Assembly (NCBI RefSeq): GCF_000373645.1
Contig: NZ_KB892006.1
Span: 124,001 to 188,000, forward strand
Direction of reading: 5' to 3'
Length of the DNA: 64,000 nt
Source of the DNA: Streptomyces sp. ATexAB-D23
GTDB taxonomy: Bacteria; Actinomycetota; Actinomycetes; Streptomycetales; Streptomycetaceae
The notes below the pieces were generated by a model. The model was not told the origin of the DNA, made no database searches, and saw nothing but the letters and a program-made list of their open reading frames with translations. Positions 1-64,000 of this stretch are shown here, piece after piece (within the stretch, counting starts at the first letter, position 1; each line of letters opens with the position of its first letter). Position numbers and translations under genes: made by a program.

Positions 1-342
1 GGGGATGCGGGTGCCGAGCAGCTGGTGGACACCCATGTTCAGCACGTCCAGGACGGGCGGGTCGACCTCGCGCAGCGGGCGGTCGATGCAGGCGGCGACG
101 ATCGCGTCGTACGTGCCCTGCCGACGCAGCGTCCCGTAGACCAGCTCGGTCGCCAGGGCCGCGTCGCGCTGGTCGAAGTCGCCCTTGGCCCGCGCCTTCT
201 TCAGCAGCGGGGGCAGGACGAGGTTCGCGTACGCGTCGCGCTCGTCGACGGCCCTGAGGACTTCGAAGGCGAGGAAGCGGACCGGGTCCTTCTTGGGACG
301 GCGGTGCGGCTTGGCGGGACGGCGACGCGGCTGGTCGTTCAC
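1..342 (-). CDS. rsmB: 16S rRNA (cytosine-5) methyltransferase RsmB, N-terminal part
   Basis: The first 114 codons are present and the rest lies beyond the window. The product starts VNDQPRRR, has a basic lead-in (residues 1-20), then an all-helical segment with FLAFEVLRAVDERDAYAN and ELVYGTLRRQGTYD. These are hallmarks of the NusB-like RNA-binding domain that precedes the methyltransferase domain in the RsmB/Sun family. The family methylates C967 of 16S rRNA using SAM. The GTG start at 342 has GGAG about 11 bases upstream. It lies just downstream of fmt on the same strand (73-bp gap), the usual fmt-rsmB pairing. The catalytic part is not visible, so assignment rests on the N-terminal domain and context. 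Confidence 0.85.
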   Translation of the reverse strand, partial: MNDQPRRRPAKPHRRPKKDPVRFLAFEVLRAVDERDAYANLVLPPLLKKARAKGDFDQRDAALATELVYGTLRRQGTYDAIVAACIDRPLREVDPPVLDVLNMGVHQLLGTRIP

Positions 343-415
343 GTGAAAGGTGCTCCGCTGAAGGTGAGAGGACGAACCCTCCCAGCCTACGTCCCCGCCC
401 CGGCCCGCCCGTCCG

Positions 416-1348
416 TCAGCTGCCGAGCAGTTCGCCCGGGACGATGCGCACCCCGCGCGCCCAGTCCGCGGCGCGCATGGGCTTCTTGCCCTGCGGCTGG
501 ACCCAGAGCAGCTCGACGGCGTGCGATCCGGTGCCGACGAACACGTTGTTCTTGCCCACCGACAGCTCGCCGGGCGCGAGCCCGGACCGGTCCACGGCCG
601 GGGTCGCCTGGACCAGCTTCAGGCGCTCTCCCCGGAACAGCGTCCAGGCGCCGGGGGCCGGGGTGCAGGCACGGACGACGCGGTCCACGCGCAGGGCGGG
701 CGCGGACCACTGGACCTGGGCGTCCTCGACGGTGATCTTGGGCGCGAGGGTGACCCCGTCGGCGGGCTGCGGCACGGCGTGCAGGGTGCCGTCCTCGATG
801 CCGTCCATGGTCGCGGCGAGCAGCCCGGCACCGGCGAACGCGAGCCGGGTCAGCAGATCGCCGCTGGTGTCGGTCGGGCGGACCTCCTCGGTGAGGACGC
901 CGTAGACCGGTCCGGAGTCGAGCCCCTCCTCGATGAGGAAGGTGGAGGCCCCGGTCACCTCGTCGCCGGCCATCACCGCGTGCTGCACGGGGGCCGCGCC
1001 GCGCCAGGCGGGCAGCAGCGAGAAGTGGAGGTTGACCCAGCCGCGGGCCGGCACGCCGAGCGCCGCCTTGGGCAGCAGCGCGCCGTAGGCGACGACCGGG
1101 CAGCAGTCCGGCGCGATCTCCCGCAGCCGCGCGAGGAAGTCCTCGTCCCGGGGCCGGGCGGGCTTGAGGACCTCGATCCCGGCCTCCTCGGCGCGCTGGG
1201 CGACCGGGCTGGCCACCAGCCGCCGGCCACGCCCCGCGGGCGCGTCGGGCCTGGTCACGACGGCGGCCACCTCATGGCGGCCGGAGGCGATCAGGGCGTC
1301 CAGGGCGGGAACGGCTACCTCGGGGGTGCCTGCGAAGACGAGCTTCAT
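416..1348 (-). CDS. fmt: Methionyl-tRNA formyltransferase
   Basis: This 310-residue protein transfers a formyl group from 10-formyl-tetrahydrofolate to Met-tRNA(fMet), giving the initiator tRNA. It begins [19 protein letters not shown], the typical formyltransferase opening. It contains [28 protein letters not shown] with the catalytic Asn-His-Ser set (NLHFSLLP), followed by the C-terminal OB-like domain ([16 protein letters not shown]). Length matches the family (about 310). rsmB follows 73 bp downstream on the same strand. Upstream is a divergent region with a 13-bp tandem repeat at 1363-1386. Confidence 0.97.
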
Positions 1349-1433
1349 GGGTGGCTGACTGCCTCTCAGGCCGGACTCTCAGGCCGAAACGTTACGGTGA
1401 CGAGCAACGCACAAGTCTATGGGGCCCGGACCC

Positions 1434-1484
1434 GGGGGGCGTACGCACAGTTGCGCGCCCCTTGCACGTGCTCATACGCCCCCC
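1434..1484. repeat. Inverted repeat in the divergent fmt / HTH-like gene region
   Basis: A perfect 10-bp inverted repeat, GGGGGGCGTA (1434-1443) and TACGCCCCCC (1475-1484), encloses 31 bp with a smaller GCAC/GTGC pair. It lies between two divergent genes, so it is not placed to terminate either one. It could be a DNA operator or a leader hairpin. No function can be assigned from sequence. Confidence 0.5.
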
Positions 1485-1514
1485 GAGCGTGACCAGATCC
1501 CCGGGTGCCGCGTT

Positions 1515-1532
1515 GGTCAAGAGAGATTGACC
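1515..1532. promoter_or_regulatory. Operator-like palindrome upstream of the HTH-like gene
   Basis: GGTCAA-6 bp-TTGACC is a perfect dyad located 60 bp before the ATG at 1592. The right half doubles as a TTGACC -35-like hexamer for rightward transcription. A homodimeric repressor, possibly the product of the adjacent HTH-like gene, could bind here. That link is inference. Confidence 0.4.
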
Positions 1533-1591
1533 GAAGCGAGCCGCCCTGGTGCGGCCCGATCCCTTTCAACGCCGGTTCGAGAGGCTTCTTC

Positions 1592-2119
1592 ATGGCCGAC
1601 CACGCAACCCACGACGCCCAAGCGCGGGCCAGCCTGCATCTTCTGGTGCGGGACATCGAGCGGGTCCGGCGGCAGGTGGACGCACTGCGCACGCTCACCG
1701 CCCAACTGGGCAACGTCTACCGTCCACGCCGCTCCGGCCCGTCCGCGGGCTTCGTCGTCTACGGCAGGGCCCCGGCCCCCACGGTCAGACTGGCCCAGGA
1801 ACTGCGGGACAGCGTCGAGACCCTGGTCACGGCGGCCGTGGACTTCGACCGTTCGCTGGGCTTCTCCTGGGACGCGGTGGGCTCCGCGCTCGGGGTCACC
1901 AAGCAGGCCGTCCACCGCCGCTACGGCGCACGGCGTGCCGCACCGCAGCCCGCGTCGGGCGAGACCGGCGCCGAGGTCGTGGCGCAGCGCCCGTCGCCGG
2001 TGCCCCCGGGCGCCGCCGTACCGGCGGCACGCTCGATGCCGCCACAGCCGTCGGCGGAGCGGCCCGCACTGCGCGAGGACGTACGCCCGGGAGCCTTCCC
2101 GGGCCCCCGCAACGGCTGA
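1592..2119 (+). CDS. Small protein with HTH-like segment, function unknown
   Basis: This 175-residue protein starts [18 protein letters not shown] at an ATG with GAGAGG 8 bases upstream. The frame stays open further upstream, but no better start was found. The N-terminal half is helical and charged ([22 protein letters not shown]). Residues about 88-115 read [22 protein letters not shown], a good helix-turn-helix signature (W[17 protein letters not shown]). The C-terminal 60 residues are Ala/Pro-rich and probably disordered. It may be a small DNA-binding protein. It is monocistronic, with an operator-like palindrome upstream and a strong terminator 14 bp after the stop. Confidence 0.8.
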
Positions 2120-2133
2120 CCGCCAATGCGTCA

Positions 2134-2169
2134 GGGGCCGCCCCGAGGCCAACGCCACGGGGCGGCCCC
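2134..2169 (+). terminator. Hairpin terminator after the HTH-like gene
   Basis: A perfect 12-bp G+C stem (GGGGCCGCCCCG with CGGGGCGGCCCC) encloses a 12-nt loop and starts 14 bp after the stop codon at 2119. There is no U-tract, as is common for Streptomyces hairpin terminators. Confidence 0.7.
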
Positions 2170-2243
2170 ACTCACGCGTCGCGCGCGTCGCGCCCGGTAC
2201 GACCGAGCGGGCCCGGCACATCGAGCCCACCCACCGCCCCGAT

Positions 2244-2387
2244 CAAGCCCGCCCGCCGCAACGAGCCCGTCCGGCGATCGAGGACCAGGCGCCCACCGGG
2301 ACACACCCGCACCGCACACAGACGGACCGCGCACAACCAAGCCCGCCCGCCACAACCAAGCCCGTCCGGCGATGGAGGACATGGCGC
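2244..2387. repeat. Two copies of a 49-50 bp direct repeat
   Basis: Copy A (2244-2292) and copy B (2338-2387) start 94 bp apart and differ at only about six positions. Both contain CCCGTCCGGCGAT followed, after one variable base, by GAGGAC. I recall this core as a dispersed intergenic repeat in many Streptomyces genomes. It sits in the 299-bp gap between convergent genes (HTH-like gene and priA). I see no ORF with coding character in this gap. Confidence 0.7.
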
Positions 2388-2418
2388 GCGCCGAAACAGG
2401 CCTGCACCCACCCCCGCC

Positions 2419-4557
2419 TCACCCGATATCCGCCGGGTCCACCCGAATCCGCACCGCCCCCGCACGCGGCCCCCGTGCCACCCGCGCCTCCTTCAGCGCG
2501 GCCGCCAGCGCCGCCCCGCTCCCCGGCGGCACCCGGATCAGCGCCCGCTCCCAGGTCTCCCCCGGAGGCGCCTCGAACGGCCTGCGGGGCCGCCCCCGCT
2601 CGGCCGCGGGCACCGGGACCGGGCCCAGCACCTCGGCGTCCGACGGCAGCCGCGCCCCGGCCAGGAATCCGGCCAGCGCCTCCGGCTCCCCCGCCACCGA
2701 CGCCATCCGGGACACCGGCGGAAAGCCCAGCTCGGCCCGCTCCGCCAGCTCCCGCCGGGCGTGACCCACCGGGTCCCAGCGCACCAGGGCCTGCACGGGC
2801 CGCAGCGTCGGCTCGGCGACGATCACCACCGTGCCGCCCTCGGGCCGGCCCCGCACCAGCGCGGCGGCCGCCGTCCAGCGGCGCAGCGCCTCCTCCCCGG
2901 CGCGCAGGTCGGGGCGGCCGACCATCGCCCAGCCGTCCAGCAGGAGCGCCGCCGCGTACCCGCCGTCGGCGACCGGCTCGGCGCCGGGCGTGCTGACCAC
3001 CAGCGCGGGCTGGTCCGGCACCGAGTCCAGGATGTGATCGCGGCCGGACGTCCGCACCGGCACGGCGGGAAACGCGCGGCCCAGCTCCTCCGCCGTCCGG
3101 CGGGCGCCGACGATCTGCGCGCGCAGCCGGCGGGAGCCGCAGGCGACGCAGTGCCAGGAGGTCTCGGCCCGGCCGCACCAGGCGCAGTTCAGGTCCTGCT
3201 GGTCGGGCGCCTCCAGCGGCCCGGCGCAGTGCAGGCACCGGGCGGGTTCCCGGCAGCGCTCGCAGGCCAGCCGGGGGGCGTAGCCGCGGCGGGGCACCTG
3301 CACCAGCACCGGTCCGGTGCGCAGCCCGTCCCGGACGGTCTGCCAGGCGAGGCTGGGCAGCCGGGCGGCCCGAGCCGCACCGTCCCTCGCCAGCTCGCCG
3401 TCGCCCACGGTACGGATCATGGGCGCCGCCGTCCGCAGCTGTGAGCGGTCGGCGCGCAGTGGGAGGGCCCAGCCGCTCTCGACCAGTTGCGCGGCCTCCA
3501 CGGTGCAGCTGGTGGCGCCGAGCAGGAAGGCGCACCGGCCGTGCGTGGCCCGCAGCTCCAGGACCTCCCGCACATGGGGGAAGGGGGCGCGGTCGTCGCT
3601 GTGGCTGGAGTCCCCGTCGTCCCAGACGACGACGAGGCCGAGGCCGGCGACGGGGGCGAACATCGCGGCCCGGGTCCCCACCACCGCGCGGACGGACCCG
3701 CGCCGCACGGCCAGCCATTCCCGGTAGCGCTTCTGGGGCCCGGAGCCGGCCGTGAGCAGTGCGTGCCGGCCCTCGCCGAGCAGGGCGGTGAGGGCGGCGT
3801 CGACCCGTCCGGCGGTCCGCCCGTCGGGGACGACGACGAGGGCGCCGCGCCCGGAGGCGAGGGTCGCGGCGACGGCCGCCGCGATCTCCGCGGGCCAGTG
3901 CGGACCCGGCAGCGCGGTCCACACGGCCCGGGGGGCGCCGCCGGTGGCCAGCGCGGTGAGGAACGCGGGCCCCTGCTCGTACCGCTCCCAGGTGCCGGGG
4001 GCGGGGGGCGCGGGGGGAGGCAGCGGGGCGGGGGACTGCTTGGCCTCGGCCTGGGCGTTCCTCGGGGGGACGGCGAGCTGCAGGACGTCGGCGAGGCTGC
4101 CCGCGTACCGGTCGGCGACGGCGCGGGCCAGGGCGAGCAGATCCGGTCCGAGCACCGGTTCGGGGGAGACGACGGAGGCGAGCGCGGCCAGCGCGCCGTT
4201 GTAGTCGGACTCGGCCAGCCGCTCGATCAGGAAGCCGTCGATCAGTCCGCCGCCCTCGCGCCGGCCGCCCCGCACATTGCGCCCTCCGGCCCCGAACCGG
4301 ACCCGGACCCGGACGCCCGGCCGGGCGTCGGCGTCCAGCTCCGCGGGGACCGCGTAGTCGAAGTACTGGTCGAGGTGGAGCGCGCCCTTGTTGACGAGGA
4401 CGCGGGCGACGGGCAGCTCCTCGGCGAGCGCCGCACCGCGCCAGGTGCGCGGCTTGGCGCGCGGCACCTTGGCGCGGCGCACGGTCTCCCGGATCAGCGC
4501 AAGCTGCTCCGGCGCCCCGGCCCCGGGCTCGTCGGATCGCTCGTCGTCGCTGCTCAC
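2419..4557 (-). CDS. priA: PriA-like replication restart protein lacking helicase motifs
   Basis: This 712-residue protein has the PriA layout. There is an N-terminal 3'-DNA-binding domain (VARVLVNKGALHLDQYFDYAVP), a RecA-like core, and a zinc region with paired cysteines (CERC, CLHC, CAWC, CVAC), then a C-terminal domain. The Walker A GxGKT of E. coli PriA is absent: the equivalent stretch reads TALPGPHWPAEIAAAV. DEEH is replaced by WDDGD. ATP-driven unwinding is therefore unlikely and a structural primosome role is inferred, as known for actinobacterial PriA. The GTG at 4557 is preferred because AGGA lies 8 bases upstream; a GTG at 4563 is possible. metK lies upstream on the same strand. 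Confidence 0.93.
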   Translation of the reverse strand: MSSDDERSDEPGAGAPEQLALIRETVRRAKVPRAKPRTWRGAALAEELPVARVLVNKGALHLDQYFDYAVPAELDADARPGVRVRVRFGAGGRNVRGGRREGGGLIDGFLIERLAESDYNGALAALASVVSPEPVLGPDLLALARAVADRYAGSLADVLQLAVPPRNAQAEAKQSPAPLPPPAPPAPGTWERYEQGPAFLTALATGGAPRAVWTALPGPHWPAEIAAAVAATLASGRGALVVVPDGRTAGRVDAALTALLGEGRHALLTAGSGPQKRYREWLAVRRGSVRAVVGTRAAMFAPVAGLGLVVVWDDGDSSHSDDRAPFPHVREVLELRATHGRCAFLLGATSCTVEAAQLVESGWALPLRADRSQLRTAAPMIRTVGDGELARDGAARAARLPSLAWQTVRDGLRTGPVLVQVPRRGYAPRLACERCREPARCLHCAGPLEAPDQQDLNCAWCGRAETSWHCVACGSRRLRAQIVGARRTAEELGRAFPAVPVRTSGRDHILDSVPDQPALVVSTPGAEPVADGGYAAALLLDGWAMVGRPDLRAGEEALRRWTAAAALVRGRPEGGTVVIVAEPTLRPVQALVRWDPVGHARRELAERAELGFPPVSRMASVAGEPEALAGFLAGARLPSDAEVLGPVPVPAAERGRPRRPFEAPPGETWERALIRVPPGSGAALAAALKEARVARGPRAGAVRIRVDPADIG

Positions 4558-4618
4558 AGCCACAGTCCTACCAGACACCTCTGACAGCGGCGGCCGCCCC
4601 CGACCGGGCCCGCGACAG

Positions 4619-4657
4619 GCCGGAGCCCGGACGCCGTGACGGCGTCCGGGCTCCGGC
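4619..4657 (-). terminator. Long hairpin downstream of metK
   Basis: A perfect inverted repeat with two 19-base arms around a single central base (4638) starts 22 bp after the metK stop on the minus strand. It probably stops metK transcription before priA and may protect the metK 3' end. Confidence 0.85.
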
Positions 4658-4678
4658 GGAAGACGGTCTCGGGCGCCC

Positions 4679-5887
4679 CTACAGGCCCGCGGCGGCGCGC
4701 AGCGCCTCGACCCGGTCGGTGCGCTCCCACGTGAAGTCGGGCAGCTCGCGGCCGAAGTGGCCGTACGCGGCGGTCTGCGCGTAGATCGGGCGGAGCAGGT
4801 CGAGGTCGCGGATGATCGCGGCCGGGCGGAGGTCGAAGACCTCGCCGATGGCGTGCTCGATCTTCTCGGTCTCGATCGCGGCGGTGCCGAAGGTCTCCAC
4901 GAACAGGCCGACCGGCTCGGCCTTGCCGATCGCGTAGGCGACCTGGACCTCGCAGCGGGCGGCGAGCCCGGCGGCGACGACGTTCTTGGCCACCCAGCGC
5001 ATCGCGTAGGCGGCGCTGCGGTCCACCTTCGACGGGTCCTTGCCCGAGAAGGCGCCACCGCCGTGGCGGGCCATGCCGCCGTAGGTGTCGATGATGATCT
5101 TGCGGCCGGTGAGGCCGGCGTCGCCCATCGGGCCGCCGATCTCGAAGCGCCCGGTCGGGTTCACCAGCAGGCGGTAGCCCTCGGTGTCCAGCTTGATGCC
5201 GTCCTCGATCAGCTGCGACAGGACGTGCTCGACGACGAACTCGCGGATGTCGGGCGCGAGCAGCGAGTCGAGGTCGATGTCGCTGGCGTGCTGCGAGGAG
5301 ACGACGACCGTGTCGAGCCGGACGGCCTTGTCACCGTCGTACTCGATGGTGACCTGCGTCTTGCCGTCGGGACGCAGGTACGGGATGGTCCCGTTCTTGC
5401 GGACCTCGGACAGCCGGCGCGAGAGCCGGTGCGCCAGGTTGACCGGGAGCGGCATCAGTTCGGGCGTCTCGTCGCAGGCGTAACCGAACATCAGGCCCTG
5501 GTCGCCCGCGCCCTGCTTGTCCAGCTCGTCCTCGTCGCCCTCGACCCGCTTCTCGTACGCGGTGTCGACGCCCTGCGCGATGTCCGGGGACTGCGCGCCG
5601 ATGGACACCGAGACGCCGCAGGAGGCGCCGTCGAAGCCCTTCTTCGAGGAGTCGTAGCCGATCTCCAGGACCTTGTTGCGGACCAGCGTCGGAATGTCGG
5701 CGTAGGCCTTGGTCGTGACCTCACCCGCAACGTGCACCAGACCGGTCGTGATCAGGGTCTCGACGGCGACGCGGGAGGACGGGTCCTCGCGCAGGAGGGC
5801 ATCGAGAATGGTGTCGCTGATCTGGTCAGCGATCTTGTCGGGGTGACCCTCGGTTACGGACTCCGAGGTGAAGAGACGGCGGGACAC
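4679..5887 (-). CDS. metK: S-adenosylmethionine synthetase
   Basis: This 402-residue enzyme makes SAM from methionine and ATP in the cytosol. SAM supplies methyl groups for rRNA, DNA and secondary metabolism. It starts [25 protein letters not shown]. It carries the GHPDK methionine/ATP motif, [15 protein letters not shown] (ATP-binding), and the phosphate-loop motif [16 protein letters not shown]. Length matches the family. The ATG at 5887 has GGGAGCG directly upstream. A candidate promoter is at 5970-6000 and a strong hairpin follows the stop. No SAM riboswitch is evident in the leader. Confidence 0.98.
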
Positions 5888-5969
5888 ATCGCTCCCTGGG
5901 GTTGCAGCGGCTGCTGGCTGATCATTGGGCGGACGGGTCCGGGAGCTGCGCCCGGTACGGTCCAGGGGC

Positions 5970-6000
5970 AGTTTATCGGTCGGCTCCGTCCCGCGGACAA
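5970..6000 (-). promoter_or_regulatory. Candidate metK promoter
   Basis: On the minus strand TTGTCC (5995-6000) is followed after 19 bp by TAAACT (5970-5975), about 83 bp before the metK ATG. The -10 is good; the spacer is slightly long. Confidence 0.4.
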
Positions 6001-6128
6001 CGTGTCTCGCCCTTTGGGAGATATGTGACCTGGCCCACTGGTGCCCGGAGCCCCCGGGGAGACCGCTGCCGACGGGGTCCGGCCGGGCGCCCCAAGGGTT
6101 GTGGCGTCACCGGCGTGTCACAGGGAAT

Positions 6129-7331
6129 TCATACGAGCCGGGCCGACACGAGGTCCCACACCGTGTCGGCGAGCGCTTCCTTGGGTCCGTGCGGCACCGG
6201 CGTCTCGGTTCCGTCCGCGCCGAGCACCACCGCTTCGTTCTCCTCGGAGCCGAAGGTCTTGCGCTCCCCCACCTCGTTGACCACCAGCAGGTCGCAGCCC
6301 TTGCGGCGGAGCTTCTCGCGGCCGTTGGCCAGGACGTCGTCGGTCTCGGCGGCGAACCCGACGACGATCTGTCCGGGCGTGGCGCGCTCGGCGGCCACCT
6401 CGGCGAGGATGTCGGGGTTGCGGACGAGCGCGATGGGGGCGGGCTCCTGGCCGTCCTTCTTCTTGATCTTCCCGGTCACGTACTGGGCGGGCCGGAAGTC
6501 GGCGACCGCGGCGGCCATGACCACGACGTCGGCCTCCGCCGCGGCCTTGAGCACGGCCTCGCGCAGCTGCACGGCCGTACCGGTGTGCACGACGTCGGCG
6601 CCGGACGGGTCGGGCAGTCCGGTGTTGGCCTCGACGAGCGTGACCCGGGCGCCGCGGGCGACGGCGGTGCGGGCCAGCGCGTAGCCCTGCTTGCCGGATG
6701 AGCGGTTGCCGAGGTAGCGGACGGGGTCGAGCGGTTCCCTGGTGCCGCCGGCGCTGATCACCACGTGCCGGCCCGCCAGGTCGGGTGCCGCCGCGCCGCG
6801 GGCCAGCACCCGGCGGCAGACCTCGAAGATCTCGCCCGGGTCGGGCAGCCGTCCCTTGCCGGTGTCGGCGCCGGTGAGGCGGCCGACGGCGGGCTCGATG
6901 ACGACGGCGCCCCGGCGGCGCAGGGTGGCCACGTTCTCCTGGGTGGCGGGGTGCTCCCACATCTCGGTGTGCATGGCGGGGGCGAGGACGACCGGACAGC
7001 GGGCGGTGAGCAGGGTGTTGGTGAGGAGGTCGTCGGCGAGCCCGTGCGCGGCCCTGGCCAGCATGTCGGCGGTGGCGGGGGCGACCACGACGAGGTCGGC
7101 GTGCTGTCCGATCCGTACGTGGGGTACCTCGTGGACGTCGTTCCAGACCTCGGTGGAGACCGGGTGGCCGGAGAGCGCGGACCAGGTGGCGGCGCCGACG
7201 AAGTGCAGGGCGGACCCGGTGGGGACGACCCGTACGTCGTGGCCGGACTCGGTCAGCCGGCGCAGCAGTTCGCACGCCTTGTACGCGGCGATGCCGCCGC
7301 TGACCCCCAGAACGACCTTCGGCTTGTCCAC
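6129..7331 (-). CDS. coaBC: Bifunctional phosphopantothenoylcysteine decarboxylase / phosphopantothenate-cysteine ligase
   Basis: This protein of about 400 residues adds cysteine to 4'-phosphopantothenate (CoaB) and decarboxylates the product (CoaC), two steps of coenzyme A synthesis. The N-terminal CoaC flavoprotein domain has VVLGVSGGIAAYKACELLR, HADLVVVAPATADMLARAAHGLADDLLT and APAMHTEMWEHPATQ. The CoaB half has VISAGGTREPLDPVRYLGNRSSGKQG and KIKKKDG. The GTG at 7331 (VDKPKVVLG) is preferred because GGGGAG lies 5-6 bases upstream; a GTG at 7346 has no comparable site. It lies between rpoZ and metK on the same strand. Confidence 0.96.
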   Translation of the reverse strand: MDKPKVVLGVSGGIAAYKACELLRRLTESGHDVRVVPTGSALHFVGAATWSALSGHPVSTEVWNDVHEVPHVRIGQHADLVVVAPATADMLARAAHGLADDLLTNTLLTARCPVVLAPAMHTEMWEHPATQENVATLRRRGAVVIEPAVGRLTGADTGKGRLPDPGEIFEVCRRVLARGAAAPDLAGRHVVISAGGTREPLDPVRYLGNRSSGKQGYALARTAVARGARVTLVEANTGLPDPSGADVVHTGTAVQLREAVLKAAAEADVVVMAAAVADFRPAQYVTGKIKKKDGQEPAPIALVRNPDILAEVAAERATPGQIVVGFAAETDDVLANGREKLRRKGCDLLVVNEVGERKTFGSEENEAVVLGADGTETPVPHGPKEALADTVWDLVSARLV

Positions 7332-7354
7332 TGCGTCTCCCCGCACTCGGCTGC

Positions 7355-7375
7355 GTACGTACCCGGCATACGTAC
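7355..7375. promoter_or_regulatory. Dyad element upstream of coaBC
   Basis: GTACGTA (7355-7361) and TACGTAC (7369-7375) form a perfect dyad with a 7-bp spacer, 24 bp before the coaBC start. It lies between the rpoZ terminator and coaBC, so it is either an operator or a leader hairpin. Confidence 0.45.
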
Positions 7376-7426
7376 ACCCCCATGCTGCCTCACGGGCGCG
7401 GGCGCCGGTCCGTCGCCCCGGACACG

Positions 7427-7461
7427 CCTCGGGCCCGGCGGATTGCCCGCCGGGCCCGAGG
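7427..7461 (-). terminator. rpoZ terminator hairpin
   Basis: A perfect 15-bp stem (7427-7441 with 7447-7461) and a 5-nt loop start 20 bp after the rpoZ stop on the minus strand. coaBC and metK therefore probably have their own promoter. Confidence 0.85.
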
Positions 7462-7480
7462 TGAGGTTGCGTTTCGCCGC

Positions 7481-7753
7481 TTACTGCGCGGGGCCCTCGA
7501 TGGCCTCGGACGTGAGCAGGCCCGCGTTGATCTCGCGGAGCGCGATCGAGAGCGGCTTCTCGTGCACGTGGGTGTCGACGAGCGGACCGACGTACTCGAG
7601 GAGGCCCTCACCGAGCTGCGAGTAGTACGCGTTGATCTGGCGCGCGCGCTTGGCGGCGTAGATCACGAGGCTGTACTTCGAGTCGGTTGCTTCGAGGAGC
7701 TCATCAATCGGCGGGTTGATGATGCCCTCGGGCGTGGTGATGGAAGAGGACAC
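7481..7753 (-). CDS. rpoZ: RNA polymerase omega subunit
   Basis: This 90-residue protein binds the beta' subunit and helps RNA polymerase assembly. It starts [44 protein letters not shown]; the PIDELLE and SKYxLV..AKRARQI motifs are diagnostic for actinobacterial omega. The GTG at 7753 is chosen because GGAAGG lies 6 bases upstream and omega proteins begin close to this point. It follows gmk on the same strand (82-bp gap), the usual gmk-rpoZ order. A 16-bp AT-rich palindrome lies just upstream. Confidence 0.96.
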
Positions 7754-7779
7754 GCTCTGCCTTCCGAAGGGGATGAAGA

Positions 7780-7795
7780 TCAAAGAAATCTTTGA
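7780..7795. promoter_or_regulatory. 16-bp AT-rich palindrome upstream of rpoZ
   Basis: TCAAAGA-AA-TCTTTGA is a perfect palindrome 27 bp before the rpoZ GTG and 40 bp after the gmk stop. It stands out from the surrounding G+C. It could be an operator or a small mRNA hairpin next to the rpoZ ribosome-binding site. Confidence 0.5.
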
Positions 7796-7835
7796 CAGTC
7801 AGGGGCTCGTTTGCCGGTGCCCCCGTGTCGGTGGA

Positions 7836-8453
7836 TCACTCGCCGCCGGCACGGTGGCCGGAAGCCTCCAGCATCAAGGCTAGCAGCTCACGCGCCACAT
7901 CCTCGACGGAGGTGTTGACGAGCGTCGTATCGAACTCGGATTCGGCGGCCAGCTCGACCTTGGCGGCCCCGAGCCTGCGTTCGATGACCTCGGGCGCCTC
8001 GGTCCCCCGGCCGGTGAGCCGGCGCACCAGCTCCTCCCAGCTCGGCGGCGCGAGGAAGACCAGCCGGGCGTCGGCCATGGACTGGCGGACCAGCCGGGCG
8101 CCCTGGAGGTCGATCTCCAGGAGCACCGGCTCACCCGCCTCCAGCCGCTCCTGCACGGCGCGGCGCGGGGTGCCGTAGCGGTTGCCGGCGAATTCGGCCC
8201 ACTCCAGCAGCTCGCCGTTGGCGATGAGCTTGTCGAACTCCTCGTCGTCCACGAAGAAGTAGTGGACGCCGTTGCGTTCGCCGGGGCGGGGCTTGCGGGT
8301 CGTCGCCGACACCGAGAGCCACACCTCGGGGTGGACCTTGCGCATATGCGCGACGACCGTGCTCTTGCCGACCCCCGAGGGGCCGGAGAGCACGGTCAGC
8401 CGCGGACGTACGTCCGGGGGTACGGGGGACGTCCCCCGGGATGTTGCAGCCAT
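7836..8453 (-). CDS. gmk: Guanylate kinase
   Basis: This 205-residue enzyme phosphorylates GMP to GDP with ATP. Motifs are the P-loop [16 protein letters not shown], the GMP-binding region [37 protein letters not shown], and the [22 protein letters not shown] lid. Length is normal. The ATG at 8453 has no clear Shine-Dalgarno site. A hairpin lies between the mihF stop and this start, so translation may depend on read-through from mihF or on that structure. Confidence 0.97.
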
Positions 8454-8468
8454 GGAGCGATTATCCAG

Positions 8469-8490
8469 GTTCTCAGGGGTGCCTGAGAAC
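8469..8490 (-). promoter_or_regulatory. Hairpin between mihF and gmk
   Basis: GTTCTCAGG (8469-8477) and CCTGAGAAC (8482-8490) form a perfect 9-bp stem with a 4-nt loop, beginning immediately after the mihF stop and ending 16 bp before the gmk ATG. It is too close to gmk to be a simple terminator. An attenuator or processing site is inferred. Confidence 0.5.
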
Positions 8491-8491
8491 G

Positions 8492-8815
8492 TCAGGCGGC
8501 GCTGCCGCCGAACTCGCGCTCCAGGGATGCGATCTGGTTGGAGCCAAGACCCCGGACGCGGCGGCTCTCGGAGATGCCGAGCCGCTCCATGATCTGCTTT
8601 GCACGGACCTTGCCCACACCGGGCAGGGACTCCAGCAGGGCGGAGACCTTCATCTTGCCGATGACGTCGTTCTCCTGGCCCGACTTGATGACCTCATGGA
8701 GGGAGGCGCCGGAGTGCTTGAGTCGATTCTTGACCTCGGCCCGCTCCCGGCGAGCCGCGGCGGCCTTTTCGAGCGCGGCTGCGCGCTGTTCAGGGGTAAG
8801 GGGCGGAAGAGCCAC
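8492..8815 (-). CDS. mihF: Actinobacterial integration host factor (sIHF)
   Basis: This 107-residue nucleoid-associated protein affects DNA topology, sporulation and antibiotic production in Streptomyces. It begins [33 protein letters not shown] (long helix). A helix-two-turn-helix core follows ([24 protein letters not shown]), then [19 protein letters not shown]. The GTG at 8815 has GAGGTGA 6 bases upstream and gives the same length I recall for S. coelicolor sIHF. The frame stays open upstream to 8899, but those residues are not family-like. Confidence 0.96.
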
Positions 8816-8923
8816 GCCTACGTCACCTCGGATGTCGATCTGTCGGATACGGACCGGTGAGGCCGCTGAATCGCCCCTCACCTGCTGAGCCGCGAACAAC
8901 CCGTGCTCGTCGGCTCTCGACGG

Positions 8924-8952
8924 AGACTAGCGGCCAAGGCCGCCGGAGTCAG
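8924..8952 (-). promoter_or_regulatory. Candidate mihF promoter
   Basis: On the minus strand CTGACT (8947-8952), a 17-bp spacer and TAGTCT (8924-8929) form a vegetative-type promoter about 109 bp before the mihF start. The pyrF-mihF gap (8816-9060) holds no other gene. Confidence 0.4.
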
Positions 8953-9060
8953 CGAGAACGGACGAAAAGTCCTGGTCAGCCTCAGCCGACCGGGACATTT
9001 CCGTCATAACACCTGAGTTTTCTGGTCAGAATTCCGTCAACACGCAGTTACGTGGCAGGG

Positions 9061-9896
9061 TCAGCGGTCCGAGACGGCCGCGCGGACCTCGTCCGCGAAC
9101 CGTCCGGCGGCTTCGCGCAGCCCGGATACGTCCGGGCCGTGGCTCAGCACGCCCCGGCTGACGCTGGGCACCACATTGCGCACGGCGTCACCGAAGACGC
9201 CCGGCAGATCCGCCGGCGTCGCCCCCTGGGCGCCGATGCCGGGGGCGAGCAGCGGACCGTTGATCGCGAGATCGACGCCCGCGTCGCCGAGCGTGGCCCC
9301 GACCACCGCGCCGACCGAGCCGAGCGGGGCGGCGCCCGCGTTCTCGGCGGTCATGTGGTCGAGCATCAGCTGGGCCAGCGGCCGGCCGTCGGCCGCCGTG
9401 GCGCGCTGCACCTCGGCACCCTCCGGGTTGGAGGTCAGGGCGAGTACGAAGACACCCGCGCCGGAGACCGCCGCCGCGTCCAGCGCCGGGCGCAGCGAGC
9501 CGAAGCCGAGGTACGGCGAGACGGTGACCGCGTCCGAGAAGAGCGGCGAGTCCTTGTCGAGGTAGGTCGCGGCGTAGGCGCCCATGGTGGAGCCGATGTC
9601 GCCGCGCTTGGCGTCCATCAGGACCAGCGCTCCGGCCGCCCTGGCTTCCTCGACGGCCTTCTCCAGGACGGCGATGCCCCGCGAGCCGAAGCGCTCGAAG
9701 AACGCGGACTGCGGCTTGAGCACGGCGACCCGGCCGGCCAGCGCCTCGACGACGGTCCGGGTGAAGCGCTCCAGCCCCGCGACGTCGTCGTTCAGTCCCC
9801 AGGAGGTGAGCAGGGAGGCGTGCGGGTCGATGCCGACGCAGAGCGGGCCACGGGTGTCCATGGCATGGCGCAGCCTGGCGCCGAAGGGTTCCGGGG

Positions 9897-9900
<4 letters not shown>
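9061..9900 (-). CDS. pyrF: Orotidine 5'-phosphate decarboxylase (type 2)
   Basis: This 279-residue enzyme catalyses the last step of UMP synthesis, OMP to UMP plus CO2. It starts [31 protein letters not shown]. It carries [13 protein letters not shown] and the catalytic [15 protein letters not shown] (Asp-Lys-x-x-Asp), as in the longer actinobacterial type 2 family. The ATG overlaps the pyrD stop (ATGA), implying translational coupling. It is the last gene of the pyr cluster. Confidence 0.97.
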
Positions 9901-11006
<1,106 letters not shown>

Positions 11007-11008
11007 CA

Positions 11009-11051
11009 CGGTGTCCTCATGAAGAGGGGGACACCGTTTCCGGTGTCCCCC
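11009..11051 (-). promoter_or_regulatory. Terminator hairpin and alternative SD-sequestering hairpin between carB and pyrD
   Basis: On the minus strand an 11-bp stem (11041-11051 with 11026-11036) is closed by a GAAA tetraloop and starts 10 bp after the carB stop. Its 3' arm contains CGGTGTCC, which also pairs perfectly over 8 bp with GGACACCG at 11009-11016, covering the pyrD Shine-Dalgarno. The two structures are mutually exclusive. The geometry suggests control of pyrD expression, either as an attenuator or as a translation switch. Confidence 0.65.
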
Positions 11052-11061
11052 TGGGAGCGGG

Positions 11062-14362
<3,301 letters not shown>

Positions 14363-14370
<8 letters not shown>

Positions 14371-15502
14371 GCTGGCCCTCCATCAGGGAAACGAAGCGGT
14401 CGAAGAGGTACGCGGCGTCGTGCGGGCCGGCGGCGGCCTCGGGGTGGTACTGGACGCTGAAGGCCGGCCGGTCGAGCAGCTGGAGGCCCTCCACCACCTG
14501 GTCGTTCAGGCAGACGTGGGAGACCTCGGCGCGGCCGTAGGCGGTGTCGGAGACCTTGTCGAGGGGGGCGTCGACGGCGAAGCCGTGGTTGTGCGCGGTG
14601 ACCTCGACCTTGCCGGTCGAGCGGTCCTGCACGGGCTGGTTGATGCCGCGGTGGCCGTACTTCAGCTTGTACGTGCCGAAGCCGAGCGCGCGGCCCAGGA
14701 TCTGGTTGCCGAAGCAGATGCCGAAGAGCGGGGTCCCGCGCTCCAGGACGCCCCGCATGACGGAGACGGGGTGGTCGGCGGTGGACGGGTCGCCGGGGCC
14801 GTTGGAGAAGAAGACTCCGTCGGGCTCGACCGCGTACACCTCCTCCAGTGTCGCGGTGGCGGGCAGGACGTGCACCTCGATGCCGCGCTCGGCCATCCGG
14901 TGCGGGGTCATGCCCTTGATGCCGAGGTCGATCGCGGCGACGGTGAACTTCTTGGTGCCGATCGCGGGGACGACGTAGGTCTCCTTGGTGGCGACCTCGG
15001 CGGACAGGTCGGCGCCCGTCATCTCGGGGGCCTGCTGGACGCGGGCGAGCATCGTGGCGTCGTCGGTGACCGCGTCGCCGGAGAAGATGCCGACGCGCAT
15101 GGCGCCGCGCTCGCGCAGGTGGCGGGTGAGGGCGCGGGTGTCGACGCCGCTGATGCCGACGACGCCCTGGTTCGCGAGCTCCTCGTCCAGCGAGCGCCGG
15201 GAGCGCCAGTTGGAGGGGGTGCGGGCGGGGTCGCGCACGACGTAGCCGGCGACCCAGATGCGCCGGGACTCGGGGTCCTCGTCGTTGACGCCGGTGTTGC
15301 CGACGTGCGGGGCGGTCATCACGACGACCTGGCGGTGGTACGAGGGGTCGGTCAGCGTCTCCTGGTAGCCGGTCATGCCGGTGGAGAAGACCGCCTCGCC
15401 GAAGGTCTCCCCCACAGCCCCGTAGGCGCGGCCGCGGAAGGCGCGGCCGTCCTCCAGGACGAGTACGGCGGGAACCTGGGCTCCCCGGGTGGAGGTCGTC
15501 AT
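14363..15502 (-). CDS. carA: Carbamoyl-phosphate synthase small (glutaminase) subunit
   Basis: This 379-residue class I amidotransferase subunit supplies ammonia from glutamine to CarB. It starts [28 protein letters not shown]. It contains [35 protein letters not shown] and the catalytic nucleophile motif [17 protein letters not shown], with the His/Glu pair in [12 protein letters not shown]. The ATG at 15502 overlaps the upstream TGA (ATGA). The frame remains open far upstream to 16102, but that part is antisense-type shadow. Confidence 0.98.
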
Positions 15503-16074
15503 CGTGCGATGCCTTCCGTAGTGCTGGTGAGGTGGTTGACGGCTTCGACCCAGGCGGGGTGCTCGGCCGAGTGGTCGGAGCGGAATCCGGAGTCGATCAG
15601 CTGGTCGCCGAGCGCCCAGGTGATGACGAGGAGGCCGCCCTCGGGCAGGACCTTGCCCGCCAGTGCCTTGTCGGTGCGGGCGCCGCGCAGGTCGGCGGCC
15701 GGGACGAAGAAGTCCGCCGCGCCGGGCCGTACGACGTCGAGGCCCTCGGCGGTCAGGGTGAGCTCGACGCGGCTGCGGGTGCCGAGGCCGTGGGCGACGA
15801 TCCGGTCCAGCCACTGCCCGGCCGTGGTCGACGCGTGGTAGCGGCCGGTGAGGCCGAGCAGCTTCTCGCCGTCCGCGTAGCCCTCGGGGGTGGCCGCGAG
15901 AGGGGGCAGGTCCGACTGGAGGTTCCCGCGCCACTTCCATCCCTGGCGCATCAGCCAATAGACGAACACGACGAGGACGACGAGTCCGATCACCCAGCTG
16001 ATGCGGGCGGACCAGTCGGTCACCTCCGCCGACTTCTGCTCGGCGGCCAGTTGGTACAGGGTCTGTGTAGTCAC
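15499..16074 (-). CDS. Membrane-anchored PH-like protein within the pyr operon
   Basis: This 191-residue protein starts [13 protein letters not shown] at a GTG overlapping the pyrC stop (GTGA) and itself overlaps carA. A single membrane helix lies at about residues 27-42 ([18 protein letters not shown]). It is followed by a soluble domain of about 140 residues with a beta-rich pattern like PH-type domains ([29 protein letters not shown]). I recall a similar protein between pyrC and carA in mycobacteria (Rv1382), so the placement looks conserved. The function is unknown; a role tied to pyrimidine enzymes or membrane attachment is speculation. Confidence 0.88.
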
Positions 16075-17357
16075 GCGAGCTTCCCGTCGACGACCGTGGC
16101 ACGGCCCCGCAGGAAGGTGTGGGTCACTCGGCCCGGCAGCTCGCGCCCCTCGTACGGGGTGTTGCGGCTGCGGGAGGCGAATCCCGCGGGGTCCACGGCT
16201 CCACGGTATGCCGGATCGACCAGGGTGAGGTTGGCGGGCTCACCCGCCGAGACGGGGCGGCCGTGTCCTTCGAGCCGTCCGATGGCCGCGGGCCGCGACG
16301 ACATGCGGTCGGCGACGCCGGCCCAGTCGAGCAGCCCGGTCTCGACCATCGTCTGCTGGACGACGGAGAGCGCGGTCTCCAGGCCCACCATGCCCATGGC
16401 GGCCGCGGCCCACTCGCAGTCCTTGTCCTCGTGCGGGTGCGGGGCGTGGTCGGTGGCGACGCAGTCGATGGTGCCGTCGGCGAGTGCCTCGCGCAGGGCC
16501 TGTACGTCGGCCTCGGTGCGCAGCGGCGGGTTCACCTTGTAGACGGGGTTGTAGGAGCGGACCAGCTCGTCGGTGAGCAGGAGGTGGTGCGGGGTGACCT
16601 CGGCGGTGACGTTCCAGCCCTTGGACTTGGCCCAGCGCACGATCTCGACGGAGCCTGCGGTCGACAGGTGGCAGATGTGCACCCGGGAGCCGACGTGGGC
16701 GGCGAGCAGCACGTCGCGGGCGATGATCGACTCCTCGGCGACGGCGGGCCAGCCGCCGAGGCCCAGCTCGGCCGAGACGATGCCCTCGTTCATCTGGGCG
16801 CCCTCGGTGAGGCGGGGTTCCTGGGCGTGCTGGGCGACGACCCCGTCGAACGCCTTCACGTACTCCAGGGCGCGGCGCATGATGACCGCGTCGTCCACGC
16901 ACTTGCCGTCGTCGGAGAAGACCCGCACGCCGGCCGCGGAGTCGTGCATGGCGCCCAGCTCGGCGAGCTGCTTGCCCTCCAGGCCGACGGTGACGGCGCC
17001 GATGGGCTGCACGTCGCAGTAGCCGGACTCCTTGCCGAGCCGCCAGACCTGCTCCACGACGCCGGCGGTGTCGGCGACCGGGAAGGTGTTGGCCATGGCG
17101 TGCACGGCGGTGAAGCCACCGACCGCAGCGGCCTTGGTGCCGGTGAGGACGGTCTCGGAGTCCTCGCGGCCGGGCTCGCGCAGGTGGGTGTGGAGGTCGA
17201 CCAGGCCGGGCAGCAGGACCTGGCCCGCCGCCTCGATCACGGTGGCGTCGCCCGCGTCCAGCCCGGTACCGACCGCGGCGATGGTCTCGCCGTCGATGAG
17301 GACGTCCCGCGGGTCGCCGCCGAGCACCTGCGCACCGCGGATAAGGATCTTGCTCAT
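16071..17357 (-). CDS. pyrC: Dihydroorotase
   Basis: This 428-residue zinc amidohydrolase cyclises N-carbamoyl-aspartate to dihydroorotate. It starts [23 protein letters not shown]. It carries the metal motif [59 protein letters not shown] and the catalytic [14 protein letters not shown]. This is a class I dihydroorotase. The ATG at 17357 lies 2 bp after the pyrB stop codon, and the gene ends overlapping the PH-like membrane gene. Confidence 0.97.
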
Positions 17358-17359
17358 GG

Positions 17360-18349
17360 TTACTTGTTCTCCTCGGTACGGGCGGCGGGGGTGGAGGGGG
17401 CGGCCGACTCGTAGCCGCCGAGCAGCAGGTAGAGCACGGCCATGCGGATGGAGACGCCGTTGGCGACCTGCTCGACGACCGTGCAGCGGTCGGAGTCGGC
17501 GACCTCGGCGGTGATCTCCATGCCGCGGACCATCGGGCCGGGGTGCATGACGACGGCGTGCTCGGGCATCTTCGCCATGCGCTCGCCGTCCAGGCCGTAG
17601 CGGCGGGAGTACTCGCGCTCGGTCGGGAAGTAGGCGGCGTTCATCCGCTCGCGCTGCACACGCAGCATCATCACGGCGTCGGAGTCCGGCAGCACGTCGT
17701 CCAGGCTGTAGCTGATGTCGCAGGGCCACCGCTCGACGCCGACCGGGACCAGGGTGGGCGGGGCGACCAGGGTGACGTGGGCGCCGAGCGTGTTCAGCAG
17801 GTGGACGTTGGAGCGGGCGACCCGGCTGTGCAGGATGTCTCCGACGATGGTGATGCGGCGCCCTTCGAGGTCCTTGCCGAGTCCGGCGTCCGGCCCGACG
17901 AGCCTGCGGCGCATGGTGAAGGCGTCCAGGAGGGCCTGGGTGGGGTGCTCGTGGGTGCCGTCGCCCGCGTTGACGACGGCGCCGTCGATCCAGCCGGAGG
18001 TGGCGAGCCGGTAGGGGGCTCCGGAGGCGCCGTGACGGATGACGACGGCGTCGGCGCCCATCGCCTCCAGGGTCAGCGCGGTGTCCTTGAGCGACTCGCC
18101 CTTGGAGACGGACGAGCCCTTCGCGGAGAAGTTGATGACGTCGGCGGACAGCCGCTTGGCGGCCGCCTCGAAGGAGATGCGGGTGCGCGTCGAGTCCTCG
18201 AAGAAGAGGTTGACGACGGTACGGCCGCGCAGGGTCGGGAGCTTCTTGATCGGCCGGTCCGCGACCCTGGCCATCTCCTCGGCGGTGTCGAGGATCAGGA
18301 CGGCGTCGTCGCGGGTGAGGTCGGCGGCCGAGATGAGGTGACGCTTCAT
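17360..18349 (-). CDS. pyrB: Aspartate carbamoyltransferase, catalytic subunit
   Basis: This 329-residue enzyme joins carbamoyl phosphate and aspartate, the committed pyrimidine step. It carries the carbamoyl-phosphate loop [13 protein letters not shown], the SKGESLKDT loop, [28 protein letters not shown] and [11 protein letters not shown]. The ATG at 18349 ([11 protein letters not shown]) has GGAGA 9 bases upstream. An ATG at 18385 would add 12 residues but has no ribosome-binding site. No pyrI regulatory subunit is nearby, as usual in actinobacteria. Confidence 0.97.
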
Positions 18350-18400
18350 CTGGGTGTTCTCCGGGTGGCTGGAGTTTTCAGGCATGCGGGCGCGCGGAAG

Positions 18401-18433
18401 CCGCCGTACGGCGGACTGGCCGTACGGGCGGGA
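18401..18433. repeat. GC palindromes between pyrR and pyrB
   Basis: A perfect 14-bp palindrome CCGCCGTACGGCGG (18401-18414) is followed by GCCGTACGGGCGG (18419-18431), which can pair with the same sequence instead. They lie within the 86-bp pyrR-pyrB gap. They could be a leader structure for pyrB; I could not find a PyrR-loop consensus here. Confidence 0.4.
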
Positions 18434-18435
18434 AG

Positions 18436-19066
<631 letters not shown>

Positions 19067-19151
19067 CGTCGAAATTGCACTCCCGACCTTACCAGGGCCC
19101 GCGCCGGTCCCTTTCCCCGCCCCGGGAGAAGCCGGTACGGACCATCTCAGC

Positions 19152-19194
19152 TTGACGCACCCAAGTAACGCTGCGTAACCTCACAGTGAGTTAC
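19152..19194 (+). promoter_or_regulatory. bldD promoter with overlapping BldD operators
   Basis: TTGACG (19152-19157), an 18-bp spacer and TAACCT (19176-19181) form the bldD promoter. TAACGCTGCGTAA (19166-19178) fits the BldD box consensus TNACNC(A/T)GNGTNA at every fixed position and lies between -35 and -10. A second imperfect dyad, GTAAC..TCAC-A-GTGA-GTTAC (19175-19194), covers the -10 and likely start. Autorepression of bldD by BldD bound to cyclic di-GMP is well established; this is the probable site. Confidence 0.85.
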
Positions 19195-19240
19195 CAGCCA
19201 CGCGGCCCAGCCGCGAACGTTCCAGTGTCCGGGGAGCCTT

Positions 19241-19741
19241 ATGTCCAGCGAATACGCAAAACAGCTCGGGGCCAAGCTCCGTGCCATCCGCACCCAGCAG
19301 GGCCTCTCGCTCCACGGCGTGGAGGAGAAGTCCCAGGGCCGCTGGAAGGCCGTCGTGGTCGGTTCGTACGAGCGCGGCGACCGTGCCGTGACCGTGCAGC
19401 GCCTTGCCGAGCTGGCGGACTTCTACGGCGTCCCGGTCCAGGAGCTCCTGCCGGGCACGACGCCCGGCGGTGCCGCCGAGCCGCCGCCGAAGCTCGTCCT
19501 GCAGCTGGAGCGCCTGGCCCACGTGCCGCCGGAGAAGGCCGGTCCTCTCCAGCGTTACGCGGCGACGATCCAGAGCCAGCGCGGCGACTACAACGGCAAG
19601 GTGCTCTCGATCCGCCAGGACGACCTGCGCACGCTTGCCGTGATCTACGACCAGTCGCCGTCCGTGCTCACGGAGCAGCTGATCAGCTGGGGCGTGCTGG
19701 ACGCGGACGCGCGCCGCGCCGTCGCCCACGAAGAGGGCTGA
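19241..19741 (+). CDS. bldD: Developmental master regulator BldD
   Basis: This 166-residue DNA-binding protein represses sporulation genes during vegetative growth when dimerised by tetrameric cyclic di-GMP. The N-terminal HTH_3 domain (MSSEYAKQLGAKLRAIRTQQGLSLHGVEEKSQGRWKAVVVGSYERGDRAVTVQRLAELADFYGV) is followed by a linker (PGTTPGGAAEPPP). The C-terminal domain carries the two-part c-di-GMP motif RGD-x8-RQDD at about residues 114-128. The ATG at 19241 has GGGGAG 5 bases upstream. It is divergent from pyrR and shares the intergenic region with it. Confidence 0.98.
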   Translation: MSSEYAKQLGAKLRAIRTQQGLSLHGVEEKSQGRWKAVVVGSYERGDRAVTVQRLAELADFYGVPVQELLPGTTPGGAAEPPPKLVLQLERLAHVPPEKAGPLQRYAATIQSQRGDYNGKVLSIRQDDLRTLAVIYDQSPSVLTEQLISWGVLDADARRAVAHEEG

Positions 19742-19853
19742 CCGGCCCCCGCAGAAACGTGCCGCCGGGTCCGGCGGGGTTCCCCTCGGGGCGCCCCTCC
19801 GGGCCCGGCATTCGTATGCCCGGAGCCGTGTGGGCGGATGGACCCGGACATGC

Positions 19854-19889
19854 CGAAGGGCCCACGGCTCTGCGGCCATGGGCCCTTCG
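19854..19889. terminator. Bidirectional terminator between bldD and nusB
   Basis: A perfect 11-bp stem CGAAGGGCCCA / TGGGCCCTTCG (19854-19864 with 19879-19889) lies between two convergent genes. It has a 14-nt loop and works in both directions by symmetry. Confidence 0.8.
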
Positions 19890-19911
19890 TCGGCGGAACG
19901 CCGCCGGGGGT

Positions 19912-20343
19912 TCAGCTCTCCCGGCGGAGGTTCGGCTTGAGGTCCTTGAAACGGGCCAGCAGGCCGTTCACGAAGGACGGGGAGTCGTCGGTCGAGAACT
20001 CCTTGGCGATCTGCACCGCCTCGTCGATCACCACCGCGTCCGGGGTCGCGTCCACCCAGATCAGCTCGTACGCACCGAGCCGCAGGATGTTCCGGTCGAC
20101 GACCGGCATGCGGTCGAGCTCCCAGTCCACCGCGTAGGTGACGATGAGGTCGTCGATCCGGTCCGCGTACTGCGCGTACCCCTCGACGAGCTCCATCGTG
20201 TACTCGGTGACCGGAGGCTGACGGGTGTCGGACCGCGAGTGCCGTACCCAGTCCGCGAGGACCGTCTGCACGGACTCGCCGCGCTGGTCGGCCTCGAAGA
20301 GGATCTGGAAGGCGCGCTTGCGGGCCGTGTTCCGGGCAGCCAC
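19912..20343 (-). CDS. nusB: Transcription antitermination factor NusB
   Basis: This 143-residue RNA-binding protein acts in rRNA antitermination with NusE. It starts VAARNTARKRAFQILFEADQRGES and ends with the conserved DATPDAVVIDEAVQIAKEFSTDDSPSFVNGLLARF. The GTG at 20343 starts 2 bp after the efp stop; the efp-nusB pair is the usual order. The open frame continues to 21594 in shadow of efp and pepQ, which is not coding. Confidence 0.96.
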   Translation of the reverse strand: MAARNTARKRAFQILFEADQRGESVQTVLADWVRHSRSDTRQPPVTEYTMELVEGYAQYADRIDDLIVTYAVDWELDRMPVVDRNILRLGAYELIWVDATPDAVVIDEAVQIAKEFSTDDSPSFVNGLLARFKDLKPNLRRES

Positions 20344-20345
20344 GG

Positions 20346-20912
20346 TTAGCTGTTCACCCGGCCGAGGTAGTCGCCGGAGCGGGTGTCGACCTTGATCTTC
20401 TCGCCCGTGCTGATGAACAGCGGGACGCCGATCTCGTAGCCGGTCTCCAGGGTGGCGGGCTTGGTGCCACCGGTGGAGCGGTCGCCCTGGACGCCCGGGT
20501 CCGTGTGCTGGATGGTCAGCTCGACGGCGGCCGGCAGCTCGACGTAGAGCACCTCGCCCTCGTGCTGGGCGACGGAGGCGGTGAAGCCCTCGATCAGGAA
20601 GTTGGCGGCGTTGCCGACAGCCTTGCGGTCGACCATGAGCTGGTCGTACGTGTCCATGTCCATGAAGACGAAGTACTCGCCGTCCATGTACGAGAACTGC
20701 ATGTCGCGCCGGTCGACGGTGGCCGTCTCGACCTTCACGCCGGCGTTGAACGTCTTGTCGACGACCTTGCCGGACAGCACGTTCTTGAGCTTGGTGCGCA
20801 CGAAAGCCGGGCCCTTGCCGGGCTTGACGTGCTGGAACTCGACGACGGACCAGAGCTGGCCTCCGTCGAGCTTGAGCACCATGCCGTTCTTGAGGTCGTT
20901 CGTGGAAGCCAC
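20346..20912 (-). CDS. efp: Elongation factor P
   Basis: This 188-residue factor relieves ribosome stalling at consecutive prolines. It has a KOW-like N-terminal domain, two OB domains ([25 protein letters not shown]) and the C-terminal [16 protein letters not shown] motif. The tip loop reads VKPGKGPAF with Lys33. I recall this PGKGP loop as typical of actinobacterial EF-P that works without lysine modification; no modification gene is visible here. The GTG at 20912 gives [11 protein letters not shown]. Confidence 0.97.
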
Positions 20913-20962
20913 GGTTGCGGAATCTCCTGGACTGAAGCTGGTGGAACGACCGAGGACGCGCG

Positions 20963-22069
20963 CTAGAGCGCGAGCAGCTCCTTGGTCGTAATGGTGAGTA
21001 GCTCGGGTCCGCCGTCCGCCTCGGGGCGCACGACGAGCGTGTCATCGATCCGGACTCCGCCCCGGCCCGGGAGGTGGACCCCCGGTTCGACGGTGACCGG
21101 CACACAAGCGTCCAGTTTACCCATGGCATCGGGTGCCAGCTGCGGGTCCTCGTCGATTTCGAGCCCCACCCCATGGCCCGTCCAGGGTGCGAGGCCCTCA
21201 CCGTGCCCCGCGGAGTCCAGGAGATGACGGGCCGCGCGGTCCACGTCGCGGTACTCGGCTCCGGGCACCAGAGCCTCGCGGCCGGCCCTCTGAGCGGCGA
21301 AAACCAGGTCGTAGAGCTCGATCTGCCAGTCGGCCGGGGCCGTTCCGATGACGAAGGTGCGGCCGATCTCGCAGCGGTAGCCGCGGTAGTTCGCGCCGAG
21401 GCGGACGGAGAGGAAATCTCCTTCCTCCACACGCCGGTCCGAGGGCCTGTGGCGGCCCAGACCGGAGTGCGGGCCGGTGGCGACGGAGGTCGCGAAGGCG
21501 GGGCCGTCGGCGCCGTGGTCCACCAGCCGGCGTTCCAGTTCCAGCGCCAGGTGCCGTTCGGTGCGGCCGACGAGGATCGATTCGAGGAGTTCACCGAGTG
21601 CCTGGTCGGTGATCTCGGCGGCGATCCGCAGGCAGCCGATCTCCTCCTCGTCCTTGACGATGCGCAACTGCTCGACGGTGACGCCGAGATCGGCCAGCCG
21701 GAGCCTGGGTGCGACCGAGGCCATGGCCCGGTGCCGCGAGACCGTCAGATCGTGTTCCTCGACGGCCAGGGACTCCGCGCCGCCCGCCGCGGCCAGGTCC
21801 GCCGCGGCGACCACCGGATCGCCGCCGGCCACCGGCAGCAGGTCCACCCGCAGGTGTTCGTCGGGGCGCCCATCGGCCGGGTCGCCGGTCGGGGGGCGGG
21901 GGCAGAGCAGGACGTCCTCGCCGGGGCCGAGCAGCAGCACGGCACCCGGGGGCGCCCCGCCGGCCAGGTAGCGGACGTTGGCGGGGCGGGAGACCAGGGC
22001 GGCCGCGGATCCGACTGCGGCGCACCGGTCGCGGAGCAGTCCGCGTCGGACGGCGTACACCTCTGACAT
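20963..22069 (-). CDS. pepQ: Xaa-Pro aminopeptidase (M24B family)
   Basis: This 368-residue creatinase-fold metallopeptidase removes residues N-terminal to proline or cleaves Xaa-Pro dipeptides. The N-terminal creatinase domain (residues 1-130) precedes a pita-bread catalytic domain. That domain has [44 protein letters not shown] (first metal Asp appears shifted to a less typical context), [12 protein letters not shown] and [19 protein letters not shown]. It lies directly upstream of efp, a common arrangement. The exact substrate class (aminopeptidase or dipeptidase) cannot be decided here. Confidence 0.9.
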
Positions 22070-22141
22070 GCGTCGAGCGTACGAGCGCGTGGCGCGGCCC
22101 GCCCGGTCAGCGCATCCGACCGGGGGGGGCGGGGCGCTGTC

Positions 22142-23014
22142 CTACCAGGCCGGGGGGCTGGCCAGGGACCGGGCGAGTATGTCGTCCAGGACCCGGGCGG
22201 TGGTCTCCACGTCGTAGGTGGAGTTGTCGATGATGGGCAGCCCCGAGCCGTACCAGCCCGCCATCCGGCCGTGGATACGGGCGACCTCCTCGTCGGAGAG
22301 CCTGCGGTTGCCGCTGCGCGCGGCGTTGCGCTCCAGGACGATCTCCAGGCCGGGCAGCAGGACGACGGGCAGGAGCCCGGGGCCGACGTGGCGCTTCCAG
22401 CCGCCGAGGCCGACGACCGGCCGGTCGGGGAAGACGGCGTCGTCCAGGATGCAGGAGATCCCGTTGGCCAGGAAGTTGCGGGCGGCGAAGCCGCAGGTGC
22501 GGCGGGCCAGCCGGTACTGGGCCTCGGACTGGTCGTTCCACCCGGCCTGCGGGTCGGCGAAGCCGGAGCAGACCCACTCGCGGACGTCGTCCAGGCTGAC
22601 GTGGGCGGTGGGCACCCGGCGGCGGGCCGCCCAGAGCCTGGCCACCGTGGTCTTGCCGGCGCCGGCCGGGCCGATCAGGAGCACGGCGAGCGTCGCGTTG
22701 CCGGTGCCCGGCCCGGCGGGCGGCGCGGGCAGCGGAACCGGTCTGCCGGGCGGCAGCTGGACGTGCCCGGTGGTCTCGCGGGTGGCGGGGGCCGGGGCGT
22801 GCTGCGGGGCGGGCCCGGACCAGCCCTGGCCCTGGCCCTGCGGGGCGGGCGGTGCGGCGGGCGGCGGGCCCGGGTGCCCGGCCGGGGGCCGGGACGGCGG
22901 GCCCGCCGGGGGCGGGACCGGCGGGCCGGGGTGCTGGGCCCCGGGCGACCAGCCGAGAGGGCCGGGTCCGGGTCCCTGGGGCGGAGGCAGCGGGGCCCCC
23001 ACTGCGTGCTGCAT
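22142..23014 (-). CDS. Proline-rich P-loop (kinase-like) protein, function unknown
   Basis: This 290-residue protein has two parts. Residues 1-105 are Pro/Gly/Gln-rich and disordered. Residues 106-290 form a P-loop domain with LIGPAGAGKTTVARLW (Walker A at about 115-122), SLDDVREWVCSGFADPQAGWNDQ (lid or substrate region) and ISCILDDAVFPDRP, ending EEVARIHGRMAGWYGSGLPIIDNSTYDVE. The pattern recalls polynucleotide-kinase or zeta-toxin-type P-loop kinases. It has no partner antitoxin, so a housekeeping role is more likely. The ATG at 23014 has GGAG 9 bases upstream; a TTG at 23023 is an alternative. It lies between aroQ and pepQ. Confidence 0.85.
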   Translation of the reverse strand: MQHAVGAPLPPPQGPGPGPLGWSPGAQHPGPPVPPPAGPPSRPPAGHPGPPPAAPPAPQGQGQGWSGPAPQHAPAPATRETTGHVQLPPGRPVPLPAPPAGPGTGNATLAVLLIGPAGAGKTTVARLWAARRRVPTAHVSLDDVREWVCSGFADPQAGWNDQSEAQYRLARRTCGFAARNFLANGISCILDDAVFPDRPVVGLGGWKRHVGPGLLPVVLLPGLEIVLERNAARSGNRRLSDEEVARIHGRMAGWYGSGLPIIDNSTYDVETTARVLDDILARSLASPPAW

Positions 23015-23068
23015 CCGGTGCAACTCCGTCTCGTACAGGCAACTGGCGCTGGTGGAACGGCAACCGTA

Positions 23069-23106
23069 CCTTCCCCGGCCGCCACACGGACAACGGCCGG
23101 GGAGGG
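23069..23106 (-). terminator. Terminator hairpin after aroQ
   Basis: A 12-bp stem with one wobble (core CCCCGGCCG / CGGCCGGGG at 23073-23081 and 23094-23102) lies about 50 bp after the aroQ stop on the minus strand. It separates aroQ from the proline-rich P-loop gene. Confidence 0.7.
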
Positions 23107-23154
23107 TCCACAGTGCCCCGCCGGCCGGTCGGCCTTCCCCTGCGGGGCGGTGGA

Positions 23155-26407
<3,253 letters not shown>

Positions 26408-26552
26408 CGGTGCTCCTCATGCTCGCGCCTGAAATCCAACGGCGCGACCGGGTGCGCGGCCCTGGCCCGCCGCCCCCGATCCTCCCACGGCCGCGGCTCC
26501 GGGACGGCCGCCGGTCCAGCAGACGGACGGAAGGACGGGGACCGGGCAGGCG

Positions 26553-27389
26553 TCAGCGGGCGGCCAGCGCCTGTTCTCCGGCCTTGCGCATGGCGGCCAG
26601 GGGCGCGGGTGAGCGGCCGGTCATCTGCTCGACCTGGAGGACGGCCTGGTGCACCAGGAGATCGAGACCTCCGAGGACTGTGCCCCCGCGCTCGGCCCAG
26701 GCGGAGGCGAGCCGGGTGGGCCACGGCTCGTACAGCACGTCGAACAGCGTGCCGGGACGCTCCGGCACGGCACCGGCCAGCGCGTCGGCCGCCCCGGCGG
26801 GGGTGGTGGCGATGACGAGGGGCGCGGCGAGCGCCCGGTCGGCCTGTGCCCAGTCGGCGATCCGGACGTCGACGCCGAGCCGTTCGCCCCAGCCGCGCAT
26901 CTCGTCGGCGCGGGCCGCGCTGCGCACATAGGCGGTGACGGGTCCGGCACAGATCCCGGACAAGGCGGCCAACGCGGAGGAAGCCGTCGCCCCGGCGCCG
27001 AGGATCGCGGCGGACTCCACCGTCCCGACGCCGCGTTCACGCAGTGCGGCGATCATGCCGGGGATGTCGGTGTTGTCCCCCGTGCGGCGCCCGTCCTCGC
27101 CGAGGACGACGGTGTTCACGGCCTCCACGGAGGCGGCGGTCGCGCTGATTCCGTCCAGCAACGGGATGATCGCCCGCTTGAGCGGCATGGTGAGCGAGAG
27201 CCCCGCCCAGCTCCCGTCCAGCCCCTCGATGAACCCCGGCAGCGCCTGCTCGTCGACCTCGAACCGGTCGTACGACCAGTCGTCGAGGCCGAGTTCGGCG
27301 TACGCGGCCCGGTGCAGGACCGGGGAGAGCGAGTGGGCGATGGGCGAGCCGAGGACGGCTGCCCGGTGGCGCCGGTCAGTCGAGGCCAT
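26553..27389 (-). CDS. aroE: Shikimate dehydrogenase
   Basis: This 278-residue NADPH-dependent enzyme reduces 3-dehydroshikimate to shikimate. Motifs are AAVLGSPIAHSLSPVLHRAAYAELGL, the catalytic LSLTMPLKRAI (Lys), VNTVVLGEDGRRTGDNTDIPGM, and a Rossmann segment SAAILGAGATASSALAALS. The ATG at 27389 overlaps the 3' end of mltG by 14 bp. An alternative is an AroE-like quinate dehydrogenase; position between mltG and aroC supports aroE. Confidence 0.94.
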   Translation of the reverse strand: MASTDRRHRAAVLGSPIAHSLSPVLHRAAYAELGLDDWSYDRFEVDEQALPGFIEGLDGSWAGLSLTMPLKRAIIPLLDGISATAASVEAVNTVVLGEDGRRTGDNTDIPGMIAALRERGVGTVESAAILGAGATASSALAALSGICAGPVTAYVRSAARADEMRGWGERLGVDVRIADWAQADRALAAPLVIATTPAGAADALAGAVPERPGTLFDVLYEPWPTRLASAWAERGGTVLGGLDLLVHQAVLQVEQMTGRSPAPLAAMRKAGEQALAAR

Positions 27390-29172
27390 GCAATTCCTTG
27401 AACTTCTTGTTGAGCTTCTCGTGTTCCGCAGCCGTCTTGGTGAACTGGGTCTTCTTGCCGTCGAGCGAGATGAAGAACATCCATCCGTCGGCGGTGGGAT
27501 TGAGCGTTGCGCGCAGGGCTTCGTCGCCGGGGTTCCCGATGGGACCGGGCGGGAGACCGGCGTGGTAATAGGTGTTATACGGATCCGGATTAGTACGAAT
27601 CTCCTTCGTCCTGATCGTGATCTCGCTCTGCTTCTTGAGGTAGTTGAACGCCGAGTCAAATTCGAGCAGTCGATTCGTGGCCGTGTTGTCAGGCTTCAGC
27701 CGGTTGTAGACGACCTCGGCCATCTTGCGGAAGTCGTCATGCGTGAGACCTTCCGCCTGGACGAGGCTGGCCACGGTAAGCACCTGCCAGGGACCGTCCA
27801 GCTTGTACTTCTTGGCGGTTCCTTCGAGGTCGAGCTTCTCGTATTCCTCGTTCGACCGGGAGACCATCTTCTTGAGAATCGCCTCCGGCTTGGTTTCCTT
27901 CGTCACCGGATACGCGGCCGGGTAGAGGAATCCTTCCAGCGGGTCCTTGATGTCCTTGTTCTTGCTCGCCCAGCCGGGCAGGCCCAGATCGGACTTCATG
28001 GACTTGGCAATGCCCTGGGTCGTGCCCTTCTTGAGGTCCAGCTTCTTGTCGACCATCGCGTAGACGGCCACATTGCGGGTTCCCTCGGGAATCACCAGAA
28101 GGTTCTGGCTCTTCGGGTCGACCATCATCTTCACGGCCTCGGACGCCGACATCTCCGAATGAAGGAGATAGACCCCGGCCTGGATCGACTTCCCCTTGGG
28201 GTTCTCGTTCTGGGCGGAGACGAAGGCGTCGACGCTCTTGACGACGCCCGCCTTCTTCAGGATGTTGCCGATGTCGTAGCCGTACGCGCCCTTCGGGATC
28301 TCCACCTCGACCGAGCCCGAGCCGGTGCCCGAGTAGTCCGGGGCCGCGCCGAACCTGTCCTTGTAGAAGGAGTAGCCGTAGTAGCCCGCGCCGGCGACGC
28401 CGCCGACCAGGACGAGGGAGACGACCAGGCAGGCGCAGCCGCTGCGGCCCTTTTTCTTCTTGCCCTTGCCCCGGCGCTCGCCGCCGTCCCCGCGGCGGGA
28501 CTCGCGGGGGTCGTCGTCCTCGTCGTCGTAGTCGTCGTCCTTGGCGCCTTTGCCGTCCTTCTCGTCCACGCCCGTGAAGAACGGGTGGGTCTCCTCCGGC
28601 TGCTGCTCGGGGTCCCAGTCCGGGTGCGGCTCGGGCGCCTCGGCGGGGGCGGCCTCGCGGCGGCCCGGGGGCTGCGGGGGCGGGTAGGCGTCAGGGGTGC
28701 CGTAGTAGTCGTTCGTCTCGCCGTAGCCGTACGTGGCGACGGGCTGGCCCTCGTACGGCGGCATCGCGGCCGCCTGCTGGCCCGTGTCCCAGGAGGGGTC
28801 GTAGGGCTGCTGCTGGTTGTACGGGTCCTGCTGGTTGTACGGCTCCTGCTGGTTCCCGTACGCCTGCTGCTGTTGGTACTGCTGCTGGGCGTACGGGTCC
28901 TGCTGCTGTTGCTGCGCGTAGGGATCGTGCGGCTGCTGCTGGTACGGGTCGTACTGGCCCTGCGGGTAGGGCTGCTGCTGTCCGCCGTACTGGTTCTGGC
29001 CGCCGTCGTACTGGCCCTGCGGGTAGGACTGCTGCTGCCCGCCGTACTGGTCCTGGCCGTCGTACTGGCCCTGGCCGTGGGCAGGCTGCTGGCCGCCCCA
29101 TCCCTGGTCCCCGTACAAGGGGTCCTCGGGATGCCACGGTTCGGAGCCGGGGCCCCGGCCATACTCAGTCAT
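27376..29172 (-). CDS. mltG: Endolytic murein transglycosylase MltG with Q/Y-rich N-terminal tail
   Basis: This 598-residue single-pass membrane protein cleaves nascent glycan strands near the elongation machinery. Residues 24-125 are made of Gln/Tyr/Pro/Gly repeats (QGQYD, GGQQQPYP, DPYAQQQ). A charged stretch follows (205-243), then a membrane helix (244-267) and a YceG/MltG domain. That domain carries EVEIPKGAYGYDIGNILKKAGVV, PEGTRNVAVYAMV, VASLVQAEG (catalytic Glu region) and YYHAGLPPGPIGNPGDEALRATLNP. The normal family length is about 340-380; the extra is the cytoplasmic tail. Bases 27541-27960 are notably lower in GC (about 52-60%) than the neighbours. Confidence 0.94.
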   Translation of the reverse strand: MTEYGRGPGSEPWHPEDPLYGDQGWGGQQPAHGQGQYDGQDQYGGQQQSYPQGQYDGGQNQYGGQQQPYPQGQYDPYQQQPHDPYAQQQQQDPYAQQQYQQQQAYGNQQEPYNQQDPYNQQQPYDPSWDTGQQAAAMPPYEGQPVATYGYGETNDYYGTPDAYPPPQPPGRREAAPAEAPEPHPDWDPEQQPEETHPFFTGVDEKDGKGAKDDDYDDEDDDPRESRRGDGGERRGKGKKKKGRSGCACLVVSLVLVGGVAGAGYYGYSFYKDRFGAAPDYSGTGSGSVEVEIPKGAYGYDIGNILKKAGVVKSVDAFVSAQNENPKGKSIQAGVYLLHSEMSASEAVKMMVDPKSQNLLVIPEGTRNVAVYAMVDKKLDLKKGTTQGIAKSMKSDLGLPGWASKNKDIKDPLEGFLYPAAYPVTKETKPEAILKKMVSRSNEEYEKLDLEGTAKKYKLDGPWQVLTVASLVQAEGLTHDDFRKMAEVVYNRLKPDNTATNRLLEFDSAFNYLKKQSEITIRTKEIRTNPDPYNTYYHAGLPPGPIGNPGDEALRATLNPTADGWMFFISLDGKKTQFTKTAAEHEKLNKKFKELHGLD

Positions 29173-29267
29173 CGATCCCCTAGAGCCGCGAGACGATGTC
29201 CCGTCTCTTTGCTGTGCGGTGTCCGTCCGACCACCGCCGCATCGCGCGGAACGTTACCGTAATGCGA

Positions 29268-29753
29268 TCAGACAACCACTTCGACGCCCTCGCCGGGAGG
29301 ATTGCCCGACGCCCGCTCGGACTCCAGAGCGTTCTGAAGGATCACCACAGCGGCAGCCTGATCGATGACGGAACGGCCCTTTTTGGACTTCACGCCCGAG
29401 GCGCGCAGCCCCTGACTCGCCGTCACTGTGGTCATCCTCTCGTCCACCAATCGCACCGGAATGGGTGCAACCGCGCGAGCGAGCACGTCGGCGAAGGCGC
29501 GGACCTTGACGGCGGCCGGCCCCTCCCCGCCGCCCAGGGAGCGCGGGAGGCCCACGACGACCTCGATCGGCTCGTACTCCGCGACGATCTGGCCGAGCCG
29601 CCGGTGGGCGGCCGGGACGTCGCGTCCCGGCACGGTCTCCACCGGCGTCGCGAGGATGCCGTCGGGGTCGCAGGAGGCGACCCCGATCCGGGCGTCCCCG
29701 ACATCGATCGCCAGCCGGCGACCGCGGCGCATCCGCGGCATGTCCGGCGTCAC
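29268..29753 (-). CDS. ruvX: Holliday-junction resolvase-like / pre-16S rRNA nuclease RuvX (YqgF)
   Basis: This 161-residue RNase H-fold protein matures 16S rRNA ends in other bacteria. Motifs are [20 protein letters not shown] (catalytic Asp), [25 protein letters not shown] (acidic residues) and [20 protein letters not shown]. The GTG at 29753 overlaps the alaS stop (GTGA), so translation is coupled. An ATG at 29741 would remove four residues. Confidence 0.95.
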
Positions 29754-32419
29754 GCCGTCTCGGTGACGAGGCGTTCGACGGCGGCGACGGCGTCACCGAT
29801 CGCGTCCGGGTTCTGGCCGCCGCCCTGGGCGACGTCCGGCTTCCCCCCGCCCCCGCCGCCGAGGGTCTTGGCGGCCGTGCGGACGAGGTCGCCGGCCTTG
29901 AGGCCGCGCTCGCGGGCCGCCTCATTGGTCGCGATGACGGTCAGCGGGCGCCCGTTGGCCGTCGTGAACAGGGCGACCACGGCAGGGCGACCGCCCTGGA
30001 TACGGCCGCGCACGTCCAGGACGAGCCTGCGCAGGTCGTCGGCGGATGTGCCGTCCGGGACCTGGCCGGTGACCAGGGCGACGCCCCGGACGTCCTTCGC
30101 GGAGCCGGCGAGGCCCGCGGCGGCCGCGAGGACCTTCTCCGCGCGGAACTTCTCGATCTCCTTCTCGGCGTCCTTCAGCTTGCCGAGCATGCCCGCGATC
30201 TTCTCCGGCAGCTCCTCGGAGCGGCCCTTGACCAGTTCCTGGAGCTGGGCGACGACCGTGTGCTCCTTGGCGAGGAAGTTGTACGCGTCGACGCCGACGA
30301 GGGCCTCGATGCGGCGCACGCCGGAGCCGATGGACGACTCGCCGAGCAGCTTGACCAGGCCGAGCTGAGCGGTGTTGTGCACGTGCGTGCCGCCGCACAG
30401 CTCCTTGGAGAAGTCGCCGATGGTGACGACGCGGACCCGCTCGCCGTACTTCTCGCCGAACTCGGCGATCGCGCCCTGCTTCTTGGCGTCGTCGATCGAC
30501 ATGACCTCGGCCTGCACGTCGAGCTCGCGGGCCAGGACCTCGTTGATCTTCTGCTCGACGTCGGTGAGGACCGTGCCGGGTACGGCGGCGGGCGAGCCGA
30601 AGTCGAAGCGGAAGCGGCCCGGGGAGTTCTCCGAACCGGCCTGGGCGGCCGTCGGGCCGAGCGCGTCGCGCAGCGCCTGGTGCGTGAGGTGCGTCGCGCT
30701 GTGGGCGCGGGCGATGGCGCGGCGGCGGGTGGAGTCGATGGCCGCGTAGGCGGAGGAGCCGACCGTCACCTCGCCGACCTGGACGGAGCCCTTGTGGACG
30801 GAGACGCCGGGGACCGGCTGCTGGACGTCGCGCACCACGATGACGGCGCCGCTGTCGAGACGGATGCGGCCCTGGTCGGCGAGCTGGCCGCCGCCCTCGG
30901 CGTAGAACGGGGTGCGGTCGAGGACGACCTCGACCTCGTCGCCCTCGGTAGCCGCGGGCGAGGGGACACCGTCGACGAGGAGGCCGACGATCGTCGACTC
31001 GCCCTCGGTCATGGTGTAGCCGGTGAACTCGGTGACGCCGGAGTTGTCGGCGACCTGGCGGTACGCGGACAGGTCGGCGTGGCCGGTCTTCTTGGCCTTG
31101 GCGTCGGCCTTGGCCTTGGCGCGCTGCTCCTGCATGAGGCGGCGGAACCCGTCCTCGTCCACGGACAGGCCCTGCTCGGCGGCCATCTCCAGGGTGAGGT
31201 CGATCGGGAAGCCCCAGGTGTCGTGGAGCAGGAACGCCTTGTCGCCCGGGAGCACCCGGCCGCCGGCGGCCTTGGTCTCGGTGACGGCGGTCTCCAGGAT
31301 GTTGGTGCCGCCCTTGAGGGCCTTGAGGAAGGCGGCTTCCTCGGCGAGCGCGACCGTCTCGATGCGCTTGCGGTCGGTGATCAGCTCCGGGTACTGCTGG
31401 CCCATCGTCTCGATCACGACGTCGACCAGCTCGTTCACGACGGAGCCGGTCGCGCCCATCAGCCGCATGTTGCGGATGGCGCGGCGCATGATGCGGCGCA
31501 GCACGTAGCCGCGGCCCTCGTTGCCGGGGGTCACACCGTCGCCGATGAGCATGACGGAGGTGCGGATGTGGTCGGCGACCACGCGGAGCGAGACGTCGGT
31601 GGTGTGGGCCGCGCCGTAGCGCACACCGGTCAGCCCGGTGGCCCGGTCCATGACGACGCGCAGGGTGTCGGTCTCGTACATGTTCTGCACGCCCTGCAGG
31701 ATCATCGCGAGGCGTTCGAGGCCGAGGCCGGTGTCGATGTTCTTGGACGGCAGGTCGCCGAGGATCGGGAAGTCGTCCTTGCCCTCGCCCGCGCCGCGCT
31801 CGTACTGCATGAAGACCAGGTTCCAGATCTCCACATACCGCTCGTCGTTGACGGCCGGGCCGCCCTCGGCGCCGAACTCGGGGCCGCGGTCGTAGTTGAT
31901 CTCGGAACAGGGGCCGCAGGGGCCGGGGACGCCCATGGACCAGAAGTTGTCCTTCTTACCCAGACGCTGGATGCGCTCGGCGGGGACGCCGATCTTGTCG
32001 CGCCAGATGGCCTCGGCCTCGTCGTCGTCCAGGTAGACGGTGATCCACAGGCGCTCGGGGTCGAGCCCGAAGCAGCCGTCCGCCACGGAGCCGGTCAGCA
32101 GCTCCCAGGCGTACTCGATGGCGCCTTCCTTGAAGTAGTCGCCGAAGGAGAAGTTGCCGCACATCTGGAAGAACGTGCCGTGCCGGGTGGTCTTGCCGAC
32201 CTCTTCGATGTCCGGCGTGCGCACGCACTTCTGCACGCTGGTGACGCGCGGGGCGGGCGGCTTGACCTCACCGAGGAAGTACGGCTTGAAGGGCACCATG
32301 CCCGCGGGGACCAGCAGCAGAGTCGGGTCGTCCGCGATGAGCGACGCCGAAGGGACAACGGTGTGACCGCGCTCCTCGTAGAAGCTCAGCCAGCGGCGGC
32401 GAATTTCTGCCGACTCCAT
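29750..32419 (-). CDS. alaS: Alanyl-tRNA synthetase
   Basis: This 889-residue enzyme charges tRNA(Ala) and edits mischarged Ser/Gly. The class II core starts [27 protein letters not shown] with [12 protein letters not shown] and TSVQKCVRT. The editing domain has [13 protein letters not shown] (HxxxH) and [13 protein letters not shown]. The C-terminal DHHA1 domain ends [21 protein letters not shown]. Length is standard. It overlaps the upstream DUF6167-like stop by 1 bp. No T-box is visible. Confidence 0.98.
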
Positions 32420-32772
32420 CAGTGGTCCTCATTCCGGTTGTACGAGTGGTAGGGAAGCTTGCGGTAGGCGGCGGGGGCCGCGGGCGCCTCGGGCTCGGCG
32501 GCCTCGACGGCGAGGTTGCGCCGCACGGGGAGTTCGGGGCCGGCCGGTGCCTCCAGGCCCAGCGCCTCGCCCAGTTCGGCCTCGCGCCTGACCATGCCGT
32601 CGCGGACGTCCAGCGCGAAGTCCTTGAGCTTGTGACCTGCGACGAGAGCCTTGTCGGCGGCCTGCGCCGCGAGGCTCTCGGGGGTCAGCTGCTTGATCTT
32701 CCGGTTGACCTTGGTGGTGGCCCACACCCCGGCGGCTGCGCCGGCGGTGAACCAGAACGTACGGCGGAACAT
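32419..32772 (-). CDS. DUF6167-like small protein
   Basis: This 117-residue protein starts [37 protein letters not shown]. It has a short hydrophobic N-terminal segment, then [38 protein letters not shown] (helical) and a Pro/Ala-rich end. I recall DUF6167 for this family in Streptomyces; that name is from memory. Its stop overlaps alaS (ATGA), and it lies 7 bp after the DUF948-like gene. Function is unknown, probably membrane-associated. Confidence 0.85.
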
Positions 32773-32779
32773 CGCTGCG

Positions 32780-33235
32780 TCAGTCCTTCGATCCGCGGGA
32801 ATTTCTGCCGTCGCGCTTCCTGCCGCGCGCCGACGGCACGGTCCGGCCGACGATCACCGAGCGCCTCGAACGCGCCTCCGGTTCGGGAGCGGACTTGCGG
32901 CCGATGGCCTGCCGCACCCCGTAGCCGAACGCCGCTACCTTGACCAGCGGGCCGCCGAAGGCGGAGGCGACGGTAGTCGAGAGCGCCGAGGCGTTGGAGG
33001 TGACCTCCTGTACGTCCGTCGCGATCGCGTCGACCTTGTCGAGCTGGGTCTGCGCCGAGCGTACGGTCGCGGAGGCGTCCGCGAGCAGGGGGACGGCCTG
33101 TTCGGTCACGTCCGCCACGAGTTTGGTGGTCGCTCTGAGCGTCTGGGCGAGCCTCACCAGCACGACGGCGAGGAACGAAACCAGGATCGCCCAGAAGACG
33201 GCCACCAGGATTCCGGCCACCTCACCACCGGACAC
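32780..33235 (-). CDS. DUF948-family membrane protein
   Basis: This 151-residue protein starts VSGGEVAGILVAVFWAILVSFLAVVLVRLAQTLRATTKLV. One N-terminal transmembrane helix is followed by a heptad-like stretch (ADVTEQAVPLLADASATVRSAQTQLDKVDAIATDVQEVT), the DUF948 pattern, and a basic C-terminus (RSRRSVIVGRTVPSARGRKRDGRN). The GTG at 33235 begins the family-like sequence, with no strong ribosome-binding site. It heads the alaS operon. Function unknown; DUF948 proteins resemble envelope-associated coiled coils. Confidence 0.85.
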   Translation of the reverse strand: MSGGEVAGILVAVFWAILVSFLAVVLVRLAQTLRATTKLVADVTEQAVPLLADASATVRSAQTQLDKVDAIATDVQEVTSNASALSTTVASAFGGPLVKVAAFGYGVRQAIGRKSAPEPEARSRRSVIVGRTVPSARGRKRDGRNSRGSKD

Positions 33236-33285
33236 AGTGCACCCGCGCTCTCTGGCTTGTCGTCTGTCTTGTTTCTCCTGCTCCT

Positions 33286-33380
33286 CGGCGAGGGCCGCCG
33301 GAGGGCCTGTCGTCACATTCCCGTCGTTCGCCCGGCCGGCAGACGGGAATGGGACGACAGGCCCTGGCGGCCGGTCGCCG
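33286..33380. repeat. Large inverted repeat between DUF948-like gene and STAND gene
   Basis: The core arms (33303-33325 and 33342-33364) match at 22 of 23 positions around a 16-bp centre. The symmetry extends outward, imperfectly, to 33286 and 33380 (CGGCGA..GGCCGCC with GGCGGCC..TCGCCG). The arms carry GGGCCTGTCGTC at their outer end. It lies in the 261-bp divergent gap between two starts, so it is not placed as a terminator. I saw no target duplication. A MITE remnant or a regulatory hairpin is possible. Confidence 0.7.
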
Positions 33381-33496
33381 TCCCCCGAGCCTATCGCGCC
33401 AGGGCTCACGCCCCGTACCGCATGACCGGCCGGGCCGCAGGAGTTCGGGCAACGAGATTGTACGGAGAGCTTTCAAGCCAGTACTCTGCGTGTTTC

Positions 33497-35737
33497 ATGC
33501 GACGCCCTCAGCGCCCACTGCCGCCCGCCGACGATTCCGCTTCCCCGGCCGCCGCCGGAGACGATGGCGCGCACCCGCTGCCGGGCAACCTCCCGGCCGA
33601 GCTGAACCACTTCGTGGGCCGCGAGAACGAGCTTTCGGATGTCGCCCGGATGCTGGAGGAGTCCCGGATCGTCACCGTCATCGGGGTGGGCGGCGTGGGC
33701 AAGACCCGGCTGGCCACGCGGACGGCGGCGCTTCTGGAGAAACGGTACTGCGACGGGGTGTGGCTGGTGGAGCTGTCCACCGTCCACGACGCCGGGCTGC
33801 TGGAACACGCCGTCGCCGACGCGCTGGGCCTCACCGATCACACCCCCCGGCCGCCCCGCACGGCGCTGATCGAACACTGCGCCGACCGTGACCTCCTGCT
33901 GGTCCTCGACGGCTTCGAACACCTGGTGGACGACTGCGCCGCGCTGGTACGGGACCTGCTGCGCCGCGCCCCCGGGCTGCGGGTGCTCGCGGCCGGCCGA
34001 CTGCCACTGGAACTGGCGGGCGAGGCCGTCTACCCGCTCGCCACCATGACCGACGAGGACGCCCTGCGGCTCTTCGCCGAGCGGGCCGCCGGGGTGCGGC
34101 CGGACTTCCGGCTGACCGAGCACAGCCTCGGCCCGGCCCAGGAGCTGTGCCGGCGGCTGGACGGGATCCCGCTCGCTCTGGAACTCGCGGCCGGGCGGCT
34201 GCGCGCGTTGTCGACCGAGCAGGTGCTGCAACGGCTCGACGACCGGTTCCGGCTGCTGACCGGCGGCAGCCGCAGCGCGCTCGACCGGCACCAGACGCTG
34301 CGTACGGCGATCGGCTGGAGCCATGAACTCTGCGCCCCGCCGCAACGGCTGCTGTGGGCCCGGCTCTCGGTCTTCGCCGGGCAGTTCGACCTGGAGGCGG
34401 CCGAGTACATCTGCAGCGGCCCCGACCTGCCCGCCGACTCCGTGCTCGACGTACTCTCCGGGCTGCTCGCCCACTCCGTGGTGCTGCGCGAGGACTCCCC
34501 CGCGGGCACCCGCTACCGGATGCTGGACACCGTGCGCGAGTACGGCGCCGAGTGGCTGGCGGCCACCGGGGACACCGACCGGCTGCGCAGGCGGCACCGG
34601 GACTGGTTCCTGGGGCTCGCGACCTGGTGCGAGCTGGACTGGTTCAGCCCCCGGCAGGCGGAGGTCGCGGCCCGGGTGGAGAGCGAGCTGCCCAATCTGC
34701 GCCGGGCCATGGAGTGTTCACTGGAATCGCCGCGGGAGGCGCATCTCGCCCAGTACCTGGCGGGCACGCTCTGGTTCCTGTGGGTCGGCTGCGGGCGGCT
34801 GTCCGAGGGCCGGCACTGGCTGGACCACGTCCTGGAGGAGGAGACCCCGTACGACGCCTCGCGGCTGAAGGCCCTGTGGGTGCTGGGGTACGTCGCGGTG
34901 CTCCAGGGCGACCCGGTCGGCGCGATCTCCGCCCTCACCGAGTGCCGGGAGGAGGCGGAGGAGGCAGGAGACGCCACGGCCGCCGCGTACGCCGTGCACC
35001 GCACCGGCTGCCTGGCCCTCGTCACCGACGACCTGGAGCGCGCCCGGGACCTGCTGGACGACGCGCTCGGCCGCTACCGCGAACTGGGCGAGCTGAACAG
35101 CAACGTCCTGATGGCCCAGGTCGAACTGGCCATGTCCACCGGCTTCCTGGGCGATCTGGAGCGGGCGGCGGTGATCTGCGAGGAGGTCCGGGACATCTGC
35201 GAGGACCACGGCGAGCAGTGGGCCCTGAGCTACGCGCTGTACGTCCTGGCCTACGCCACCTTGCAGCGCGGGCGCCCGGAACGGGCGCGGGAGCTGCTCA
35301 AGAAGTCGCTGTCCATCAGCCACACCTTCAACGACCTGCTCGGCACCGTCCTGTCCCTGGAGCTGCTGGCGCTCGTCACGGTGACCGAGGGCGACGCGGC
35401 CGAGGCGGCACTGCTCCAGGGGGCCGCCGACCGGATCTGGCCATCGGTGGGGCTGCCGCTGTTCGGCTCGGCGCACTACGGGGTGCCCCGGGCCCGTTGC
35501 GAGGAGCTGGCCCTGCGCGAGCTGGGCGAGAGGCGGTACGCGAGCGCCCTGCGGGCGGGCGGTGAGCTGGGGCCCGACGCGGTGGTCGGCCGGGCACTCC
35601 TGGGCCGTCCTGCCGGGCGGGAGCAGGCTCGGGCGGGCACCGACGAGCCTGCCGGGGGCGCCCCGCCCCCGCCCGGCAGGACGCGAAAGCCCGCCGCCTC
35701 CCCGGTATCGGGAAGGGGCGGGCCTGAGCGCCGGTGA
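33497..35737 (+). CDS. STAND-family (NB-ARC) ATPase with TPR-like repeats, no DNA-binding domain
   Basis: This 746-residue protein has an NB-ARC-like ATPase: FVGRENEL, VTVIGVGGVGKTRLATR (Walker A at 63-70), LLLVLDGFEHL (Walker B), and GIPLALELAAGRLRAL (GLPL motif). Residues about 350-690 form TPR-like helical repeats (ALWVLGYVAVLQGDPVGAI, YAVHRTGCLALVTDDLERARDLLDDALGRYRELGE). The C-terminus lacks the LuxR or SARP DNA-binding domain found in AfsR/GutR-type regulators and ends in a Pro/Gly tail. The ATG at 33497 has no strong ribosome-binding site; the frame is open upstream to 32651. The role may be as a signalling scaffold, which is inference. Confidence 0.9.
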   Translation: MRRPQRPLPPADDSASPAAAGDDGAHPLPGNLPAELNHFVGRENELSDVARMLEESRIVTVIGVGGVGKTRLATRTAALLEKRYCDGVWLVELSTVHDAGLLEHAVADALGLTDHTPRPPRTALIEHCADRDLLLVLDGFEHLVDDCAALVRDLLRRAPGLRVLAAGRLPLELAGEAVYPLATMTDEDALRLFAERAAGVRPDFRLTEHSLGPAQELCRRLDGIPLALELAAGRLRALSTEQVLQRLDDRFRLLTGGSRSALDRHQTLRTAIGWSHELCAPPQRLLWARLSVFAGQFDLEAAEYICSGPDLPADSVLDVLSGLLAHSVVLREDSPAGTRYRMLDTVREYGAEWLAATGDTDRLRRRHRDWFLGLATWCELDWFSPRQAEVAARVESELPNLRRAMECSLESPREAHLAQYLAGTLWFLWVGCGRLSEGRHWLDHVLEEETPYDASRLKALWVLGYVAVLQGDPVGAISALTECREEAEEAGDATAAAYAVHRTGCLALVTDDLERARDLLDDALGRYRELGELNSNVLMAQVELAMSTGFLGDLERAAVICEEVRDICEDHGEQWALSYALYVLAYATLQRGRPERARELLKKSLSISHTFNDLLGTVLSLELLALVTVTEGDAAEAALLQGAADRIWPSVGLPLFGSAHYGVPRARCEELALRELGERRYASALRAGGELGPDAVVGRALLGRPAGREQARAGTDEPAGGAPPPPGRTRKPAASPVSGRGGPERR
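35648..35725. terminator. Two hairpins overlapping the end of the STAND gene, probably rpsD/STAND terminators
   Basis: Hairpin 1 (CCTGCCGGG 35648-35656 with CCCGGCAGG 35672-35680) and hairpin 2 (35687-35695 with 35717-35725) sit just before the STAND stop codon at 35735. The second is placed downstream of the convergent rpsD (stop at 35756). The terminators therefore lie within the coding tail of the STAND gene. Confidence 0.6.
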
Positions 35738-35755
35738 CGAGCGGCTACGCCTGGA

Positions 35756-36370
35756 TCAGCGGGCGTAGTACTCGACGACGAGCTGCTCGTCGCAGATCAC
35801 GGGGATTTCCTTGCGGTTCGGGTCCCGGTCAAGGCGGAAGGCCAGGGCCTTCAGGTTCACCTGCAGGTAGCGCGGGGTCTCACCGTCGGTGTCGTAACCA
35901 CCCTCGCGAGCAACCTGGAAGGGGTGCTTGTCGCGGCTGCGCTCACGGACCATGACGATGTCGTCCGGGCGGACGCGGAACGACGGCTTGTCGACCTTGC
36001 CGCCGTTGACCTCGATGTGGCCGTGGACGACCATCTGGCGCGCCTGGTAGATCGTCTTGGCGATACCGGAACGCAGGACCAGCGCGTCGAGGCGGCGCTC
36101 GAGCTCGACGACCAGCGCCTCGCCCGTCTTGCCCTCGGCCTTCTTGGCGCGGTCGTAGGCACGCGCCATCTGGCGCTCGCTGATGTCGTACTGCGCACGC
36201 AGACGCTGCTTCTCCAGCAGACGGACCTTGTAGTCCGAGTTCTGCTTGCGGCCGCGGCCGTGCTCGCCCGGCGGGTAGGGGCGGGCCTCGAAGTACTTGA
36301 CCGCCTTCGGCGTCAGCGCGATGCCGAGCGCACGGCTCTTCTTGACCTTGGGACGCGACTGATTAGGCAC
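35756..36370 (-). CDS. rpsD: 30S ribosomal protein S4 (zinc-free type)
   Basis: This 204-residue 16S rRNA-binding primary assembly protein has an S4 RNA-binding domain (LDALVLRSGIAKTIYQARQMVVHGHIEVNGGKVDKPSFRVRPDDIVMV). The N-terminus MPNQSRPKVKKSRALGIALTPKAVKYF has none of the zinc-ligand cysteines of E. coli-type S4 proteins. This is the C-minus form used in actinobacteria. The GTG at 36370 has GGAGG 10 bases upstream. Only 56 bp separate it from the divergent DUF2470 gene and its iron box. Confidence 0.97.
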   Translation of the reverse strand: MPNQSRPKVKKSRALGIALTPKAVKYFEARPYPPGEHGRGRKQNSDYKVRLLEKQRLRAQYDISERQMARAYDRAKKAEGKTGEALVVELERRLDALVLRSGIAKTIYQARQMVVHGHIEVNGGKVDKPSFRVRPDDIVMVRERSRDKHPFQVAREGGYDTDGETPRYLQVNLKALAFRLDRDPNRKEIPVICDEQLVVEYYAR

Positions 36371-36393
36371 GTTCTCCAGACCTCCGTTGTAGG

Positions 36394-36412
36394 TTAGGTT
36401 AGGCTCACCTTA
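36394..36412. promoter_or_regulatory. Iron box (DmdR1/IdeR-type operator)
   Basis: The 19-bp sequence TTAGGTTAGGCTCACCTTA lies 15 bp before the DUF2470 ATG and 24 bp before the rpsD GTG. It differs at one position from the DmdR1 consensus as I remember it (TTAGGTTAGGCTCACCTAA). An extra overlapping AGGTTAGG half-site precedes it. Fe-loaded DmdR1 would repress the rightward DUF2470 gene and could affect rpsD. Confidence 0.85.
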
Positions 36413-36426
36413 CTCAAGGAGATCGC

Positions 36427-37260
36427 ATGTCTCGCCCTGGGAACACCACACACGTCACGGACAGCACAGACAGCATCGACGCACCTGAAGGCGTCGAAAC
36501 GACGGAGGACCGATCAGATCGTGGTCAGCCGCGTCCCAGCGGGCTTGAAAACACACGGATGCCGTCAGCAGCCGAGCGCACACGAACTCTCGTACAGAGT
36601 ACCTGCTCGGCGGTACTGCTCGTTCCCGGGCTCGAACGGTCCGCCTCGGACCAGCTCATGCCGCTGTCCCGCAGCGTGGGACCCGACGGTGACCTGTTCC
36701 TGGAGCTCCCCGCCGATTCCCCGGCCGTGCGGGCCGCGACGCACGCCCAGGACGACGAGCTTTCGGCCGTGCTGGAGATCACGGACGTCGCCCCCGTCTC
36801 CGTACCCCACCGTATCCGCGGCCGCGCCCGGGTCGGCGGCTGGCTGACCTCCGTGCCCGGTATGGCGGGCCCCGGCCGGATGCTGCTGCGGCTGGAGACG
36901 GGCGAGGCCCACATCGACGACCTGTGGGGCGAGGAGTGCGTCGACGCGGAGGACTTCCGCGACGCGGTCCCCGATCCTCTCGCCGTCCATGAGACGGACC
37001 TGCTCCAGCACCTGTACTCGGCGCACGGCGAACAGCTGGCGACGCTGTGCGAGCTGCTCGGCGAGCGGGCGGCCTGCACCTGCGCGGCGCACCGGCCGGC
37101 CGTGGTGCCCCTGGCGCTGGACCGGCTCGGGCTGCGGGTGCGCTTCTGCGAGCGGGACGGCGGCTGCTTCGACGCGCGCTTCGAGTTCCCCGAGCCGGTG
37201 CGCGACGTGGCGGAGCTGAGCCACGCCATGCACACGCTGTTCGAGGCGGCCGCGCGCTGA
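36427..37260 (+). CDS. DUF2470-domain protein under iron control
   Basis: This 277-residue protein starts MSRPGNTTHVTDSTDS at an ATG with AAGGAG 6 bases upstream. Residues 1-50 are disordered. Residues 50-190 (RTLVQSTCSAVLLVPGLERSASDQLMPLSRSVGPDGDLFLELPADSP) resemble the FMN-split-barrel region of HugZ-like heme utilisation proteins. Residues about 195-277 match DUF2470 (LLQHLYSAHGEQLATLCELLG). The consensus iron box directly upstream supports a role in iron or heme handling. No catalytic heme residue could be confirmed by eye. Confidence 0.9.
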   Translation: MSRPGNTTHVTDSTDSIDAPEGVETTEDRSDRGQPRPSGLENTRMPSAAERTRTLVQSTCSAVLLVPGLERSASDQLMPLSRSVGPDGDLFLELPADSPAVRAATHAQDDELSAVLEITDVAPVSVPHRIRGRARVGGWLTSVPGMAGPGRMLLRLETGEAHIDDLWGEECVDAEDFRDAVPDPLAVHETDLLQHLYSAHGEQLATLCELLGERAACTCAAHRPAVVPLALDRLGLRVRFCERDGGCFDARFEFPEPVRDVAELSHAMHTLFEAAAR

Positions 37261-37315
37261 AGGGCGGGGCCGGGATACGGACGGGCCGCCGCCGGGGCCG
37301 GTACGACGGTCCGGA

Positions 37316-38692
37316 TCAGGCCCGGTCCGGACCCTCCTCGGCGGCCGTCCGGCCGAGCCGCTCCCTGACCCGGTCCACCACGTCCGCGTAGCGCGCCTCG
37401 GCGCCGTAGCGGGTGGGGCGGTAGTAGTGCTTGTCGCGCACGGCGTCCGGGGCGTACTGCTGGGCGGCGATGCCGCCGGGCACGTCGTGCGGGTAGACGT
37501 AGCCCTGGGCGTGGCCCAGCTTGGCCGCGCCCTTGTAGTGCCCGTCGCGCAGATGGGCCGGGACCGGGCCGGCCAGCCCCTTGCGCACGTCCTCCCGGGC
37601 GGCGGAGATCGCCAGCGTGGCCGCGTTGGACTTCGGGGCGAGCGCGAGGGCGATGGTGGCGTGGCTGAGGGTCAGGGCCGCCTCCGGGAATCCGATCAGG
37701 GCCACCGCCTGGGCCGCCGCCACCGCGGTGGGCAGCGCCGTCGGGTCGGCGAGGCCGATGTCCTCGCTGGCCGAGATCATCAGACGCCGGGCGATGAACC
37801 GCGGGTCCTCCCCCGCCTCGATCATGCGGGCCAGGTAATGCAGGGCCGCGTCGACGTCCGAGCCGCGGATCGACTTGATCAGGGCGCTCGCCACGTCGTA
37901 GTGCTGGTCGCCGTCCCGGTCGTACGTCACGGCCGCCCGGTCGACGGTCTCCTCCAGGGTGAGGAGGCTGATCTCCGCCTCCTGCTTGGACAGCGCGGCC
38001 CCGGCCGCGGCCTCCAGGGCCGTCAGCGCCCGGCGCGCGTCGCCCCCCGCGATGCGCAGCAGGTGCTCCTCGGCGTCCTCCGGCAGCGTCACCGCTCCGC
38101 CGAGCCCGCGCTCGTCGGTCAGTGCCCGGCGCAGCAGGCCCCGCAGGTCGCCGTCGGTCAGGGACTCCAGCGTCAGCAGCAGCGAACGGGAGAGCAGCGG
38201 GGAGATGACCGAGAAGTAGGGGTTCTCGGTGGTCGCGGCGATCAGGGTGACCCAGCGGTTCTCGACGGCGGGCAGGAGCGAGTCCTGCTGGGCCTTGGAG
38301 AAGCGGTGGATCTCGTCCAGGAAGAGGACGGTCTCCTTGCCGTAGCCGCCCGTGGCCCGGCGGGCGCCCTCGATGACGGCCCGGACCTCCTTGACGCCGG
38401 CGGTGATCGCGGACAGCTCGACGAATCGCTTGTTCGTGGCCTTGCTGACCACGTAGGCGAGGGTCGTCTTGCCGATGCCGGGCGGACCCCAGAGGATCAC
38501 CGACGAAGGGCCGGCCGGTCCCCCGCTCGCCTCGCCGACGAGGCGGCGCAGGGGCGAGCCCGGCTTGAGCAGATGCTGCTGGCCCACGACCTCGTCGAGC
38601 GTACGCGGACGCATCCGGACAGCAAGGGGGCTGCTGGACGGGTCCTTCTCCTGGCGGTCTTCGGCAGCTGCGGTAAAGAGGTCGGGCTCCAC
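37316..38692 (-). CDS. rarA: Replication-associated recombination protein RarA (MgsA)
   Basis: This 458-residue AAA+ ATPase acts at stalled forks. Motifs are [43 protein letters not shown] (Walker A), [24 protein letters not shown] (Walker B and sensor), [21 protein letters not shown], then a helical C-terminal tetramerisation domain with [29 protein letters not shown] and [23 protein letters not shown]. The start is GTG at 38692. It is convergent with the DUF2470 gene. Confidence 0.97.
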
Positions 38693-38710
38693 GTTTTGAA
38701 GCCTATGTCA

Positions 38711-38744
38711 CCGCACTGACAACCCGGCCGGGCCGTCAGTGCGG
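38711..38744 (-). terminator. Terminator after the VKOR-family gene
   Basis: CCGCACTGAC (38711-38720) and GTCAGTGCGG (38735-38744) form a perfect 10-bp stem with a 14-nt loop, 12 bp after the VKOR gene stop on the minus strand. Confidence 0.75.
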
Positions 38745-38755
38745 GAAGGGCCCGG

Positions 38756-39391
38756 TCAGCTGGTCCAGAAGTCCCACCAGCGGGTCAGGATCAGCATGCC
38801 GATGATGCCGATCCACAGCACCGGGGGCACCCAGTGGAACTCGGTGAGCCCGTTGCGCAGCCAGGCGGGCGCGGGGATGATCCCGTGCCGGATGTTGTGC
38901 GTGGTGATGTAGCAGAACATGAAGATGGTGGCGACCCAGGCCAGGCAGCACCACAGGCACAGCGAGTTGATGTTGTACAGCGACTGGTACTGGAGCCAGG
39001 TGCAGAAGCCGACGCCGAACAGCGTGCCCGCGTTCATGCCGAGCCAGTACCAGTTGCGGAAGCGGGCGCCCGCGAGCAGGGCCAGGCCGATCCCGATGAT
39101 CACGGGGTAGGTGACCATCCCGAGCCAGGGGTTCGGGAAGCCGAAGGCGGAGGCCTGCTCGCTCTTCATGATGTTGCCGCAGGCCACGACCGGGTTGAGA
39201 CTGCAGCCCGGGACGAAGGACGGGTCCTCCATCATCTTGAGCTTGTCGTGCGTGATGACCCATGCGGCGAGGGTTCCTGCGGCACCAGTGATCATCAGCA
39301 GGATGGCCAGCGCGCGGCTGCCCCCGATGGTGCGCGTCCCGCTGCTCTCGTCCTGGTCGGAGGAGGGATGGTCAACCGCTGCAGTCGTCAT
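38756..39391 (-). CDS. Vitamin K epoxide reductase (VKOR)-family membrane protein
   Basis: This 211-residue protein has at least four transmembrane helices (residues about 27-47, 90-110, 118-155, 190-207). The conserved cysteines are CSLNPVVACG (loop pair) and the active site CLWCC in the third helix region (NSLCLWCCLAWVATIF). The family reoxidises DsbA-like oxidases with quinone to make disulfides in exported proteins. No fused or adjacent thioredoxin-like partner is visible. It is monocistronic, between rarA and hisS. Confidence 0.94.
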   Translation of the reverse strand: MTTAAVDHPSSDQDESSGTRTIGGSRALAILLMITGAAGTLAAWVITHDKLKMMEDPSFVPGCSLNPVVACGNIMKSEQASAFGFPNPWLGMVTYPVIIGIGLALLAGARFRNWYWLGMNAGTLFGVGFCTWLQYQSLYNINSLCLWCCLAWVATIFMFCYITTHNIRHGIIPAPAWLRNGLTEFHWVPPVLWIGIIGMLILTRWWDFWTS

Positions 39392-39637
39392 ATCGCCGTT
39401 TCCGTCACTGAGTAGCCTGCTGGGGCACGGTCATTGTGCCGTACGGGCGGGCCGCTCCTCCGTTCGATGCACATAAAGACGCGTGCGCCGAGAGGTGCCC
39501 GTGAGGGAGCGGAACACGGCCCCGCAGCCGCGACGAGGGGCGTTGCCCCGTCCCGGCGGCCCTCCGCGCGTGACCGGCCCTCCCAGGCGGAATCACCGTC
39601 CGGGATGAACCGGCGATCACCGGGTTGACGTGAGGCA
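39392..39637. other. VKOR upstream region, no gene seen
   Basis: This stretch, between the VKOR start and the hisS terminator, holds no ORF with Streptomyces coding character. It presumably contains the VKOR promoter. A CACAAT -10-like hexamer on the minus strand lies near 39433, without a convincing -35. Confidence 0.4.
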
Positions 39638-39672
39638 CCGGGGGCGGCGGGCGCTCGGCCCGCCGCCCCCGG
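39638..39672 (-). terminator. hisS terminator
   Basis: A perfect 15-bp stem (39638-39652 with 39658-39672) and a 5-nt loop begin 6 bp after the hisS stop on the minus strand. Confidence 0.85.
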
Positions 39673-39678
39673 CACGCC

Positions 39679-40941
39679 TCAGGCGAGCCGCGCGCTGATC
39701 GTCTCGACGATGTCGGACACGGGTACGGGCGTCTGCTCGCCGGACTCCATGTCCTTGAGCTGGACGTGCCCGTCGGTCAGGTCGCGCTCTCCGGCCACGA
39801 TCGTGAACCGGGCGCCCGAGCGGTTGGCGCTCTTCATCGCGCCCTTCAGCCCCCGGCCGCCGAACGCGAAGTCCGCCGCCACCCCTTCGCGGCGCAGCCG
39901 CGTGACGACGCCGAACAGGACCCGGCGCGCCTCCTCGCCGAGCGGGACGGCGAAGACGCTGGTGGTGGCGGGCAGTTCGAGGTCGATGCCCTCCGCCTCC
40001 AGGGCCAGGACGGTGCGGTCCACGCCGAGCGCCCAGCCGACCGACGGGAGCGCCGGGCCGCCGATCATCTCGGAGAGGCCGTCGTAGCGCCCGCCGCCGC
40101 CCACCGCGGACTGCGAGCCGAGGCCGTCGTGGACGAACTCGAAGGTGGTGCGCGTGTAGTAGTCGAGGCCGCGGACGAGCTTCTCGTCGTCCTCGAAGAT
40201 CACACCCGCCTCGTTGAGCAGGTCGCGGACCTGCTCGTGGTACGCCTTGCAGGCGTCGCAGAGGTAGTCGCGCAGCACGGGGGCCCCGGCCAGCTGCTTC
40301 TGGACCTCGGGCCGCTTGTCGTCGAGGACCCGCAGCGGGTTGATGTCGATGCGGCGGCGGGTCTCCTCGTCCAGATCGAGTTCGCGCAGGAAGCCCTGGA
40401 GCGCGTCGCGGTAGACCGGGCGGCACTCCTTGTCGCCCAGCGAGTTCAGCAGGATGCGGAACTCGCGCAGGCCCAGCGCGCGGTACGCCTGGTCGGCCAG
40501 GATGATCAGCTCGGCGTCGAGCACCGGGTCCTCGGCGCCGATGGCCTCGGCCCCGACCTGCGAGAAGTGGCGGTAGCGGCCCTTCTGCGGGCGCTCGTAG
40601 CGGTAGTACGAGCCGGAGTACCAGAGCTTGACCGGCAGGTTGCCGAGCTTGTGGAGGTTGGCCTCCAGGGCGGCGCGCAGCACGGACGCGGTGCCCTCGG
40701 GGCGCAGGGCCAGCTCGGAGCCGCCCTTGGTGGTGAGGGTGTACATCTCCTTGGTCACGATGTCGGTGGACTCGCCGACGCCGCGGGAGAAGAGGGCCAC
40801 GTCCTCGAAACCGGGGGTCTCGATGTAGCCGTAGCCGGAGTTCCGCAGCGGGGCGGCGATCGCCTCGCGCACCGCCAGGTACTTGGCGGAGTCCGGCGGG
40901 GTCAGGTCGTACGTGCCCTTGGGGGCCTTGAAGGTGCTCAC
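39679..40941 (-). CDS. hisS: Histidyl-tRNA synthetase
   Basis: This 420-residue class II synthetase charges tRNA(His). Motifs are [23 protein letters not shown], motif 2 ([30 protein letters not shown]), histidine motif [14 protein letters not shown] and motif 3 [20 protein letters not shown]-terminal anticodon-binding domain ends [12 protein letters not shown]. It starts at ATG 40941 just 13 bp after the hydrolase gene, suggesting an operon. No T-box is visible. Confidence 0.98.
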
Positions 40942-40954
40942 GATTCCGCTCTCG

Positions 40955-41650
40955 TCACATTCCTCGTCGGGGCGCGTCCGTACCGGCCATACCGCTCAGG
41001 TACGGGTTGGTGGCGCGCTCGCGGCCGATGGTCGTCTGGGGGCCGTGACCGGACAGCACCACGGTCGAGTCGTCGAGCGGCAGGCACACACGGGCCAGCG
41101 ACTCGAGGAGCTCGGCGTGGTCGCCGCCGGGCAGGTCGGTGCGTCCGACGGAGCCGGCGAAGAGCAGGTCGCCCGAGAAGAGGACCTGGGGGACCTCCTG
41201 TGTCTCGGGCATCCTGAACGTCACCGACCCCTTGGTATGGCCGGGCGCATGCGAGACGCCGAATTCCATGCCCGCGAGCAGCAGCCGTGCGCCGTCGCTC
41301 AGCTCCTTGACGTCGTCCGGCTCCCCCACCGTCAGCTCGCCCATGAGCGGCATCCCGATGGAGCGGCCGAGGGCCTTCTCCGGGTCGCTCATCATGTAGC
41401 GGTCCTCGGGGTGGATCCAGGCGGGGACGTCGTGCGCGCCGCACACCGGGACGACCGAGGCGACGTGGTCGATGTGGCCGTGGGTGAGGACGACTGCGAC
41501 GGGCTTGAGCCGATGCTTCTTCAGGGCTTCCTCGACGCCGGGGGCCGCCTGATGGCCCGGGTCGATGATCACGCACTCCTCACCTGCGGCGGGGGCGACC
41601 AGGTAGCAGTTGGTCCCCCAGGCCCCGGCGGGGAACCCGGCAATCAGCAC
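40955..41650 (-). CDS. Metallo-beta-lactamase-fold hydrolase (glyoxalase II-like)
   Basis: This 231-residue protein has the binuclear metal motif [16 protein letters not shown], the second-sphere His in [11 protein letters not shown], the bridging Asp in [21 protein letters not shown] and the last His in [12 protein letters not shown]. The fold is secure; the substrate is not. It probably hydrolyses a thioester such as a glyoxalase intermediate, with mycothiol rather than glutathione in this group, which is inference. The GTG at 41650 has AAGGA 6 bases upstream. It precedes hisS by 13 bp. Confidence 0.94.
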
Positions 41651-41797
41651 GATCGTCCTTAATGGTCGTCCTACGGGGAAGGCGGCTGCGAGGTCGCAGC
41701 AGTTCAGAGCCTACCGGCGCTCCTCATTCCACAGCTAACCCATATACCGTACGGGGCAACCCAGGCCCGATCACACGACGTACAAGGAGATCACCCG

Positions 41798-42592
41798 GTG
41801 GTCAGCAGCGATCAGCGGCGGCGGCAGCTCGCCAGGGAGAAGTACGAGCGGCAGCAGCAGCGGCGGGAGGAGGCCCGGCGCCGTACACGGCGGCTGACGC
41901 TCGTCATCACGTCCGCGGTGGCCGTGGTGGCCATCATCGGCGGTGGCACCTACCTCGCCACCAAGGGGGACGGGGACAAGGACAAGACGGACGCGGCGGC
42001 GAGCCAGAGTCCGTCCGCCGAGGCCTCGCCCACGCCGACGAAGAGCGAGAAGCCCGAGCCGGCGATGAAGATCGACAAGAAGGCCGAGTACACGATGTCG
42101 CTCAAGACGAGCCAGGGCGACATCGCGTTCACGATGGACGCGTCGAAGACCCCGCACACCACGAACTCCTTCAAGTCGCTGGCCGACAAGAAGTTCTTCG
42201 ACGGGACGAAGTGCCACCGGCTGACCACGGAGGGCATCTACGTCCTGCAGTGCGGCGACCCCAACGGCGACGGCACCGGCGGCCCCGAGTACACGATCCC
42301 CGACGAGAACCTGACCGCGCTGGGCAAGGCGGGCGAGGATGGCATGGTGACGTACCCGGCGGGCACGGTGGCCATGGCCAACACCGGCCAGGAGCACACC
42401 GGCGGCAGCCAGTTCTTCCTCGTCTACAAGGACAGCAAGCTGCCGCCCACCTACACGCCGTTCGGCACGATGGACGAGAAGTCGCTGAAGGCCGTCGAGG
42501 CCATCGGCAAGGCCGGGGTGGACGACGGCGGCACCGACGGTGCGCCGAAGAAGGCCGTGAACATCTCGAAGCTGACCGTCGACAAGGTGTGA
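41798..42592 (+). CDS. Membrane-anchored cyclophilin-type peptidyl-prolyl isomerase
   Basis: This 264-residue protein starts VVSSDQRRRQLAREKYERQQQRREEARRRTRR (basic cytoplasmic tail). A transmembrane anchor lies at about 33-53 (LTLVITSAVAVVAIIGGGTY), then a Ser/Thr/Pro linker (DAAASQSPSAEASPTPTKSEKPEP). A cyclophilin domain has SLADKKFFDGTKCHRLTTEGIYVLQCGDPNGDGTGGPEYTIPDE and GTVAMANTGQEHTGGSQFFLVYKD. The conserved catalytic FHR is KCHR here. It likely folds extracytoplasmic proteins. The GTG at 41798 has AAGGAG 8 bases upstream. It is divergent from the hydrolase/hisS pair. Confidence 0.94.
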   Translation: MVSSDQRRRQLAREKYERQQQRREEARRRTRRLTLVITSAVAVVAIIGGGTYLATKGDGDKDKTDAAASQSPSAEASPTPTKSEKPEPAMKIDKKAEYTMSLKTSQGDIAFTMDASKTPHTTNSFKSLADKKFFDGTKCHRLTTEGIYVLQCGDPNGDGTGGPEYTIPDENLTALGKAGEDGMVTYPAGTVAMANTGQEHTGGSQFFLVYKDSKLPPTYTPFGTMDEKSLKAVEAIGKAGVDDGGTDGAPKKAVNISKLTVDKV

Positions 42593-42687
42593 GCCCGGCG
42601 GGCCAGGGGTGATGTCCGGGGCGGGCACGTGGCGCGGTCGAATAAATCCGGCCGCGCTGAGTGCGGACAGCCGGGCGGCCCGTCGCC

Positions 42688-42770
42688 TAGATTGGCGTGG
42701 TGCAGGGCGGGCGCTGCCCGCCCCAGGAAACTGTGGACGATGCCAGGGGGGTGATCCCCTCGCGGGCATC
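42688..42770 (+). ncRNA. Candidate structured leader of the DUF349 gene
   Basis: A TAGATT -10-like hexamer (42688-42693) is followed by two adjacent hairpins. The first is GGGCGGGC (42705-42712) with GCCCGCCC (42716-42723). The second is GATGCC (42739-42744) with GGCATC (42765-42770), extended internally by AGGGG/CCCCT (42745-42749, 42756-42760). The SD GGAGG lies directly after hairpin 2. I do not recognise a known riboswitch class. It may be an RNA thermometer, attenuator or protein-binding leader. Confidence 0.5.
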
Positions 42771-42786
42771 AGGTGGAGGAGGCGCT

Positions 42787-44016
42787 GTGAGCAGCGACCC
42801 GTGGGGCCGAGTCGATGAGACGGGCACCGTGTACGTGCGTACAGCCGACGGCGAGCAGGTCGTCGGATCGTGGCAGGCCGGTTCACCGGAGGAGGCCCTG
42901 GCCTACTTCGAGCGCAAGTACGAGGGCATTGTGGTCGAGATCGGCCTCCTCGAACGGCGGGTGAAGACCACCGATCTGTCCGCGAAGGACGCGACGACCG
43001 CCATCGAGCATCTGCGTGGCCAGGTCGACGAGCACCACGCCGTCGGCGACCTGGACGCGCTGCGCAAGCGGCTGGACGCGCTCGTCGCGACGGTCGAGTC
43101 GCGGCGTGAGGAGCGCAAGGCGCAGAAGGCGAAGCAGGCCGACGAGGCGAAGCACGCCAAGGAGGCCCTGGTCGCCGAGGCCGAGGAGCTGGCGCAGAGC
43201 GAGCAGTGGCGCTCCGCGGGCGAGCGGCTCCGTGCGCTCGTGGACACGTGGAAGGGCCTGCCGCGGCTCGACCGCAAGTCCGACGACGAGCTGTGGCACC
43301 GCTTCTCGCACGCCCGCTCGGCGTTCTCCAAGCGCCGCAAGGCGCACTTCGCCTCGCTGGACGCCCAGCGCGAGGAGGCCCGCAAGGCCAAGGAGAAGCT
43401 GGTCGCCGAGGCCGAGGCGCTGTCCGGGTCCACGGACTGGGGGGCCACGGCCGCCCGCTACCGCGACCTGATGACGCAGTGGAAGGCGGCCGGCCGCGCC
43501 CAGCGCGAGGCGGAGGACGAGCTGTGGAACCGTTTCCGCGGTGCGCAGGACGTCTTCTTCGCCGCCCGCGGCGAGGTCTTCGCGGAGCGTGACGCGGAGC
43601 AGGGCGAGAACCTCAAGCTGAAGGAGGAGCTCGCCGACGAGGCCGAGAAGCTGGTGCCGGTGAAGGACCTGAAGGCGGCCAGGGCCGCGTTCCGGGGTCT
43701 CAACGAGCGCTGGGAGGCCATCGGCCACGTGCCGCGTGACGCCCGTCCGAAGGTCGAGGGGCGGATGCAGGCGGTGGAGCGGGCGCTCCAGGAGGCCGAG
43801 GAGTCCGAGTGGCGCCGGACGAACCCGGAGGCGCGTGCCCGTGCCGCGGGTCTGACCGGTCAGCTCCAGGCGGCCGTGGACAAGCTGCGTACGCAGATCG
43901 ACACGGCCCGCGCCTCGGGCAACAACGCCCGCGCGGACAAGCTGGCCCGCGAGCTGGAGGGCCGGCAGGCGCTGCTGGACCAGGCGCTCAAGGGCCTGGA
44001 GGAGTTCGGCGGCTGA
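42787..44016 (+). CDS. DUF349-repeat protein
   Basis: This 409-residue coiled-coil protein has an N-terminal domain (WGRVDETGTVYVRTADGEQVVGSWQAGSPEEALAYFERKYEG) and three DUF349 repeats. Each has the pattern ELWxRF.xAr..F..rr (SDDELWHRFSHARSAFSKRRK, AEDELWNRFRGAQDVFFAARG, and a weaker third). Long helical linkers (ERKAQKAKQADEAKHAKEALVAEAEEL) separate them. Function is unknown; DUF349 proteins are predicted structural or nucleic-acid-associated coiled coils. The GTG at 42787 has GGAGG 6 bases upstream. An alternative GTG 30 codons earlier lies within the leader hairpins. Confidence 0.92.
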   Translation: MSSDPWGRVDETGTVYVRTADGEQVVGSWQAGSPEEALAYFERKYEGIVVEIGLLERRVKTTDLSAKDATTAIEHLRGQVDEHHAVGDLDALRKRLDALVATVESRREERKAQKAKQADEAKHAKEALVAEAEELAQSEQWRSAGERLRALVDTWKGLPRLDRKSDDELWHRFSHARSAFSKRRKAHFASLDAQREEARKAKEKLVAEAEALSGSTDWGATAARYRDLMTQWKAAGRAQREAEDELWNRFRGAQDVFFAARGEVFAERDAEQGENLKLKEELADEAEKLVPVKDLKAARAAFRGLNERWEAIGHVPRDARPKVEGRMQAVERALQEAEESEWRRTNPEARARAAGLTGQLQAAVDKLRTQIDTARASGNNARADKLARELEGRQALLDQALKGLEEFGG

Positions 44017-44034
44017 CGTCGCGCGCATGTCCCG

Positions 44035-44066
44035 GGGGCCTTTCCGCGTTCGCGCGGGAAGGCCCC
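44035..44066 (+). terminator. Terminator after the DUF349 gene
   Basis: A 14-bp stem with one wobble (44035-44048 with 44053-44066) is closed by a TTCG tetraloop, 18 bp after the stop codon. Confidence 0.85.
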
Positions 44067-44228
44067 TTCCGCGTGGGGCGGCGTGGACGGCAATGAGAAG
44101 GCCGTGACAACTGCCGGAACGCAGCAGTGATTCGGGGCGGGCCCGGGAGCGATGATCTTCGCACCGGCGTGCTTCGCGCACTCGCCGGCTTCGCCGAGTT
44201 CACTTACGCATCTGAGGCAGGTTCACCG

Positions 44229-44837
44229 ATGAGACTGACCCGCGTCGCCCTGACCGCGGCGGCCACCGCCCTCGCCCCGGCCCTTCTCCTGTCCGGCCCG
44301 GCCTTCGCCGCCGGGACGGCGTCCCCGTCGACCGCCACCGCCGCCTCGGCGCCGGCGGGCCACGGCTCCGACATCCCGGTGGACGACATGTCCGACGACG
44401 ACGTCCGCGTCGCCGTCGTCCGCCTGCTCGCCGACCCGGCCTCCGGGAAGCGGGTCGTCAAGGAGGTCAACGCGCTCCTCGACGCCAACGACCCGGCGCA
44501 GATGCGCGAGTGGCTGAAGACGGGCTACCCGCTCGCCCAGGCCGAGGACGACCGGGTCGCCCTCGTCCGCATCCTCGGCAATCCGGCCTCCGGCAAGCGC
44601 GTCGTCAAGGAGGTCAACGCGCTCCTCGACGCCAACGACCCGGCGCAGATGCGCGAGTGGCTGGAGACCGGCTACCGCCTCGCCCAGGCCGAGGACGACA
44701 GCGTCGCCCTCTTCCGCATGCTCGGTGAGCCGGACATCAGCGACGCGATGCGCGCCGCCGTCATCGAGGCCATCCAGGGCACGCCCGAGGAGATGCGGTA
44801 CTTCCTGGAGTACGGCCAGTACGAGGTCGACGCGTAG
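44229..44837 (+). CDS. Secreted ALF-repeat protein
   Basis: This 202-residue protein has a Sec signal peptide (MRLTRVALTAAATALAPALLLSGPAFA, cleavage about residue 27) and a Ser/Ala/Thr linker. Two full 49-residue repeats follow (PASGKRVVKEVNALLDANDPAQMREWLKTGYPLAQAEDDR..), plus a diverged third unit. The repeats match the short ALF family of secreted actinobacterial proteins of unknown function. The two units are identical over 63 bp of DNA, which marks a recent duplication. The ATG at 44229 has GAGGCAGG upstream. It is monocistronic and convergent with relA. Confidence 0.92.
   Translation: MRLTRVALTAAATALAPALLLSGPAFAAGTASPSTATAASAPAGHGSDIPVDDMSDDDVRVAVVRLLADPASGKRVVKEVNALLDANDPAQMREWLKTGYPLAQAEDDRVALVRILGNPASGKRVVKEVNALLDANDPAQMREWLETGYRLAQAEDDSVALFRMLGEPDISDAMRAAVIEAIQGTPEEMRYFLEYGQYEVDA
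44454..44663 (+). repeat. 147-bp tandem duplication within the ALF-repeat gene
   Basis: The stretch 44454-44516 recurs exactly at 44601-44663 (63 bp identical), with a period of 147 bp (49 codons) and further similarity on both sides. This is a recent in-frame repeat gain. Confidence 0.9.
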
Positions 44838-44840
44838 GCC

Positions 44841-47402
<2,562 letters not shown>

Positions 47403-47499
47403 GAGCGCTCCTCGTGCGGATCCGGACACCCGGAAGGGCCATCGTATCGACCCGACGGCCAGTCCTCCCCCGGGGACCGTGAGAGCCCTCACAACGCCG

Positions 47500-47529
47500 G
47501 AGGGCACCCGGTTGTTCCCGGGTGCCCTC
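47500..47529 (-). terminator. Terminator between apt and relA
   Basis: The stem GAGGGCACCCGG / CCGGGTGCCCTC (47500-47511 with 47518-47529) has a 6-nt loop and begins 43 bp after the apt stop on the minus strand. Confidence 0.85.
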
Positions 47530-47572
47530 TTCGGTGCACGTGTCGCCGCGCCGGCTTCGGCACGGCGGGTGC

Positions 47573-48124
47573 TCAGACCGTGATCAGGGCCTCCAGCGGA
47601 GCACCGCGCAGGCTCTCCTCCAGACGGGCCCGTCCGGCCAGGAAGCCGAGCTCCATGAGGACGGCGACCCCGGCGACCTGGGCGCCGGCCCTGCGGATCA
47701 GCTCCAGGGAGGCACCGGCGGTGCCGCCGGTGGCCAGGACGTCGTCGATGACCATGATCCGGTCGTCGGCGGACAGGTCCTCCGCGTGGATCTCGACTTC
47801 CGCGGTGCCGTACTCCAGCTCGTACGCCTGGCTGAGCGTGGCTCCCGGCAGCTTCCCGGCCTTGCGGACGGGTACGAAGCCGAGGCCGGCCCGGATCGCG
47901 ACGGGCGCGGCCAGGATGAAGCCGCGGGCCTCCAGGCCGACGATCTTCGTGGCGCCGTGCCGCAGGCACAGCTCCGCGAGGCTGTCGGTGAGGGCCGTGA
48001 AGGCGACCGGGTCCGCGAGCAGCGGGGTGATGTCCTTGAACATCACGCCCGGCTTCGGGTAGTCCGCGACGTCACGGATGCGGCTGAGCAGCAGTTCTCT
48101 CGTGCTCTCGGTGGTGCTGGTCAT
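47573..48124 (-). CDS. apt: Adenine phosphoribosyltransferase
   Basis: This 183-residue enzyme salvages adenine to AMP with PRPP. Motifs are [54 protein letters not shown], the PRPP loop [22 protein letters not shown], and [14 protein letters not shown]. The ATG at 48124 overlaps the secF stop by 1 bp. The secD-secF-apt-relA order is common in actinobacteria and couples purine salvage and the stringent response. Confidence 0.97.
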
Positions 48125-49227
48125 CAGCGCCTTCCCGGGGTGCGGCCGTGGCCCCTGGGGGGCTGCTGGCGCTGTCCGACGACCGCGCCGGCGGGTGCGG
48201 CGTCCTCGGGGTCCTGGTCCTGGTCGCCCTGCTCCGCCTCGGTGGCCTCACCCTTGGCGGCGGCCGCCGCGCGCTTGGCGAGGACCCGCTTCTTCAGGGC
48301 CTTCATCTGCGGGTCGTGTTCCTTGAGGTCGGCGACCAGCGGGGTGGCGATGAAGATCGAGGAGTAGGCACCGGCCGCGAGGCCGACGAAGAGGGCGAGC
48401 GAGATGTCGTTCAGCATGCCGGCGCCGAGGACGCCGCCGCCGATGAACAGCAGACCGGCGACCGGGAGCAGGGCGACGACGGTGGTGTTGATCGAGCGGA
48501 TCAGCGTGCCGTTGATGGAGCGGTTGGCGATCTCGCTGTAGGTCCACCGGGTCTGCTTGGTGATCCCCTTCGTGCCCTCCTTGAGGCTGTCGAAGACGAC
48601 GACCGTGTCGTAGAGGGAGTAACCGAGGATGGTCAGCAGACCGATCACGGTGCCCGGGGTGACCTCGAAGCCGACCAGGGCGTAGACACCGACCGTGATG
48701 GTGATGTCGTGGATCAGCGCGACGAGGGCCGCGATGGCCATCCGCCACTCGAAGGCGATGGCCAGATAGATGACCACCAGGATCATGAAGATCCCGAGAC
48801 CGGTCCATGCCTTGTTGGCGATCTGCTCGCCCCAGCTGGGACCGACCAGGTCAGCCGCGATCTTCTCGCGCGGGACGCCGAGGTCGGCGGCGAGCTTGTC
48901 CTGGATCTCGTCGGACTTGGCGGTGTCGACCTCGGTGATCTGAACGCGCAGACCGCCGTTGCCGAGCTTCTGGACGATGGCCTGGTGGCCGGACGCCTCC
49001 GTGGCCAGATCCTCCGCCTCGGAGACGGACACGCTCGTCTTCGGGGTGGTGAAGACGGCACCGCCCTTGAACTCGATGCCCATGTTCAGGCCGCTGACCG
49101 CCAGGGCGACGATGGCCGTGATGGTGATCAGGACCGAGACGCCGTACCAGATCCTGCGGTTGCCCATGAAGTCGTAGCCGACCTCGCCGCGGTAGAGACG
49201 GGCGCCGAAATTGCCGAGTCGCGACAT
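48124..49227 (-). CDS. secF: Protein-export membrane protein SecF
   Basis: This 367-residue polytopic membrane protein partners SecD to use the proton gradient for late steps of translocation. It starts MSRLGNFGARLYRGEVGYDFMGNRRIWYGVSVLITITAIV. It carries LNMGIEFKGGAVF (first periplasmic domain) and the SecF core LIHDITITVGVYALVGFEVTPGTVIGLLTILGYSLYDTVVVFD, NRSINGTLIRSINTT. The cytoplasmic tail is charged. The ATG at 49227 with AAGGAGG 7 bases upstream is chosen over the longer frame to 49263. Confidence 0.97.
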   Translation of the reverse strand: MSRLGNFGARLYRGEVGYDFMGNRRIWYGVSVLITITAIVALAVSGLNMGIEFKGGAVFTTPKTSVSVSEAEDLATEASGHQAIVQKLGNGGLRVQITEVDTAKSDEIQDKLAADLGVPREKIAADLVGPSWGEQIANKAWTGLGIFMILVVIYLAIAFEWRMAIAALVALIHDITITVGVYALVGFEVTPGTVIGLLTILGYSLYDTVVVFDSLKEGTKGITKQTRWTYSEIANRSINGTLIRSINTTVVALLPVAGLLFIGGGVLGAGMLNDISLALFVGLAAGAYSSIFIATPLVADLKEHDPQMKALKKRVLAKRAAAAAKGEATEAEQGDQDQDPEDAAPAGAVVGQRQQPPRGHGRTPGRR

Positions 49228-49228
49228 C

Positions 49229-50959
49229 TCACGCCTCCTTCGGGTCGGTGGGGGCGTTGACACGGCGGGAGCGGCGCAGCGGCGGCTTGGCGCCGAGGCG
49301 TTTCGGGTCCAGTCCGGACCAGGGGTGACCGCTGGCGAAGAACTTCTTGCGGGCCATGAGCGTCAGGAGCGGCTTGGTGAAGAGGAACACCACGACGACG
49401 TCGAGCAGGGTGGTGAGACCCAGCGTGAACGCGAAGCCCTGGACCTTGCCGACGGTGACCACGAAGAGCACGGCCGCGGCCAGGAACGACACGAAGTCGG
49501 AGACCAGGATGGTGCGCCGGGCCCGCGGCCAGCCCCGCTCGACGGCGGGGCGCAGCGTGCGGCCCTCACGGATCTCGTCCCGTACGCGTTCGAAGTACAC
49601 GATGAAGGAGTCCGCGGTGATACCGATGGCCACGATGGCACCGCATACGGCCGGCAGGTTCAGCGCGAAGCCGATGGCCGGGCCGAGCAGCGCCATGATC
49701 GTGTAGCTCAGGATGCCGGAGACCAGGAGGCTGAGCAGGGCGATGAACGCCAGCCCGCGGTAGTAGGCCACCAGGTAGATGATCACGAGGGCCAGGCCGA
49801 TGGCGCCGGCGATCAGGCCGGCCTTCAGCTGCTCGCCACCGAGCGCGGCGGTGACGGTGGTGACGCTCTGCTCTTTGAAGGAGAGCGGCAGCGCACCGTA
49901 GGAGAGCACGTTGGCCAGGTCCTCGGCGGACTGCTGGGTGAAGCTGCCGGAGATCTCGGCGCTGCCGCTGAGGGTCTCGTTGACGCGGGGGGCGGAGACG
50001 ACCTCGCCGTCCAGCGCGATGGCGAACTGGTTCTGCGGCTCCTGCTGCGCGGAGAGCTTCTTGGTGATCGTCTGGAACTGCTTGGAGCCCTTGCCGGTGA
50101 ACTCCATCTGGACGATCCACATGCCGCGCTGCTGGTCGAAGTTGGCCTTGGCGCTGTCGACCTCGGTGCCGGACACCTCGGCCGGGCCGAGCACGTACTT
50201 CGCGTCGCCCTCGGAGCTGCACGCCAGGACCGTGTCGGTGGACTTGCCGCCCTGGGCCGCCTTGGAGCGTGAGGCCTCGTTGGAACAGTCGAGCTCCCCG
50301 AACTCCTTCTGCAGCTTCGCGGCGGCGGCCTCGTCCTCGGCGGATGCGGAGGCGCTGGCCTCCGGCGAGGCATCGGCCTTCAGGGCGCCGGTGACCGCGC
50401 GGCCCTGGGTGGTGGCGCTCGCACTCGGCGTCGACGAGGAGCCGGTGGCCTTGTCGCCGTCGTCCGCCTGCTCGGAGGCCGAGGCGCTCGGGGACGGGGA
50501 GGAGCTGGCCTTGCCGGAGGGCGAGGCGCTGGGCTCAGGGGTGGGCGACCCCTGGGCGACGGTCAGCACCGGCCGGAAGTAGAGCTTGGCGGTGGTACCG
50601 ACCTGCTCACGGGCCTGGGCGGAGTTCGTGCCCTTGGGGATGTTGACGATGATGTTGCGATCGCCCTGGGTCTGGACCTCTGCCTCGGAGACACCAAGAC
50701 CATTGACGCGGCGTTCCATGATCTGGACCGCGGTGTCCATATTGGTCTTGTTGATCGCCTTTTCCTGGCCCGGTTCGGCTTTCGCCTCCAGCGTGATGGA
50801 GGTGCCGCCGGCCAGGTCGATGCCGAGTCGCGGCGTCGGCTGGTGGGCCAGGAACATCCCGCCGGTGAGGGCGACCATGGCGATCAGGATCAGAGCCAGG
50901 GAACGCCCCGGCCTCCCCTGACCACCGGATGCTCCCCGGCCCTTCTTCGGTGCTGCCAC
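49229..50959 (-). CDS. secD: Protein-export membrane protein SecD
   Basis: This 576-residue partner of SecF starts VAAPKKGRGASGGQGRPG. A first membrane helix (about 20-38) precedes a large periplasmic domain beginning RLGIDLAGGTSITLEA. Residues about 137-212 are an unusual Ser/Ala/Pro-rich low-complexity insert. The P1 region continues with QFAIALDGEVVSAPRVNETLSGSAEISGSF. Five further helices include GLIAGAIGLALVIIYLVAYYRGLAFIALLSLL and AVCGAIVAIGITADSFIVYFERVRDEIREGR. The GTG at 50959 has AGGGAG upstream. It sits between yajC and secF. Confidence 0.96.
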   Translation of the reverse strand: MAAPKKGRGASGGQGRPGRSLALILIAMVALTGGMFLAHQPTPRLGIDLAGGTSITLEAKAEPGQEKAINKTNMDTAVQIMERRVNGLGVSEAEVQTQGDRNIIVNIPKGTNSAQAREQVGTTAKLYFRPVLTVAQGSPTPEPSASPSGKASSSPSPSASASEQADDGDKATGSSSTPSASATTQGRAVTGALKADASPEASASASAEDEAAAAKLQKEFGELDCSNEASRSKAAQGGKSTDTVLACSSEGDAKYVLGPAEVSGTEVDSAKANFDQQRGMWIVQMEFTGKGSKQFQTITKKLSAQQEPQNQFAIALDGEVVSAPRVNETLSGSAEISGSFTQQSAEDLANVLSYGALPLSFKEQSVTTVTAALGGEQLKAGLIAGAIGLALVIIYLVAYYRGLAFIALLSLLVSGILSYTIMALLGPAIGFALNLPAVCGAIVAIGITADSFIVYFERVRDEIREGRTLRPAVERGWPRARRTILVSDFVSFLAAAVLFVVTVGKVQGFAFTLGLTTLLDVVVVFLFTKPLLTLMARKKFFASGHPWSGLDPKRLGAKPPLRRSRRVNAPTDPKEA

Positions 50960-51055
50960 CTTGTCGTTTCTCCCTAGTCCAACCGCCCCGCGCCGGGTGT
51001 GCGCCCAAGCGGCCACGAAGTTTAGTGGGGACCCGCCCCCGTGAAGGAGCGCACG

Positions 51056-51101
51056 GACCGGGGACGGCCGGATGCCTGCCGGCTCACGGCCTCCCCGGGT
51101 C
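51056..51101 (-). terminator. Imperfect hairpin after yajC
   Basis: Arms GACCGGGGACGGCCG (51056-51070) and CGGCCTCCCCGGGTC (51087-51101) pair over about 14 bp with two bulges, 5 bp after the yajC stop on the minus strand. It may be a partial terminator, since secD follows. Confidence 0.5.
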
Positions 51102-51106
51102 GTGTG

Positions 51107-51592
51107 CTACTTCGCGTCGGTCTCGCCGTCGGCCTTGCCCTCGGACTTCTTGTCGTCCTTGGCCCCGGCCGGCTCGTCGCCCTCGTCCGAGCCGGTCTTC
51201 TTGACCAGGTCGGTCTTCGCCTCGTCGGCGTCGTCGGCGGTGTCGAGCTCGGTCAGCGAGGAGGCGTCGTCGGGCACGATGGCGCCGTCGACGTCGAGCT
51301 CCTCCTCCTCTTCGCCGTGGACGATGCGGTTGTACTCCGCGTCGTCCAGGACCGCGCCGATGGCGTTCTTGGCGTAGATGGCGTGGACGCCGGGAGCGAC
51401 TTCGAGGGTGACCGTGTCGTCGTGAAGCTCCTTGACGGTGGCGTACATGCCCCCGATCGTCCGGACGCCGGTGCCGGGCTGCATTTCATTGCGCATGGCC
51501 GCAGCCGCCGCCTGCTTCTTCTTGGCGGACCGCGTCATCAGGAACATGGCCCCGATGAGCACGATGAAGGGGAGGAGAGTCACGGGATTCAC
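51107..51592 (-). CDS. yajC: Preprotein translocase subunit YajC
   Basis: This 161-residue protein starts VNPVTLLPFIVLIGAMFLMTRSAKKKQAAAAAMRNEMQPGTGVRTIGGMYATVKELHDDTVTLEVAPGV: a single membrane helix, then the conserved PGTxVxTxGGxxGxV fold, with a long acidic C-terminal tail. It associates with SecDF. The GTG at 51592 gives the shortest family-like start, with AAGGA about 11 bases upstream. ruvB lies upstream on the same strand after 164 bp. Confidence 0.95.
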   Translation of the reverse strand: MNPVTLLPFIVLIGAMFLMTRSAKKKQAAAAAMRNEMQPGTGVRTIGGMYATVKELHDDTVTLEVAPGVHAIYAKNAIGAVLDDAEYNRIVHGEEEEELDVDGAIVPDDASSLTELDTADDADEAKTDLVKKTGSDEGDEPAGAKDDKKSEGKADGETDAK

Positions 51593-51756
51593 GGGACGAT
51601 TTTCCTTCGCACGACCGCATTGGAAAGCGGCCTGGTATACGGGGGTGGGTACACCGACCGTTAAGGGCGGCATCGGCGGAGTCTAAGCGAGTCCGCATCG
51701 ATGGAACAACGCCCAGCATGGCACCGTGGTTCCGCTTCCGGTCAACCTGTGACGCA

Positions 51757-52830
51757 TCACGCCCCGAACAGGCCCTGTTGTCCCTTTCCGCCTTGCTGGG
51801 GAGGAACGAGTCCCAGATGGGCCCAGGCGGCAGGTGTGGCCACCCGCCCGCGCGGCGTCCTGGCCAGCAGTCCCTCCCGTACGAGGAAGGGCTCGGCGAC
51901 CTCCTCGACCGTCTCGCGCTCCTCCCCCACGGCGACCGCGAGGGTGGACAGTCCGACCGGTCCGCCGCCGAAGAGCTTCAGCAGGGCGCCGAGCACCGCC
52001 CGGTCCAGCCGGTCCAGGCCCCTGGCGTCCACCTCGTACACCCCGAGGGCCGCCGCCGCGATGTCGCGGTCGATCCTGCCGTCGGCCTTGACCTGGGCAT
52101 AGTCCCGGACCCGGCGCAGCAGCCGGTTGGCGATGCGGGGGGTGCCGCGGGAGCGTCCGGCGATCTCCGCGCCGCCTTCGGCGTCCAGCTCGACGTCGAG
52201 CAGGCGGGCCGAGCGGTGAATCACCCGTTCCAGTTCGGCGGGGGCGTAGAACTCCATGTGTCCGGTGAAGCCGAAGCGGTCGCGCAGCGGGGGCGGCAGC
52301 AGACCGGCCCGGGTGGTGGCGCCGACCAGGGTGAAGGGCGGCAGCTCCAGCGGGATGGCGGTGGCACCGGGGCCCTTGCCGACGATCACGTCGACCCGGA
52401 AGTCCTCCATGGCCATGTAGAGCATCTCCTCGGCGGGCCGGGACATGCGGTGGATCTCGTCGAGGAAGAGGACCTCGCCCTCCTGGAGCGAGGACAGGAT
52501 CGCCGCGAGGTCGCCCGCGTGCTGGATGGCGGGGCCCGAGGTGATCCGGATCGGCGCGTTCATCTCCGCCGCGATGATCATGGAGAGGGTGGTCTTGCCG
52601 AGGCCGGGCGCGCCGGAGAGCAGCACGTGGTCGGCGGTGGCGCCGCGGGCGCGGGCGGCCTTGAGGACCAGGTCGAGCTGTTCGCGGACCTTCTCCTGGC
52701 CGACGAACTCGTCCAGGTCCTTGGGGCGCAGCGCCGCCTCGACCGCGGTGTCCTCGCCGTCCGCGCCGGCGTCGACCAGCCGGTCGTCGAACCGCTCGCC
52801 GGTGTCGGTTCCGGTGTCGTCCCAGTTCAT
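51757..52830 (-). CDS. ruvB: Holliday junction branch-migration ATPase RuvB
   Basis: This 357-residue AAA+ motor drives Holliday-junction migration with RuvA. Motifs are [44 protein letters not shown] (Walker A), [26 protein letters not shown] (Walker B), [21 protein letters not shown] (sensor 1) and [22 protein letters not shown] (sensor 2), with a C-terminal winged helix. Length is normal. Third in the ruvC-ruvA-ruvB series. Confidence 0.98.
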
Positions 52831-52909
52831 CTCGTCTGTCCCGCCTCGGATGTTTCGGTGCGCGGCCGTACGGTGCCCGGCCGGGCGTGAAGGGTGGCCC
52901 CGGGTCCGC

Positions 52910-53536
52910 TCAGCGTGCGCGGTTGAGGGTCTGCAGGGCGGCGCGCAGCAGCTGCGGCACGGGCGGCCGGCCGCCGGCCGCGAGGGCCTCCTCGGCCTGC
53001 GGTGCCACGGCGGCGACCGCCTCGTCCGCCTCGCGGGTGGCGTAGCCGAGGCCGATCAGGGCGGCCTGGAGCTGGTCGCGCCAGGAGGCGGAGACGGGGG
53101 CGCCGACGCCTTGTCCCGCGGCGTGCGCGCCGACCGGTTCGCCGAGCCGGTCCTTCAGTTCGAGCAGGAGCTTCTGGGCGCCCTTCTTGCCGATGCCGGA
53201 GACGGCGGTGAGCGCCTTCTCGTCGCCGGTGGCCACGGCGACGCGCAGGGCGTCGGGGCTGTGGGTGGCCAGCATCGCCTGGGCGAGCCGGGGGCCGACG
53301 CCGCTGGCGGTCTGGAGCAGCTCGAAGGTCTGGCGTTCGTCGTCGTCGGCGAAGCCGTAGAGCGTCAGCGAGTCCTCGCGAACGACGAGGGAGGTGGCGA
53401 GCCTGGCCTCCTGGCCGATGCGCAGGGCGGCCAGGGTGCCCGGCGCGCACTGGACGGCCATGCCGATGCCGCCGACCTCGATCACGGCCGTGGTCGGGGC
53501 GAGCGCGGCGACGGGGCCGCTGACGAAGGCGATCAT
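52910..53536 (-). CDS. ruvA: Holliday junction DNA-binding protein RuvA
   Basis: This 208-residue tetrameric protein binds four-way junctions. The N-terminal OB domain starts [30 protein letters not shown]. The HhH motifs are [16 protein letters not shown] and [20 protein letters not shown]. The C-terminal domain ([18 protein letters not shown]) contacts RuvB. The ATG at 53536 overlaps the ruvC stop (ATGA). Confidence 0.97.
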
Positions 53537-54102
53537 CGGGGGACCTTCCGGACGGGAACGGCTGCGGTGCGCGGGACGCGCGGGGTGCGGGCGGCGGCCG
53601 CCGCGTGCGCCTGCTGGAGGCGGTTGAGCGCGGGGGCGCGCCAGATGTGGCAGATGGCGAGCGCCAGCGCGTCGGCGGCGTCGGCCGGTTTCGGCGGGGC
53701 GTCGAGCCTCAGCAGCCTGGTCACCATGACGCCCACCTGCGCCTTGTCGGCGCGTCCGCTGCCGGAGACGGCGGCCTTGACCTCGCTGGGCGTGTGCAGG
53801 GCGACCGGGATGCCGCGCCGGGACGCGCAGAGCATCGCGACCGCGCTGGCCTGGGCGGTGCCCATGACCGTACGCACGTTGTGCTGGGCGAAGACCCGCT
53901 CCACGGCGACGCAGTCGGGGCTGTGCGTGTCGAGCCATTCCTCGATGCCGCGCTCGATGGCCACCAGGCGGTGGCCGAGCTCCGCGTCGGCCGCGGTGCG
54001 CACGACGCCCACGCCGAGCATGGTCAGCGGCCGGCCCGCGACGCCCTGGACGACGCCGACCCCGCACCTGGTCAGTCCCGGGTCCACGCCGAGTACCCGC
54101 AC
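53533..54102 (-). CDS. ruvC: Holliday junction resolvase RuvC
   Basis: This 189-residue endonuclease cuts Holliday junctions symmetrically. It starts [20 protein letters not shown] (first catalytic Asp), has [21 protein letters not shown] (catalytic Glu) and [17 protein letters not shown] (last catalytic Asp pair). The C-terminal 30 residues are Ala/Pro/Arg-rich. The GTG at 54102 has GGGAGGGG upstream. First of ruvCAB, 125 bp after yebC. Confidence 0.97.
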
Positions 54103-54168
54103 GGTCCGCCCCTCCCTGCCGATCGGTCAACTGTTCCAGCAGGCTATCGGGCGGCACCGACAATGCGG

Positions 54169-54199
54169 CGGGCCGACGGGGTGTGTCCCCGTCGGCCCG
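54169..54199 (-). terminator. Terminator after yebC
   Basis: The perfect 13-bp stem CGGGCCGACGGGG / CCCCGTCGGCCCG (54169-54181 with 54187-54199) has a 5-nt loop and starts 29 bp after the yebC stop on the minus strand. It precedes the ruvC start by about 67 bp. Confidence 0.85.
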
Positions 54200-54227
54200 T
54201 CCACGACAGCTGCGCGCGGGGCGCGGC

Positions 54228-54980
54228 TCAGGCGTCGACCTTCTCCATGACCTCGTCGGAGACGTCGAAGTTGGCGAAGACGTTCTGCACGTCGTCGCTG
54301 TCCTCCAGCGCGTCGATCAGCTTGAAGATCTTGCGCGCGCCCTCCTCGTCGAGGTCCACCTGCATGGTGGGCAGGAAGTTGGCCTCGGCCGAGTCGTAGT
54401 CGATGCCCGCCTCCTGGAGCGCGGTACGGACCGCGACCATGTCGGTGGCCTCGCTGACGACCTCGTAGCTGTCGCCGAGGTCGTTGACCTCCTCGGCGCC
54501 CGCTTCCAGAACGGCACCGAGCACATCGTCCTCGGACAGCTCGCCCTTGGGGACGATGACGACGCCCTTGCGGTTGAAGAGGTACGAGACCGAGCCCGGG
54601 TCGGCCATCGAACCGCCGTTGCGGGTCATGGCGACCCGTACGTCGGACGCGGCGCGGTTGCGGTTGTCGGTGAGGCACTCGATGAGCACCGCGACACCAT
54701 TGGGGCCGTAACCCTCGTACATGATCGTCTGGTAATCGACGCCGCCCGCTTCAAGACCGCCACCGCGCTTGACCGCGGAGTCGATGTTCTTGTTCGGGAC
54801 CGAACTCTTCTTCGCCTTCTGAATCGCGTCCACGAGGGTCGGGTTGCCCTCGGGGTCCACACCACCGGTGCGGGCCGCGACCTCGATGTTCTTGATCAGC
54901 TTCGCGAAGAGCTTGCCGCGCTTGGCGTCAATCACGGCCTTCTTGTGCTTCGTCGTAGCCCATTTAGAGTGGCCGGACAT
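54228..54980 (-). CDS. yebC: YebC/TACO1-family protein
   Basis: This 250-residue protein starts [37 protein letters not shown], has [55 protein letters not shown] and [10 protein letters not shown]. Family members are DNA-binding regulators or translation factors that help at proline stretches. The function here is unassigned beyond the family. The ATG at 54980 has AAGGAG upstream; a longer frame to 55004 is not needed. It lies between pdxT and ruvC. Confidence 0.95.
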
Positions 54981-55041
54981 CTGCCTTCTCCTTCGCGTCA
55001 CCAAATTCCGTACGAACCCGAGAGATCCTACCGGGATCGAG

Positions 55042-55635
55042 TCACCCCACGGCGCGCACCATCTCGGTGAAGTAGGCGTGGATCCGGTGGTCCCCGGTCA
55101 GTTCCGGGTGGAATGACGTGGCAAGGGCGTTTTGCTGCCGTACCGCCACGATGTGGCCGCCGTGCTCGGCGATCACCTGGGCGCCGGCGCCCACCGACTC
55201 GACCCACGGGGCCCGGATGAAGACGCCCTCCACCGGTCCGCCGTCGATCCCGGCGACCTCGACGGCCGCCTCGAACGACTCGTTCTGCCGCCCGAAAGCG
55301 TTACGGCGCACGATCATGTCGATGCCGCCGAGCGTCTCCTGGCCCGAACGGGGGTCGAGGATCTTGTCGGCGAGCAGGATCATCCCGGCGCAGGTGCCGT
55401 AGACCGGCATCCCGGTCCTGATCCGCTCGCGCAGGGGTTCCAGCAGGCCGAACAGCGCGGCCAGCTTGGAGATGGTCGTGGACTCGCCGCCGGGGACGAC
55501 CAGGCCGTCCACCTCGGCGAGTTCCTCGGGGCGCCGGACCGGCCTGGCCAGGGCGTCCGCCGAGGCCAGGGCGATCAGGTGCTCCCGTACATCGCCCTGG
55601 AGAGCCAGGACGCCGATCACGGGGGTGTCGCTCAT
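55042..55635 (-). CDS. pdxT: Pyridoxal 5'-phosphate synthase glutaminase subunit PdxT
   Basis: This 197-residue class I glutaminase feeds ammonia to PdxS. Motifs are [44 protein letters not shown] (nucleophile Cys), and the His/Glu pair in [11 protein letters not shown]. It starts at ATG 55635, 8 bp after the pdxS stop, giving a two-gene unit for PLP synthesis. Confidence 0.97.
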
Positions 55636-55642
55636 CGGTGGA

Positions 55643-56563
55643 CTACCAGCCGCGGTTGGCGTAGCGCTCGGTCTCGGGCAGGGTGTCGCAGTTGATGCCG
55701 ACCATGGCCTCGCCCAGGTTGCGGGAGGCGTCCGCGATGATCTTCGGGTCGTCGTAGAAGGTAGTCGCCTTCACGATGGCGGCGGCGCGCTTGGCCGGGT
55801 CGCCGGACTTGAAGATGCCGGAGCCGACGAAGACGCCCTCGGCGCCGAGCTGGCGCATCAGCGCGGCGTCCGCCGGGGTGGCCACGCCGCCCGCGGAGAA
55901 CAGCACGACGGGCAGCTTGCCGAGCTCGGCGACCTCCTTGACCAGTTCGTAGGGGGCCCGCAGGTCCTTGGCGGCGGCGTACAGCTCGTTGTTGTCGTAG
56001 CCGCGCAGCCGGGCGATCTCGTTCTTGATCTGGCGCAGGTGGCGGACGGCCTCGACCACGTTGCCCGTGCCGGCCTCGCCCTTGGAGCGGATCATGGCCG
56101 CGCCCTCGGCGATGCGGCGCAGGGCTTCGCCCAGGTTGGTGGCGCCGCAGACGAACGGCGTGGTGAAGGCGAACTTGTCGCTGTGGTTGACCTCGTCGGC
56201 CGGGGTGAGTACCTCGGACTCGTCGATGTAGTCGACGCCGAGGGACTGGAGGACCTGCGCCTCGACGAAGTGGCCGATGCGGGACTTGGCCATCACCGGG
56301 ATGGACACCGACTCGATGATCTCCTCGATCATGTTCGGGTCGGACATCCGGGCCACGCCGCCGTCCTTGCGGATGTCGGCCGGTACGCGCTCCAGGGCCA
56401 TGACGGCCACGGCGCCCGCGTCCTCGGCGATCTTCGCCTGCTCGGCGTTGACGACGTCCATGATCACGCCGCCCTTGAGCTGCTCGGCCATGCCGCGCTT
56501 GACGCGGGCGGTGCCGGTGGCGGGGGTGTCGGCGGACTGCGGGGTGGTGGGAAGCGTGGACAC
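55643..56563 (-). CDS. pdxS: Pyridoxal 5'-phosphate synthase subunit PdxS
   Basis: This 306-residue TIM-barrel enzyme makes PLP from ribose 5-phosphate, glyceraldehyde 3-phosphate and ammonia. Motifs are [44 protein letters not shown] and [33 protein letters not shown]. The start GTG at 56563 gives [18 protein letters not shown], a longer disordered lead than usual. A shorter start is possible, since the family core begins at KRGM. Confidence 0.97.
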
Positions 56564-56752
56564 GGATCGACCTCACTGCGGGAAACGGATGCGGAACGTG
56601 CTCGATGGCGCACTGCCGAGCAAACTCCCCGACACCAGTCCACAGCAAGGGCCAATAGGAGGCCGGTGGATCGTTCTGGCCGGCACCGGACGGCCTCACG
56701 GGCGGTCCGCGCCCGCCGGGGGCCACGTCGGGCAGCGCCGCGCACGCCGGAC

Positions 56753-56808
56753 CGCGGCACGGGCGAGCCGTGCCCCGTGGGCCCGCGGCACGGGCGGGGC
56801 CGTGCCCC
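56753..56808. terminator. Two tandem GC hairpins after the PIM operon
   Basis: A near-repeat with period 31 bp contains two hairpins: GGCACGG-5-CCGTGCC (56756-56774) and GGCACGG-6-CCGTGCC (56787-56806). They lie 20-70 bp beyond the LemA-like stop on the minus strand. They probably terminate the PIM operon before pdxS. Confidence 0.65.
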
Positions 56809-56826
56809 GGCCCCCCACCGGCCGTC

Positions 56827-57381
56827 TCAGCTGCCGGGGCGGTCCGCCAGGGCCACCGGCGGCTCGTCGTCCATCTCGAAGGCCAGCGGGAACGGGGCGT
56901 GCCCGGCCAGCCGGAACCAGCGCACCGTGCGGTGGCGGCGCAGGGCACGCGCCGCCCGCACCGCGTCGTTGTGGAACCTCCGCGCCATCGGCACGCGCCG
57001 CACGGCCGCCGCGAGTTCGGACGCCGCCTCCCGACCGCCCGGGATCTCCTTCACCGCCTCCACCTGCGCGCTCTCACCGAACACCGCGCGCAGGGCCGTG
57101 CTCAACTCGCTCTCGGCGACCTCGCGGTGGTCCTGGGCCGACTGCCGCGCGGCGTGCGCGGCCTCGTACAGCACGATGGACGCGGCCGGGTCGAGGACCC
57201 CGGAGGTGGCCAGCTCCTGGGTGACCGAGGCGCGGCGCAGCAGTTGGGCGTCGAGGGCGGCGCGGGCCGCGTCGATACGGGTGTGCAGCCGGTCGAGGCG
57301 GCCTGCGGTCCAGCTGAGGTACAGGCCGATCGCGACAAGGACGACGAGGCCGACGGCGGTCCAGATGAGGGTTTCGGTCAC
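56827..57381 (-). CDS. LemA-like membrane protein
   Basis: This 184-residue protein starts VTETLIWTAVGLVVLVAIGLYLSWTAGRLDRLHTRIDAARAALDAQLLRR. One N-terminal membrane helix is followed by LDRLHTRIDAARAALDAQLLRRASVTQELA, which resembles the LemA four-helix pattern with its Q(L/I).RR motif. The rest is helical. The function is unknown. The GTG at 57381 has no strong ribosome-binding site, so the start is uncertain. It ends the PIM operon, 70 bp after pimA. Confidence 0.8.
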   Translation of the reverse strand: MTETLIWTAVGLVVLVAIGLYLSWTAGRLDRLHTRIDAARAALDAQLLRRASVTQELATSGVLDPAASIVLYEAAHAARQSAQDHREVAESELSTALRAVFGESAQVEAVKEIPGGREAASELAAAVRRVPMARRFHNDAVRAARALRRHRTVRWFRLAGHAPFPLAFEMDDEPPVALADRPGS

Positions 57382-57451
57382 GGGCGGCAAGGCTACCGGT
57401 GAGCGCGCGCGGCCCGGCCGCGCCGGGCCCGGGGGCCCGCGCGGGACGGGC

Positions 57452-58615
57452 TCAGTCCCGGCCGGCCGGCCCGAACCGGGCGCGCAGACCCGTGCGTTCG
57501 TCGGCCGCGACCGAGGCGGCGCCGTCCGTGACCGTCTCGTACACCGCGAGGATGTCCGCGCCGACCGTCGACCAGTCGAAGCGCCGGACATGGGCGCTGC
57601 CGCGCTCGCGCAGCTGGGCCCGCCGCTCCGGGTCGCCCAGCAGCCGCACCGCCGCGGCGGCCAGCGCCTGCGCGTTCTCGTTGGCGAACAGCTCGCCCGC
57701 CGAGCCCTGGTCCAGGACCTGCGCGAAGGCGTCCAGATCGCTGGCGAGGACCGGGGCGCCCGCCGACATCGCCTCGACCAGGATGATCCCGAAGCTCTCG
57801 CCCCCGGTGTTGGGCGCCACGTACACATCGACGCTGCGCAGCAGCCGCGCCTTGTCCTCGTCGCTGACCATCCCCAGGAACTCGACGCGTGAGCGCATCG
57901 GTTCGGGCAGCGAGGCGACGGCCTCCTCCTCGTCGCCCCGGCCGGCCACGAGCAGCCGGGTCTCCGGGCGGGCGGCCAGGATCGCGGGCAGCGCGCGCAT
58001 CAGGACGGGCAGGCCCTTGCGGGGCTCGTCGATGCGTCCGATGAAGCCGATCGTGCCGCCCTGCCACTCGGGCCGGGGCTCGGCGCCGGCGAAGAACCTG
58101 ACGTCCACACCGTTGGGGATGACCACGGCGTCGCCGCCCAGGTGCTCGACCAGGGTCCGGCGGGCGTACTCGCTGACCGCGATCCGCGCGCTGATCTTCT
58201 CCAGGGCGGGTTGCAGGATCGGGTACGCGGCGATCATCGCCCGGGACCTCGGGTTGGACGTGTGGAACGTGGCGACGATCGGCCCCTGAGCCGCCCAGCA
58301 CGTCAGCAGCCCGAGCGACGGCGAGGTCGGCTCGTGGATGTGGATGACGTCGAAGGTGCCCTCGTGCAGCCAGCGCCGCACCCGCGCCGCCGACAGGAAG
58401 CCGAAGTTCAGCCGGGCCACCGAGCCGTTGTACGGGACGGGCACGGCCCGGCCGGCGGACACCACGTACGGCGGCAGCGGCGTCTCGTCGTCGGCGGGCG
58501 CCAGTACGGACACCTGGTGGCCGAGCCGGATCAGGTGCTCGGCCAGGTCACGGATGTGGAACTGCACACCGCCCGGTACGTCCCAGGAGTACGGGCAGAC
58601 GATGCCGATCTTCAC
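57452..58615 (-). CDS. pimA: Phosphatidylinositol alpha-mannosyltransferase (PimA-type)
   Basis: This 387-residue GT-B glycosyltransferase (GT4) starts MKIGIVCPYSWDVPGGVQFHIRDLAEHLIRLGH (GGVQ nucleotide motif). It has DVIHIHEPTSPSLGLL, IGFIGRIDEPRKGLPVLMRALP (UDP/GDP-sugar site) and GGESFGIILVEAMSAGAPVLASDLDAFAQVL (E-x7-E motif). It adds mannose to phosphatidylinositol at the inner membrane. The start is GTG at 58615, overlapping the acyltransferase stop. Its position with pgsA and the acyltransferase identifies it. Confidence 0.92.
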   Translation of the reverse strand: MKIGIVCPYSWDVPGGVQFHIRDLAEHLIRLGHQVSVLAPADDETPLPPYVVSAGRAVPVPYNGSVARLNFGFLSAARVRRWLHEGTFDVIHIHEPTSPSLGLLTCWAAQGPIVATFHTSNPRSRAMIAAYPILQPALEKISARIAVSEYARRTLVEHLGGDAVVIPNGVDVRFFAGAEPRPEWQGGTIGFIGRIDEPRKGLPVLMRALPAILAARPETRLLVAGRGDEEEAVASLPEPMRSRVEFLGMVSDEDKARLLRSVDVYVAPNTGGESFGIILVEAMSAGAPVLASDLDAFAQVLDQGSAGELFANENAQALAAAAVRLLGDPERRAQLRERGSAHVRRFDWSTVGADILAVYETVTDGAASVAADERTGLRARFGPAGRD

Positions 58616-59580
58616 TGCTGGTCTCCGCCCTGCTGGTCTTCGCGGGGTTCCAGGTCGGCGAGCCAGAGCCGTTGCAGCATGTGCCAGTCCTCCGGGTGCT
58701 CGGCGATGCCCACGGCGAACGCGTCGGCCAGGGCCTGTGTCATCACGGACGTCTTCCCGGCCCGGTCACCTGACTCCGGCACCCCGACCGGCGGATGGAT
58801 CCGCGCCTTCATCACCGGCGTGTCGTCGTACGAGAGGGTCACCGGCAACAGCAGCGCCCCGGTCTGCTGGGCCAGCAGCGCCGGGCCGGCGGGCATCCGG
58901 GCCGTGTCGCCGAAGAACGACACCTCCACGCCCGAGGACGACAGATCGCGGTCGGCGACCAGGCAGACCAGGCCGCCTGCCCGCAGCCGGCGCGCCAGCG
59001 TCCCGAAGGCGGCCCCGCCGTTGTGCGGCAGCACCTCCATGCCCAGCCCCTCGCGGTAGGCGACGAACCGGTCGTACAGCGATTCGGGCTTCAGCCGCTC
59101 GGCGACCGTCGTGAACGGCACCTTCAGGTCCGTGGTGACCCAGGCCCCCGCCAGGTCCCAGTTCCCCAGGTGCGGCAGGGCGAGGATGACGCCCTGCCCG
59201 GCGTCGAGCCCTTCCGTCAGCCGGTGCGCGTCCGTCACGTCGATGGACGCCTTGATCCGCTCCGGGCTCCAGGTGGGCAGCCGGAACGACTCCATCCAGT
59301 AGCGCATGTACGAGCGCATCCCGGCCCGCGACAGGGCGGCGAGCCGGTCCGGGCCGGCGTCCGGCACGACCCGGGCCAGGTTGGCCTCCAGCCGCAGCAC
59401 GCTCTTGCCACGCCGCTTCCAGACCTGGTCGGCGAGGGTGCGGAACAGGGCTCGGGCGGCCGGTTCGGGGAGCGTCTTGACCGCGGACCAGCCCAGCCCG
59501 TACAGCGCGTCGCTCAGCCGCTCGCCCGGACCGGGCCTCGCCCGCGGACCGGGCTTCGCCTCCCCGCCGGCGCCGCTCAC
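58612..59580 (-). CDS. Phosphatidylinositol mannoside acyltransferase
   Basis: This 322-residue protein of the lysophospholipid acyltransferase family has the catalytic LPHLGNWDLAGAW (HxxxxD), FTTVAERLKPESLYDRFVAYREGLGMEVLP and LVADRDLSSSGVEVSFFGD. By homology with mycobacterial PatA (Rv2611c) it acylates the 6-position of the mannose of PIM. The GTG at 59580 overlaps the pgsA stop (GTGA). Between pgsA and pimA the gene order is as in mycobacteria. Confidence 0.92.
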   Translation of the reverse strand: MSGAGGEAKPGPRARPGPGERLSDALYGLGWSAVKTLPEPAARALFRTLADQVWKRRGKSVLRLEANLARVVPDAGPDRLAALSRAGMRSYMRYWMESFRLPTWSPERIKASIDVTDAHRLTEGLDAGQGVILALPHLGNWDLAGAWVTTDLKVPFTTVAERLKPESLYDRFVAYREGLGMEVLPHNGGAAFGTLARRLRAGGLVCLVADRDLSSSGVEVSFFGDTARMPAGPALLAQQTGALLLPVTLSYDDTPVMKARIHPPVGVPESGDRAGKTSVMTQALADAFAVGIAEHPEDWHMLQRLWLADLEPREDQQGGDQQ

Positions 59581-60218
59581 CGCGCGGCCGCGTCGGCCTC
59601 GGCGGACTCGCGGCGCACGGTGACGACCCGCTGCACCAGCGTCACGAGGCTGCCGGCCGCCACGATCCACAGCGCGATCGGCAGCAGCACCTGGATGCCC
59701 GGCACACCGAACTTGTGCAGACCCGCGAGACCGGCGGCCACCAGCGAGATCACCAGGCGCTCGGCACGCTCCACGAGCCCGTTGACCGCCACCGGCAGCC
59801 CGATCGACTCACCGCGCGCCTTCGTGTACGAGACCACCTGACCGCTCGCCAGGCAGAAGATCGCGACCGCGCACAGGACGTTGTCGTCGCCGCTGCCCGC
59901 GTACCAGAGGGCGAAGCCCGCGAAGATCGCCCCGTCGGCCACCCGGTCGAGCGTGGAGTCGAGGAACGCCCCCCACCGGCTGGAGATACCGGCCTGGCGC
60001 GCCATGTTCCCGTCGACGAGGTCGGAGAACACGAAGATCGTGATGACGATGGTGCCCCAGAAGAACTCCCCCATCGGGAAGAAGACCAGCGCACCGGCCA
60101 TCACCCCGGCCGTCCCGATCAGGGTGACCGCGTCGGGGCTCACGCCGAGGCGGAGGAGCAGTGCGGCGAACGGCGTGAGGACACGCGTGAAAAAGGCACG
60201 CGCGTACTTGTTCAGCAT
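59577..60218 (-). CDS. pgsA: Phosphatidylinositol phosphate synthase (CDP-alcohol phosphatidyltransferase)
   Basis: This 213-residue polytopic membrane enzyme has the complete CDP-OH motif D-x2-DG-x2-AR-x8-G-x3-D-x3-D (DLVDGNMAR...GAFLDSTLD). In actinobacteria the product links CDP-diacylglycerol and inositol 1-phosphate to make PIP, the PI precursor. Up to six membrane helices are visible. It is the first gene of the PIM operon. A CDP-diacylglycerol-glycerol phosphate enzyme is the alternative, but the context favours PIP synthase. Confidence 0.92.
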   Translation of the reverse strand: MLNKYARAFFTRVLTPFAALLLRLGVSPDAVTLIGTAGVMAGALVFFPMGEFFWGTIVITIFVFSDLVDGNMARQAGISSRWGAFLDSTLDRVADGAIFAGFALWYAGSGDDNVLCAVAIFCLASGQVVSYTKARGESIGLPVAVNGLVERAERLVISLVAAGLAGLHKFGVPGIQVLLPIALWIVAAGSLVTLVQRVVTVRRESAEADAAAR

Positions 60219-60616
60219 GGCCTTCCCGAGGGGTCGGTGGGCCGCGTGGCCCCGTCGGCCACCGGCTGGAGGGTGCTGAAGGTCCTGGCCGGATCAGGGA
60301 GCGGCGTCCGGTGCGGGCGGCTGCGAGTCGCCGGAGCGCCTCCATGGCGGAACCATTGAGGCGATTCGGTAACGCGCAGACGTGCGTCCCGGGCGCCGCG
60401 GGCCCGGCCGGGGCCTTCAGCACCCTCCGCGCCCATCGTAGTCACGCCCGGGGCCCCGCACCGTCCGGGCACCCCGGACCCCGGCGCCCCGGGCCCGGCG
60501 CGCGAGATATGGACGCGGCCGTGAGGGAGTGCAAAGCTCGAACTACCGCGGGCGTCGCCGCAGCCGCCGCGGCGGCTCTCCCGTGCCCGTGCGCCAGTCG
60601 ACGGAAGGCACGAACC
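60219..60616. other. Divergent gap between pgsA and the EF-G-like gene
   Basis: This 398-bp region has no gene I can support. It holds the 161-bp inverted-repeat element (60268-60428) and, after it, a very GC-rich stretch. It presumably contains the divergent promoters. Confidence 0.7.
60268..60428. repeat. 161-bp element with 25-bp terminal inverted repeats (MITE-like)
   Basis: Arms 60268-60292 and 60404-60428 match at 23 of 25 positions. The two differences are T/C changes, so transcribed from the plus strand the two arms would pair at every position through G-U. Inside is a second hairpin GCCTC.ATGG / CCAT.GAGGC (about 60331-60355). It has no transposase. I saw no clear target duplication. 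A non-autonomous element or a structured RNA is possible. Confidence 0.7.
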
Positions 60617-62824
60617 ATGGGCGACAAGGCACACGCACACACCGGGGCCGCCGGAGGAACACCGGCGGCCGGCCACCCCCGCACCCTGCGCAACGTGGTG
60701 CTGGTCGGCCACAGCGGATCCGGCAAGACCACCCTCGTCGAGGCGCTCGCGCAGACCGCGGGCGCCGTCAGCCGGCCCGGCCGGGTCGAGGACGGCACCA
60801 CGGTGTCCGACCACGAGGAGATCGAGCACCGCCGGAACCGGTCCGTACAGCTCTCCCTGGTCCCCGTGGAGTGGGGCGGGTGCAGGATCAACCTGCTGGA
60901 CACCCCCGGTTACGCCGACTTCGTCGGGGAGCTCAGGGCCGGGCTGCGGGCGGCGGACGCGGCCCTCTTCGTCGTCTCGGCGGCCCAGGAGGCCGAGACC
61001 GTGGCGGGCACCACCCGTGCCGTGTGGGAGGAGTGCGCCGCGGTCGGCATGCCCCGCGCCATCGTGGTCACCCATCTCGACACCGCGCGCACCCCCTTCG
61101 ACGCGATGACCCGGATCTGCGGCGACCTCTTCGGCGCCGACGACCCCGACGCCGTACTGCCCCTCCACCTGCCGGTGTTCGGCCCCGAGGCCGCCGACGG
61201 GCACGCCCCGCTGACCGGACTTGCCGGCCTGCTCTCCCAGCGGGTCTTCGACCACTCGGGCGGCGAACGGACCGAACTCCCGCCGGCCGGGGACCAGCAG
61301 GCACCACTGGCCGAGGCCCGCGCCCGGCTGATCGAGGGGATCATCGCCGAGAGCGAGGACGAGACCTTGATGGACCGCTACCTCGGCGGCGAGAGCCTCG
61401 ACATCAAGACACTCACCGACGACCTCGAACGTGCCGTGGCACGCGGCACCTTCCACCCCGTCCTGGCCGCCGCACCGGCCGCCGACGGCGCCCGCCTGGG
61501 CATCGGCACCGTCGAACTCCTGGACCTGATCACCGGCGGCTTCCCGACCCCGCTCGAACACCCGCTGCCCGCCGTCACCACCCCGGACGGCGCCCCGCTC
61601 CCCGCCCTCGACTGCGACCCGCTGGGCCCCCTGGTCGCCGAGGTCGTCAAGACGTCCTCCGACCCGTACGCCGGGCGCCTCTCGCTCGTCCGGGTCTTCT
61701 CGGGCACCCTGCGACCCGACGACACCGTGCACGTCCACGGGCACGGGCTCGACGACCCCGGGCGCGAGGACCGGCCCTGCCACGAGGCGCGCACCCGCGT
61801 CGGCGCCCTGACCTCGCCCTTCGGGAAACAGCAGCGCCCCATCGACGCGTGCGTCGCCGGGGACCTCGCCCGGGTCGCCCGCCTGGAGTCCGCCGAGACC
61901 GGCGACACCCTTTCCGCCACCGCCCAACCGCTCCTGATGGAGCCCTGGACCATGCCGGACCCGCTGCTGCCGGTGGCCGTCCGGGCACACAGCAAGGCCG
62001 ACGAGGACAAGCTCTCGCACAGCCTGGCCCGCCTCGTCGCCGAGGACCCGGCCATGCGCCTCGAACAGAACCGGGACACCGGCCAGCTCGTCCTGTGGTG
62101 CCTCGGCGAAGCCCACCTCGACGTCGCCCTCGACCGGCTGCGCGACCACTACGGCGTACAGGTCGACACGGTCGCGCACCGCGTCGCGCTGCGCGAGACG
62201 TTCGCCGGGCCGGCGAGCGGGCTCGGCCGCCACGTCAAGCAGTCCGGCGGCCACGGCCAGTACGCGGTCTGCGAGATCGACGTCGAACCGCTGCCGGCCG
62301 GCTCCGGCATCACGTTCGTCGACCGGGTCGTCGGCGGATCGGTGCCCCGCCAGTTCATCGCGTCCGTCGAGAAGGGCGTCCGCGCCCAGGCCGCCCGGGG
62401 TGTCGCGGCCGGCCACCCCCTGGTCGACATTCGGGTCGTCCTGCGCGACGGCAAGGCGCACTCCGTGGACTCCTCCGACGGCGCCTTCCAGACGGCCGGC
62501 GCCCTGGCCCTGCGCGAGGCCGCGACCGACGCGCGCGTCCGGTTCCTGGAACCCGTCGCCGAGGTCCGCGTCCTCATACCCGACGACTACGTCGGCCCGG
62601 TCATGAGCGACCTCTCGGGCCGCCGCGGCCGGGTCACCGGCACCGAGCAGTCGGGCTCCGGCCGCACCCTCGTACGCGCCGACGTGCCCGAACTGGAGAT
62701 CGACCGGTACGCGGTCGACCTGCGCTCGCTGACCCACGGAACCGGCCGGTTCAGCCGCTCGTACGCCCGCCACGAACCCATGCCCGCCCAGCTCGCCGAC
62801 CGCGTCCGCGCCCAGGACGGGTGA
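60617..62824 (+). CDS. fusA2: EF-G-like translation GTPase paralogue with altered catalytic motifs
   Basis: This 735-residue protein has the five-domain EF-G layout. P-loop VGHSGSGKTTL (31-38), switch region EDGTTVSDHEEIEHRRNRSV, G3 DTPGYADFVGEL (95-99), then domains II-V with GQLVLWCLGEAHLDVALDRL, HGQYAVCEIDVEPLPAGSG and SDLSGRRGRVTGTEQSGSG. The conserved catalytic His of DTPGH is Tyr99 and the NKxD of G4 is THLD (152-155). GTP hydrolysis is probably impaired. I recall the mycobacterial EF-G2 paralogue as non-canonical. The ATG at 60617 has GGAAGG 9 bases upstream. Confidence 0.93.
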   Translation: MGDKAHAHTGAAGGTPAAGHPRTLRNVVLVGHSGSGKTTLVEALAQTAGAVSRPGRVEDGTTVSDHEEIEHRRNRSVQLSLVPVEWGGCRINLLDTPGYADFVGELRAGLRAADAALFVVSAAQEAETVAGTTRAVWEECAAVGMPRAIVVTHLDTARTPFDAMTRICGDLFGADDPDAVLPLHLPVFGPEAADGHAPLTGLAGLLSQRVFDHSGGERTELPPAGDQQAPLAEARARLIEGIIAESEDETLMDRYLGGESLDIKTLTDDLERAVARGTFHPVLAAAPAADGARLGIGTVELLDLITGGFPTPLEHPLPAVTTPDGAPLPALDCDPLGPLVAEVVKTSSDPYAGRLSLVRVFSGTLRPDDTVHVHGHGLDDPGREDRPCHEARTRVGALTSPFGKQQRPIDACVAGDLARVARLESAETGDTLSATAQPLLMEPWTMPDPLLPVAVRAHSKADEDKLSHSLARLVAEDPAMRLEQNRDTGQLVLWCLGEAHLDVALDRLRDHYGVQVDTVAHRVALRETFAGPASGLGRHVKQSGGHGQYAVCEIDVEPLPAGSGITFVDRVVGGSVPRQFIASVEKGVRAQAARGVAAGHPLVDIRVVLRDGKAHSVDSSDGAFQTAGALALREAATDARVRFLEPVAEVRVLIPDDYVGPVMSDLSGRRGRVTGTEQSGSGRTLVRADVPELEIDRYAVDLRSLTHGTGRFSRSYARHEPMPAQLADRVRAQDG

Positions 62825-62978
62825 GCCGGAACACGCCGCCGCGCCACCCGTTGTCCACAGGGCCGGACGGCGTACGTATCCGGACGATACGCTGGGACCC
62901 CAGCTCAGAAAGTGTGCCGGGCACGGCAGTTGGGAAACAGCCGCAGGAGCGGTTCCTCGGTGGTGAGTGGGGGCGACA

Positions 62979-64000
62979 GTGGCCAGCAACGGATTCGATT
63001 TCTCTCCCGGAGCGCAGATTCCGCTCCAGGGGTCGGCAGGCGCGGCGGTGGCGACCAATGCCCTCGCCTCCGCCGCGTACCGCGACAGCCCGGTGGAGGA
63101 CATCCTCAAAGCCAACAGCGAGTGGCACAAGTCCGAGGTGAAGGCGGGCCGTTCCACCTTCCTCAAGTCGGACTACTTCAAGCCCAACCTCGGTGAGGCC
63201 TTCTCCCGCGCCGTCCAGGAACGCATGCTGGGCGGGGCGCGCGGCGCCCTCATCCAGTCCTTCGGGAGTGACCCGCAGACCGTCGTGGAGCACTGCCTGT
63301 CCGCGTCCCGCCTGCGCAAGGCCCGCGACACCAAACTCACGGCCATCACCGCCCTGTTCGGGTTCGTGTTCCTGCCCGGCATGCTGCTGTGGGTCATCGT
63401 CTTCCGGCTGCGCGACGGCCTGGCCAAGACCACGGACAAGTCCCTGACCGCCCTCGGCAACAGCCTGCTGCCGATCTTCGGCATCGGGCTCGTCTTCCTC
63501 ATGGTCAAGCTGCCGGTGACCGGAATCCTGGGGCTGTATCTGCGCGCGATGGTCGTCGCCCCGGTCATCGGCTGGTACCTCGCCAAACGGATCGCGGAGA
63601 AGTCGGCCCAGGACCTGCGCGCCCGCTGGGAGGGCCTGCTCTCCGGGGGCGGCATCACCGCCAAGATCCCCGAAGCGGTCCCCAAGAACCCCAGCGAGAC
63701 GTCCCGCGAGGCGCTGCGCCAGGGCCTGGAGAAGCTCTCCGCCGAGCAGCAGTCCAACTCCGTGTTCTACGCCGGCCCCAAGGGCATCCTCGGCATGGGC
63801 ACCCGCTGGGGCAGCTGGCAGCTCGCCGAGGACCTCGTCTCCAAGGACCCGGGCAAGGAATTCCACCAGTTCCGCAGCTGGGACCTGATCCGCGTCATCC
63901 ACGACCAGCTCAAGATGCTGGAGCGCGGCCCGCTGAACACCGGCGGATTCCCCACCCCCTCGGTCACCCACTGGATCGTCTCGCCCGTCGGTGAGAACGC
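62979..64000 (+). CDS. Membrane protein of unknown function (3' end outside window)
   Basis: 340 codons are open to the window edge, with no stop. It starts VASNGFDFSPGAQIPLQGSAGAAVATNALASAAYRDSPVEDILKANSEWH at GTG 62979. Predicted membrane helices lie at about residues 120-143, 163-180 and 183-203. Then come a soluble Lys/Glu-rich helical part (SAQDLRARWEGLLSGG..AVPKNPSETSREALRQGLEKLSAEQ) and FYAGPKGILGMGTRWGSWQLAEDL. I do not recognise the family; Streptomyces relatives are likely. It follows the EF-G-like gene by 154 bp on the same strand. Function cannot be given. Confidence 0.85.
   Translation, partial: MASNGFDFSPGAQIPLQGSAGAAVATNALASAAYRDSPVEDILKANSEWHKSEVKAGRSTFLKSDYFKPNLGEAFSRAVQERMLGGARGALIQSFGSDPQTVVEHCLSASRLRKARDTKLTAITALFGFVFLPGMLLWVIVFRLRDGLAKTTDKSLTALGNSLLPIFGIGLVFLMVKLPVTGILGLYLRAMVVAPVIGWYLAKRIAEKSAQDLRARWEGLLSGGGITAKIPEAVPKNPSETSREALRQGLEKLSAEQQSNSVFYAGPKGILGMGTRWGSWQLAEDLVSKDPGKEFHQFRSWDLIRVIHDQLKMLERGPLNTGGFPTPSVTHWIVSPVGEN

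Follow-up and report, generated by a model that had tools for sequence, protein, structure and literature searches.

EF-G2 of Mycobacterium smegmatis (fusA2, MSMEG_6535) reportedly binds guanine nucleotides, has no ribosome-dependent GTPase and appears in stationary phase. It is said to be unable to rescue an E. coli EF-G ts mutant and to be dispensable for the cell, and its loss reportedly costs fitness in competition. The Seshadri 2009 work on this protein is cited in PMC9067457 and PMC8446442, and the former, a review, describes the protein as being without GTPase activity. One of its structures carries the title "EF-G2 bound 70S ribosome complex of M. smegmatis" (PDB 9K0Z). For EF-G-2 of Thermus thermophilus (PDB 1WDT/2DY1), which belongs to the EFG II subfamily, ribosome-dependent GTPase and some poly(Phe) activity have been reported (PMC9067457, PMC3150367). 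A third system, EF-G2 of Bacteroides thetaiotaomicron, is likewise a non-essential paralogue, and PMC10294740 reports it as lacking GTPase and as induced under carbon limitation; it belongs to a different subgroup from the Streptomyces protein. Our literature search found no biochemistry of Streptomyces EF-G2, and no paper describing 9K0Z.

Identity of the gene

The window analysed here is a stretch of 64,000 nucleotides from Streptomyces sp. ATexAB-D23, and the features discussed below are collected in Table 1. Judged by its sequence, the gene in question is the Streptomyces orthologue of actinobacterial EF-G2 (EFG II, fusA2). The reading frame of 735 codons is complete, with an SD-like GGAAGG in front of the ATG and a TGA stop at 62822-62824; the start ATG was kept in all 77 Streptomyces relatives checked, GC3 of the frame is 94%, and TTA codons are absent. 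The protein scored 1149.1 bits against the NCBIfam equivalog profile NF009377 ("elongation factor G-like protein EF-G2", cut-off 890), with a match spanning profile positions 3-699 of 700. Scores stayed below the cut-off for the canonical EF-G profile TIGR00484 (410.3 bits, cut-off 659.4), the Bacteroides EF-G2 profile NF058620 (344.2 bits, cut-off 1000) and the tetracycline ribosomal protection profile NF012153, tet_protect (247.8 bits, cut-off 775). The nearest solved structure is that of M. smegmatis EF-G2, 9K0Z, with 59% identity over the full length.

Table 1. Features of the EF-G2 locus (positions in the window)
Feature	Position	Strand	Basis
Promoter-like element TATGGACG-N18-AAGCTCG upstream of EF-G2	60508..60540	+	Conserved spacing, 79/80 loci
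Conserved G+C-rich 5' leader (ACCGCGGGCGTC..AGCCGCC), possible hairpin 60547-60555 with 60583-60591	60541..60600	+	Leader alignment
EF-G2 (EFG II subfamily), 735 aa; domains G, G', II, III, IV, V	60617..62824	+	NF009377, Pfam, 9K0Z identity
G1 P-loop GHSGSGKTT, intact	60707..60733	+	G-x4-GKT kept in 87/87 Streptomyces EF-G2
G2 RNRSV for RGITI (Mg-binding Thr to Ser)	60833..60847	+	Ser in all Streptomyces members
G3 DTPGY, Tyr at catalytic-His position, residues 95-99	60899..60913	+	Alignment, 1WDT
G4 THLD for NKxD, residues 152-155	61070..61081	+	Alignment and tree

Two more EF-G genes were found in the same genome, both with RGITI, DTPGH and NKLD. One of them adjoins EF-Tu and was taken as the str-operon EF-G. 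The other (L002, G000:C13:115841-117883) is a second full EF-G with 781 bits to TIGR00484 and with DTPGH and NKLD intact, and is probably a fusB-type gene. As both retain DTPGH and NKLD, EF-G2 is a true paralogue, as the earlier note had supposed, and in the tree the two were split from all 70 EF-G2 rows with an SH-aLRT of 100. The canonical copy (fusA, str operon) of this genome is about 32% identical to EF-G2. The five-domain architecture is common to both, in agreement with the earlier observation that the other EF-G domains are kept: Pfam finds all of them (GTP_EFTU, domain II, EFG_III, EFG_IV and EFG_C), and the predicted fold aligns to solved EF-Gs with Z of about 40-44. What differs are the motifs, since RGITI, DTPGH and NKxD have all been changed, to RNRSV, DTPGY and THLD. 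The gene is largely an ordinary one, a copy of a spare translation factor already known from bacteria; the family itself is known, and the two extras seen here are modest, namely the erosion of the guanine-recognition motif and a promoter-like element that is conserved.

EF-G2 was over the cut-off in 110 of 121 Streptomyces genomes. A partial gene only was present in one (G160), and ten gave no match (G153, G156, G158, G184, G191, G224, G227, G258, G261 and G265), which indicates that EF-G2 is useful but dispensable. Where present, it is under purifying selection, with an overall dN/dS of about 0.19 (simple Nei-Gojobori estimates, 150 pairs of Streptomyces genes over 80% identical). By domain the values were 0.127 for G, 0.106 for domain IV, 0.11 for III and IV and 0.37 for G'. 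The constraint on the G domain, almost as strong as that on domain IV, suggests that nucleotide binding still matters. Almost without exception, the residues of the domain IV tip (KQSGGHGQY, HSVDSSD) and the acidic residues of G' did not vary across an alignment of 18 members.

G-domain motifs and their history

The motifs were compared in an alignment of 136 EF-G2 proteins, 87 from Streptomyces and 49 from other actinobacteria. At G2 the most frequent Streptomyces form is QQRSV (64 of 87), and RNRSV of the present gene likewise matches the actinobacterial EFG II motif, published as qqRSV (PMC3150367). The earlier note had pointed to DTPGY in place of DTPGH and to THLD in place of NKxD, and both replacements are there. 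Since all 87 Streptomyces proteins have this Tyr and, at G4, T-H, the substitutions are no sequencing artefact.

The reading of DTPGY as a lost GTPase found no support in the comparison. The residue at the catalytic-His position is Tyr in all 87 Streptomyces proteins and in 45 of the 49 from other actinobacteria; of the remaining four, two have Thr, one has Arg and one has His. Among 18 members from other actinobacterial classes with an intact NKxD, Tyr was found at G3 in 16 and Thr in two. By these alignments, Tyr at the catalytic-His site is an old trait of the EFG II subfamily; as it occurs together with intact NKxD, and in 1WDT, which is reportedly active, no loss of GTPase follows from Tyr alone. 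T. thermophilus EF-G-2 shares with the protein studied here the Tyr at G3 (in DAPGY) and Thr for Asn at G4, and retains the G4 Lys (TKLD), unlike it; the same Tyr together with TKLD in a reportedly active factor means that G3 by itself does not imply a missing GTPase. Consequently, DTPGY in an EF-G paralogue should not on its own be taken as proof that the GTPase is dead: Tyr is carried by almost all EFG II proteins sampled, and also by a reported active member. Two divergent actinobacterial EF-G2 proteins combine the motifs in other ways, one with DTPGH and TRLE at G4 (L101, G085) and one with DTPGR and THLD (L097, G062).

G4 is the informative motif. It reads THLE in 63 and THLD in 24 of the 87 Streptomyces proteins, TKxD in most other Actinomycetes, and NKxD in other actinobacterial classes. 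On a tree rooted with the EF-Gs of this genome, NKxD lies deep, TKxD or SKxD marks the class Actinomycetes, and THLD/THLE marks Streptomyces and a genus next to it, apart from a single occurrence elsewhere. As read from this tree, G4 has decayed stepwise along the actinobacterial lineage, from NKxD through TKxD to THLD/THLE, and the change of Lys to His is fixed in Streptomyces. M. smegmatis EF-G2 (PDB 9K0Z/9K10) is alike in its domains, in an RSV-type G2 and in DTPGY at G3, but has TKLD where the Streptomyces protein has THLD, and the G5 regions differ in length, one being shorter. With TKLD in both T. thermophilus (reported active) and M. smegmatis (reported inactive), and THLD/THLE in Streptomyces, a comparison would make the role of EF-G2 directly testable, and the eroded guanine motif poses a clear biochemical question.

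Function in translation

EF-G2 has kept its P-loop and, in G' and domain IV, the motifs that face the ribosome. Arguing by analogy with M. smegmatis, we lean towards a Streptomyces EF-G2 that is an accessory, non-essential factor, one that binds where translation factors dock on the ribosome and, when stimulated by it, turns over little GTP or none. Like the mycobacterial protein, from which this step is inferred, it would enter this site and place domain IV in the A site. Because both switch residues (Ser at G2, Tyr at G3) and the loop for guanine recognition (THLD) have changed, its hydrolysis of GTP on the ribosome is probably weak, if there is any. As a dispensable accessory factor it may occupy or slowly remodel ribosomes during slow growth, and the main job of translocase would stay with the str-operon EF-G.

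SCO1528 we take, from gene order, to be the S. coelicolor EF-G2 orthologue. It is listed in a modelled regulon of HrdB, the housekeeping sigma factor (PMC6344877), and a study of WblC (PMC7157823) mentions it as one of the EF-G paralogues; stress-only expression is shown by neither, and its place in the modelled HrdB regulon does not support it. The earlier proposal of a ribosome-bound factor without normal GTP turnover and with a stress or hibernation role stands in part: ribosome binding, weak hydrolysis and a stress or stationary-phase role fit the M. smegmatis reports and 9K0Z, the reading of DTPGY as a loss that on its own abolishes GTP turnover is not supported, and hibernation is a conjectural role in Streptomyces.

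Less probable, though deserving some weight, is a slow translocase that would bind without GTP hydrolysis, as Bacteroides EF-G2 is reported to do, and save GTP in starvation. Han et al., as cited in PMC10294740, describe a Bacteroides EF-G paralogue "lacking GTPase activity" and "GTP-independent translation" under carbon limitation. The catalytic His is likewise missing from PDB chain 7uvp, which is labelled TetQ yet has the Bacteroidetes EFG II G2 motif YGYSV and DCPGS at G3, and the conserved domain IV and A-site tips of Streptomyces EF-G2 would suit such a role. The Bacteroides-type chain, however, has NQLD at G4 and is of a different subgroup. Also, M. smegmatis EFG2 reportedly gave no rescue of the E. 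coli EF-G ts mutant.

It is rather unlikely that EF-G2 tolerates Tyr at the catalytic position and remains an active GTPase, as T. thermophilus EF-G-2 reportedly is, serving as a condition-specific elongation or recycling factor. Such a factor would agree with the reported activity of 1WDT, which has DAPGY and TKLD, with the Tyr and intact NKxD of most deep actinobacterial EFG II proteins, and with the purifying selection on the G domain, but not with the fixed Lys-to-His change at G4 in Streptomyces, nor with the reported inactivity of the closer relative from M. smegmatis. We are more doubtful yet of a Streptomyces EF-G2 that gave up guanine recognition and binds nucleotides non-selectively, or binds another nucleotide (ATP or an alarmone), as a nucleotide-gated, GTP-independent ribosome factor; the thought is based on the kept P-loop and on the change of NKxD to THLD/THLE in all 87 sequences. 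A TetM/Otr(A)-type ribosomal protection protein for tetracycline resistance is most improbable, as the similarity is distant (tet_protect, 248 bits) and far under the family cut-offs (248 of 775; 171 of 900), EF-G2 is above its own, and S. coelicolor has a separate tetM, SCO0783.

Flanking genes and upstream region

Downstream of EF-G2 lies a gene for a 560-aa membrane protein (window 62967-64000, continuing to L119:4649). It matched no Pfam or NCBIfam family. It follows EF-G2 in 79 of 80 fetched Streptomyces loci, the remaining one being cut off by a contig end, and in a comparison with 98 genomes of the class only Streptomyces gave good matches for it. A functional link between the two genes was considered and rejected: as both the adjacency and the good matches are limited to Streptomyces, synteny at the level of the genus explains the membrane neighbour and gives no evidence of shared function.

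Upstream, TATGGACG and AAGCTCG were found, with at most one mismatch each, in all 80 Streptomyces upstream regions checked, and 79 of them have the arrangement TATGGACG-N18-AAG[CG]TCG, in which precisely 18 bases separate the two parts. The exact pair of TATGGACG and AAGCTCG is present as a single copy in this 7.9 Mb genome. The fixed 18-base spacing suggests that the element is a promoter.

In the strongly conserved leader that follows, 98.8% of the cells of the hairpin were paired in 38 leaders, compared with 23-69% when slid; two-sided compensatory changes were absent among these 38, hence the hairpin is considered just possible. For the leader, all Rfam matches were weak and sub-threshold, to microRNA families and one sRNA. 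An Arg-rich upstream frame, YRGRRRSRRGG, occurred in 24 of the 80 leaders from Streptomyces, where shuffled sequences would give 0.15. A leader peptide was rejected, since frame, start and stop are inconsistent among relatives, some of which are without a usual start codon after an in-frame stop; with such inconsistency, it is simpler to suppose that DNA or RNA is what is conserved.

The gene upstream of EF-G2 is divergent and encodes a PIP synthase. CATCGTAGTCAC at window 60434-60445 was present in 80/80 loci with at most two mismatches. Read on the minus strand it is GTGACTACGATG, possibly a -10 region for the promoter of this PIP synthase gene.
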